IMG/VR virus record: IMGVR_UViG_3300036859_000666
Span: 1-37,053 of that record
Reading direction: 5' to 3' (one strand)
From: a virus
Length of the DNA: 37,053 nt
Below the pieces are notes generated by a model. That model had not been told where the DNA came from. It made no database searches and saw only the letters and a program-made list of their open reading frames with translations. Of this stretch, positions 1-37,053 are shown one piece after another. The stretch's first letter is position 1, and each line of letters begins with the position of its first letter. The translations under genes and the position numbers were made by a program.

Positions 1-70
1 CCCCGGCGGCGGCCCCGGCGGCGGCCCGGGCGGCGTCCCCGGCGGCGGCCCGGGCGGCGGCCCCGGCGGC
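1..70. repeat. 12-bp minisatellite, left-edge portion
   Basis: Five full copies and two partial copies of a 12-bp unit, GGCGGC(G/T)(G/T)CCC(C/G/A) type on the plus strand. Each unit encodes four residues on the minus strand. It is the same array as at 36869-37053. Units differ at only two base positions, which swap the first residue (Gly, Arg or Trp) and the second (Ala or Asp). Because both window ends lie in it, it probably broke the assembly. Confidence 0.9.
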
Positions 71-511
71 ATATGCCTCTTCCTTGGCCTTGCGGATGAT
101 CGGGAGCGCGGCGTCGGCGAGCTCGGTCGACGTCAGCGCGGGGAGCGCCGCGATCTCGTCGGCGCGCGCCGTGAGCCCAGCCTTGCGCAGCCAGGTCGGC
201 GTGAACACCCGGACCAGCCAGTCGGTCGCCATCCACGCGCGGACCTCGTCAGCCTCTCGATCGCCGGCCGTACCCACGAGCCGCGGGATGAACGGCACGA
301 GGCGCTGGCGCTGCTCGTCGTCGAGCCGATCGTTGAGCGTGATGCCGAATGAGCGGAGGACGGGGCTCGTACAGACCGGCTGGTCGCCGTAGTCGACACC
401 CGCGAAGATGCTCACCCACTCGAGTAGGCACGCCTCGCCCTTATCGGCCTTGGCTTTGGAGTGCCCACCCGGCTCCAGATGGATCGTGGTCAGGTCGATG
501 TGGTGCGTCAC
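1..511 (-). CDS. Alanine-rich tetrapeptide-repeat protein, N-terminal part (gene continues at 37053)
   Basis: I recognise no function. Translation starts at a GTG (511-509) that overlaps the TGA of the upstream exonuclease gene in a GTGA arrangement. The first roughly 145 residues form a normal mixed-composition domain (VTHHIDLTTIHLEPGGHSKA onward, with several Trp and acidic residues). After the stretch KAKEEAY the protein becomes pure tetrapeptide repeats of the type (G/R)(A/D)AA and runs off the window edge. Joined to 37053-36701, the frame stays open and gives a 287-residue protein. The gene sits between the YqaJ-type exonuclease and RecT in one coupled operon, so a role connected with recombination, or an accessory protein carried with it, is inferred only from position. 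Confidence 0.8.
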   Translation of the reverse strand, partial: MTHHIDLTTIHLEPGGHSKAKADKGEACLLEWVSIFAGVDYGDQPVCTSPVLRSFGITLNDRLDDEQRQRLVPFIPRLVGTAGDREADEVRAWMATDWLVRVFTPTWLRKAGLTARADEIAALPALTSTELADAALPIIRKAKEEAYAAGAAARAAAGDAARAAAGAAAG

Positions 512-1566
512 GCGGGTTCCTCCTCGTCGAACTTGGGCGGGCCAAAGCGCCGGTCGCCTGGCTTGGTCTTGGTGTTGCTCGGGATCACGGCGTCGAGCCA
601 GGCCGTCACGCCGTCGACGTCGATGGGCTCGCCTTTCGCGTACAGCGACAGCGCGAGGTCGTACGAGGACCGCAGGTCCGCAGCCACCGCCTCCCAGGCG
701 ACCGTCTCGCGGTCCTTCGTGGTCTTCCAGGTGACCTCGCCGACGCCCGGCGCCACGAGCTTCGCGTAGCGCTTGCCCATGCGCGCCGTGATCCGGTTGC
801 GGGCGACGAGCTTGTCGGCCTCGGCCTGGTCGAGCCGGCGCTGGGCGTCGCGCAGGTCGAGCAGGTACCGTCGCAGCCGCTTGTCGGCCTCGAGGGTCTC
901 GCCCTCGTCGCGCGGGTAGATCGCGGCGAGCGCCTGGCGGGTGGCCTCCGAGCCGTCGACCGGGGGCTCGGTACGCGTCTGGACGTGGTCCCAGAACACG
1001 GCCTCGTGCTCGATGATGGCGTCCTCGGCGGCCTGCTCGCGGCGCACCGTGTAGATCTGGACCGCGTGCCGCCCGGCGATGAGCGCAGCGACGTCGGCCT
1101 CGGGCTCGTCGGTCACCGCCAGCTGGTGGAGGACCTGGGCGAGGACCTCGTCCGGGACTTCGTCGGTGCCTGGCTCGCCGTAGCCCTTGCCCCGCCCGCT
1201 GAACTTGAGCTCGACGGGCTTGCGCCCGGCGCGCCGATCGAGGCTCGCGAGCATGAAGCCGTGGACCGGGTGCTGGCGGAGGTTGTTCGCACGCCGGATC
1301 CGGACGCCGGTCGCCTCGGTGTACAGCTGGCTGATCAGCGGCTCGAGCGCCGTGCCCATGCGCATGGGCAGCGTCTCGAGCGGCGGCGGGACCAGACCCA
1401 GCTTGCGCGCCCACAGCCCGATCGGGCTCTCGTAGTCGCTCTCACCGATGACCGCGGCCGCCTCGCTCGCGCCGATGCCGAGCTCGAGGCGCGCCGCGAG
1501 CCACTCCGGCGTTCGCTGGCGGATCGGCAGGACCGTGGGCGACCTGCCGACTGCCGGCGCTGTCAT
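508..1566 (-). CDS. YqaJ-like phage exonuclease (lambda exonuclease fold)
   Basis: A 352-residue protein of the YqaJ viral recombinase family, which acts with a RecT-type annealing protein in phage recombination by resecting double-stranded ends. The N-terminal GASEAAAVIGESDYESPIGL stretch (about residues 32-51) is typical of the family. Candidate metal-binding residues are E75 (GTALEP), D110 (ASLDRR) and the E-x-K pair E119/K121 (PVELKFSG). The C-terminal third is charged and helical (LDLRDAQRRLDQAEADK). The start ATG at 1566 overlaps the upstream stop (ATGA). The downstream repeat gene begins inside its stop codon, and RecT follows after that gene across the window junction. A longer open frame upstream lacks family similarity and overlaps two coupled genes, so the internal start is preferred. 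Confidence 0.9.
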   Translation of the reverse strand: MTAPAVGRSPTVLPIRQRTPEWLAARLELGIGASEAAAVIGESDYESPIGLWARKLGLVPPPLETLPMRMGTALEPLISQLYTEATGVRIRRANNLRQHPVHGFMLASLDRRAGRKPVELKFSGRGKGYGEPGTDEVPDEVLAQVLHQLAVTDEPEADVAALIAGRHAVQIYTVRREQAAEDAIIEHEAVFWDHVQTRTEPPVDGSEATRQALAAIYPRDEGETLEADKRLRRYLLDLRDAQRRLDQAEADKLVARNRITARMGKRYAKLVAPGVGEVTWKTTKDRETVAWEAVAADLRSSYDLALSLYAKGEPIDVDGVTAWLDAVIPSNTKTKPGDRRFGPPKFDEEEPA

Positions 1567-1778
1567 CGCGCCACCGCCTCGGCGATGCGGGCGCCGACGT
1601 CGATCGAGAAGCCGGCACCCTCGTCGAGCAGCGTGACCGCCGGCTCGCGAAGGACCACGGATCCCACCGGGCGCACCTCGATCCTCACGCCGCCGCCGCC
1701 GGTCTCGACCACGAGCAGTTCTGCGGCGCTCGTCGTGAGCTTCATGGCGTGGCCCGCATCGACCCAGTCCGCCATCAT
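1563..1778 (-). CDS. Hypothetical 71-aa protein
   Basis: A small protein of 71 residues that I do not recognise. It begins MMADWVDAGHAMKLTTSAAE and has an alternating beta-strand look with a GGGG turn in the middle; there is no membrane segment and no cysteine. It is coupled on both sides by 4-nt ATGA overlaps, to the 117-aa gene before it and to the exonuclease after it. That is the main evidence that it is translated. Its position suggests an accessory early function. Confidence 0.7.
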   Translation of the reverse strand: MMADWVDAGHAMKLTTSAAELLVVETGGGGVRIEVRPVGSVVLREPAVTLLDEGAGFSIDVGARIAEAVAR

Positions 1779-2128
1779 CGATCGGACCCGGGGTAGGCGA
1801 AGTGGTCGCCGCGCTGGTCCTCGGCCTCGGTCGGGCGTTCAGCCTGGTCGAGCCGGATCCCCGCAGCCGCGAGCGCGACGCTGATCGCGCGCAGGTGGTC
1901 CCGGAGCAGCGCGACGCACGTCGGGCAGTGCCCCGAGCCCTCGAACCCGGCGCGAACCGTCCAGCGGACGCCGCACGGTGCGGGCCCCGGCAGCCGGCCG
2001 TCATCGACCGGCGGGAAGGCGTGAGCGGGCTCGGTCCAGCCCATCGCGCGCCAGACGTAGTCACCTGGCTCCTGGTCCGGCAGGCGGGGCGGCAGGGTCG
2101 GCGCTGCGGGCTGCTGGCTGTCGGTCAT
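1775..2128 (-). CDS. Hypothetical 117-aa protein with a Cys/His cluster
   Basis: An unrecognised early protein of 117 residues. The N-terminus is proline-rich (QQPAAPTLPPRLPDQEPGDY). A middle segment contains PCGVRW followed by GHCPTC, giving a C-x(n)-H-C-x2-C pattern that could bind zinc. The helix LLRDHLRAISVALAAAGIRL follows. The ATG at 2128 is preceded by GGAG about 9 nt upstream. It is the first gene after the stem-loop at 2176-2212, so it may start a transcriptional sub-unit, or be reached by read-through, leading into the recombination genes. Confidence 0.75.
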   Translation of the reverse strand: MTDSQQPAAPTLPPRLPDQEPGDYVWRAMGWTEPAHAFPPVDDGRLPGPAPCGVRWTVRAGFEGSGHCPTCVALLRDHLRAISVALAAAGIRLDQAERPTEAEDQRGDHFAYPGSDR

Positions 2129-2175
2129 CGGTCGGTGCTCCGTTGGAAGCGGGGGCGGAGGTCGGAGGTCGGGCT

Positions 2176-2212
2176 GGGGAGGCGAACGAGGTACCGGCTC
2201 GCTCGCCTCCCC
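2176..2212 (-). terminator. Strong stem-loop, probable terminator or attenuator
   Basis: A perfect 10-bp inverted repeat (GGGGAGGCGA / TCGCCTCCCC) extends inward by CGAG/CTCG after one mismatch, with a 7-nt loop. It lies just after the stop of the 70-aa gene (2220) and before the 117-aa gene. There is no clear T-run, so it may be a partial terminator separating the regulator and microprotein genes from the recombination genes. Confidence 0.55.
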
Positions 2213-2219
2213 GGATGAA

Positions 2220-2432
2220 TCAGGGGGCCGCGACTCGTGCGGGGGCAGGAGCCGCGGCCCGGGGTCGGCCGGCTTCCGGCGGCCGAGGCTCGACTCGAGC
2301 GTCTCCGCCGCGGCCCCCAGGCCCTACGGAGTCATCGAGTCGAGGCCCGGCGGCCTGACGCTGGCAGGTGGATCCGTTGACGCCGCACATCCGCTGGCAA
2401 CCGGGGCACAACGTGATGCGGTAGCGGCTCAC
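2220..2432 (-). CDS. Hypothetical 70-aa protein with N-terminal zinc-ribbon-like cysteines
   Basis: Starts at GTG (2432-2430), overlapping the TGA of the preceding 37-aa gene (GTGA). The N-terminus VSRYRITLCPGCQRMCGVNG, followed by STC, contains four cysteines (C-x2-C-x3-C-x6-C) that could bind a metal. The remainder is Arg/Pro/Ala-rich and probably disordered. A longer upstream open frame exists but collides with two coupled genes. No function is proposed. Confidence 0.6.
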   Translation of the reverse strand: MSRYRITLCPGCQRMCGVNGSTCQRQAAGPRLDDSVGPGGRGGDARVEPRPPEAGRPRAAAPAPARVAAP

Positions 2433-2542
2433 GAGACGGGCCCCGTGACGAGCGCGCAGGCCGCGACGAGGATCGCGATCAGGCCGATGAGCAGGGCCGC
2501 GACGTCGCCGCGTTGGCGGCGGTGCGCCTGGCGACCGGTCAT
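2429..2542 (-). CDS. 37-aa single-pass membrane microprotein
   Basis: A short gene encoding MTGRQAHRRQRGD followed by one hydrophobic segment (VAALLIGLIAILVAACALV) and a short tail. The basic N-terminus and hydrophobic core predict a single membrane helix with the N-terminus inside. The ATG overlaps the stop of the 117-residue zinc-ribbon gene (ACATGA), and its own stop overlaps the next GTG. It belongs to a run of tiny membrane proteins in this early operon. A host-envelope or defence-related role is possible but unproven. Confidence 0.6.
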   Translation of the reverse strand: MTGRQAHRRQRGDVAALLIGLIAILVAACALVTGPVS

Positions 2543-2892
2543 GTCCTCGCCTCGATCGCCGACCGAAGGGCGAGGTAGGCGGCCGCCGGGCTGTCGCCGT
2601 AGCTCGTCTGCCGGTTGTCAGGGCCACCGAGCGGCACCGGCTTCGCCAGCCCCGGATAGGGCCCGTTCCGCAGGGCGGTCGCCCGCCAGGCTCCGCGCCG
2701 GCCGAGGCGGTCGAGCCCGGTGAGCATCCAGCCGCCGCCAAGGTCCTCGTCGATGTTCGGCAGCCTGACCTCGCGGACGACGCTCGGGCAGTCGCAGTCG
2801 CCGCCCTTGCCGCAGTCGTCGATGAACTGAGCGGGCCCGCCGCAGGTCGGGCAGGAGCCGACGGAGATCGGAGCGAGCTGCCCGGTGGTCAT
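2539..2892 (-). CDS. Hypothetical 117-aa protein with N-terminal zinc ribbon
   Basis: Begins MTTGQLAPISVGSCPTCGGP. Four cysteines in CPTCGG and CGKGGDCDC make a zinc-ribbon-like knuckle in the first 40 residues. A compact domain follows with LGGGWMLTGLDRLGRRGAWR and a C-terminal helix AAAYLALRSAIEART. Family not recognised. The ATG at 2892 overlaps the stop of the 65-aa membrane gene; a 17-residue upstream extension is open but overlaps that gene and looks like read-through. Confidence 0.65.
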   Translation of the reverse strand: MTTGQLAPISVGSCPTCGGPAQFIDDCGKGGDCDCPSVVREVRLPNIDEDLGGGWMLTGLDRLGRRGAWRATALRNGPYPGLAKPVPLGGPDNRQTSYGDSPAAAYLALRSAIEART

Positions 2893-3086
2893 CGTGGCCG
2901 CCGCTCGTTCCACTGGCCGAGGGCCCGGTGGTCGACGCGGCACGACCAGTCGCCGCAGGCCGGCCGGCGGTCGGGAGGGGTCCAGGGCGCCTCGAGGTCC
3001 GGGTCCGGGCCGAGGACCGCGCGCCCGAGGAGCGCGAGGGCCACGAGCAACAGGAGGAACGACCCCACGGCCAACAGCAGGATCAT
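2889..3086 (-). CDS. 65-aa single-pass membrane protein
   Basis: Starts MILLLAVGSFLLLLVALALL, an N-terminal hydrophobic helix that predicts a membrane anchor or uncleaved signal. A soluble tail of about 40 residues follows with two cysteines (ACGDWSC) and several Arg and Trp. The ATG at 3086 overlaps the stop of the 26-aa gene, and the stop overlaps the next start. Function unknown. It is part of the early microprotein cluster. Confidence 0.6.
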   Translation of the reverse strand: MILLLAVGSFLLLLVALALLGRAVLGPDPDLEAPWTPPDRRPACGDWSCRVDHRALGQWNERRPR

Positions 3087-3163
3087 CGCGTCAGCCAGAG
3101 GTCGAGCAGCCCGATCGCCGCCACGAGCAGGAGCAGGGCGCCGACGGCATAGAGGGTGTCCAT
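3083..3163 (-). CDS. 26-aa hydrophobic microprotein
   Basis: A very small gene encoding MDTLYAVGALLLLVAAIGLL and DLWLTR, essentially one membrane helix with a charged C-terminus. Its ATG overlaps the stop of the HTH gene by one base (TGATG), and its stop overlaps the next ATG. The coupling on both sides argues for translation despite the size. Holin-like or regulatory roles are both conceivable, but the lysis cassette with its own holin is elsewhere. Confidence 0.5.
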   Translation of the reverse strand: MDTLYAVGALLLLVAAIGLLDLWLTR

Positions 3164-3372
3164 CACAGCGCGACCGCCGGGCGATCGTCGCGGCTGATGT
3201 CAAACCGTGCCAGCCACTTCGTGACCGTGATGCGATGGACGCCGAGCGATTCGGCGATCTCTTCCTGGGTGTGACGACGGTCGACATACAGCTCGCGGAG
3301 CAGCTCAGGGAGATCACGCCCGGTGCGTTGCTCCACCACCTGTTCGGCTCGGCTCTTGATTCGGTCGGGCAT
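3163..3372 (-). CDS. Small helix-turn-helix DNA-binding protein, first gene of the early left operon
   Basis: A 69-residue protein whose C-terminal half is a classic helix-turn-helix: RRHTQEEIAESLGVHRITVT followed by KWLARF (residues about 34-60). It resembles the small HTH regulators that control phage switches (Cro- or excisionase-like roles), though no exact family is claimed. An ATG 9 nt upstream (3381) would add MRD, but the -10 element TACATT at 3385-3380 overlaps that codon. The downstream ATG at 3372 sits about 7 nt after the -10, so a leaderless mRNA starting at 3372 is the better model. It diverges from the plus-strand XRE gene at 3511. Confidence 0.8.
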   Translation of the reverse strand: MPDRIKSRAEQVVEQRTGRDLPELLRELYVDRRHTQEEIAESLGVHRITVTKWLARFDISRDDRPAVAL

Positions 3373-3379
3373 GTCGCGC

Positions 3380-3409
3380 AATGTAGCGCACTCTCTACGT
3401 CGGCGTCAA
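3380..3409 (-). promoter_or_regulatory. Early left promoter, leaderless type
   Basis: On the minus strand TTGACG (3409-3404) and TACATT (3385-3380) are separated by 18 bp. The predicted transcription start falls at or near the ATG at 3372. Short GTAG/CTAC inverted motifs (3383-3398 and 3417-3425) flank it and could be operators for the divergent regulators. Confidence 0.65.
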
Positions 3410-3510
3410 CCCCTTACTACCGTAGGAGATTCGTCACCACGTTGCGAACCAGCGCCCTCGTCGCGAACCACGGCGCGCCAATCGTGCCGACGCTGCCTAC
3501 GCTCGCCCTC

Positions 3511-3894
3511 GTGCTGAGTGAGCAAGAGCGCAAAGACCGGCTCGCGTACTGGATTCGCGACACGATGGAACGTCGGAGCCTGACGCCGCCGAAGGTGGCG
3601 GTCCTGGTCGGCGTGTCCCGCAGCACGGTCACCGCGTGGGCTGCGGGCCGTTCCGTCCCGTCGATGATCTACCTCGGGCCGATCGCCTCCGCCCTGCGCG
3701 TGGATCCGCGGTTGTTCGCGGACCTGCCGGCGATCCCGCCTAGCGGGGCGGCCGAGTACCTAGTCGAGGCCGCCGAGTCAGGGTTCGCCGAAGGTGTACG
3801 GCGGGCTCGTCGACGCCGAGCGCCGCCAGGTCCCGATACGCCCGCTCGGTCAAGCGAGCGACGGCCTCGCGGTAGTGGAGCAGGATCCGGATGA
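3511..3894 (+). CDS. XRE-type HTH regulator, candidate lysogeny repressor
   Basis: On the plus strand, opposite to the early operon. The product of about 127 residues begins with GTG at 3511 (VLSEQERKDRLAYWIRDTME), followed by a recognisable Cro/C1-type HTH: LTPPKVAVLVGVSRSTVTAW and AAGRSVPS, then IASALRVDPRLFADLP. This is the domain expected of a phage repressor. No Shine-Dalgarno is visible before GTG, so the start is uncertain. The last 45 residues are Arg/Pro-rich and overlap the convergent 60-aa gene, so the C-terminus may be poorly constrained. Placement divergent to the leaderless HTH gene fits a lysis-lysogeny switch. Confidence 0.65.
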   Translation: MLSEQERKDRLAYWIRDTMERRSLTPPKVAVLVGVSRSTVTAWAAGRSVPSMIYLGPIASALRVDPRLFADLPAIPPSGAAEYLVEAAESGFAEGVRRARRRRAPPGPDTPARSSERRPRGSGAGSG

Positions 3895-3922
3895 CCGCCG
3901 GGTCGGTGATGGGTGTGGCCAT
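3740..3922 (-). CDS. Hypothetical 60-aa protein, convergent with the XRE gene
   Basis: Starts at ATG 3922 with a good Shine-Dalgarno (AGGAGAGGA) about 7 nt upstream. The first 40 residues (MATPITDPAVIRILLHYREA and VARLTERAYRDLAALGV) look like a real helical protein. The C-terminal part overlaps the antisense XRE frame by 155 nt and is Arg-rich, so the natural end is uncertain. No family recognised. It could be a small antagonist expressed against the regulator. Confidence 0.5.
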   Translation of the reverse strand: MATPITDPAVIRILLHYREAVARLTERAYRDLAALGVDEPAVHLRRTLTRRPRLGTRPPR

Positions 3923-3975
3923 GGCGGCGTCCTCTCCTGGGGCGCCTCGACCGCTCGGGCGGCCGACGGCTCTCC

Positions 3976-4005
3976 ACCGTAGACGACGGGCGCGGGCGGT
4001 TGCAA
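3976..4005 (-). promoter_or_regulatory. Putative promoter for the 60-aa gene
   Basis: On the minus strand TTGCAA (4005-4000) and TACGGT (3981-3976) have an 18-bp spacer, with the Shine-Dalgarno and ATG (3922) about 45 nt downstream. The -35 lies in a GTTGCAAC palindrome. This is a prediction from consensus only. Confidence 0.35.
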
Positions 4006-4013
4006 CGGCAACG

Positions 4014-4102
4014 GTCCACAATCCATTGACTTCGGTGTGGACGCGCACCACCGGTCGTGACGGGCTAGCTGTCACAACTCACGCACGAACGGCTGTGGAC
4101 AA
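4014..4102. other. Cluster of DnaA-box-like GTCCACA sites
   Basis: The roughly 200-bp gap 3923-4121 is the longest apparently non-coding stretch. It contains GTCCACA at 4014-4020, the inverse TGTGGAC at 4036-4042, and TGTGGACAA (inverse TTGTCCACA) at 4094-4102. TTGTCCACA matches the DnaA-box form described for high-GC actinobacteria. It could be a replication origin or operators for the flanking lysogeny genes. Three sites, two of them incomplete, are suggestive only. Confidence 0.35.
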
Positions 4103-4121
4103 GTAGGGGTTGGAGGTGGGC

Positions 4122-4496
4122 GTGAAGCGACTGATTGTTCTGGCGCTGCTCGTGGCTAGTTGCGGCGGAAGCCAGACCATCACGGGCTCGTTCGTTCTGA
4201 CCGATCCCGAGGTGGCGTGGACGCCGACCACTTGCGAGGGCACGGGCGGGTACTCCGACATCCGAGCCGGGACCGATGTCGTGGTCAAGAACGGGACCGG
4301 CACGATCATCGGCACCGCCGCCCTGGTCGCGGACCCCGAGCGGAGCGGTACGACGCGCTGCACCTACACCTTCGCCGTCCCGGTCAAGGATGCCGAGTTC
4401 TACGCCGTGTCGGTCGGCAGGCGCGGAGAACTGACCTACAGCAAGGCGGAGATGGAGGCTCAGGCCTGGACCGTCGGCTTCACGCTCGGCAAGTAG
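4122..4496 (+). CDS. Secreted lipoprotein, candidate lysogenic-conversion or exclusion factor
   Basis: A 124-residue plus-strand gene starting at GTG 4122, with GGAGG five nucleotides upstream. The N-terminus VKRLIVLALLVASCGGSQ is a textbook lipoprotein signal: basic start, hydrophobic core, and a lipobox (VAS-C) with Cys14 as the predicted lipidated residue. The mature domain is beta-rich with two further cysteines (TTCEGTGGYSDI and TTRCTYTF), which could form a disulfide. It would be displayed on the outer face of the host membrane. It lies in the lysogeny region opposite to the lytic genes and is closed by a strong terminator, as expected of a gene expressed from the prophage. Known prophage lipoproteins block superinfection at DNA entry; that role here is inference. 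Confidence 0.75.
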   Translation: MKRLIVLALLVASCGGSQTITGSFVLTDPEVAWTPTTCEGTGGYSDIRAGTDVVVKNGTGTIIGTAALVADPERSGTTRCTYTFAVPVKDAEFYAVSVGRRGELTYSKAEMEAQAWTVGFTLGK

Positions 4497-4526
4497 ATCC
4501 CCGTTCACCTGGCGCCGGACACGTCG

Positions 4527-4573
4527 AAACGGCCCCGTCCGGCTGGGAGGAGATCCAGCGGACGGGGCCGTTT
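4527..4573. terminator. Strong bidirectional terminator
   Basis: A perfect 15-bp inverted repeat AAACGGCCCCGTCCG / CGGACGGGGCCGTTT has a 17-nt loop and A/T ends on both sides, suited to ending the lipoprotein transcript (plus) and the late operon (minus). A smaller GC hairpin (GCCGGCG-TGA-CGCCGGC, 4576-4592) follows. The rest of 4497-4619 holds no gene. Confidence 0.85.
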
Positions 4574-4619
4574 GATGCCGGCGTGACGCCGGCAGGCGGC
4601 CTGGGGGAGCGCGGGGAGT

Positions 4620-4937
4620 TCAGCTCGGGTGGACTCGCTTGACGGCCCGGTCGATGCGGGGTCCGAGGACCTGGTCGATGCCGACCGCGGCGACAGCGCA
4701 CATCACCCAGGCGATGATCGCCTGCAGGACGCCGTCGGGGGTCTGGATGGCCGGCGTGACGATGACCGCCACGACGTAGGCGACGAGCGTCACGACGAAC
4801 GCCTGGAGGGATCCGGCGACCTGCGCGTTGAGCAGCGGAAAGACCGCCTTCAGCACCTCGACGAGCTGGCGGACCACGAGCGCAAAGGTGCCGGCGCCGG
4901 TGATCGTGAGCAGTGCCTCGAACGTGATCTGGTCCAT
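4620..4937 (-). CDS. Putative holin
   Basis: A 105-residue membrane protein with an amphipathic N-terminus, a first hydrophobic stretch (TITGAGTFALVVRQLVEVLK), a second (SLQAFVVTLVAYVVAVIVTP) and a third (VLQAIIAWVMCAVAAVGI), ending in a basic tail (RIDRAVKRVHPS). Size, three membrane segments and charged C-terminus fit phage holins. It is the last gene of the late operon, downstream of the putative endolysin, and its ATG overlaps the preceding stop (TGATG). No exact holin family is claimed. Confidence 0.75.
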   Translation of the reverse strand: MDQITFEALLTITGAGTFALVVRQLVEVLKAVFPLLNAQVAGSLQAFVVTLVAYVVAVIVTPAIQTPDGVLQAIIAWVMCAVAAVGIDQVLGPRIDRAVKRVHPS

Positions 4938-5341
4938 CAGATCTCCTGTGGCGCTTGATGGGCGACCGACGCGTCGTCCTCGGTCGGGGGCGGATCGTCG
5001 GGATGGGTGGGAACCGGGTCCGTCGGGACGTCGGGGTCAAGCTCGTCGACGTCGGTCGCGGCGACCGGCGCTGTGAGCGCGCCGGTCATACCGAACGTGC
5101 CGCTGCCGTCGTCGTTCAGGTGCCCCCAGGCAGAAGCGCTGACGATCCTCGTCTCGTTCGGGGCGCCGGCCAGGGCACCGATGCAGGCGAGCTGGGCGTC
5201 GACGGTCGCCTCGACCGTCTCGCGGAGGTCCGCGTCGAGACTGCCGAGGTAGCCCTCGAGGCCGGCCTTCGCCTTCGCGATCGACTCTTCGACGTTGGTG
5301 CCGCTCTCGGCGGTGTTGCTGATGCTCACGCTCCAGGACAC
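4937..5341 (-). CDS. Hypothetical 134-aa protein in the lysis cassette
   Basis: GTG start (5341-5339) preceded by a near-perfect Shine-Dalgarno AAGGAGGT placed in the end of the lysin gene. The sequence begins VSWSVSISNTAESGTNVEES and continues with a helical segment (IAKAKAGLEGYLGSLDADLR) and a beta segment. The tail is Pro/Asp-rich and acidic (DVPTDPVPTHPDDPPPTEDD), likely disordered. No signal peptide. Its place between lysin and holin suggests a lysis accessory or small virion protein; function unknown. Confidence 0.65.
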   Translation of the reverse strand: MSWSVSISNTAESGTNVEESIAKAKAGLEGYLGSLDADLRETVEATVDAQLACIGALAGAPNETRIVSASAWGHLNDDGSGTFGMTGALTAPVAATDVDELDPDVPTDPVPTHPDDPPPTEDDASVAHQAPQEI

Positions 5342-5343
5342 GA

Positions 5344-6165
5344 TCAGACCTCCTTGCTGTAGTTCTGGCTGATGTACGCGCCCTTCCGCGAGCCGTCGAG
5401 CAGCTTCACGAGGGTCACCGTGGCGCGCGGTCCGCGGGCCGGCCACGGGTAGCTCTTGGGCGCCGAGCACTTCGCGGAGAAGCCGCCGGTGTGCTCGCGA
5501 TCGCGGCCGGTGACCCGGCCGCTGACGACCGAGTAGACCAAGACGACGCCGGCGGGGACGCGCGCCCGGTAGTCGGGCACGACGTCGCGCCCGAAGGCGG
5601 CCCAGACGTAGCCCTGGCCGACGCGGATCGACAGGCCGCCCGCTTGGCCGATGACCAGGTTGCCAGCGGCGCGTTTCATCACCGCCCGGTCATAGACGGT
5701 GCCGTCGTGGCGGAACACGCCGGGCGCGCGACCGTCGGCGAGGGGGTCGTAGGTGGCGTGGAGCGTCTCGGTCATCGCGTGACCGCCGCGGAAGCCTCGG
5801 CCCGCGTCGTACTTCGAATCGGCGATGACGCCGTAATCGACCTGGACGATGCAGCTCTGGCCGGCCTTCCGGCGGCGCTCGTACTCGGTCCAGGTGACCT
5901 TCAACGTGCCCGTCCGGACCTCGGTGTAGACACCGTATCGCTCGCCGGCGACCCGGGCGACCTGGACGAGGTTGAGCCCGGGCGACTTCGGGTCCGGGAT
6001 CGGCTCGTCGGTCTGCAGGCGGATCGTCCGTCCCCCCGGATCCTTGGCCCCGCAGGTCGAGTGGTCGATGTGGTTACTGCAGGCGTGGGCCGTGCAGTCG
6101 ACGGGCCCGGTCGAGCCGGCGCCGATCTGGAACGAGGGGTCCGCGAGGTGGTTAGCGCAGCTCAT
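5344..6165 (-). CDS. Putative endolysin of cysteine-peptidase (C39-like) type
   Basis: A 273-residue protein directly before the holin in the late operon. Residues 12-35 contain SFQIGAGSTGPVDCTAHACS with Cys24 as candidate nucleophile. GFRGGHAM gives His129, and the adjacent ATYDPLADGR gives Asp140. This Cys, His, Asp order resembles C39-like and papain-like peptidases used by some phages of monoderm bacteria. The C-terminal half (LVIGQAGGLSIRVGQGYVWA onward) may be a cell-wall-binding or second domain. There is no signal peptide, so holin-dependent release is expected. Assignment rests on the catalytic-residue pattern and gene position. A virion-associated peptidase is the alternative. Confidence 0.55.
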   Translation of the reverse strand: MSCANHLADPSFQIGAGSTGPVDCTAHACSNHIDHSTCGAKDPGGRTIRLQTDEPIPDPKSPGLNLVQVARVAGERYGVYTEVRTGTLKVTWTEYERRRKAGQSCIVQVDYGVIADSKYDAGRGFRGGHAMTETLHATYDPLADGRAPGVFRHDGTVYDRAVMKRAAGNLVIGQAGGLSIRVGQGYVWAAFGRDVVPDYRARVPAGVVLVYSVVSGRVTGRDREHTGGFSAKCSAPKSYPWPARGPRATVTLVKLLDGSRKGAYISQNYSKEV

Positions 6166-6263
6166 GACAGATCCTTTCGGGCATCCGGTGGGGTTGCGGC
6201 GACCGCGATCGCCAGGTGGCCGGCGGTGAGCGTTCCGCGGGAAACTGCCCGCTCGAGCCCCAT
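6162..6263 (-). CDS. 33-aa coupled microprotein
   Basis: Encodes MGLERAVSRGTLTAGHLAIA plus VAATPPDARKDLS. Its ATG overlaps the stop of the 138-aa gene (TGATG) and its stop overlaps the lysin ATG (ATGA), so it exactly fills the gap between two genes. Composition is unremarkable with one mildly hydrophobic stretch. It may be a real small protein or a translated linker that couples lysin expression. Confidence 0.4.
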   Translation of the reverse strand: MGLERAVSRGTLTAGHLAIAVAATPPDARKDLS

Positions 6264-6679
6264 CACGCCGGCGGTCGCTGGGCGATCGCCGAGGCGATCT
6301 GGAGGACCTGGACGATGACGGCGAAGAGCGACGTCCCGATCGCCCACCTGGCCAGCCGGATGGCGCCGGCGGTCTGCTGGATGAAGTCGTCGTGCGCGTT
6401 GACCTTCACCGTGATGACCGCGAGGTCGCCCTTGAGGTCCGCGGCCGCGGCGAGCAGGGCCCGCCCGGCCGGCGACGCCGCGGGATCTGCCGACGACATC
6501 TGCCACAGCGTGACCGCCGCGTCGACCTTCGAGCTCACGGCATCGACGGCGCGCTCCACGACCTGGCTGCGGGACACGGCCGCGTGGCCCTCGAGGGTGT
6601 GGGCCTGCTCGAGGAGGGCCAGTCGCTTGTCGAGGCTGGCCAGCAGCGAATCGTCCCGGCGCCGGAGGTCGTCGCTCAT
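6263..6679 (-). CDS. Coiled-coil protein with C-terminal membrane anchor, XhlA-like
   Basis: 138 residues: a charged helical N-terminus (MSDDLRRRDDSLLASLDKRL), coiled-coil-like segments, a second helix KGDLAVITVKVNAHDDFIQQ, then one hydrophobic segment near the end (WAIGTSLFAVIVQVLQIASA). This layout resembles the XhlA-type haemolysin/lysis-associated proteins found beside endolysins. Start at ATG 6679, overlapping the stop of the preceding virion gene. A role in lysis timing or membrane association is inferred from layout and position. Confidence 0.55.
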   Translation of the reverse strand: MSDDLRRRDDSLLASLDKRLALLEQAHTLEGHAAVSRSQVVERAVDAVSSKVDAAVTLWQMSSADPAASPAGRALLAAAADLKGDLAVITVKVNAHDDFIQQTAGAIRLARWAIGTSLFAVIVQVLQIASAIAQRPPA

Positions 6680-7278
6680 CAGAAGTTGCTCTCGTCGAAC
6701 TCGACCCACCCTGACACGGTCGCGCTGGCGGCAGCGGTGGCGCACTTGATCGCGATGCCGTTGGTCAGGCCGGCCGGGATGATGATCGGTTGCGAGTTGA
6801 GCAGCTGCGTCCATTCGAACGGCTGAGCGGTGATCGGGTGGGCCGCGAAGAGGGGCATCGCCCAGCGCTGGAAGAAGTCGCCCTCCGTACCCTTGGTCGA
6901 AGGCAGCGTCATGCCCGCCGCGCCGGAGTTCGGATCGGCGGCGTTGGCTCGGCGCGGCGTGACCGCACTGCCGCCGGTGCCAGCGGTCGTGAGGCGCACG
7001 ACCAGCATCTGGATCGCCGCCGCAGCCCCGGCCAGGGCCAGCTGGTGGATGGCGATCCGGCGGATCCGGACGTTGAGCGACGCCCCGGCCATCAGCTGCA
7101 GGATGTGGTCATTGGCCGTGCCGACGCTGATGTTCCCGAACGCCGCGAAGTAGCTCGCCAGGTAAGGCTCGCCCGGGATGGTGACCTCGTCCTCGACCGT
7201 GTTCGCGCCAATCACGCGGCTGTTGGTGTGGAGCTTCTTGCCGGCGCCCTCGGTGACTTGGACGAGCGATTCAGCCAT
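6679..7278 (-). CDS. Virion protein, probable tail-tip or decoration protein
   Basis: A 199-residue beta-rich protein at the end of the tail module, after the 400-aa tail protein and before the lysis genes. It has no coiled coil, membrane segment or catalytic motif. It begins MAESLVQVTEGAGKKLHTNS and ends with a Gly/Ala/Ser/Thr-rich beta region (ATAAASATVSGWVEFDESNF). Position is typical of receptor-binding or fibre proteins, and a decoration-protein role is equally possible. GGGAGACACCG precedes the ATG at 7278. Confidence 0.6.
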   Translation of the reverse strand: MAESLVQVTEGAGKKLHTNSRVIGANTVEDEVTIPGEPYLASYFAAFGNISVGTANDHILQLMAGASLNVRIRRIAIHQLALAGAAAAIQMLVVRLTTAGTGGSAVTPRRANAADPNSGAAGMTLPSTKGTEGDFFQRWAMPLFAAHPITAQPFEWTQLLNSQPIIIPAGLTNGIAIKCATAAASATVSGWVEFDESNF

Positions 7279-7288
7279 CGGTGTCTCC

Positions 7289-8491
7289 CTAGCTCAGCTG
7301 GGTGCGGGTCAACCGGCGGATGAGCGCCGCGCCCGAGGGCGGCGGCCCACCAAACGACACGGCCCAGTCCTCGCGACCGGACGGGTTGAACGTCTTCTCG
7401 ATCTGGGCGATGAGGGCGGATGTCGCGGCGAGGCCCACACGGGCGTCGGTGATGACCGTCCTCGAGCCGGGACGGACGGTCGCGACCGGCGTCCGGTCGA
7501 TCAGCTCGTACGACCCGCGAAGGCCCGACCCGAACGACGCGAGATACGCCTGGCCGACCCGCTGGGCCTTGGTGACGGAAGAGACCGTCGCATCGGTCAG
7601 GACGTTGATCGGCCCGGGCAGCCCCGTAGCGTCGGACACGAACAGGGTCACGCCCGTGCCGACGACCCACACGCCGCGGACCACACCGGCGGCGTCGACG
7701 CTGTAGTCGAGGTTCGCCGCCGGGATCGCCCCGACCGGCGTGTCGACGATCGTGAGATCGGTGTAATCGGACGGCTGGCCCTCGGTGTCCCAGATGCGCA
7801 GGCCCATGGTGAAGTCGATGGTCACGTTGATGTAGTCGTTGTTGTTGGGAACCGCCCAGTCCTTGTTCTCCCAGAACCGGCGGATGGCCTCGCGGACCGA
7901 GGTCCCGGCCGGGATCGTGAGGGGGTTCACGTCGAAGGTGCCGAAGTGCCCCGACGGGATCCCGCTGATGGGGAACGCCTGGCTGCTCTCGACGCCGGGG
8001 TCCGCGAGCGCGCGCAGCGGACCCAGGCCGGTCGCCGCCGCCACGATCGACTGGAAGCCGGCGACCATCTGGGCGTCGAGATCGAAGTTGCCGGCGAAGA
8101 CGAGGTCGCTGCCGAGGACCGCCCAGTCGAGGAGCACCTCGACGCCGATCGCCCGGACGGTGATGGTCCGGCCCTGGTCGCCGAACGCGGGCCGGACGCT
8201 GAAGGATTGCACGAAGCCCGTGAACAGCGGCGCGTCGCGAACGATGTCGTGATAGCGGATCGACGAGCCCTCGCTGATCGAGACCTCCACGCCCGGGTCC
8301 TCGATCACGAAATCCATCGACGAGACACCGTTGGGGCCGGCCTCCACGACCCGGATGGTCTCGATCGGGACGCCGAGCCGGCCGCTACCGCTGCCCGGCT
8401 CGAACAGCACGTCCAGGCCGTCGAGGTAGAGCGCCCGGGCGCGGGCGCTGCGATCGGTCAGCTGGGTGGCCACGATGGCCCCGAGCGCCAT
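7289..8491 (-). CDS. Minor tail protein, probable baseplate or tail-tip hub component
   Basis: A 400-residue protein starting in an ATGA overlap with the tape-measure stop. That is the usual position of distal tail or hub proteins. The sequence is beta-rich throughout (TIRVVEAGPNGVSSMDFVIE, GRTITVRAIGVEVLLDWAVL), in keeping with gp27-like hub barrels. No peptidase or carbohydrate-binding motif is obvious. It is followed by only one more virion gene, so host-recognition parts may be in this protein or the 199-aa protein. Exact homologue not recognised. Confidence 0.7.
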   Translation of the reverse strand: MALGAIVATQLTDRSARARALYLDGLDVLFEPGSGSGRLGVPIETIRVVEAGPNGVSSMDFVIEDPGVEVSISEGSSIRYHDIVRDAPLFTGFVQSFSVRPAFGDQGRTITVRAIGVEVLLDWAVLGSDLVFAGNFDLDAQMVAGFQSIVAAATGLGPLRALADPGVESSQAFPISGIPSGHFGTFDVNPLTIPAGTSVREAIRRFWENKDWAVPNNNDYINVTIDFTMGLRIWDTEGQPSDYTDLTIVDTPVGAIPAANLDYSVDAAGVVRGVWVVGTGVTLFVSDATGLPGPINVLTDATVSSVTKAQRVGQAYLASFGSGLRGSYELIDRTPVATVRPGSRTVITDARVGLAATSALIAQIEKTFNPSGREDWAVSFGGPPPSGAALIRRLTRTQLS

Positions 8492-10308
8492 CAGGTGCGA
8501 GCGAAGGTCGGGACGGCGGCCTGGACGTCGTAGTAGAGGCGCTCGTCCTGGATCCGCGCGATCTCGCGTCCGTTGAGGATCACCGGGATGGAGACCGGGG
8601 CCATGCCCCCGCCGCCACCGCCCATGCCGGCGCGGCCGCCGGCGTGCGGGATGACGAAGCCGCCCGAGCCGAACATCACGAGGGTCTCCGGGCCTTCCTC
8701 GCCGACGGTGTAGACGTTGCCGGGCTCGGCCGCCCCGCCCGCGGCAAGGGCGACCCCGCCACCACCGCCGTAGCGGGCGCCGGCCGCGGCCATCTCCTTG
8801 TTCGTCTTGCGGATCTCGACGCGGGCCTGGCGCGCCGCCGCCTCGAGGCGCTCGAACGCCCGGGTCGTGGTGTTGGTCGCGATCCGCTCCTCCCTCGACG
8901 CGGTCTTGAGCTCGCCCTTCATCACCTTCAGCGTGCTGGTCACGAGCTTGCTCGAGGTCTCGCCGGCGCCGGCCAGCTCGAGCAGGTACTTGGCGCGGTC
9001 CTCGCCGGCCGAGCGGAGGGTGTCCTTGGCGTCGCGCTTCTCGGCCTTGGACGCCGTCCCGCTGGCCAGCACCCGCTTCGCCGCGGCGATCTCCGCGTTG
9101 GCGGCCGACAGGCCGGCCCGCGCGTCGAGGACGTTGTAGGCCCCGGTGACGACCGCCAGCGCGTCGGCGACGATCGAATCGCGCATCGTGTGGAAGTGGC
9201 GCTTCGAGTCACGGGCGGCGTCGCGGATGTCCTGGGCCGTCTGGCCGGCCTCCTCACCGAGGTCGTCCAGCGAGTGCTCGACGATGCCGAGGTCGGCGCT
9301 CGTCGTCCGCTGCATGCCGTCGGTGGCGAGCTTGGCCCGCTCGATCGCGTCCCGCATGTCGTCGGCCATCTGGTCGGCGAGGTCGCCTCCGACGTTGAAG
9401 CTGTTGAAGGCCTCGGCGAGCACGTCGCCCATCCCGACGCCCGTCCCGCCGACGTCGCCCATGACCTGGGCCACGGTTCGCAGCGACGGGATGACGTCGT
9501 CGTTGACCGTGGTGGCCAGCTGCGCGAGGATCGGCACGAGCTCGGTCCCGAGCTCGGCCATGATGTTCTCGGTCGTCGCCGACAATCGCTTCTGCGCGTC
9601 GGCCAGCGAGTCGGTGTCCTTTCCGAACATGCCCTGGACGGAGGCGGTGTCCTCCATGATGATCGCGTAGCGGGCGGTCACCTTCTGGGCGTCGGTGAGC
9701 TTGTCGCCCGTCCGCGCGATGCCGAGCTCGAGGGCCTTGGCCTGGACCGCCGCCTCCGACAGGAACACGCCGAACGCCCGGAGCGGCTCACTCTCGCCGA
9801 GCAGGCCCGAACGCAGGGCCAGGGCGGCATCGGCGCCCGACTTGTTGAACGCAGACCCGAGGTCCGCGGCCAGCCGAGTCATCACCTGCGACTTATCGGC
9901 CGTTTCGTCGAGCGACAGCCCGACGTTCTTGAACGTGTTCCCGAAGTTGGCGGCTAGGTCGAGCGACTCGCGCTTGGCCATGCCGAAGGCGTCGGCTGTG
10001 GTGCTCGCCCAGGCCTGCATCTGCCCGGCGTTGGTCTCGAACACGGCGCCCGCCAGCGACGTCGACTCGCGCAGGGCGGAGGCCGCCTCGACCGCTTGCT
10101 CCGATATGGCCACGACCGCCCCGACCCCCGCGGCCGCGAGGGTCATCGGGTTGACCAGGCCGCCGGTCGCGTTGGACAGCTGGGCCATCTTCGAGGTCGA
10201 CTTGTTGCCGACGACCCCGAGCGACTCGAGCTCGCCCTTCAGCTTCTTGCTACCCGCCGAGACCTCGTCGCGCAGGGTCCAGATGACGGAGTTCTTGACC
10301 TCGCTCAT
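8491..10308 (-). CDS. Tail tape measure protein
   Basis: 605 residues with the usual tape-measure features: N-terminal charged helices (SAGSKKLKGELESLGVVGNK), a hydrophobic segment (PMTLAAAGVGAVVAISEQAV), long Ala-rich helices, and a C-terminal segment containing NVYTVGEEGPETLVMFGSGG, which is characteristic of many siphophage tape measures. Using the rule of about 0.15 nm per residue, the tail would be near 90 nm. It follows the tail chaperone and the gp10-like gene. The ATG at 10308 overlaps the preceding stop. Confidence 0.9.
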   Translation of the reverse strand: MSEVKNSVIWTLRDEVSAGSKKLKGELESLGVVGNKSTSKMAQLSNATGGLVNPMTLAAAGVGAVVAISEQAVEAASALRESTSLAGAVFETNAGQMQAWASTTADAFGMAKRESLDLAANFGNTFKNVGLSLDETADKSQVMTRLAADLGSAFNKSGADAALALRSGLLGESEPLRAFGVFLSEAAVQAKALELGIARTGDKLTDAQKVTARYAIIMEDTASVQGMFGKDTDSLADAQKRLSATTENIMAELGTELVPILAQLATTVNDDVIPSLRTVAQVMGDVGGTGVGMGDVLAEAFNSFNVGGDLADQMADDMRDAIERAKLATDGMQRTTSADLGIVEHSLDDLGEEAGQTAQDIRDAARDSKRHFHTMRDSIVADALAVVTGAYNVLDARAGLSAANAEIAAAKRVLASGTASKAEKRDAKDTLRSAGEDRAKYLLELAGAGETSSKLVTSTLKVMKGELKTASREERIATNTTTRAFERLEAAARQARVEIRKTNKEMAAAGARYGGGGGVALAAGGAAEPGNVYTVGEEGPETLVMFGSGGFVIPHAGGRAGMGGGGGGMAPVSIPVILNGREIARIQDERLYYDVQAAVPTFART

Positions 10309-10793
10309 CGGGGCGGGATCTTCGAGAGGTAGCGGACGATCACGGCCTCCGATGCCCGATTCGCCGCGGCGAGGGCGGCTGGGGCCGCCTGCTCGACCCA
10401 GCGATCGGCTGTGTGGCCGGGGTGCTGGATCCGCCCGCCGCGGCCGCGCCGGATGAGGTGCGGGCGGACGCCGCCACCGATCCAGTGGCGGGTGAAGGCG
10501 TTCCGGCCGGCGGGGCCGACCACGAACCCGATCGTCCGCTTCTGGATCCCCTTCTTGCGGATCCGGCGAGCCTTGACGGTCGCCGCGAACGCCCCGTGCT
10601 GGAGGCCCTCGCGACGGTAGAACTGGGAGCGCTTGCGCGATCGGCCGCGGGGGGCGGCCCGCTGCAGGATCGGCTCGGCGGCCTTGGCCCCGGCGCGGGC
10701 CGAGGACTGGAAGATGCGATCGAGTTTGTCCTGGCCGTAATGGCGGAGCAGGGCCCTGGTGCCCGAGTCGTCGACGCGGAAGGTGCCGGCCAT
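10305..10793 (-). CDS. HK97 gp10-like head-tail/tail component
   Basis: A 162-residue basic protein with helices rich in Arg and Lys (RGRSRKRSQFYRREGLQHGA) and a C-terminal RIQHPGHTADRWVEQAAPAA followed by a helix. The HPG..a.pfl..A pattern is typical of HK97-gp10-like (neck or tail completion) proteins. This is a pattern-based call of moderate strength. Its place between the tail chaperone and the tape measure is unusual for this family, which normally precedes the tail tube gene. The ATG at 10793 overlaps the stop of the chaperone extension. Confidence 0.6.
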   Translation of the reverse strand: MAGTFRVDDSGTRALLRHYGQDKLDRIFQSSARAGAKAAEPILQRAAPRGRSRKRSQFYRREGLQHGAFAATVKARRIRKKGIQKRTIGFVVGPAGRNAFTRHWIGGGVRPHLIRRGRGGRIQHPGHTADRWVEQAAPAALAAANRASEAVIVRYLSKIPPR

Positions 10794-11304
10794 CAGCTGC
10801 TCCGTTGTCGTGCGGCTTCGGTGGCCATGGCCAGGTCCAGGCGGCGGGTCATCGCGACGACGTCGTCGGGGGTGTCCTGGAGGATCTGCCAGGTCCAGGC
10901 GCCGTGGCGGGCGAGGAACACGACCTCGCGGAAGAGGGACCAGTCGGCCGGAGCTGGCAGGTCGGCCTGGGTTACGGCTGCGCCGGCGGCGTAATAGGCG
11001 AACGCACGATCAAGTCTTTTGGGTCCGGCCGGCCCAGCCATCGTTCCTTGCACTCGCCGGCGATCGCCGAGACGATGTCGTCGGGGGCGGTCGCCGCGGT
11101 GTCGAGCGGCACCTGGTTTCCGGCGAGGTCCTTTACCTCCCAGGCCTCGACGTAGGCGGACACGTACGCCAGCGCGACGTCGGCGCCGGCCTCGGCCTCG
11201 TCGCCCGCGCGCAGAAGCGCCCGGCGGAGGACGTTGAGCTGGGCGTGGGTCGGCCGCTCGCGCAGCTGAGCCCACTGGCCATCGGGCAGGTCGATCCTGC
11301 TCAC
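10793..11304 (-). CDS. Tail assembly chaperone, long frameshift product (gpGT-like)
   Basis: The long form made by a -1 shift at the slippery site 11023-11017. It has 96 codons of the short protein, then 74 codons in the new frame beginning RLDRAFAYYAAGAAV and including WSLFREVVFLARHGAWTWQI and DTPDDVVAMTRRLDLAMATE, for about 170 residues in total. The extension has no good start codon of its own at the right place and is only 1 nt from the next gene start. This is the conserved G/GT arrangement that bridges tail tube and tape measure during assembly. Frameshifting itself is inferred from the heptamer and gene order. Confidence 0.85.
10972..11304 (-). CDS. Tail assembly chaperone, short product (gpG-like)
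   Basis: A 110-residue, helix-rich protein (THAQLNVLRRALLRAGDEAE, VALAYVSAYVEAWEVKDLAG) located between the tube protein and tape measure, as for lambda gpG. GTG start at 11304 overlaps the tube gene stop (GTGA). The end CKERWLGRPDPKDLIVRS contains the slip site, after which most ribosomes would finish at 10972. Confidence 0.85.
   Translation of the reverse strand: MSRIDLPDGQWAQLRERPTHAQLNVLRRALLRAGDEAEAGADVALAYVSAYVEAWEVKDLAGNQVPLDTAATAPDDIVSAIAGECKERWLGRPDPKDLIVRSPITPPAQP
11017..11023 (-). promoter_or_regulatory. -1 ribosomal frameshift slippery heptamer
   Basis: The minus strand reads C-CCA-AAA in the zero frame (CCCAAAA), a canonical X-XXY-YYZ heptamer. Both tRNAs can re-pair after a -1 slip (Pro CCA to CCC, Lys AAA to AAA). 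The next codon becomes AGA and opens the extension frame. It lies at the end of the short chaperone gene where tailed phages usually carry this signal. Confidence 0.85.
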
Positions 11305-12302
11305 GGGATCGCCGCGAGGCTGCAGACCAGGACCGCCTCGAGCGACTTCGCCGACGTCGGGTCGTAGTCGACCCGGCCGGTGACCGTGTAGAGGTTGACC
11401 TGGTCGTCGACCGAGGCGATCGGCTTGGGCTCGTCCCAGAAGATCGGGACGTCGAACTGCAGGCTGTAGAACGAGCCGCCGAGGACCGGGCCCGTCGCCT
11501 TGAGCCGGGCGAAGCTCTGGGTGCCGGCCGTGTACTTGTCGACGAACTCGCTGACCGCCAGCGCCGTGGACTCGACCTCGAGCGACAGCCGCCCGTTGAG
11601 GTCCGATTCCTGGCTCTGGCCGAAGAAGTTGTTGCCGTCGGCGTAGAACCGCGGCTTCAGCCCGGTCATCCACTCGAGCCCGAAGGTCCGCAGGAAATTG
11701 GTCTGGACGGACGCGCCGGTCAGGCCGGCGGCCGTGGTCGCGAACTTGATGGTCCACAGCGACGCGGCGATCTTGACCGGGCTGACCTCGGCCGGCGTCG
11801 CGGCCGCGGTCTTGATCGCCCGCTGGGCGAAGCAGTCGGCCTCGAACCGGGTCTGGCCGCCGAGCTCGCTGGAGATCTTCCAGCGGGTCGGCTGGACGTA
11901 CTGCAGGCGCCAGTTCTGGATGTCGTCGCCGACGTCGGCCGACATCGATTCGTAGGCGTTCGAGGCGGTGTTCTGGGCCGCGAACGTCCAGGTCTTGTCG
12001 GCCCCGGCGCCGGCGCCGACCTGGCCGCCGCGCAGGCCCGCTGAGAACGGAAGGACCAGGTCGTCGAAGCCGATGCCGTCGATGTCCTGGAGCTTGAACG
12101 TCGGGGCCTCGCGCAGCTGGGTCGGCGTCCGCGACGGGCGGGTGCGCAGGCCGCGGTTCTCCTCCTCGTGGAAGGCCCACGACTGGCCGAGGTCGAAGTT
12201 GCCCTGGACCACGCCGTAGAAGCGGCGCGTCGGCGCGACGGGCGTGCCCTTGACCGTCTCCTTGACGAGCGAGATCCGGGTGAAGGTCTGCGTTCCGGCC
12301 AC
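11301..12302 (-). CDS. Major tail protein (tail tube)
   Basis: 333 residues, beta-rich, beginning MAGTQTFTRISLVKETVKGT. It has the tube-type layout of an N-terminal GTP-containing strand region, a middle LGQSWAFHEEENRG and a C-terminal TVTGRVDYDPTSAKSLEAVL. It lies directly upstream of the frameshifting chaperone, which is the conserved position of the tail tube subunit. It forms the hexameric rings of the tail. Start ATG 12302 follows the 83-aa gene by 3 nt, with AGGAG upstream. Confidence 0.85.
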   Translation of the reverse strand: MAGTQTFTRISLVKETVKGTPVAPTRRFYGVVQGNFDLGQSWAFHEEENRGLRTRPSRTPTQLREAPTFKLQDIDGIGFDDLVLPFSAGLRGGQVGAGAGADKTWTFAAQNTASNAYESMSADVGDDIQNWRLQYVQPTRWKISSELGGQTRFEADCFAQRAIKTAAATPAEVSPVKIAASLWTIKFATTAAGLTGASVQTNFLRTFGLEWMTGLKPRFYADGNNFFGQSQESDLNGRLSLEVESTALAVSEFVDKYTAGTQSFARLKATGPVLGGSFYSLQFDVPIFWDEPKPIASVDDQVNLYTVTGRVDYDPTSAKSLEAVLVCSLAAIP

Positions 12303-12305
12303 GTC

Positions 12306-12557
12306 CTACTCCTGTTCTGCCGGGGTGGCCGGCGGCTCGAGATCTTCCGGAGGCGGGGGCGGCTCCGTGGTGGCCAGGCCGGCGGCCAGCCACTCGGCGG
12401 CGAGCTCGGCGCCGACGTCGGCGCCGTCGATGCCCACGCCGGGCAGGAACGCGCCGTCCTCGCGAGCGAGGAGGTCGTGGTGCGGATAGAGCCGGACGAG
12501 GTCCTCGGCGGGCTCCGGGGCGGGTTCGGGCGCGGTCTTCGGCTGGCGAGCGGTCAT
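12306..12557 (-). CDS. Hypothetical 83-aa acidic protein of the head-tail region
   Basis: Pro/Glu/Ala-rich at both ends (PKTAPEPAPEPAEDLVRLYP and PPPPPEDLEPPATPAEQE) with a small central segment DGAFLPGVGIDGADVGAELA, so it is largely disordered. Small proteins of this kind often lie between the tail terminator and tube genes in phages of high-GC hosts. Whether it enters the virion cannot be judged. Short 3-nt and 10-nt gaps to its neighbours support it as a gene. Confidence 0.65.
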   Translation of the reverse strand: MTARQPKTAPEPAPEPAEDLVRLYPHHDLLAREDGAFLPGVGIDGADVGAELAAEWLAAGLATTEPPPPPEDLEPPATPAEQE

Positions 12558-12567
12558 CGGTTGGCTC

Positions 12568-13014
12568 CTACGCGGTCGGGCTGATGCCCTCTGAGGTCTG
12601 GACCATCACGATCAGGACGACGCCGGCCCACTTCTGGCCGCCGTACTCGACGGTGCCGAGCTCGAAGCTGCGGGCCCAGGCCCCGGCGACGACGTCGGGC
12701 AGCCCGAGGTGGACGCCCACGAGGGTCGCGTCGAGCAGGACCGGCGCCCACTTCTGGAGGCGGGCCATGAGCCGCTCGAGATCGGCCGCCATCTCGAGGA
12801 AGAAGGTCACCTCGAACGGGATCATCCCGGCGCGCAGGCCGCCGCCGTAGGTGAACTCGGCCTCCTCGAGCGCGCTGGCGACCAGCACGTACGGGGTGTT
12901 CGGGATGCTCTCCTGCGGGAGGCTCGTGGCGTCGACGATGGCCGTCTCGCCGGCGGGCGGCACAAGCGCGCTGTACTTGGCGGCCAGGGCCGTCCCGATG
13001 GCGAGGAGGTCCAT
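12568..13014 (-). CDS. Probable tail terminator protein
   Basis: 148 residues, helix-beta composition, beginning MDLLAIGTALAAKYSALVPP, then FEVTFFLEMAADLERLMARL and C-terminal strands GGQKWAGVVLIVMVQTSEGI. Size and position after the head-tail connector and before the tube protein fit tail terminator (gpU-like) proteins, which cap the tail tube at the neck. No family signature is certain. ATG 13014 overlaps the preceding stop (TGATG). Confidence 0.6.
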   Translation of the reverse strand: MDLLAIGTALAAKYSALVPPAGETAIVDATSLPQESIPNTPYVLVASALEEAEFTYGGGLRAGMIPFEVTFFLEMAADLERLMARLQKWAPVLLDATLVGVHLGLPDVVAGAWARSFELGTVEYGGQKWAGVVLIVMVQTSEGISPTA

Positions 13015-13931
13015 CAGATCGGCCGGACCGAGTAGCGCGTCAGGGTGTCCCGCTCCTCGGGCGAGATGAAGCGCAGGGTCCGGGCCCCGAACTCGCTCGA
13101 CCCGACGATGTCGGCCTGGCCCGACTGCTTGGCCTTCCAGCGGCGCACCACGGCGCCCTCGCCGATCGCTCGGATGTCGCCGGGCACGGCGACCCAGCCG
13201 AGCGCGATGGTCGCCCTGACGGCGTTGTAGCCGGCGGAGAAGTGGGCCACGCCGCCGGTCGGTCGGTCGGTGATGACGATCTGGGTCGCGGGCCAGCCGT
13301 GGTCGCGCTCGGCCTCGACCGGGCGGAGGAACCAGTCGGCCGCCGGGACGATCGTGTAGACACCCGCGGCCTCGGGCTGGCTCTGGGTCGCGACCTCGAG
13401 CTGGGTGCAGGCGGCGATGCCCTTCGCGATGCGGAATTTCCGCGAGGAAACCCCGACGTCGAAGAGCATCACCTCGGTCCCGACGGCCGGGGTCCGGACG
13501 AAGCGGCGCCCGGTGATCCCCTGGACGTCGTCGGTGACGTGGCCGATGAACTCGAGCAGGATCTCATCGCTCGTGATGTCGCTCTCGTCGATGTTGAGGC
13601 GCTGCTTGACGTCGTACAGCGAGCAGATCCCGCCGGCACCCTCGGCGCCGATCTGGAACGGGTCGGTCCAGTCCGACAGCCGCGTCCCGTCGAGCGATTC
13701 GAACCGCGTGCGGTACCAGGTCGCCAGCACCCCGTTCGGGTCGAAGCCCGTGTACGACCGCGTCCCGGCCACGAGCGCGACGGTCGGCGTGGAGCCGGTG
13801 CCGGTGATGTCGGCGAAGGGCCCCGCCTCGGCGACGGCCGACTGGATGCGGATCCGGGCCCCGACGCCGTAGGCGCCGGCGTTGAGGAGCTCGGCCGCAT
13901 TCTCGGCGGTCGGGCGGAGGATGTTCGGCAT
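13014..13931 (-). CDS. Head-tail connector protein with an N-terminal Ig/Fn3-like domain
   Basis: 305 residues from ATG 13931. Residues about 20-100 look like a fibronectin/Ig-type beta domain (RIRIQSAVAEAGPFADITGT, GVLATWYRTRFESLDGTRLS). The segment from about residue 105 (ICSLYDVKQRLNIDESDITS, LLEFIGHVTDDVQGITGRRF) matches the helical pattern of gp6/gp15-type head-tail connectors, followed by a beta-rich portion. It would join the portal to the neck. The fusion of a surface beta domain to a connector is uncommon. A longer upstream frame is open but overlaps the next gene antagonistically. Confidence 0.7.
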   Translation of the reverse strand: MPNILRPTAENAAELLNAGAYGVGARIRIQSAVAEAGPFADITGTGSTPTVALVAGTRSYTGFDPNGVLATWYRTRFESLDGTRLSDWTDPFQIGAEGAGGICSLYDVKQRLNIDESDITSDEILLEFIGHVTDDVQGITGRRFVRTPAVGTEVMLFDVGVSSRKFRIAKGIAACTQLEVATQSQPEAAGVYTIVPAADWFLRPVEAERDHGWPATQIVITDRPTGGVAHFSAGYNAVRATIALGWVAVPGDIRAIGEGAVVRRWKAKQSGQADIVGSSEFGARTLRFISPEERDTLTRYSVRPI

Positions 13932-13944
13932 GCCGGGATGCTCC

Positions 13945-15066
13945 TCAGACGTGGACGCCGGTGCCGCCGGGCGTGGTCGCGAGGGGATGGGCGGCCACCC
14001 CGGGCGGGAGGCCGCCGACGACGGTTCCGCCCGCCGTCCCGACCCCGGTGACGATCGGAGCCTGCCCCGCGATGGCGCCGGTCCCGGTAATGGGCTGGAT
14101 GTGCAGTCCGACACCATCGACCAGTGGAGGCTGTCCGCTGATGCTGCCCGTGCCGGTGAAGACCTCGGCGCCAAGGCCGGCGACCATGGCGGACGAGATC
14201 GCGATGGCGCCCGACCCGGTCAGGATCAGGGCGCCGCTGCCCGCGATCGTGCCGGATGGGACCGTGATGGCCCCACTGCCTATCAGGAGCAGTCCACCGA
14301 CGCCGGCCACGACCGGTGCGGGAACGCTGATGGCGCCGGTCCCGGTCGGAGCTGCGCCTGCGCTGTGGTCGCCTGTCCCGGCGATGGTCGCAACAGGGAC
14401 GACCACCGCACCGGTGGCGGTGAAGACCTCCTCGCCGACCCCGGCCACGCTGGGGGGAGACACCGTGACGGCGCCGGTCGCCGTGAGGAGCAGTCCACCG
14501 ACGCCTGCCACGGTCGCCGACGGCACACCGATGGCGCCCGTGCCTGACGGTGCCGGTGCGGTGTAGTCCACCGAGACCCGGATGAAGTCGACGCCGATGT
14601 CGGTGTTGGCCGCGTCCGCAAGGACGATCAGCGCGACACCGAAGCCCGTACTCCTGATGTCAGCGGCGTCGAGCCCGGAGGTCCATGTGTCCGCCGCGCC
14701 GCCGTAGGCGACGATGCCGAGCGTGGCGGGCCAGGCGGTCGCCGTCTGCTTGTCGTCGCCGACCAGAGTGGCCGTCGAGTCATAGAGGCGGACTTCCTGA
14801 TCCTGCGCGGCACCCGCGAAGGCGCGACGGTCGATCTCGACGGTGATGCCGTTGATGGTCGAGCCGGTCGGGATGTCGACGTCGAAGCCGAAGTTGGTAG
14901 CCTTGAGGCGATAGGAGTGGTCGGCTGCGTCGTAGGTGGCGGCGGTGATCTGCGCCTCGGAGCCATCGTCGGCCCCGACGTTCGAGGCGGTCAGCCAGTC
15001 GTTGTCACCGGACGGGCCGATCTCGGTTGCAACGGTCCCGGGGTAGCGGGGACCTGCGGTGGCCAT
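13945..15066 (-). CDS. Repeat-containing virion protein, probable decoration protein or fibre
   Basis: 373 residues. The first about 172 form a beta domain (INGITVEIDRRAFAGAAQDQ, IRSTGFGVALIVLADAANTD). The rest is eight imperfect repeats of roughly 21 residues with the pattern TGAI-x-VP-x4-VAG-x-G, a layout that suits a beta-solenoid or extended fibre. It lies in the cluster of small structural genes between the capsid and connector genes. Function in capsid decoration or as a head fibre is inferred. No lectin or enzyme motif seen. Confidence 0.65.
   Translation of the reverse strand: MATAGPRYPGTVATEIGPSGDNDWLTASNVGADDGSEAQITAATYDAADHSYRLKATNFGFDVDIPTGSTINGITVEIDRRAFAGAAQDQEVRLYDSTATLVGDDKQTATAWPATLGIVAYGGAADTWTSGLDAADIRSTGFGVALIVLADAANTDIGVDFIRVSVDYTAPAPSGTGAIGVPSATVAGVGGLLLTATGAVTVSPPSVAGVGEEVFTATGAVVVPVATIAGTGDHSAGAAPTGTGAISVPAPVVAGVGGLLLIGSGAITVPSGTIAGSGALILTGSGAIAISSAMVAGLGAEVFTGTGSISGQPPLVDGVGLHIQPITGTGAIAGQAPIVTGVGTAGGTVVGGLPPGVAAHPLATTPGGTGVHV
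14032..14547 (-). repeat. Eight tandem about 21-residue coding repeats
   Basis: The repeats share GTGAI (or GSGAI, ATGAV) and VAGVG, for example GTGAIGVPSATVAGVG, GTGAISVPAPVVAGVG and GSGAITVPSGTIAGSG. The DNA is similar but not identical between units, so they diverged by substitution after duplication. Repeats 3 and 7 carry small insertions. Confidence 0.75.
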
Positions 15067-15084
15067 GCGGGCCTACCCCCGCTA

Positions 15085-15498
15085 TCAGGTCTTGGGCTGG
15101 GTGTACGTCAGGCTCGTGATGGCGACCGTTGCGCCCGTGACGAACGCCACGGTGTTGAAGTTGATGTCGTCGCCGGCTGTGCCCACGGTCACGTCCATCT
15201 GGGTCGTGGCGCCACCGCTGGCGATGCGCGCCCACGTGGCGGTGCCGGTGGCGTCGGCGGCGCTGTCGGAGGTGATCGCATTCGCGGTCGCCACGCCATT
15301 GCTCGCGGCGCCGAAGGCCGTCGCCGAGAATGTCAGCGTCGCGAGGAGCACCTGCGCGCCGATGGCGGTGTCGGCGTCGGTCGGGATGGTGCCGGTGTAG
15401 ATCTTGATCGTCCCCGCTCCACCCACATCGATCCGGTCGACCACAGCATCCGCCGCCGCGCTGGCCGCGGCGTTGGTAAGGCGAGGATCAGATGCCAT
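15085..15498 (-). CDS. Small virion protein (decoration-like)
   Basis: 137 residues, Ala/Thr/Gly-rich and beta-predicted (TIKIYTGTIPTDADTAIGAQ, VTVGTAGDDINFNTVAFVTG), without cysteine or membrane segment. Many phages have such proteins after the capsid gene, where they decorate the head. The N-terminal helix (NAAASAAADAVVDRI) could mediate attachment. It overlaps the end of the 54-aa gene by 11 nt. Confidence 0.65.
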   Translation of the reverse strand: MASDPRLTNAAASAAADAVVDRIDVGGAGTIKIYTGTIPTDADTAIGAQVLLATLTFSATAFGAASNGVATANAITSDSAADATGTATWARIASGGATTQMDVTVGTAGDDINFNTVAFVTGATVAITSLTYTQPKT

Positions 15499-15652
15499 CG
15501 GGCTTCTCCGGTGCGTGCTCTGGGTGATACGACAGGTCGGCGATGATCACGGCCTCGGTCGGTTCCATCAGCTCGCCGCACGATGCGCAGCGATACAGGA
15601 TGTGACCTTCACCGTGAATCTCGGGCTTGGGCAGGACAGGCAGACCGGCCAT
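15488..15652 (-). CDS. 54-aa zinc-ribbon-like protein
   Basis: Encodes MAGLPVLPKPEIHGEGHILY followed by RCASCGELMEPTEAVIIADL and a short tail with two His (SYHPEHAPEKP). The CxxC and later His residues could bind zinc. The ATG (15652) overlaps the stop of the upstream virion gene by one base (TGATG), and the end overlaps the next gene. A small DNA- or protein-binding knuckle within a structural operon is odd; no function is assigned. Confidence 0.55.
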   Translation of the reverse strand: MAGLPVLPKPEIHGEGHILYRCASCGELMEPTEAVIIADLSYHPEHAPEKPDGI

Positions 15653-16035
15653 CAGACGAACGCCGTCTCGGTCAGGGTCACGTTGGTGTTGGCCGAGCGG
15701 ACCGTCTTGAGGAACCGCCAGGCGTGGTTCGGCCGGAGCAGGTAGGTGGTCGTGACCGCGGTCGTGATGACGATCGCGGCGACCGTGAGCGTCTCCGGCG
15801 TGGCGACCAGGGCGTAGGGGACGTTGAACCAGTTGACCCCGTCGACCGAGCCCTGGATGTTCAGGGTGACGGTCGGGGTCGCGCCGATCGCCGATACGAC
15901 GACGAGCGCGCCCGGCAGGCCGATGCGAGCGATGCCGCGGTCGGCGATGTTGGTGGAATCACCGTTCCCGACGACGGCCGCCGACAGCGCGATCGCGTTG
16001 CCGACCGCGTTCGTCTCGTAGGTCTGGGTCGCCAT
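15652..16035 (-). CDS. Small virion protein (decoration-like)
   Basis: 127 residues of beta-rich sequence (GALVVVSAIGATPTVTLNIQ, TLTVAAIVITTAVTTTYLLR) beginning MATQTYETNAVGNAIALSAA. It resembles small capsid- or tail-associated beta proteins in composition and lies between capsid and connector genes. A short GSVDGVNWFNVP segment is Ig-like. No specific family is assigned. Start ATG 16035, with 11 nt separating it from the upstream gene. Confidence 0.65.
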   Translation of the reverse strand: MATQTYETNAVGNAIALSAAVVGNGDSTNIADRGIARIGLPGALVVVSAIGATPTVTLNIQGSVDGVNWFNVPYALVATPETLTVAAIVITTAVTTTYLLRPNHAWRFLKTVRSANTNVTLTETAFV

Positions 16036-16046
16036 GGCGGCGGCCG

Positions 16047-16379
16047 CTAGCCCTTCTTGGCCTTGGTGGCGCGCTCGGCCTTCGGCTTCGATCGCGTGGC
16101 GCGCTCGACCCGCGTGTAGCCGAGCCGCTCGAGCTCGGCATCGACCTGCTCGACGCGGTCGTCGAGGTCGCGGTCGACGTAGCCCTGGCGTTCGTGCAGG
16201 AGCGCCTGGACGATCGGGCTGTGGTCGTCAGGATCGGCCGCGCCGCTGTCGGGCAGGAACGCGGGCCGGTCGCTGTTGACGTCGTCGCCGGGGCCGAGCT
16301 CGGGCTTCGCCGGCGGCTCGGGGTCCGGGTCGGTCGGGACCTGGTCGGCCAGGTCCTGGGTCGTCGGATCGTCAGACAT
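16047..16379 (-). CDS. Hypothetical 110-aa charged protein after the capsid gene
   Basis: Starts MSDDPTTQDLADQVPTDPDP; the first half is acidic and disordered, and the second contains a charged helix (VDRDLDDRVEQVDAELERLG) with a Lys-rich end (PKAERATKAKKG). Could be a scaffold-like or head-associated protein. The only good ATG is 16379; the longer frame runs into the intergenic hairpins. Function unknown. Confidence 0.65.
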   Translation of the reverse strand: MSDDPTTQDLADQVPTDPDPEPPAKPELGPGDDVNSDRPAFLPDSGAADPDDHSPIVQALLHERQGYVDRDLDDRVEQVDAELERLGYTRVERATRSKPKAERATKAKKG

Positions 16380-16410
16380 GGTGCGACTCCAGGTTCGATG
16401 GGAGGAGGTC

Positions 16411-16482
16411 GGCCGCTTAGGTGCGGCCAGTCCTGCCTGATGTCCCACGGCAAGGGGCAAGGAGGTCCCGCGGCGAACCGCG
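16411..16482 (-). terminator. Two hairpins in the gap after the capsid gene
   Basis: The 129-nt gap 16380-16508 has GGCCGC/GCGGCC (16411-16416 with 16423-16428) and CGCGG/CCGCG with a TTCG loop on the minus strand (16469-16482). No T-runs. They could act as attenuators that leave more capsid transcript than downstream transcript, or be RNA-stability structures. Otherwise nothing is seen in the gap. Confidence 0.35.
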
Positions 16483-16508
16483 TGCCAGGCCTGCGGGCCC
16501 TCCGGGGA

Positions 16509-17978
16509 TCAGAAGGTCGGGGCGATGAGGCCGGTGCCGCCGATCGTCGAGATCGACGCCGGGAAGCGGCCGGCGAACAGGTTGGCGTAGGTGAACAGCT
16601 GCAGGCGCAGCGTCAGCGTGCCGTCGAGGACCTGCTCGTGGATCCGCGTCCGGATGGCCGTCTCCATGAGGATCACGTCCGACGGGCGGCAGATCACGAT
16701 CTGGTCCTCGGTGCCGGCGCCGAGGTTGGTGGCGTGGCTGCCGGTGATGACGATGGGCACGCCCTGGATCTCGCCGACGATGCCCTGGGCGAGCTCGGCG
16801 CCGAAGCGCGCGATCGAGTTCTGCCCGGCGGACGGGACGACGAGCGGGCGGCCGGTGCTGTCGAGCGCGGCCAGCATCCAGCTCCAGCGCCGCGGGGCCA
16901 TCGAGACGAGCTCGGCGGCCGCGAAGCGCGCGGTGTGGATCTGCTGGATCGCGTCGGCGACCTTGGGATAGAGCTCACCGACCGTCGGCGTCGCGTCGGT
17001 GTAGGTCACCGCGTTGATGCCGGCGACCTGGTTGAGCCCGAGCAGCTCGTTGGTGCCGGATCCGCGCAGGATCTGGCGGTCGAGCTCGGCCTCGTAGGCG
17101 CCGCGCAGGTCACCGAAGATGATCTGGTCGACGTTGTACGGCGACAGGTCCATCGACTGCTGGCTGATGTCCTGCTGGCCGGCGATCGTCACCGTCGAGC
17201 GGGTCAGCTGCGCGGTGACCTGGTCGGTCTCGCTGACGGCCGCGTTCTCACCCGCCTGGCCGGCCACGCTGGCGCCGGTCGTGATCCGCGGGATGGTGAT
17301 GGAGTTCGTGGTCGGGAAGCCGCCGTTGCGCATGAACGGCGCCAGGGTCCGGCCGACGCGGGCCCGCTCGGCAAGCTCGTTGACCAGCCACACGGGCGGG
17401 ATGAAGGAGCCCATCGACGTCGCGCCGGTCGTGCCGTCGCGCCGCTCGCGCTCGAGGCCCATGGCGTTGTGGCGCTGGAGCCGCTCGGCCGCCTCGCTGT
17501 CGCCCTCACGACGCGCCATCAGGTCGCGGAAGAACGAGTGGTCCCCGCCGCTCCGGCGGTAGATCTCCTCGTTGTTCGTGACCTGGACGTCGGTCGTGTG
17601 CTCGGCGAACCGGGCTCGCTGCTCGGCCGCGCGCGTGGCGCGCTGCTCGAGGGCCTCGAGCTCGGTGATCTGGGCGATCGCGCGATCGGCGGCCTCGCGG
17701 TGCGTGCGCACCTCGGTGAGCTCGTCGTCGTTCATGTCGCGCCGCTCGGCCTCGGGCAACGCTTCTACTCGGGTCACGACGGCCGTGGCCGCCTCGAGTT
17801 CGGTGTCGCGCCGCAGGGCCAGGCGCTGCAGGACGGTGGCGGTGTTGGTCTCGTCGCCGCCCTGGATCGGCCAGATCGGCGAGCCATCGCGGCGATAGCC
17901 GATCGGGTCGATGCCGAGCGCGAGCATCAGGGCCAGGGCGGGCGGACTGACCGCCCCCTGGTAGCGAAGGAGTTCCAT
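16509..17978 (-). CDS. HK97-family major capsid protein
   Basis: 489 residues. The N-terminal about 150 are charged and helical (EALPEAERRDMNDDELTEVR and further), as in the scaffolding delta-domain of HK97-fold capsids that the protease removes. From about residue 185 the HK97-type sequence follows: MGSFIPPVWLVNELAERARV, TTNSITIPRITTGASVAGQA, then QQDISQQSMDLSPYNVDQII and APRRWSWMLAALDSTGRPLV, all family-typical. Start ATG 17978, with GAGGTGA upstream. It follows the protease gene and a 135-nt gap. Confidence 0.93.
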   Translation of the reverse strand: MELLRYQGAVSPPALALMLALGIDPIGYRRDGSPIWPIQGGDETNTATVLQRLALRRDTELEAATAVVTRVEALPEAERRDMNDDELTEVRTHREAADRAIAQITELEALEQRATRAAEQRARFAEHTTDVQVTNNEEIYRRSGGDHSFFRDLMARREGDSEAAERLQRHNAMGLERERRDGTTGATSMGSFIPPVWLVNELAERARVGRTLAPFMRNGGFPTTNSITIPRITTGASVAGQAGENAAVSETDQVTAQLTRSTVTIAGQQDISQQSMDLSPYNVDQIIFGDLRGAYEAELDRQILRGSGTNELLGLNQVAGINAVTYTDATPTVGELYPKVADAIQQIHTARFAAAELVSMAPRRWSWMLAALDSTGRPLVVPSAGQNSIARFGAELAQGIVGEIQGVPIVITGSHATNLGAGTEDQIVICRPSDVILMETAIRTRIHEQVLDGTLTLRLQLFTYANLFAGRFPASISTIGGTGLIAPTF

Positions 17979-18113
17979 GGCGAGCGCTTCACCTCACGTC
18001 GAAGAACCCGCCGCCAGGCGGGCTCAGGGGGGATGGGGTGACCCGTTCAGGTGGTGGCGTCGGGTGGTGGACCGCGACGGGGGCGGTCTCCGGGCCGAGC
18101 TCCGGGCTTGGGG

Positions 18114-19001
18114 TCAGGCCTTGGGCGCGAGGATCGCGCGGGCGGCCTCGAGGTTCGGGGTCGAGCGGATTCCGGACGCGCTGGCGGCCTTGTCCGCCTC
18201 CGTGCCGATCTCCGCCGATTCGGCGGTGATGAACGACTGCAGCGCGTCGGCCGCGGTCCGCAGGAGCGTCGCCTGGGCGTCGTCGTCGGTCTCGTTGCCG
18301 AGGAGCGACAGGACCGAGGACAGCGCGTAGGTCGCCGAGCTGGCGTCGGACGCGGCCGACGACCAGCGGCTCTCGACCGGGGCGACCTGCACGACGACGC
18401 GCTCGAGGAGGTTCATCTCGTCGGCGTCGAGCCGGCGCTGCGCGCGCAGCGCGTCGATGATCGCGTCGACGTCCTCGGGCCGGGCGCTGACCGCCTCGGC
18501 CAGGGCGCGGATCTCGGCCATCGTGCCGGGATAGCGCGGCGTCAGGCCGGCCAGAACGGTCGTGTGGAAGAGCTTGACGTCGGTCAGGCGGCGGCTCTTG
18601 CCGTCGCGTCCGTAGGTCACGCCGCCCTTGGTCTTGGCGAACTCGAAGGACATGCCCGACAGCTCGCCGCGGTCGTGGAGCTCGCGCAGGTCGCGGACGT
18701 ACGACGTGTCCGGCAGCTCGGCCTCGTTGAGCAGGCCCCTGCTGTCCTCGGACAGGCGGAGCGGCACGTGGCCGGTCGTCGATGCGAGCAGCCGCGCGTC
18801 GTCATGGTCGACCACGAACGTCTTGCGCGACGGGGCGATCAGGCTGCGCCGGAAGGCGCCGGCGGCGACCGTCTCGATGACCTCGCCGGAGAACGCCTCC
18901 GAGGCCGAGTCGAAGAGCGCGGCGTAGCCCGTGAACGTATGACCCTTGCCGGTCGAGCGGAACTCGGTCTCGGCGAGGACCGGGACGGCGCGGTCGTTCA
19001 T
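18114..19001 (-). CDS. HK97-type prohead protease
   Basis: 295 residues beginning MNDRAVPVLAETEFRSTGKG, with the family pattern FTGYAALFDSASE, SLIAPSRKTFVVDHDDARLL (candidate His66), and ELSGMSFEF (candidate Ser115 or Ser118), the serine protease residues of the HK97 family. The C-terminal 120 residues are helical. It matures the capsid. It is between portal and capsid in the conserved order; ATG 19001 overlaps the portal stop (TGATG). The 135-nt gap to the capsid gene (17979-18113) holds only a weak CCCGCC/GGCGGG hairpin at 18007-18022. Confidence 0.9.
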   Translation of the reverse strand: MNDRAVPVLAETEFRSTGKGHTFTGYAALFDSASEAFSGEVIETVAAGAFRRSLIAPSRKTFVVDHDDARLLASTTGHVPLRLSEDSRGLLNEAELPDTSYVRDLRELHDRGELSGMSFEFAKTKGGVTYGRDGKSRRLTDVKLFHTTVLAGLTPRYPGTMAEIRALAEAVSARPEDVDAIIDALRAQRRLDADEMNLLERVVVQVAPVESRWSSAASDASSATYALSSVLSLLGNETDDDAQATLLRTAADALQSFITAESAEIGTEADKAASASGIRSTPNLEAARAILAPKA

Positions 19002-20299
19002 CACATCTGCTCCAGTGGCTGGACGGTGATCGGGACGAGGCCCGTGTGGCTGATCGGCTCGAGCCCGACGGCCGCGAGCGCCGCGGCCGGATCGAAGCCG
19101 GCGCGGACGAGGACCGCAGCCTCCTGGTAGCGCGGATCCGGGGCGGAGTTGTTCGGGGTGGCGAGGAAGCCACCGCCGGCGTCGTCGCCGAACGGCGCCC
19201 AGTCCTCGAGAGCGCGGATCTCGTCGACCCGCTGGAGCCGCGACTGGACGGAGACCTGGTGGGCCTCCATCCGCTCCTTCAGGCTGCCCCGCAGGAGCCC
19301 GGCCGTGCTGAGCTTCAGGAACGACGTCCGGCCCGGGATCATCCGGTTGTAGCCCTTCTCGATCCGGATCACGCGGGTACTGACGGAGTACTTCTCGAAG
19401 TCGGTGCCGAGGGCCTCGACGCTGGCGTACGCCATGGCGCCCGGCTCGACGACGCCGATCAGATAGGGCGGCACCCGGAAGAGGCCGGCCGCCTCGAGCT
19501 TGGCGAACTTGTGCAGCTCGGCGAGCTGCATCTCCTGCAGGTTGAGGCGCGGGACCTTCCACTCCGCCCCATTGGCGAAGACCCCCGGCTTGCCGGCGTT
19601 GGCGGCACCCCCGTACTGGGCCACGAGCTCGTCGCGGACCTGGTCGATGACGTCCTTCGCGGCCGGCCCCGGCAGGACCATCTGGCCGGTCAGGAAGATG
19701 CCCTGGTTGAACACCCGGGCGGTGAACCGGTCGGCGGCCCGCTTCATCGCGAACGACGCGCCGGCCTCCTCGATCGGCGACATGCCGCGCAGCTCGCCCG
19801 GTCGCCGGTTGCGCGAGATGTGGATGAGCTGGTCGGGCCCCACGACCTCGCGGCCGCGCTCGAGGGCGAGCTCGAAGACGCCGCGCTTGCGGATCGTCAC
19901 GCGGCGCGGGTTGACGACGTAGATCTCGGCCGGGTCGTAGACGTCCGGGAGGGCCAGCGTGAACGAGTTGCCGTCGAGCTCCTGGCTCCAGACGAGCATG
20001 CTGACGTGGTCTTCCCAGGTCTCGTTCGGGTCGCTCGGGATCGGGACGCTCAGCCAGTCCGGGTCGGCGACCGGGACCCGCGCCGGGCCGTTCCGATCGA
20101 AGGCGCCGGCGGGGAACGTCGAGATCACGTCGGAGAGCAGGCTGACGCACGAGTGGATCGCGAGGATCCGCACGGCCTCGTCCTGGCTGATCCGGCCGCT
20201 GGCGGGGTCGCCCCACCCTTCGACCGAGGGGATGTTGCCATCGTCGTGCCGTCGGCTAAGCGCCTGGGTGCCCCCGATCACCGCCCGCAGCAGGCTCAC
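19001..20299 (-). CDS. Portal protein (HK97 type)
   Basis: 432 residues with family patterns: RISQDEAVRILAIHSCVSLL near the N-terminus, ELDGNSFTLALPDVYDPAEI, LIHISRNRRPGELRGMSPIE, and the C-terminal clip/crown region. It forms the dodecameric ring through which DNA enters and leaves the head. It follows the terminase by one small gene and overlaps the protease start. The ATG at 20299 overlaps the stop of the small membrane gene (ATGA). Confidence 0.92.
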   Translation of the reverse strand: MSLLRAVIGGTQALSRRHDDGNIPSVEGWGDPASGRISQDEAVRILAIHSCVSLLSDVISTFPAGAFDRNGPARVPVADPDWLSVPIPSDPNETWEDHVSMLVWSQELDGNSFTLALPDVYDPAEIYVVNPRRVTIRKRGVFELALERGREVVGPDQLIHISRNRRPGELRGMSPIEEAGASFAMKRAADRFTARVFNQGIFLTGQMVLPGPAAKDVIDQVRDELVAQYGGAANAGKPGVFANGAEWKVPRLNLQEMQLAELHKFAKLEAAGLFRVPPYLIGVVEPGAMAYASVEALGTDFEKYSVSTRVIRIEKGYNRMIPGRTSFLKLSTAGLLRGSLKERMEAHQVSVQSRLQRVDEIRALEDWAPFGDDAGGGFLATPNNSAPDPRYQEAAVLVRAGFDPAAALAAVGLEPISHTGLVPITVQPLEQM

Positions 20300-20475
20300 C
20301 GCTGCGCCTCGCGGATCTCGTACAGGCCCACCAGGCCGAGGGCGAGGAGGCCGGCCCGGGCATCGACGAGGAACGCCGCGGCGAGGATCAGCAGGTAGCA
20401 GACCGCCTCGGCGATGAGCAGGGTACGGGCGAGTCGGGGGGTGCGGGCGAGGCGGGGGGAGCGGGCCATGGCCAT
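20296..20475 (-). CDS. 59-aa membrane protein between terminase and portal
   Basis: Begins MAMARSPRLARTPRLARTLL, then two hydrophobic stretches (IAEAVCYLLILAAAFLVDA and GLLALGLVGLYEI), so a small two-helix membrane protein with a basic N-terminus is predicted. Such proteins occur between terminase and portal in several phages without an assigned role. GAGGACC lies a few bases upstream of the ATG at 20475; the second Met (20469) is an alternative start. Confidence 0.6.
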   Translation of the reverse strand: MAMARSPRLARTPRLARTLLIAEAVCYLLILAAAFLVDARAGLLALGLVGLYEIREAQR

Positions 20476-20482
20476 GGGGTCC

Positions 20483-22120
20483 TCACTGCACGGCGACGAA
20501 GTAGGGACCGGGGGCCGCGACCGGCTGGGTGACGCCCTTGGCGAGCGCCTCGAGACGGGCCTTCCAGGACAGGTTGCCGGCGGCGCCGGCGTCGATCTTG
20601 TGCGGGCTGTCGGGCCGTTCCTTCTGGGCCACCCACATCGGCGCCCCGTCGTCGTCGCGCTCGGGGATGAACCGCTTGTGGGCGTTGCCGATGTGCGCGG
20701 TGAACGTCGCGTTGCCCGAGTTCGTGACCTCGCCGTTGGTGATGCCGGTGGCATACGCCCGGTAGGCCTGCGCGGTCAGGCGCCGGCGGCTCATGTCCCA
20801 GCGCAGGACGACCGTGTCGCCGTACTTGCCGGCCCACAGGGCGAGGCGCTCGTCCCACTTGGCTGGGTCGCCGTACATCCGCCACACGCTGAAGCGCCGG
20901 AAGCAGTCGTCGACCTTGACGTCGACCGCGAGGCGGTCGACCTCCCAGTGCACGTCGGGCGGGAGATCGGGCCGCTGCCAGATCCCGGCCAGCCACTGGA
21001 ACCCGGTGGCGATCTCGGTCGCGACGAGCGCCGTGGCGTCCCAGAACATCGAGCCGTCGAAGCCCAGGGTGATGAGCGCGTTGCGCGGGACGCGGTGGTC
21101 CGGCCGCCCAAGATCCTTCCAGCGCTGGACGTCGAAGGCCTTGGCCGCCGAGCGGCGGGCCCGGTTCAGCCAGGTCCGGTCGAGGTAGGCGAGGTCGGCG
21201 TCCGGGTCGTCCCACTGGCCGACGATGCCGTCGATGTCGGACCACGGGGTGGCCAGCGGCCCCGACGCCTCGATGACCGCGTTGGTGAGGCCCTCGCGGG
21301 TCGAGATGTCGGCCTTCTCGGCGGCCTGGCGGTGGAAGAAGAAGAGCCGCGGGCTGGCGATCGCCCCGGCCTCGACCTTCCGCGCGTAATCGTGGGTGCC
21401 CTCGGCGATCGACCCCTCGCCCGGGGCGTACATCGTCGTCGTCTCGAGCGTCCACGGATCCGCGAGCGGGCGCTTGAGCATGTTCGCCAGCATCGTGTGG
21501 TGGGCCTGTCGCTGGCGGGGCAGGTTGAGGCGGTGGGTCTCGTCGAAGATCTGGAACGTGGTGCGCGCGCCGTCGCGGGCGGACGGCGCGTTGGCCAGCG
21601 CGAGCGCCTTGCCCTTGCCGTCGAGCCGCATGATCCGCTCGAGGCTGACGTCGAAGTCCCGGGCGAGCGGGCCCTCCTCGATCATCGCCTTCAGCGCGCC
21701 GTAGCAGAGGTCCTCGGACTGCTCCTCGGTGTAGGCCAGGATCGGGATGTACGGGTCGTTGACCGGCCGACCGACCGGGACCCACTGGCCGTCGACGCGA
21801 CGGAAGCCGTCGCACCGGACGGGGCCCTCGGCCCACAGCTCGACCGCTGCGATCCAAGCCGCGAGCTCGGTCTTGCGGAGGCCCTTGCGGAGGCAGATGC
21901 CGCAGCGCTGGAAGCGGCGCTTGCCGGCGCGCGGCGAGCCCCTCGGGTGGACCTCGTACATCCGCCAGATGAGAAGGCGCTGCTCCTCGTCGACCACGGC
22001 CCGGCGGCCGCGCAGGTCGCCCGGCCCGAAGACCAGGTTGGCCTCGATCGCGTCGACGACCTGGCCGCCGAGGCTCGGCCACGGGACCCGCTCGAGCGGT
22101 GGGACGACGAGCTCCGTCAC
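20483..22120 (-). CDS. Terminase large subunit
   Basis: 545 residues from GTG 22120. Residues 78-85 RKGLRKTE form the deviant Walker A, and D193-E194 in TFQIFDETHRL form Walker B. A nuclease domain begins near LITLGFDGSMFWDATALVAT, with DGS as the first metal ligand. It packages DNA through the portal. Gene order (HNH, small subunit, 125-aa protein, large subunit) is typical. GTG overlaps the preceding stop (GTGA); upstream extension in the same frame has no family character. Confidence 0.92.
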   Translation of the reverse strand: MTELVVPPLERVPWPSLGGQVVDAIEANLVFGPGDLRGRRAVVDEEQRLLIWRMYEVHPRGSPRAGKRRFQRCGICLRKGLRKTELAAWIAAVELWAEGPVRCDGFRRVDGQWVPVGRPVNDPYIPILAYTEEQSEDLCYGALKAMIEEGPLARDFDVSLERIMRLDGKGKALALANAPSARDGARTTFQIFDETHRLNLPRQRQAHHTMLANMLKRPLADPWTLETTTMYAPGEGSIAEGTHDYARKVEAGAIASPRLFFFHRQAAEKADISTREGLTNAVIEASGPLATPWSDIDGIVGQWDDPDADLAYLDRTWLNRARRSAAKAFDVQRWKDLGRPDHRVPRNALITLGFDGSMFWDATALVATEIATGFQWLAGIWQRPDLPPDVHWEVDRLAVDVKVDDCFRRFSVWRMYGDPAKWDERLALWAGKYGDTVVLRWDMSRRRLTAQAYRAYATGITNGEVTNSGNATFTAHIGNAHKRFIPERDDDGAPMWVAQKERPDSPHKIDAGAAGNLSWKARLEALAKGVTQPVAAPGPYFVAVQ

Positions 22121-22494
22121 GCCGGCACCCACGCGCCGTTCTGCACGAAGCCGTGGAAGCCGCACTCACCGAGCCCGGCACCACCGCCCGATCCGAGACG
22201 GCACAGGATGGACGGGGTCAGCGTCAGGTCGCCGCCCTCGAGCGACCCCGTCATCGTCCAGCGGGCCCCGAAGTGCGGGTCGACCGTGACCGCGCCCTCG
22301 CAGCGGGCCTCGATACCCGCGCGATCGTGGGCGACGACGAAGCCGGCGAGATGCGTGTTCTGGCCACCGGCCATCAGGCCGGTGGCGGCGTCGGTCACGT
22401 CCGGGTCGCCGCCGTGGACCGTCGGGCGCAGGCAGACGTTCGGCGCGATCTCGACGCAGCCGCCCGGGTCATGGTAAGCGTGGCGGTGGGTCAT
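22117..22494 (-). CDS. Hypothetical 125-aa protein between terminase subunits, DUF6527-like features
   Basis: Begins MTHRHAYHDPGGCVEIAPNV, ends TLTPSILCRLG then GECGFHGFVQNGAWVPA. The PSI..C ... CGFHGFVQNG pattern resembles DUF6527-type phage proteins, with Cys and His residues that could bind metal. Role unknown; conserved placement between small and large terminase in some phages suggests a packaging-linked role. ATG 22494 overlaps the small-subunit stop. Confidence 0.6.
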   Translation of the reverse strand: MTHRHAYHDPGGCVEIAPNVCLRPTVHGGDPDVTDAATGLMAGGQNTHLAGFVVAHDRAGIEARCEGAVTVDPHFGARWTMTGSLEGGDLTLTPSILCRLGSGGGAGLGECGFHGFVQNGAWVPA

Positions 22495-22949
22495 CCGGTC
22501 TGCTTCACGAGGCGCAGCCGCGGGTCGCCCGACGGCGGCGGGGCCGGCGGGGCGACCCTGGGCTTGGCGGCCGCGGTCTCCTCGTCCTCCTGGTGGATCC
22601 GCTCCCACTGCAGCCGGCGCTTGGCCAGTGGCGACAGCCCGAACTCGGCGCCCTGCAACCGGATCTCGGCGGCGATCGCCTTGCGCTCGCCGGACGTCGT
22701 GGCGCGCCAGAAGTCGTCGACCAGGACGATCACCCGGAGCAGACCCGACACGTGGACCTGGGTCCACTCCGCGGCCTCGGGCGATCGCCACCAATCGTCC
22801 CAGGTGCGGCGCGCCTCGGCGTGCCAGGCGGGCTTGCGCGGCGGCAGGGTCCGCTTCTTCGCCGGCGCCGCCCGGCCGATGGACGCCCGGGTCGCGACCT
22901 TGTTGCGGCGGACCCGGAGCGCGGGATCCTTGGGAGGCGGACCGGGCAT
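22491..22949 (-). CDS. Terminase small subunit
   Basis: 152 residues starting MPGPPPKDPALRVRRNK, a start typical of small terminase subunits in phages of high-GC hosts. It continues with AEARRTWDDWWRSPEAAEWT, a helical segment SGLLRVIVLVDDFWRA, and FGLSPLAKRRLQWERIHQED, again family-typical. It binds the packaging start and regulates the large subunit. It lies 14 nt downstream of the HNH gene. Confidence 0.88.
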   Translation of the reverse strand: MPGPPPKDPALRVRRNKVATRASIGRAAPAKKRTLPPRKPAWHAEARRTWDDWWRSPEAAEWTQVHVSGLLRVIVLVDDFWRATTSGERKAIAAEIRLQGAEFGLSPLAKRRLQWERIHQEDEETAAAKPRVAPPAPPPSGDPRLRLVKQTG

Positions 22950-22963
22950 GGAGGGCCTCGCGC

Positions 22964-23311
22964 TCAGGCCGGACGGTCACCCTTGCTCGAGTTGTGCCGG
23001 CGGCAGTAGATGACGGAGTCCTGGTCGATCGACCCACCGGCGGCGGTCGCGATCGGGTGGTCGCCGCTGAGCGGGTTCCGATCGTCGATCGGGAACTCGC
23101 AGCCGGTCGGCCAGTGACACCATGGCTCGGCGGCGATCGCCGCGGCGACCCGCCGGCGCCAGGCGGCGTCGAGGCCGCGGTCGGTGGGGGAGGGCCGCCG
23201 CGCGCGGTCGTAGGCGATCGCGCAGCTGGGGCAGCGACCGCGGTCGACGAGCTCGTCGGTGGGGCACGGGCCGACCCACGTCCCGAGGCACGTCGTGAGC
23301 GCGCGCCTCAC
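22964..23311 (-). CDS. HNH endonuclease, packaging associated
   Basis: 115 residues from GTG 23311. A zinc-type pair GPCPTDEL and GRCPSCAIAY is followed by the HNH core LSGDHPIATAAGGSIDQDSV and IYCRRHNSSKGDRP. HNH genes next to terminases are established packaging factors in HK97-like cos phages, so a cos-type packaging strategy is inferred. GTG overlaps a short 22-aa frame just after the late promoter. Confidence 0.88.
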   Translation of the reverse strand: MRRALTTCLGTWVGPCPTDELVDRGRCPSCAIAYDRARRPSPTDRGLDAAWRRRVAAAIAAEPWCHWPTGCEFPIDDRNPLSGDHPIATAAGGSIDQDSVIYCRRHNSSKGDRPA

Positions 23312-23376
23312 CGCCGTCGAAGGCAGGGTGGGTCAATGAGGGTGGCCAGCATTCGTGCGCCGCATTCCTGGACCAT
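23308..23376 (-). CDS. Possible 22-aa leader peptide before the HNH gene
   Basis: A short frame MVQECGARMLATLIDPPCLR (then RR) lies between the late promoter and the HNH gene, and its TGA overlaps the HNH GTG (GTGA). No clear ribosome site. It could be a coupled leader or the end of a longer frame with an unidentified start. Confidence 0.25.
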   Translation of the reverse strand: MVQECGARMLATLIDPPCLRRR

Positions 23377-23572
23377 CGCGGCGGCCGCCAAGCGGACTTC
23401 GGGCGGAACCGTAGCCGCGCGCCCATCCGGTGTCAAGACGGCAGGACGAGTCCTGGGAGCAGATGCCCAAGGAGGCCCTGCGCCAAGGGCGAGTTCCCGC
23501 TCGAGGGCGCCGCTCGGTCGCCACGCCGGCGATCGCCTTGTCGATCGGGTCTGGGTTCTTGTCGGATGCCAT
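23333..23572 (-). CDS. Doubtful 79-aa ORF, possibly frameshifted
   Basis: Starts with TGATG coupling to the 249-aa gene and begins MASDKNPDPIDKAIAGVATE, which looks natural. From about residue 20 it becomes Arg-rich and low quality and crosses the late promoter. Another frame of the same strand reads SSGNSPLAQGLLGHLLPGLV and ends just at the promoter -35, and a third reads ALERELALGAGPPWASAPRT through to 23308. A frameshift, a sequencing error or a short true product are possible. Confidence 0.3.
   Translation of the reverse strand: MASDKNPDPIDKAIAGVATERRPRAGTRPWRRASLGICSQDSSCRLDTGWARGYGSARSPLGGRRDGPGMRRTNAGHPH
23408..23436 (-). promoter_or_regulatory. Late promoter upstream of the packaging and structural genes
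   Basis: On the minus strand a perfect TTGACA (23436-23431), 17-bp spacer and TACGGT (23413-23408). The predicted start near 23401 is ahead of the HNH and terminase genes. It is the best sigma-70-type match I found in the minus strand of the late region, and may need no phage sigma factor. Control by the upstream 249-aa protein is possible. Confidence 0.65.
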
Positions 23573-24321
23573 CAGGCGGCTCCCTTGATCTCGTCGGCCT
23601 CGGCGGCCGCGCGCTGCGATTCGGATATCGACAGCCAGCCCGGGCCGTCGTCCGCCGGCGCTGGCCGCGCGGCGGTCGAGGCCGGCAGATAGCGGACCGG
23701 CGGCTGGGGCCGGTAGGCGGCGTGGAGCCGGCGGAGGGCCTGCTCGGTGAACGAGCGGCGTGGGACCCAGCAGACGCACGGGCGGTCGGCGTGGCCGTCC
23801 TCGTGGAGCGCAAACCAGCGCTCGGCGACGGACGACCAGTCGCCCTGGGCGTAGGCGACCTGCAGGAGGTACCTGGCCATGAACGCGGCGTCGCCGTCGG
23901 CCCGGCTGGCCAGCCTGGCCAGGGCGGCGCGCATCGGCCGGACGTAGTGCTCGTCGGGCCCGTCGCCCTGGGTCTGGCGCGGGCTGTTCTCGAGCAGCTG
24001 GCGGAAGGGCTCGGCCTGGCGTGGCGCGCCCAGCTGCGACCCGCCGGTCAGCTCGGTCGCGGTCGAGAGGGTCTCGCCGGACAGGTAATCGTAGGACGCC
24101 AGGTCCTCGGCCGATTGGCCGTCGGCCGTCGTCCGGGCCGGCCGACCGAACCAGGCTCCGCCGGCGTGCATCTCTTCGGGCGTCTCGGCCCAGAACCCCT
24201 CGAGGAACCAGCGCAGGAGTCCACTGAAGCCGCGCGGCTCGGCGGCCTGCTGGCGCTGGGATCGGGCGTGGTCATCGAGGTACGGGGATTCACGATAGGC
24301 GCGCCGATCATGACGGGACAT
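23572..24321 (-). CDS. Hypothetical 249-aa protein upstream of the late promoter
   Basis: Starts MSRHDRRAYRESPYLDDHAR with GGAGGAGCCG just before ATG 24321. Mostly helical: LLRWFLEGFWAETPEEMHAG, EDLASYDYLSGETLSTATEL, and YVRPMRAALARLASRADGDA, then RRSFTEQALRRLHAAYR, which has a helix-turn-helix-like look near the C-terminus. Position just ahead of the late promoter recalls late-gene activators such as ArpU/RinA, but no family signature is clear. Function unknown. Confidence 0.65.
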   Translation of the reverse strand: MSRHDRRAYRESPYLDDHARSQRQQAAEPRGFSGLLRWFLEGFWAETPEEMHAGGAWFGRPARTTADGQSAEDLASYDYLSGETLSTATELTGGSQLGAPRQAEPFRQLLENSPRQTQGDGPDEHYVRPMRAALARLASRADGDAAFMARYLLQVAYAQGDWSSVAERWFALHEDGHADRPCVCWVPRRSFTEQALRRLHAAYRPQPPVRYLPASTAARPAPADDGPGWLSISESQRAAAEADEIKGAA

Positions 24322-24347
24322 CGGCTCCTCCGGTGACGGCGGGCTGG

Positions 24348-24551
24348 CTACCCGCGGGTGCGGTACAGGCAGAGCGACACCCACAGGAGGCTGACGTGGC
24401 CGGGTGCCGGGACCGTGGCGTTGACGCGGCAGAGCCCGGGCGGCGGCCGCCGGTGCCAGGTGAACGCGGCCGCGGAGGCCGAGGCCGGCAGGGCCAGGCC
24501 GGCAACGAGGATGCCGGCGATGATCAGGCTGCGGATGGTGGACGGGCGCAT
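24348..24551 (-). CDS. 67-aa secreted small protein
   Basis: ATG 24551 with a strong GGAGG 8 nt upstream. MRPSTIRSLIIAGILVAGLA followed by LPASASAAAF is a complete Sec signal peptide with an ASA cleavage motif, leaving a mature peptide of roughly 35-40 residues with two cysteines (LCRVNATV, LCLYRTRG). It would be exported. Next to attP and the 249-aa gene, it could be expressed in the prophage or late in infection; function unknown. Confidence 0.6.
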   Translation of the reverse strand: MRPSTIRSLIIAGILVAGLALPASASAAAFTWHRRPPPGLCRVNATVPAPGHVSLLWVSLCLYRTRG

Positions 24552-24626
24552 GACGGGAACCTCCGAAGGGTTGGGCTTCCAGGACGGCGAGCAGGGTCGT
24601 CCGCCTACGGAGGGATCGCGACGTTC

Positions 24627-24657
24627 TGACAGCCACCGTGACAGCCACGGGCCCGGG
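24627..24657 (-). repeat. attP arm-type repeat, left
   Basis: Contains TGACAGCCAC twice, 12 bp apart (24627-24636 and 24639-24648), followed by GGGCCCGGG. The whole 31-bp block recurs at 24826-24856 with 28 identical bases in the same orientation, on the far side of the tRNA-like core. Paired arm sites on both sides of a core are what tyrosine integrases of this type bind with their N-terminal domain. Confidence 0.7.
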
Positions 24658-24705
24658 ACCGGGCGCCGGTCGGTGCCGCCGCTCGCCGCTCGACCGAACG
24701 GGAGC

Positions 24706-24757
24706 TGGCTGGCGAGGAAGGATTCGAACCTTCGATCTCCTGATCCAGAGTCAGGGG
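24706..24757 (-). other. attP: attP core: 3' half of a tRNA-Gln(CTG) gene
   Basis: The minus strand reads a perfect anticodon arm (CCTGA-CTCTGGA-TCAGG, anticodon CTG at 24748-24746), variable loop, a perfect T arm (GAAGG-TTCGAAT-CCTTC), the 3' acceptor strand CTCGCCA, discriminator G and CCA. The 5' portion (24758-24780) has no D-stem, lacks the GG of the D-loop, and the acceptor mate mismatches at position 7. This is the expected structure of an attP site that restores the 3' half of a host tRNA gene after integration. It lies about 470 bp from the integrase gene. Confidence 0.85.
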
Positions 24758-24793
24758 TGCGAATCGCTCCATGGCCGCCAGTATACGCACGAA

Positions 24794-25015
24794 TCAAGCC
24801 GTCTCCGGACGGTCCGTCAGGTCGTTGACAGCCACCGATACAGCCACGGGCTCGGGATCGAAGTAGTGGAACGTTCGGATCCCGGGCGGCAGGGTGATCC
24901 GGGAGAAGAGCTCCCGCTCGGCGTCCGTCGCCGGTCGAAGGCAGGCGACGGTCGCCCATTGCATCGCGATCGGACCGCTCTCGCTCGGGTCATATCGCAA
25001 CTTCGGATCCTGCAC
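24794..25015 (-). CDS. Hypothetical 73-aa protein near attP
   Basis: GTG-start frame VQDPKLRYDPSESGPIAMQW followed by ATVACLRPATDAERELFSRI and a beta-like tail. The start is ambiguous (an ATG at about 24964 is an alternative). The C-terminal residues PVAVSVAVNDL are encoded by the right arm repeat. No family recognised. It could be expressed with the integrase genes; translation is uncertain. Confidence 0.45.
   Translation of the reverse strand: MQDPKLRYDPSESGPIAMQWATVACLRPATDAERELFSRITLPPGIRTFHYFDPEPVAVSVAVNDLTDRPETA
24826..24856 (-). repeat. attP arm-type repeat, right
   Basis: TGACAGCCAC (24826-24835) and ATACAGCCAC (24838-24847), then GGGCTCGGG. Direct copy of the left block with three substitutions, 199 bp apart. 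It overlaps the end of the small 73-aa frame. Confidence 0.7.
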
Positions 25016-25051
25016 GGGGCACCCGCCGGCGCGCCGTGCCTGGCGGCGGAT

Positions 25052-25228
25052 TCACGCGGCCATGATCTGGTCGTCCCGACGAGGGCGGTGAACGTCCGGC
25101 CCGGCTCGGCTCGCGCGGTCGACGCTGCGGTGGAGCATCGACCGCAATGGCCCACCGGCGAAGGTTTCGACGAAGGCTGTCTTCGCCTCTGGCGGCGTCC
25201 ACGCCGTCGGGAACCGGTCCGCGCTCAC
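25052..25228 (-). CDS. Hypothetical 58-aa protein coupled to integrase
   Basis: GTG start (25228) overlaps the integrase stop (GTGA). VSADRFPTAWTPPEAKTAFV, then ETFAGGPLRSMLHRSVDRAS; the second half is Arg-rich. Function unknown. The coupling suggests co-expression with integrase. Confidence 0.45.
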   Translation of the reverse strand: MSADRFPTAWTPPEAKTAFVETFAGGPLRSMLHRSVDRASRAGPDVHRPRRDDQIMAA

Positions 25229-26391
25229 GGCTCGCCACCCTCGACTGCCGCGGCGGGCGGGGCGAGGAGCCGGTCCATCGCGTCGGCGGCGTCGCTCGAC
25301 GACGGCGCGACGTGGGTGTAGCGATCGGTCATCGACGGGTCGCTGTGGCCGAGGAGCTCCTGGACCTTCGGTCGCGAGACGCCGGCCTCGATGAGCATCG
25401 ACGTCGCGGAGTGGCGCAGGTCGTGGAAGCGGATCCGCTTGAGGCCCGCGGCCGCCAGGTGACGGTGGAGCGCGTGGCTGAGCGTCGAGCCCGCGATCGG
25501 CCCGCCCGTCTTCGTCGTGAAGACGAGCTCGGCCTTCGACCAATCCTTGCGCCAGGTGGTCCCGGCCGCTAGGCGCTCCCGGTTCTGCCGGCCGCGATGC
25601 TCCTCGAGCGCCGCGACGGCGATCGCCGGGATCCGGACGATGCGACGGGCGCGTTTCGTCTTGGGCGGTGTCAGGTCGTAGGCATCGCCCGGGAGGTAGG
25701 ACAGGGTCCGGGTCACGGCGAGGGTGCCAGCCTTGAGGTCGACCTGGCGCCAGCCGAGGCCGAGTATCTCGCCGCGGCGGAGGCCCAGGGTCACGGCCAC
25801 GACGTAGAGCGCCTCGAGGCGGTCGCCGGCGACCGCGGCCAGGAACGTCCGGGCGGCCGCGGCGTCGAGGAACGGGTCGTCGCTGTGGTCGGCGGTCGCC
25901 GGCTTGCGCACGCTGGCCGCCTCGTTGCGCTCGAGGATCCGGTCGCTGACCGCCTGGCCGAGCGCCATCCGCAGGATCGTCAGGGCGTAGCCCGCCGTCC
26001 GGCCCCCGATCTCGTCGTCGATCGAGCGGACGACGCGGCGGATGTCGGCTGCCTGGAGATCCAGCAGCGAGAGCGTACCGAGGCGCGGGATCAGGTGGCG
26101 ATCGACGGTGAACCGGTAGCTCTCGAGCGTCCGGGGCCGCAGGCCCATCAGGCCATCGCTCCAGGCCTGCAGGTAGGTCGCCACGGTCAGGCTCTCGTCG
26201 ACGCGGCCGAGACCCAGGCGCCGGCGTCGGTTGTGCTCGTCGAGCTTTTCGAGAACCTCATCCTCCGTGGACCCGTAGAGGGAGCGGCGCACTCGATGAC
26301 CGCGGCTTCCGCGGCCGACTTGGACGTCGACCTGCCACCGCCCGTCGCTGCGCCTGAACGGCCTGGGCCGGCCCGCCGGGCTCTTCGACAT
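25225..26391 (-). CDS. int: Tyrosine-family phage integrase
   Basis: 388 residues. The N-terminal arm-binding domain (residues 10-60) is followed by the SAM-like core-binding domain (TVATYLQAWSDGLMGLRPRT). The catalytic domain shows TLGLRRGEILGL (Arg205), PPKTKRARR (Lys244), RFHDLRHSATSML (His323, Arg326), ELLGHSDPS (His349) and DRYTH (nucleophile Tyr358). All key residues of the family are present. It integrates the phage at the tRNA-Gln gene through attP. ATG 26391 has AGGAGGTCC upstream. The long upstream frame belongs to the excisionase region in another phase. Confidence 0.95.
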   Translation of the reverse strand: MSKSPAGRPRPFRRSDGRWQVDVQVGRGSRGHRVRRSLYGSTEDEVLEKLDEHNRRRRLGLGRVDESLTVATYLQAWSDGLMGLRPRTLESYRFTVDRHLIPRLGTLSLLDLQAADIRRVVRSIDDEIGGRTAGYALTILRMALGQAVSDRILERNEAASVRKPATADHSDDPFLDAAAARTFLAAVAGDRLEALYVVAVTLGLRRGEILGLGWRQVDLKAGTLAVTRTLSYLPGDAYDLTPPKTKRARRIVRIPAIAVAALEEHRGRQNRERLAAGTTWRKDWSKAELVFTTKTGGPIAGSTLSHALHRHLAAAGLKRIRFHDLRHSATSMLIEAGVSRPKVQELLGHSDPSMTDRYTHVAPSSSDAADAMDRLLAPPAAAVEGGEP

Positions 26392-26626
26392 CGTCCTGGA
26401 CCTCCTCGCCGCGAGTGTATCCCGAGCGCTCGAGCGCCCAGCGTCGGAGCGCCTCGACGGAGTAGAGCCGGTTGCGGTGCCTGGCCACGGTCCCGTCGGG
26501 CAGGGTGCCGCCGCTGAGGTCGATCGTCGGCAGCAGGCCCTCGAACGTCCAGTCTCGAACCGTTCGCTCGGAGACCCCGAGCAGCTCGCCGGCGCCGGCG
26601 GCGTCGACCGCGATCGGGTCACCCAT
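26258..26626 (-). CDS. xis: Excisionase/MerR-like HTH protein
   Basis: 122 residues. The first 75 form a MerR/excisionase-type winged HTH: AGELLGVSERTVRDWTFEGL, then a beta hairpin (TIDLSGGTLPDGTVARHRNR), LYSVEALRRWALER. The tail after residue 80 is read antiphase within the integrase gene and is Arg/Pro-rich, probably of little function; the two genes overlap by 134 nt. It probably directs excision with the integrase and may also regulate transcription. ATG 26626 overlaps the 64-aa gene stop region by 8 nt. Confidence 0.75.
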   Translation of the reverse strand: MGDPIAVDAAGAGELLGVSERTVRDWTFEGLLPTIDLSGGTLPDGTVARHRNRLYSVEALRRWALERSGYTRGEEVQDDVEEPGGPAQAVQAQRRAVAGRRPSRPRKPRSSSAPLPLRVHGG

Positions 26627-26813
26627 CGCGCACCAGCCTGCGGAGGCGTCGCCAGATCTCGACGCCAGCCGCGTACTGGACGGCCGTAGCTACGAGGAAC
26701 CCGCCAACGAAGGCCTCGACCGAGCGCCCGGCGTAGATCGGCGCCAGGAGCGCGGCGAGCAGCGTGGCGAGGGCGGTCATTGCGGTGATGAACGCGAACG
26801 TCGTGCGGATCAC
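26619..26813 (-). CDS. 64-aa two-helix membrane protein
   Basis: GTG start (26813) overlaps the stop of the 259-aa gene. Two hydrophobic stretches, TTFAFITAMTALATLLAALL and EAFVGGFLVATAVQYAAGVE, and a basic end (WRRLRRLVRDG). Small membrane protein of unknown role, co-transcribed with excisionase and integrase; an exclusion or membrane-linked role is only a guess. Confidence 0.6.
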   Translation of the reverse strand: MIRTTFAFITAMTALATLLAALLAPIYAGRSVEAFVGGFLVATAVQYAAGVEIWRRLRRLVRDG

Positions 26814-27589
26814 GGGACCGGCTCATCGACAGAGCCGGCAGAGAGGGCCAGACGAAGTTTCGCGGCTTGCACACCAATGATGCCGAGATACGGCTCCGGC
26901 ATGCGAAGCTGCTGCCCCTCCGCGACCATGCGCTCGATGGCATCCACGGCCGCCAGCGCTGCCCGTAGCCGTTCCTCTGCTCCGCTATCGGGGGCTGGGG
27001 TGGGCTGGGCGTCTCGGGTGGCCTCTGGGCGGGTGCGCCCGGCGGCAGTCAGGGCTTCGACCAGGCGGTCCATCGCTCGGCGGCTGGTGGCCACGAGGCC
27101 ATTCGCTCGCAGCGCCGCGTCACCGCCGCGTTGCATGGCTACATCGATGGCCGCCGCGATCACTTCCTCGCCCTGCCCGACAGCATCTTCGCCATCGGCG
27201 GAGCTGGCTTGCAAGCCACCTGCTTGGGCTTCTCGAACCAGCTCCATCATGATGGGAAGTGCGTCATCCAACCGGACGTACCAATCGCCGGCGCGCTTCG
27301 CGTTCGGCCAGCGATGGGTCGTCGGCAGGTCCATCAGCCGCTCTCGCAGCGCCTCTAGAACCGCTCGGCTATCGGGGGCTGGGGTGGCGGCCAACAGGTT
27401 GTACGCCGCGCAAGTCCCGCAGTCGCGGCCTTCGTCGTGGGGATGACTCGGCCCGAGCAGTTCCAAGAGTCGGGTTCGCAGCCCCTCTCGCGGCTCATCG
27501 GGGCCTGCTGGGGTGGGCTGGCGACCACTCCTCGCACGTCGGACCAACGCCTCTCGGGCTTCGGAGACAGGATCGGGAGAGGGGCTCAT
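26810..27589 (-). CDS. Hypothetical 259-aa protein with internal modular repeats
   Basis: From ATG 27589 (MSPSPDPVSEAREALVRRAR). It is helical with three related segments: TPAGPDEPREGLRTRLLELL, TPAPDSRAVLEALRERLMDL, TPAPDSGAEERLRAALAAVD. A CGTCAAYNLLA motif lies after the first. The DNA of two linkers is an exact 20-bp copy (26984-27003 and 27368-27387). Function unknown. The overlapping ATGA/GTGA junctions on both sides support it. Confidence 0.65.
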   Translation of the reverse strand: MSPSPDPVSEAREALVRRARSGRQPTPAGPDEPREGLRTRLLELLGPSHPHDEGRDCGTCAAYNLLAATPAPDSRAVLEALRERLMDLPTTHRWPNAKRAGDWYVRLDDALPIMMELVREAQAGGLQASSADGEDAVGQGEEVIAAAIDVAMQRGGDAALRANGLVATSRRAMDRLVEALTAAGRTRPEATRDAQPTPAPDSGAEERLRAALAAVDAIERMVAEGQQLRMPEPYLGIIGVQAAKLRLALSAGSVDEPVP

Positions 27590-27816
27590 GCAAGCCGCCC
27601 CGCGAGGAAGCCAGCGCAGACCAGGAGCACGGCCAGCGTCAGGAGCAGGACGACAGGCACCGGGCGCAGGTGGAGCTCGCCGGTCCGGCGGTCGCGGATC
27701 CACAGCCGGCCGTCGCATTGGAGGCAGGCTTCGACGCGCAGCGGGCCGTCGGGCACGCGCCACGCAACGACGCCGTCGAGGCAGTCGGGGTTCGGGCACG
27801 GGATCCAGCCGCGCAT
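27586..27816 (-). CDS. 76-aa zinc-ribbon plus membrane-anchor protein
   Basis: MRGWIPCPNPDCLDGVVAWR has the first Cys pair, EACLQCDGRLWIRDRR the second (CxxxxC and CxxC, like a DnaJ-type or rubredoxin-like knuckle), and the C-terminus is a hydrophobic helix (VPVVLLLTLAVLLVCAGFLA). So it is a membrane-tethered zinc ribbon. Role unknown. Start ATG 27816 coincides with the stop of the nuclease gene. Confidence 0.65.
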   Translation of the reverse strand: MRGWIPCPNPDCLDGVVAWRVPDGPLRVEACLQCDGRLWIRDRRTGELHLRPVPVVLLLTLAVLLVCAGFLAGRLA

Positions 27817-28283
27817 CAGGCGTCGGCCTCGTCCGCAGCGATAATCTCAGCTTCGAGGTCCTGGATGAACAGGCTGAGGTCCCCCGGTCGTACGTCCTCC
27901 GGGAGCGAGTCGAGCAGATTGTAGAGGTGGCCGACCAGCGTCATGCCTGCCTCCGGTGCCTGGCTCCTCGCTGCGATCGCGCGCTCGATCAGGCCCAGCG
28001 CCCGGCCGTCCTTGACCATGTCGCTGGTGACGCGGACCACGAGCCAGCCGGCGATCGCCGCCTCGCTGTACTTCTCGCAGTCCGCCTCGAACCCGCGGCC
28101 GCGGCTATGCCGGCCGGCGGTGAACGTCCCACCCTCGACCTCGGCGGCGACCTTGAGCTCCGGCCACGCGAAGTCGAAGCGCCAGCGACGGGCAAGGTCG
28201 AAGCGGTGCTCGGTCGTGGGCAGAGGAACCTGCGCCCAGCCGATCTGCGTAGCCAGCGCGAGCTCGGGGACCGAGGTCCTCAC
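27816..28283 (-). CDS. PD-(D/E)XK-type endonuclease, VSR/DUF559-like, possible resolvase
   Basis: 155 residues from GTG 28283. HRFDLARRWRFDFAWPELKV followed by AAEVEGGTFTAGRHSRGRGF and EADCEKYSEAAIAGWLVVRV. The RFDFAW...E-x-EGG core matches small phage endonucleases related to VSR/DUF559 and used as Holliday-junction or repair nucleases. Candidate metal ligands are Asp in FDF and Glu in EVEGG. Likely cleaves recombination or replication intermediates. Coupled to the 217-aa nuclease-like gene. Confidence 0.75.
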   Translation of the reverse strand: MRTSVPELALATQIGWAQVPLPTTEHRFDLARRWRFDFAWPELKVAAEVEGGTFTAGRHSRGRGFEADCEKYSEAAIAGWLVVRVTSDMVKDGRALGLIERAIAARSQAPEAGMTLVGHLYNLLDSLPEDVRPGDLSLFIQDLEAEIIAADEADA

Positions 28284-28933
28284 GGTCGTCGCTCCAGGGC
28301 GCGGCGCAGGACCGCCGACCAGAATGCCTGGTCAGGGCACGGCGTCTCGCGGACGGGAGCCGGTCGCACGATCCGCGGGCGGAGCTCGCGGCCCGGGCCC
28401 CACGGCCGGACCTCGAGCAGCCCGGCTTCCGGCGGCAGCTCGCTGATCTGGACGCAACGCGGCGGGGCGGCGACCCAGAACTCGGTTGACACGGCAAGCG
28501 CGGCACCCCACTTCCGGCGCAGCTCGACGTGGTATCCGAGCTGGCGGAGCTGCTCGTCGGAGACCTCGACGTCGTCGACCCAGCGTCCGGGCTTGGCTCC
28601 CGGTCGCCACTCGACGATGCGCTGGGGCCGGAGCTCGCGGAGCCAGTCGGCGCGCGAGACCTTGACCTCGTACACGATCCTCGCGTACTTCGTGCTCGGG
28701 ACCAGGCCGATCGCCACGCCATCGAAGCGCTGGACGCTGCCGTAGGTCCCGGTCGCCTCCTGCACCTCGCGAGCGAACACCCAGCGCCCAGGCATCCCGT
28801 TGAATCCGTCCATCGGATGCCGGCGCGCGATCGCGTCGAGGACCTGGGCGCTGGTGACCTTCGGGACCTCGGGCAGCCAGCCGGCGGCCTCGCCTGGCGC
28901 CTCCAGCTCGGGCCACAGCAGACGGGCGCTCAC
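28280..28933 (-). CDS. MmcB/PD-(D/E)XK-like nuclease protein
   Basis: 217 residues from GTG 28933. The segment RFDGVAIGLVPSTKYARIVY and EVKVSRADWLRELRP shows D ... E-V-K with the spacing expected for a PD-(D/E)XK nuclease. The EVK-SRADWL form is shared with MmcB-like and other DNA-repair proteins found in phages. N-terminal PKVTSAQVLDAIARRHPMDG is helical. A role in phage recombination or replication repair is inferred. Preceded by a 172-nt gap with a strong hairpin. Confidence 0.7.
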   Translation of the reverse strand: MSARLLWPELEAPGEAAGWLPEVPKVTSAQVLDAIARRHPMDGFNGMPGRWVFAREVQEATGTYGSVQRFDGVAIGLVPSTKYARIVYEVKVSRADWLRELRPQRIVEWRPGAKPGRWVDDVEVSDEQLRQLGYHVELRRKWGAALAVSTEFWVAAPPRCVQISELPPEAGLLEVRPWGPGRELRPRIVRPAPVRETPCPDQAFWSAVLRRALERRP

Positions 28934-28954
28934 GACGCCACTCGCACGGGTCCG

Positions 28955-28996
28955 GTACGGGTTGGGGCGCCGGGCGAAGATCCCTCCAACCCGTAC
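28955..28996. terminator. 11-bp stem-loop in the gap before the MmcB-like gene
   Basis: GTACGGGTTGG / CCAACCCGTAC is a perfect 11-bp inverted repeat with a 20-nt loop. It lies in the 172-nt gap 28934-29105 after the DUF3987 gene, which otherwise has no gene. It could be a terminator, an operator, or an RNA structure that exposes the next start. No T-run is seen. Confidence 0.5.
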
Positions 28997-29105
28997 ACAG
29001 GAAAATCAGGAAGTGCTCGGGTCGTGGCCCCCGGGCGGTCGTCGAGTTTCGGATCGCCCCCCGGTGGGATCGTCTCACCCGGCGAGAGCGCAGCCAGCCG
29101 GCGGA

Positions 29106-30671
29106 TCACAGGAGGACCTCGGGCTCGTCGTCGGCCGGAGGACTGGGCCTAGGCTTAGCGTTCCCGTTCCTCGCGCGCGTACCCCCACCCACGCGATTCC
29201 TAGAATCATGTGGTGATAGGTGAACTGGTGAACTACTAACTACAAGAGGATCTACGTTCGAGCCGGGCCCTTCGAGTTCCCTAGAGTTATCCGACCCTTG
29301 CGGTTCACCAGTAACTGCAAGCGAATTCGAGGGAACCCCAAGGTCGGGAACTGCAGGGAACCCCAGTGAACCCGAAGGCTCGTGGTGGCCGTTGGCCGAG
29401 GGCTCCGGGCCGGGCGCCAGCCACTGGACCATGGTGTCCCGCGCGCCCTCGATCCCGAGCTCGGAGCGTCTGGCCTTGACCATGTGCACCTCGCCCGAGC
29501 CGACGAGCGTGGCCAGGTATTGGTCGAAGTCGCGCGCCTTGATCTTGGCCAGGCGCAGGGCGTCGGAGCGAGTGGTGCCCGAGCCGATGATCCCGAGGAT
29601 CCGGCGCAGCTGCTTAGCATCGGACGTGATGGCGATCTTGTCGTCGATCAGGCCCGTGACGTTGGTCCACAGCAAGCGGCAGTAGGCGATTGCCTGGCTG
29701 ACCGCGAGCTCGTCGACCACGCTCGGATCCCGGTCGTCGCGCCCGACGCACGCGCTGACCCGATACAGGATGCTGAACTTCAGGGCGTACGTCTGCAGGC
29801 GCACGGCGAACCCAGAGAGGTCCGATCGGTGGCTGGTCTTGCCGACCTCCTCCTCCCAGCCGAGGGTCCACGCGTCGAGCATGTCGCGCGCATCGGGCTC
29901 GAAGCGCACCTCGTGCTCGGGCCACTCAAAGGCCGTGTGCAGGTCGCTCGTCAACCGCGCGCGCGCCGCGGAGTCCATCGGCGCCGTCATGCCCTTGGGG
30001 CTCGCCTTCGTGCGCGCCGTGACGAACAGAAAGCGCGCCAGGAACCCGCCCTGCAGGTCGCCCTCGGTGATCTTGCCCTCGAGCCAATCGAGGGTCGTGG
30101 CGCCGAGCAGCGTGAGCGCCGGGCGCTCGACCTTGACCATCTCCTTCTGCAGGGCCCGGGTGTAGACATCGGGCCCGTCGTACAGCTCGGTCAGCGTCTC
30201 TTTGGCGCCCGCCATGTAGTCGCGCGACAGCATCGCCAGGAACCCGCCGAACTCCTTGACCGCGAGCAGGCCCGCCGGCTGCTTGCTCAGCATCGTGATC
30301 AGCTTCTCGCGGCTGAAGTCGGTCGGGTACACGCTGCCCTCGGACGCGGCGCGCAGCATGCGCTCGGCCTGGTTGATGGCCGTCGACTTGCGCCAGAAGC
30401 TGCTGGGCGCCACGAGCACGGCCCACAGGTGCGGGAACACGTTCTGGCCCCAGGACTCGGTGTACAGCCGGTTGCCGACGGCCGTCGACAGGGCGCACAG
30501 CCCGGCCACCAGGTGGAACTCGGGCGGCGCGTCGGTCAGCGGAGTCACCGCGCGCATGTACTCGGCGAGCCAGCCGTCGTCCGGCAGCGCGGCGCCCATC
30601 CGGATCTTCGCGGCGCGCAGGTCGGCGTCCGAGGCGAACGTCGCCAGGGCCTGGGCCATGCTCTTGGTCAC
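29106..30671 (-). CDS. DUF3987-family protein, putative replication ATPase/primase-helicase component
   Basis: 521 residues. GLCALSTAVGNRLYTESWGQ, then VLVAPSSFWRKSTAINQAER with a Walker-A-like SSFWRKST (89-96), GGFLAMLSRDYMAGAKETLT, and ALTLLGATTLDWLEGKITEG, all typical of the DUF3987 family often coupled to phage replication modules. The last about 100 residues are a Ser/Pro/Gly-rich disordered tail encoded by a relatively AT-rich repeat patch. It presumably helps initiate replication with host enzymes. ATG 30671 overlaps the preceding stop. Confidence 0.75.
   Translation of the reverse strand: MTKSMAQALATFASDADLRAAKIRMGAALPDDGWLAEYMRAVTPLTDAPPEFHLVAGLCALSTAVGNRLYTESWGQNVFPHLWAVLVAPSSFWRKSTAINQAERMLRAASEGSVYPTDFSREKLITMLSKQPAGLLAVKEFGGFLAMLSRDYMAGAKETLTELYDGPDVYTRALQKEMVKVERPALTLLGATTLDWLEGKITEGDLQGGFLARFLFVTARTKASPKGMTAPMDSAARARLTSDLHTAFEWPEHEVRFEPDARDMLDAWTLGWEEEVGKTSHRSDLSGFAVRLQTYALKFSILYRVSACVGRDDRDPSVVDELAVSQAIAYCRLLWTNVTGLIDDKIAITSDAKQLRRILGIIGSGTTRSDALRLAKIKARDFDQYLATLVGSGEVHMVKARRSELGIEGARDTMVQWLAPGPEPSANGHHEPSGSLGFPAVPDLGVPSNSLAVTGEPQGSDNSRELEGPGSNVDPLVVSSSPVHLSPHDSRNRVGGGTRARNGNAKPRPSPPADDEPEVLL
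29191..29371. other. AT-richer, repeat-rich patch inside the DUF3987 gene
   Basis: Contains tandem GGTGAACT (29219-29226, 29227-29234), inverted GGTTCACC near 29302, GGGAACCCCA twice (29331-29340 and 29356-29365), and other AACT/AGTT motifs. Base composition is clearly lower in GC than the surroundings. Possible iteron-like origin or protein-binding site. It encodes the disordered tail of the DUF3987 protein. Confidence 0.4.
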
Positions 30672-31264
30672 AGCTGGTAGACCTCGACGGGCTGCTCGAG
30701 CTCCTGCTCGGTGAACGGCTCGACGACCACGGGCTCCGAAGCCGCGTCCTCAGCCTCGATCGCGGCCCGGCGCACGGCCACCGCCACGTCGCTCGATCGG
30801 GGCGTCTCGCAGGCGCGACAGCAATGGGCGAGCGTCGATTCGCGCCAGATCCAGAAGCGCACGGTCAGCGGCTTGTTCTCGCCGCACCCCGGGCAGACGC
30901 GCTCGAGGACACCGGCCTCGCTGAGACGCGGGATTACGCCCTCGTCGGGGTTGAGGGTGATGCGCTCCTGGTAGTACCGCAGCCGCGTGCGCCCGGGATG
31001 CCCCTCGAGCGGCATGCCGGCCTCCCAGGGCTCGGCGCCGCCGCGCACCGCCTGCTCGCGGATGATCGCGAGGTCGGCCGCGAGGATCACGTGGATGGGG
31101 CCCTCGGTCCCGTGGAACCCGAGCTCCGTCAGGCGATCGCGACCCTCGGCCTCGGCGACGCGCCGCGACTCCCGCCAGCGGTCCATCATCAGCCCGAGAT
31201 AGCGCGCGGCGTCGTCCAGCTCCTCGTTCGTCAGGCTCATCAACACGAGCTCGGTTTCGGTCAC
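30668..31264 (-). CDS. Hypothetical 198-aa protein with a zinc ribbon
   Basis: GTG start (31264) overlaps the preceding stop. N-terminus helical (SLTNEELDDAARYLGLMMDR); near the C-terminal half VCPGCGENKPLTVRFWIWRE then CCRACETPRSS gives two CxxC pairs, a zinc ribbon. An alternative start is the Met in VLMSLTN. It precedes the DUF3987 gene in a coupled cluster, so a replication role is likely but not specified. Confidence 0.65.
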   Translation of the reverse strand: MTETELVLMSLTNEELDDAARYLGLMMDRWRESRRVAEAEGRDRLTELGFHGTEGPIHVILAADLAIIREQAVRGGAEPWEAGMPLEGHPGRTRLRYYQERITLNPDEGVIPRLSEAGVLERVCPGCGENKPLTVRFWIWRESTLAHCCRACETPRSSDVAVAVRRAAIEAEDAASEPVVVEPFTEQELEQPVEVYQL

Positions 31265-31494
31265 TTGAAGCCCTTCGCCTGGCGAGCGAGGGCGGTGCTG
31301 GGCGACCCTTCGCGCAGCACGACCCGGTAGCCGCCGTCGACCGGCTCGCAGGATTCGAGGAGCGGTGTCCCGACCCAGAGCGCGAGCGTCGCGAAGATCC
31401 CGGCGCGCAGCACGGCCACACTCTCCGAGGGCGCGATGCTCTCGGGCACAATGACCGTGATCGACTCGCAGATGATGTTCGGCAGGGCGCTCAC
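31261..31494 (-). CDS. Hypothetical 77-aa protein
   Basis: GTG start overlapping the preceding stop, stop overlapping the following GTG. SALPNIICESITVIVPESIA and SESVAVLRAGIFATLALWVG look like beta-helix-rich sequence; LREGSPSTALARQAKGFK is a basic end. No family seen. Translational coupling supports it. Confidence 0.6.
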   Translation of the reverse strand: MSALPNIICESITVIVPESIAPSESVAVLRAGIFATLALWVGTPLLESCEPVDGGYRVVLREGSPSTALARQAKGFK

Positions 31495-32189
31495 GAGGCC
31501 CTCCGTAGCGACTGGGCCTCGTGGCTACGGCGCCAGGACCTGGCCCGTCGGACCCACCGCCGGCGATGCTCCTGGTCGTCGACGCCGCGAGCCCGCCGCC
31601 ACTCGATGAGCGCCGGGAGATCGGCCTCGAGCAGCATCCGGCGGACGCCACGCCAGCGGACGTCCAGCTCGAGCTCCTCGCATGCCCGGGTCAGCGCGCC
31701 GCCGGGGTCGGGGGCGCCGCGCCGGTACGCCTCGCCCGTCGTGATCCACTGTCGGACGTGTCGCTGGTAGGCGACGTCGACGAGGCGACGATCGACCTGC
31801 TCGTCGTGCTCGTGCAGGAAGTCGACCAGGTCGCGCTCGGCGACGACGTAGCGGAAGCCGCCGGCGCCCCGACCAGGCATCCGAGCGACGATCAGCCAGC
31901 CGCGCTCGATCCACTGGTCGAGCATCCGATGACCGGTCTGCCCGGTGATGAGGGCGACGTCGCCCTTGCTCAGCTGCTGGTACTTCCACGGCAGCACGCC
32001 CATCTTCACGGCCTTCAGGCGCATCGCCCAGACGGTCCGCCCGAGGCGCCTCGCGAGGACCTCGTTCGGGATCCGCCCGTACTGCTCCTCGAGCAGCTCC
32101 ATCTGCGCCCGCGTCCAGTTGCGGGCCGTCGACGTCGACCTGGGGGGTTCGCCAGGCGTGCGCGGCCGATTCCACACTCCCTTGGGCAT
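31491..32189 (-). CDS. DNA-binding protein with SANT/Myb-like and HTH elements
   Basis: 232 residues. NWTRAQMELLEEQYGRIPNE with VLARRLGRTVWAMRLKAVKM is a Myb/SANT or homeodomain-like helix set. The next part has LSKGDVALITGQTGHRMLDQ and a helix-turn look. The end is very Arg-rich. Likely DNA-binding, for early gene control or replication. ATG overlaps the preceding stop. Confidence 0.7.
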   Translation of the reverse strand: MPKGVWNRPRTPGEPPRSTSTARNWTRAQMELLEEQYGRIPNEVLARRLGRTVWAMRLKAVKMGVLPWKYQQLSKGDVALITGQTGHRMLDQWIERGWLIVARMPGRGAGGFRYVVAERDLVDFLHEHDEQVDRRLVDVAYQRHVRQWITTGEAYRRGAPDPGGALTRACEELELDVRWRGVRRMLLEADLPALIEWRRARGVDDQEHRRRWVRRARSWRRSHEAQSLRRAS

Positions 32190-32554
32190 CAGGCGGCCAC
32201 CGTCGTCTCAGCCGCATCCACGGCCTCGGCCATCGAGCGCTTCCAGACGTCGAGGCAGCCGCGCAGCTGGTAGATCGCCTCACGCCGCTCGTAGTACGGC
32301 TGGCCCATCCGGTTGCTGTAGCTCGCGGCGGCGGCGCGCCGGATGGCCGTGACCAGGTAACGCAGCTCGTCGCTCGCGTTGGCCGACAGCCCGCGGACCG
32401 CGCCGAGGGCCTCGACGAGCCGCTGGTGCGACGCCAGGCGCTCGTTGTACCGGACGCCCCGCGGCAGGTTGCTCATCGGCCGCCAGGCGAGGTCCTCGGC
32501 CGCATCGATCGCGGCACACAGCGCCGGGCTCACGCGACCGCGCCGATTGGCCAT
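32189..32554 (-). CDS. Hypothetical 121-aa protein, first gene of the replication operon
   Basis: Helical 121-residue protein (MANRRGRVSPALCAAIDAAE, HQRLVEALGAVRGLSANASD, ELRYLVTAIRRAAAASYSNR). No family seen. Its ATG at 32554 is divergent from the toxin gene, with the 53-bp region 32555-32607 shared between them. The palindromic operator of the toxin-antitoxin pair could therefore also affect this operon. Confidence 0.65.
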   Translation of the reverse strand: MANRRGRVSPALCAAIDAAEDLAWRPMSNLPRGVRYNERLASHQRLVEALGAVRGLSANASDELRYLVTAIRRAAAASYSNRMGQPYYERREAIYQLRGCLDVWKRSMAEAVDAAETTVAA

Positions 32555-32560
32555 GATTGT

Positions 32561-32601
32561 GCAGATATCCTCTTGACAAGATATCTGCTAGGGTGGATAC
32601 T
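32561..32601 (+). promoter_or_regulatory. Toxin-antitoxin promoter and palindromic operator
   Basis: TTGACA (32573-32578), 17-bp spacer, GATACT (32596-32601), and the toxin ATG only 6 nt later (leaderless transcript expected). The palindrome GCAGATATC / GATATCTGC (32561-32569, 32580-32588) flanks the -35. It is well placed for repression by the XRE antitoxin, as is usual for higBA-type operons. Confidence 0.75.
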
Positions 32602-32607
32602 ACGTGC

Positions 32608-32901
32608 ATGGACAAGCCGTGGACGGAACGTCTCGCCGAAGTCGGTCCGACCCTCGGTCGCCCGACCGTCGGGGAGATCGACCTCAGCCGCTACCCGAAG
32701 GACGTGCAGCAGTTGTTCGGCAGCAAGCTCAAGGAACTGCGAGCGGGCAACGTCCGCATCCTGTTCACATTCGGCCCGGACCGCGTTCCGGTCCTCATCT
32801 ACGCCGGCGACAAGGCCGGCGATTGGAGCCGCTGGTACCCGGCGGCAATCAAGGAGGCCGCCCGGCTCTACCGGGCATACCTGGAGGACATCAGTCCTTG
32901 A
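32608..32901 (+). CDS. higB: HigB/RelE-superfamily toxin (Gp49-like)
   Basis: 97 residues. The family-typical IDLSRYPKDVQQLFGSKLKE, then LRAGNVRILFTFGPDRVPVL and GDKAGDWSRWYP, match the phage-derived Gp49-like RelE toxins that act as mRNA interferases. The ATG at 32608 is used (an upstream in-frame start would fall inside the promoter). It is followed 48 nt later by an XRE antitoxin gene; toxin-first order is typical of higBA. Likely stabilises the prophage or affects host survival; activity is not shown. Confidence 0.85.
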   Translation: MDKPWTERLAEVGPTLGRPTVGEIDLSRYPKDVQQLFGSKLKELRAGNVRILFTFGPDRVPVLIYAGDKAGDWSRWYPAAIKEAARLYRAYLEDISP

Positions 32902-32949
32902 ACTAGGCCCCGCGGTCGGGCGCTCATCGACCGCAGGAAGGACCACGTA

Positions 32950-33390
32950 ATGACGAGCACCGCCGGGGGCAAGCGGCGTGTGACCAGGAAGTTCAGCGAG
33001 ATCCGCCGCCCGGAGACCCCGGAGCGGCGCGCACGCATCGACGCGATCAAGGCCGGCATGGCCGCGGGGGAGCGGCTCTTCGAGCTGCGCAAGGCCCGGG
33101 GCGTGACCCAGGTCGACGTCGCCGATCGCCTCGGCGTCAGCCAGGGCAACGTGAGCGAGCTCGAGCGCCGGGAGGACCTGTTCCTCTCGACCCTGCGCGG
33201 CTACGTCGCCGCCCTCGGCGGGCACCTCGAGGTCAACGCGGTGTTCGACGAGGGCGACTCGCACCTGATCGACCTGCAACAGTTCGCCAAGGCTGCCCAG
33301 GACGCGGCCGCGGCCGCCCGCGCGACGATCCCGAGCTCCGAGCCCGAGCGCGCAAGCCGATCCACTCGCGGGGTGGCCGAGACCGCCTGA
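32950..33390 (+). CDS. higA: HigA-like XRE antitoxin
   Basis: 146 residues with a Shine-Dalgarno AGGAAGGA 8 nt before ATG 32950. An N-terminal extension, then the HTH: LFELRKARGVTQVDVADRLG, VSQGNVSELERREDLFLSTL, RGYVAALGGHLEVNAVF, which is the standard antitoxin pattern. It should neutralise the toxin and repress the operon through the palindrome at 32561-32588. The last 40 residues are Ala/Arg-rich. It ends 5 nt from the convergent 100-aa gene. Confidence 0.87.
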   Translation: MTSTAGGKRRVTRKFSEIRRPETPERRARIDAIKAGMAAGERLFELRKARGVTQVDVADRLGVSQGNVSELERREDLFLSTLRGYVAALGGHLEVNAVFDEGDSHLIDLQQFAKAAQDAAAAARATIPSSEPERASRSTRGVAETA

Positions 33391-33395
33391 CCGCG

Positions 33396-33698
33396 TCACG
33401 CCGGCGCCTTCCGGTCAGCCGGGTGCTGTCCGATCGGGTACCACGTGCGGCCGACCAGCGCCGCCTCGCGACGCTCGCACTTCGAGCAGCGCACGGCATC
33501 CTCGCCGGCCGGCTGGAACCGCACGTCGCGCGCCTGGCCGTTGTGGCGCGTCGGGTCGTAACCGCAGACCGCCTGGTGGCCGTCGTCGATGGCGCCCTGG
33601 TTGGCAGCGTTGCGCCAGAACAGGTGCGCGAACCCGAACCCGCCACCGCGGTCGGCCTGGCCCCACATGACGATCGACCCGGGATGCTGGTCGGTCAC
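33396..33698 (-). CDS. Hypothetical 100-aa protein with a zinc-like cluster
   Basis: GTG start (33698) overlaps the XRE gene stop. IVMWGQADRGGGFGFAHLFW, VCGYDPTRHNGQARDVRF, and VRCSKCERREAALVGRT, with cysteines C, CxxC and His. Metal binding is plausible. Function unknown; last gene of this early segment. Confidence 0.6.
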   Translation of the reverse strand: MTDQHPGSIVMWGQADRGGGFGFAHLFWRNAANQGAIDDGHQAVCGYDPTRHNGQARDVRFQPAGEDAVRCSKCERREAALVGRTWYPIGQHPADRKAPA

Positions 33699-33970
33699 TG
33701 GCCGGCCTCCGCGTAGGCATCGAGGATCCGCCGTGCCTGGTCACGGGACGGGCACGACCGACCGCGCTCGATGCGCGACAGCTCACCGGCGTTGATGCCG
33801 GTCTTCTCGGCCAGGTCCCGGAGTGACCAGCCGAGCGCTCCCCGCGGCCGACCCCACTCCGTATCCGGGGCCTTCGGCTGGCGCTGCTGTGGTGCGTTGC
33901 AACGCAGGCCCACCGCGCGAACAGGCTCGTCCTGCCCATGTGGGCGCTGGCCGTCTGGCTGGCCCGTCAC
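33695..33970 (-). CDS. Small XRE-type HTH regulator
   Basis: 91 residues, GTG start overlapping the stop of the 86-aa gene. The second half is a clear Cro/C1 HTH: LGWSLRDLAEKTGINAGELS, RIERGRSCPSRDQARRILDA. The first 40 residues are unstructured. Could regulate the early operon or be a Cro-like protein. It is not coupled to an antitoxin-like partner. Confidence 0.75.
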   Translation of the reverse strand: MTGQPDGQRPHGQDEPVRAVGLRCNAPQQRQPKAPDTEWGRPRGALGWSLRDLAEKTGINAGELSRIERGRSCPSRDQARRILDAYAEAGQ

Positions 33971-34227
33971 GCGCCGCCCTCGCCGTCAGGCAGGACGGGA
34001 CCGACCGCCTCCAGCCGGATGAGTGGCTCCGGGGCGTCGGCCGGGACGACGGTCTCGGCGATGAGGTCGAGCGGGTCGAACACCCAGTCCGGGATCTCGG
34101 CCTTGAACTGGACGCTGACCGCGCCCATGCCGCGAGGCAGCGTCCCACGGGTCTTCGTCAGCTTCTGCGCCTCGATCGACCCGCCGCGCACCCGATGGAA
34201 CTGGACGAAGAACGAGACCTTGCTCAT
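33967..34227 (-). CDS. Hypothetical 86-aa protein
   Basis: MSKVSFFVQFHRVRGGSIEA, QKLTKTRGTLPRGMGAVSVQ and a beta-like end (LIAETVVPADAPEPLIRLEA). No family recognised. ATG and stop overlap the neighbours in the coupled early chain, next to the clamp homologue. Confidence 0.6.
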   Translation of the reverse strand: MSKVSFFVQFHRVRGGSIEAQKLTKTRGTLPRGMGAVSVQFKAEIPDWVFDPLDLIAETVVPADAPEPLIRLEAVGPVLPDGEGGA

Positions 34228-34841
34228 GAGGCCACGGAATCAGGAGCGGCAGCCCGCTTACGCTTCGCCTCGGCGATCGGCATCGCCTCGCCGTCTGGCA
34301 GGCGGATCGGCATGATGATCTCGACGAAGCCCGACGAGCCCTCGATCGCGATTGGGTCCGTCGGCCGCCGCATCCGGAGCTTCACCTGGAAGTCGGACGT
34401 GCCCTTGGCGATGTCGGCCAGGAACCGCGGGTTGAATGCTCCGACGACCGGCCATGTGACCTTCGCCACGACCTCGTCGTACGGCGGGTACTTGCCGTCC
34501 ATGAGCCGCGTGCTGAACTCGAACGATGGATGCCTCAGGGTCAGCGCGCCGTCCGTATGCCCGAGGACGATGACGCCGACCGCTCGCTTCAGCATCCGCA
34601 GGATCAGGTCGACGTCGTCGCGGTAGACGATGGCCCGCTTCCACGTCGCGGTCCGCCCGACCGCCGGGATGGGCTGAATGGCGATGCGGTAGTTGTCGGC
34701 CGCGACCGCCCGGAAGCCCTCGCGGTCGCCTTCGAGCAGCACTGACGCGAGGACCGGACGCGCCTCGTCATTCGCCGCGGCGTGACGCACCGCCTTCAGC
34801 GCGGTGACGAGATCGGCGCACTCGACGGTGAGCGTGCTCAT
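34224..34841 (-). CDS. Truncated DnaN-like sliding clamp homologue
   Basis: 205 residues. DLVTALKAVRHAAANDEARP then VLASVLLEGDREGFRAVAAD and NYRIAIQPI matches the first half of a beta-clamp domain (ATDxxRLAx pattern). LMDGKYPPYDEVV matches the end of domain II. FNPRFLADIAKG and GFVEIIMPIRLPD match the last half of domain III, ending as in the MPMRL tail of DnaN. Bacterial clamps are about 370 residues, so roughly half is missing. It may be a mini-clamp that assembles as a different oligomer, or a decoy or regulator of the host clamp. It is close to RecT in the early operon. No phage polymerase was seen. Confidence 0.7.
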   Translation of the reverse strand: MSTLTVECADLVTALKAVRHAAANDEARPVLASVLLEGDREGFRAVAADNYRIAIQPIPAVGRTATWKRAIVYRDDVDLILRMLKRAVGVIVLGHTDGALTLRHPSFEFSTRLMDGKYPPYDEVVAKVTWPVVGAFNPRFLADIAKGTSDFQVKLRMRRPTDPIAIEGSSGFVEIIMPIRLPDGEAMPIAEAKRKRAAAPDSVAS

Positions 34842-35584
34842 GACCCGGACTCGTTGAACTCGTGGTCGCCCGGATGCTCGGCGGGCCTGATGCAGCCGTG
34901 GAACGGGCAGTCCTCGGTGCGGCCCCTGGCTCCGCGCTCGACCGTGACCGTGATGCCGCGCTCCGGGTCATCGAACTCGCCACGCTCGGCTGCGTCGGCG
35001 ACCGCGTCCATGACGCGTCCCGCGACGTCGTCGACTGGCCGGAGCGGCGTGGGCTCGGGCTGCTCCTGGCCGTGCTGCCAGGCGGCGAACGCGCGGACGA
35101 ACGGATCGATCGCGGGCAGCGCGCCGCCGTACCGCCGGGCGACGTCGGTGAACTCCTCGAGGTCGTGCTTCCGGACGCGGAGCCTGACCTCGCCCTCCTC
35201 GTCGTACTCGACCCCGAGGTGCAGCAGCTCGTGCAGCAGGAGCGCGTCGCGCTGCTCGCTCGTGAACTGGTCCCAGAACCAGCCGCGGCACCAGATGACC
35301 GCGTCGTGGCCCGTCAGGTCGTGCCACAGGACGGGGGCCTTGATGCACTTGGCGATTGCGTCGTGCTTCGCCTCGTCGCTGAGCGGGTCGAAGGGCTTCG
35401 CGTTGATCAGGAAGCCGACGTTGATGTCCTCGCCCTCGATCGCGCGCCGCACGTTGAACAGGCGCCCGACCTCGCCGGCGGCGCCCAGCTGCGACACCAC
35501 GCGCTGCGCGACGTCGGCGACGGCCGTCGAGACGATGAACTGGCTGGGGTTGAGGTCGGGGAACATGTCGGGCGTCGTGCCCAT
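34838..35584 (-). CDS. Putative phage metallopeptidase (HExxH) with C-terminal Cys/His knuckle
   Basis: 248 residues. ALLLHELLHLGVEYDEEGEV holds the HELLH motif (His118, Glu119, His122), as in the putative metallopeptidase family described in phages. The N-terminus DMFPDLNPSQFIVSTAVADV is helical. A C-terminal CPFHGCIRPAEHPGDH has two Cys and three His. Substrate is unknown; it lies between RecT and the clamp homologue, so an action on host replication or defence proteins is possible. Confidence 0.7.
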   Translation of the reverse strand: MGTTPDMFPDLNPSQFIVSTAVADVAQRVVSQLGAAGEVGRLFNVRRAIEGEDINVGFLINAKPFDPLSDEAKHDAIAKCIKAPVLWHDLTGHDAVIWCRGWFWDQFTSEQRDALLLHELLHLGVEYDEEGEVRLRVRKHDLEEFTDVARRYGGALPAIDPFVRAFAAWQHGQEQPEPTPLRPVDDVAGRVMDAVADAAERGEFDDPERGITVTVERGARGRTEDCPFHGCIRPAEHPGDHEFNESGS

Positions 35585-36666
35585 CAGAGCGCCTGTCCTT
35601 CGGGCTCCTGGGCCGCCAGGTGCTGGACGAGCTCGTAGCGCTGCTCGTCGGTCAGCGGCACGTTCGCCTCACGCGGGAAGAGGCGCTTGCTCTCCTCGAT
35701 CGCGTACGGCCGGCTGACCTGCAGCCGCTCGAGCTCCGATGCGAGCTGCTCCAGGGTCAGGCCGGCCGGCAGTCCGGGCTCCGTGGGCTCAGGCTCGTCG
35801 TCCGCCGGTTCCTCAGGCGGCGTGACGTCCTTCGCCAGCCGGCTGGCGAGCTGCGAGGCCCGCGACTGCCGCCCGGTGGGCGCGGTGGCCACCGGGGCAT
35901 CCTCGTCGCGGACCCCGAGCAGTTCGTCCTCCCGGATGAGGATGCTGCGGATCTCGGGGCGGACCGGGAGCACCTTGGCCAGCCGCTTGATGACCGTCTT
36001 CTTGGCCATCTCGTCCCAGTCGCTGGCCCACGGGCTGAAGCCGCGGCCGCGGCCACCGCGCTCGTGGATCCGCTCGACCGCCGCGCGGTCCATGACGTCG
36101 GGAATGCTTGAGCCGTCACGCAGGCGGGCGATCGCGTAGACGTGCGTCGTGGGCTTCGTGCTGGCGTCCGTGGCCAACGACGGCACGTGCACGATGACGG
36201 GCTGCAGGCCGAGCTCGTAGGCGAACTCGTCGCCCTCCTTGACGACCCGCGCCTCGAGCGACTGCACGTCGGACGGCGGCTTCGTGACCAGGCGGATGAC
36301 GCCCCGGTAGTCCGGGATCAGCTGCGCGCGCTTCTCGTAGTGCGGGCGGTCCTTCGTCCCGACGTTCACGTTGTACGGCACGAGGTGCGCCCCGCCCGCG
36401 GCGCCCGTCGGCTCGAGGCCCTGGGCCGCGGCCTCGAAGATCGAAAGGATCACCGACTCGGCGGTGCACTCGAGGAGCTCGGGGTTCTTGACGATCGCCT
36501 GGACGCTGACCCGGCGGAAGCGGTCGGCGGCCGCCTGGTCGGGCAGCAGCTCCATGAGCGCCGACGCCCGGTCCTCGAGCATCCGGACGACCGGGCTCTG
36601 CTCGACGCGCTCGACGATCGTCAGCGCCTTGCTCTCGGCGGGCTTGGCAGGTGCGGCGGTGGCCAT
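35584..36666 (-). CDS. recT: RecT-family single-strand annealing protein
   Basis: 360 residues. FRRVSVQAIVKNPELLECTA, SVILSIFEAAAQGLEPTGAA then GGAHLVPYNVNVGTKDRPHY and AQLIPDYRGVIRLVTK are classic RecT sequence, and ASDWDEMAKKTVIKRLAKVL belongs to the C-terminal helix. It anneals single strands produced by the YqaJ exonuclease. Start ATG 36666 with GAGGAGA upstream. In the circular reading it lies just after the repeat gene in the same operon. The last 100 residues are acidic and disordered. Confidence 0.93.
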   Translation of the reverse strand: MATAAPAKPAESKALTIVERVEQSPVVRMLEDRASALMELLPDQAAADRFRRVSVQAIVKNPELLECTAESVILSIFEAAAQGLEPTGAAGGAHLVPYNVNVGTKDRPHYEKRAQLIPDYRGVIRLVTKPPSDVQSLEARVVKEGDEFAYELGLQPVIVHVPSLATDASTKPTTHVYAIARLRDGSSIPDVMDRAAVERIHERGGRGRGFSPWASDWDEMAKKTVIKRLAKVLPVRPEIRSILIREDELLGVRDEDAPVATAPTGRQSRASQLASRLAKDVTPPEEPADDEPEPTEPGLPAGLTLEQLASELERLQVSRPYAIEESKRLFPREANVPLTDEQRYELVQHLAAQEPEGQAL

Positions 36667-36700
36667 GGTCGTCTCCTCGCGCGGTGGGATGCTTGAGCCG

Positions 36701-37053
36701 TCAGGCAGGGACAGTGGCGCGCGTCGGCACGTCGCACATCCGCCCGAAGAGGTCCAGCGCGCTGTCCAGCAGCTCGCTCGTCGTCTCGGCCAGCGCCACG
36801 TCGAGCAGCGGGCGGGCCGCCTTGTACGCGGCGTTGTACTTGGCGAAGTAGTCGCCCTTCGTCTTAGAGGCGGCGTCCCCGGCGGCGTCCCAGGCGGCGT
36901 CCCGGGCGGCGTCCCAGGCGGCGTCCCGGGCGGCGGCCCCGGCGGCGTCCCAGGCGGCGGCCCGGGCGGCGGCCCCGGCGGCGGCCCGGGCGGCGTCCCC
37001 GGCGGCGGCCCGGGCGGCGGCCCCGGCGGCGTCCCAGGCGGCGGCCCGGGCGG
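36701..37053 (-). CDS. Alanine-rich tetrapeptide-repeat protein, C-terminal part
   Basis: Enters the window in frame at 37053 and is made of repeats (W/R/G)(D/A)AA up to about 36869, then SKTKGDYFAKYNAAYKAARP and a helical tail ending TRATVPA at 36701. The C-terminal segment looks like a folded helix bundle, so the repeats may be a rigid helical arm between two domains. It is the other half of the gene starting at 511. It ends 34 nt before RecT. Confidence 0.8.
   Translation of the reverse strand, partial: ARAAAWDAAGAAARAAAGDAARAAAGAAARAAAWDAAGAAARDAAWDAARDAAWDAAGDAASKTKGDYFAKYNAAYKAARPLLDVALAETTSELLDSALDLFGRMCDVPTRATVPA
36869..37053. repeat. 12-bp minisatellite, main array
   Basis: Fifteen full tandem 12-bp units and a 5-base remainder, all starting GGCGGC on the plus strand and varying only in the 7th-8th and 12th bases. 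Trp (TGG), Arg (CGG) and Gly (GGG) alternate with Asp or Ala in the encoded tetrapeptide. Continues at 1-70. Joining the ends gives one 9-bp unit instead of 12, so 3 bp (or 3 plus a multiple of 12) may be missing. Confidence 0.92.

Follow-up and report, generated by a model that had tools for sequence, protein, structure and literature searches.

A candidate length-tunable relative of Tweety gp54, encoded by a tetrapeptide-repeat gene in an early phage recombination operon

The window, i.e., the whole stretch of DNA analysed here, is the complete IMG/VR record IMGVR_UViG_3300036859_000666 of 37,053 bp, and its minus strand carries an operon in the order exonuclease, repeat gene, RecT, metallopeptidase and RusA-like gene, followed further along by a primase-like gene. 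The exonuclease, encoded at 508-2064, is of the YqaJ/RecE-like recombination type (PF09588, E 5.9e-25; phrog_434, E 2.3e-64) and its stop codon is overlapped by the GTG start (509-511) of the repeat gene. That gene is present in two pieces, the first reading from the GTG at 511 down to 1, where it runs off the contig end, and the second from 37053 down to 36701. The 5′ part (1-511) specifies a conserved N-terminal domain (N-domain) of 145 amino acids (77-511) and the first units of a tetrapeptide array, while the 3′ part specifies further array units (36869-37053) and a C-terminal region of 55 amino acids plus stop (36701-36868) for which a long helix is predicted. From the stop (36701) it is 34 bp to the start of the gene for a RecT-like annealing protein (35584-36666; PF03837, E 1.2e-32; phrog_148, E 2.7e-52), directly after which come, also on the minus strand, a gene for a putative phage metallopeptidase (34838-35584; PF18894, E 2.5e-18), whose best PHROG is labelled transposase, and a gene at 34224-34841 that matches both RusA-like resolvase and processivity-factor PHROGs. 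Further away, on the same strand, a 605-amino-acid ORF at 8491-10308 matches tail tape-measure PHROGs.

Tandem Repeats Finder (TRF) describes the right-hand piece of the array, 36869-37053, as 15.4 copies of a 12-bp unit (87% matches, score 258), its best score there being for 5.1 copies of 36 bp (score 286), and the left-hand piece, 1-70, as 5.8 copies of 12 bp (score 119). The runner-up tandem array anywhere in the window scores 68, so the array stands far above chance. A reading made earlier from the sequence only had assigned at least 20 units to 36869-37053; the array is real, but that interval holds 15 whole units and 20 is reached only with the 5 at the left contig end. As the record is cut within the array, these 20 visible whole units do not give the total in the phage. 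Why should one gene be found at both ends? The simplest reading, which is well supported, is that the molecule is circular, that it bears a single gene here and that assembly cut it open within the array, so that the gene falls to both ends of the record. The support comes from two relatives split likewise, G018 (48,423 bp) and G029 (42,091 bp), in each of which the two contig ends fall within the array, one carrying the N-domain and the other the C-terminal domain, together with the intact genes in dozens of relatives. Two independent genes at the contig ends were considered and, given the same pattern in G018 and G029, rejected. The two termini of the record were searched for an exact overlap, and none was found. 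The location between exonuclease and RecT that the sequence-only reading proposed consequently holds only if the molecule is circular, as the repeat gene is not contiguous in the record.

Searching IMG/VR with the N-domain yielded 36 encoded relatives at first and later at least 251, and where these are intact the layout recurs: an N-domain of ~145 amino acids, an array of (W/R/G)(D/A)AA type and a C-terminal helix. Thirteen N-domain residues, many of them polar, are invariant among 34 aligned sequences, including G15, H17, C28, N60, D61, R68, T81, R91, D97, W98 and R101, and the C-terminal region is identical to that of the nearest relative, L008, in 40 of 55 aligned columns. AlphaFold models the N-domain with a pLDDT of 96. 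For L008, which is also the nearest intact relative, the C-terminal helix is confident and ~9 units at the start of the array prolong the last N-domain helix in the model, the remaining array having a pLDDT of <50; the helical arm that had been envisaged is thus only partly supported, the array beyond those units being of very low confidence. Among the relatives, one genome (IMGVR_UViG_3300048589_001642) has the repeat gene in two differing copies, at 217-603(-) and 45410-45823(-), and a human faecal phage scaffold (MT835534.1, 1-600) encodes an N-domain relative near its end, with the frame entering repeats of YAAADAARAAA type at the contig end.

What sort of protein is it? Neither sequence comparison of the N-domain with PDB nor Foldseek at E <5 gave a match there, which is no proof of a new fold. 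The best VIA-align hit, to rubrerythrin helices with Z 4.2, is not meaningful, and significant Foldseek matches to viral models were to uncharacterised phage proteins only. Pfam searching of the N-domain gave nothing useful, with no Pfam family common to more than one family member, and PADLOC, which lists defence rather than counter-defence proteins, gave no useful match. Looked at for a relation to known recombination accessory proteins, the family gave PHROG matches to families of unknown function only. Two of these families are informative. Phrog_3416, the PHROG of Tweety gp54, is matched by 18/31 relatives (best E 6.9e-9), and phrog_13065, from Gordonia phages, by 24/31. Compared with a profile made from the Tweety, Che8, Courthouse, SimranZ1 and Gordonia proteins, the N-domain profile gives an hhalign probability of 97 and E 2.9e-11 over 76 columns, against E 0.22 for RecT as negative control; direct BLASTP of the window protein with Tweety gp54 gives a pairwise E of 2e-4. 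This homology spans the first ~80 N-domain residues, ~76 of ~145, and so concerns the core only. C-terminal alignments with the gp54 type gave an hhalign probability of 0.1 and E 0.72, though in regions so short a remote relation could escape. Some family members probably carry mistaken annotations: gp54 of Mycobacterium phage SimranZ1 (L053:3001-3801), a Tweety gp54 homologue, is termed a ‘RecB-like protein’, and an N-domain match in Gordonia phage Abscondus (PV251872, 55296-55646) lies under a ‘tyrosine integrase’ feature.

The position of the window gene suggests a recombination accessory as the main rival: the N-domain would aid the exonuclease and the annealing protein in loading, spacing or end protection, the array being a flexible arm between partners. 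The gene is flanked by the YqaJ exonuclease, with translational overlap, and by RecT. Gordonia phages Smoothie and Norvs have a homologue that lacks the array (L052:2980-3504 and L054:2980-3504, annotated merely as hypothetical protein) and is similarly flanked by a RecE-like exonuclease and RecT. Among the genes adjoining it in relatives are those for exonucleases, for annealing proteins of RecT-like and Erf-like type, for RusA and methyltransferases, and for replication, and of 14 records found to have an exonuclease or an annealing gene, 10 have it at 2.5 kb or closer, versus 2.3 records expected at random, random placement being a weak null because early genes all cluster. However, a RecT match was found in 3/35 records, 1 of them over the cut-off, and a YqaJ match in 1/35; the adjoining annealing proteins come from unrelated families (ERF in 5/33 records, phrog_298 in 4/33, phrog_4171 in 4/33); and none of the homologues in Tweety, Che8 and SimranZ1 has an exonuclease or RecT annotated within about 2-3 kb of it. 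A conserved machine would, besides, not be expected to change length fast or to keep diverse residues. The linkage that had been proposed is therefore real in the window phage and recurrent in relatives, and RecT/YqaJ linkage as a general rule, or an invariable association with exonuclease and annealing genes, is not what the tested relatives display. The neighbour pattern places the gene in an early DNA-metabolism region without implying a fixed RecT partnership, and we consider the accessory role unlikely, if still worth serious attention. A more elaborate version, to which we give rather less credence, would have a dedicated exonuclease-annealase partner, its N-domain fold unmatched in PDB, whose fast-evolving arm, diversified by selection, hides recombination proteins or intermediates from the sensors of the host. 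If true, it would tie recombination directly to counter-defence and make length and unit order an evolvable setting in a widespread family.

The units themselves are instructive. Those in the window, read on the minus strand, are RAAA, WDAA, GAAA, GDAA and RDAA, and of the 12 bases only base 1 (T/C/G) and base 5 (A/C) vary, so that single-base changes do swap Trp, Arg and Gly as had been pointed out. Across 77 distinct arrays, which total 1,381 units, heterozygosity averages 0.55 at base 1, 0.41 at base 5 and 0.03-0.05 at third codon positions, with position 1 more diverse than third positions in 75/77 arrays (Wilcoxon p 3e-14) and both Ala third positions invariant in 63/77. The modal Ala-Ala codon pair differs among phages, there being 13 kinds, and in these same genes the N-domain mixes its Ala codons; codon bias can consequently be dismissed as the source of the silent homogeneity. 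Trp is found in all 54 arrays whose units encode residue 1 by NGG, and Trp, Gly and one Arg codon occur together in 42 of these; AGG and CGG are never combined (0/54) and each array uses 2-3 bases at the position, on which grounds random hypermutation of base 1, or hypermutation of the DGR type, was discarded. Three-unit words recur 184 times as compared to 112.5 in shuffles (p 1.5e-5), and this excess indicates duplication of blocks of units. With silent sites homogenised while Trp/Arg/Gly and Asp/Ala stay mixed, both fast unit turnover and selection for residue diversity are indicated: most simply, turnover outpaces silent mutation, and selection acting on the protein maintains diversity at both variable residues. 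This pattern was noted in 2007 for a single gene, Tweety gene 54 (PMC2884959).

Could the length, all the same, be without function, a by-product of neutral slippage in a GC-rich non-essential gene for which any length works? Unit numbers range widely among relatives, the Gordonia homologues manage without an array, and Tweety gp54 is thought to be non-essential, being absent from Llij (PMC2884959). Neutral turnover, though, would homogenise positions 1 and 5 too, and the diversity of position 1, the retention of Trp in every NGG-type array, and the preservation of frame and tetrad despite different Ala codons between phages make this an improbable explanation. A variable decoy or recognition surface, where the order of W/R/G and D/A in successive units provides a binding surface that changes and length matters less, would suit hypervariable residues at fixed positions in otherwise identical units. 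However, within an array the first position mostly takes just two to four kinds of residue, and the published Tweety escape mutants, as reviews describe them, change unit number and not unit type (PMC9262239, PMC8549241); such a surface is decidedly improbable, and the antigen-like decoy of the sequence-only reading found no support. Tandem 12-bp repeats beside recombination and replication genes might also be a cis-acting DNA element, an origin, packaging site or recombination hot spot that is incidentally translated, but with a peptide conserved across phages where the unit DNA is not, and variation restricted to amino-acid-changing positions, the chance of this is very slight.

That units can be gained or lost without a frameshift is seen directly. 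In three sets of contigs whose flanks are identical over 4.5-7.7 kb, the array alone differs, and by whole units: 108 bp or 9 units between L089 and L091 of the wider branch, 12 bp or 1 unit between the Tweety-group phage records L179 and L182, and 36 bp or 3 units between L220 and L221 on the Tweety side. The suggested comparison of unit number between close relatives thus revealed variation, always by whole units, in the wider branch and on the Tweety side, the window phage itself being without a known close relative. Metagenomic unit numbers are prone to repeat collapse and unreliable, since the contigs of 15/80 relatives end inside the repeat gene, most of them within its array (with 1.5% assumed per contig, p is about 1e-12); L179 and L182 are probably the least exposed. 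Those breaks might suggest that collapsed repeats made both the array and the contig ends, yet with intact arrays in dozens of contigs, the same design in isolated mycobacteriophage genomes and L179/L182 exactly one unit apart, an assembly artefact is barely credible.

The reading that we favour, with somewhat better than even confidence, is that the window gene encodes a length-tunable counter-defence protein belonging to a divergent and widespread branch of the Tweety gp54 kind. The N-domain and the C-terminal helix would be held apart by the Ala-rich tetrapeptide array, in which 12-bp units may be gained or lost in frame via slippage or unequal recombination; with gain and loss in frame, length variants arise readily. 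Its most likely role is that of a counter-defence factor in early infection, with unit number setting the spacing of its two ends and that spacing deciding which host or prophage defence is neutralised. Architecture, unit turnover and N-core homology are observed; for the window phage, we infer the counter-defence role, and with it the length tuning, from the homology of the N-domain core and the identity of design to Tweety gp54. Against this reading count the restriction of that homology to the core and the lack of a match between the C-terminal regions. Tweety mutants that escape the defences of the Phrann or MichelleMyBell prophages have more or fewer gp54 tetrapeptides, which reviews interpret as tuning of the distance between the two ends of gp54; the counter-defence phenotype they describe was measured in one distant mycobacteriophage, Tweety (PMC9262239, PMC8549241). 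The view that a variable-length arm of this sort had no known function is answered by that precedent, at least as those reviews present it, and of the possibilities then raised, a tunable linker and an anti-defence role would both match the published homologue (PMC9262239, PMC8549241).

Tweety gp54 is a rare case where a change of repeat number switches which defence a phage beats, by a mechanism that is not known. As the N-domain ties a large, mostly metagenomic, branch of phages to it, the family offers hundreds of natural variants in length and sequence, an array-less Gordonia homologue beside RecE/RecT, and an evolutionary signature, silent sites homogenised with the Trp/Arg/Gly mixture maintained, that together make testable what the array measures, and against what.

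How far do the likenesses go? TAL-effector repeats, as an analogy only, also consist of nearly identical DNA repeats in which two residues, always at set positions, are hypervariable; they differ in unit length, fold and function, and no homology is claimed. In bbp36 VR2 of Bordetella phage BMP-1, likened here on the basis of a published description, a dispensable phage gene has in-frame tandem repeats in variable number, though with a 24-bp unit (PMC2884959). Gordonia phage proteins Smoothie gp91 and Norvs gp90 (PHROG 13065) share the N-terminal core and the slot beside RecT, but at 174 amino acids lack the tetrapeptide array. The closest counterpart is Tweety gp54, with Che8 gp57 and PMC gp51 (PHROG 3416), where the design of 12-bp units and AA-tetrapeptides comes with 48, 26 and 15 units in Tweety, Che8 and PMC (PMC2884959). 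The second half of the N-domain and the C-terminal region of the window protein are not detectably related to gp54, the units are (W/R/G)(D/A)AA in the window and (G/W/Q)(S/Y)AA in Tweety, and Tweety gene 54 lies among hypothetical genes, unlike the window gene with its recombination neighbours. Common to both are a homologous N-terminal core, a central AA-tetrapeptide array of 12-bp units varying mostly at two residues per unit, and conserved ends between which the number of units varies.
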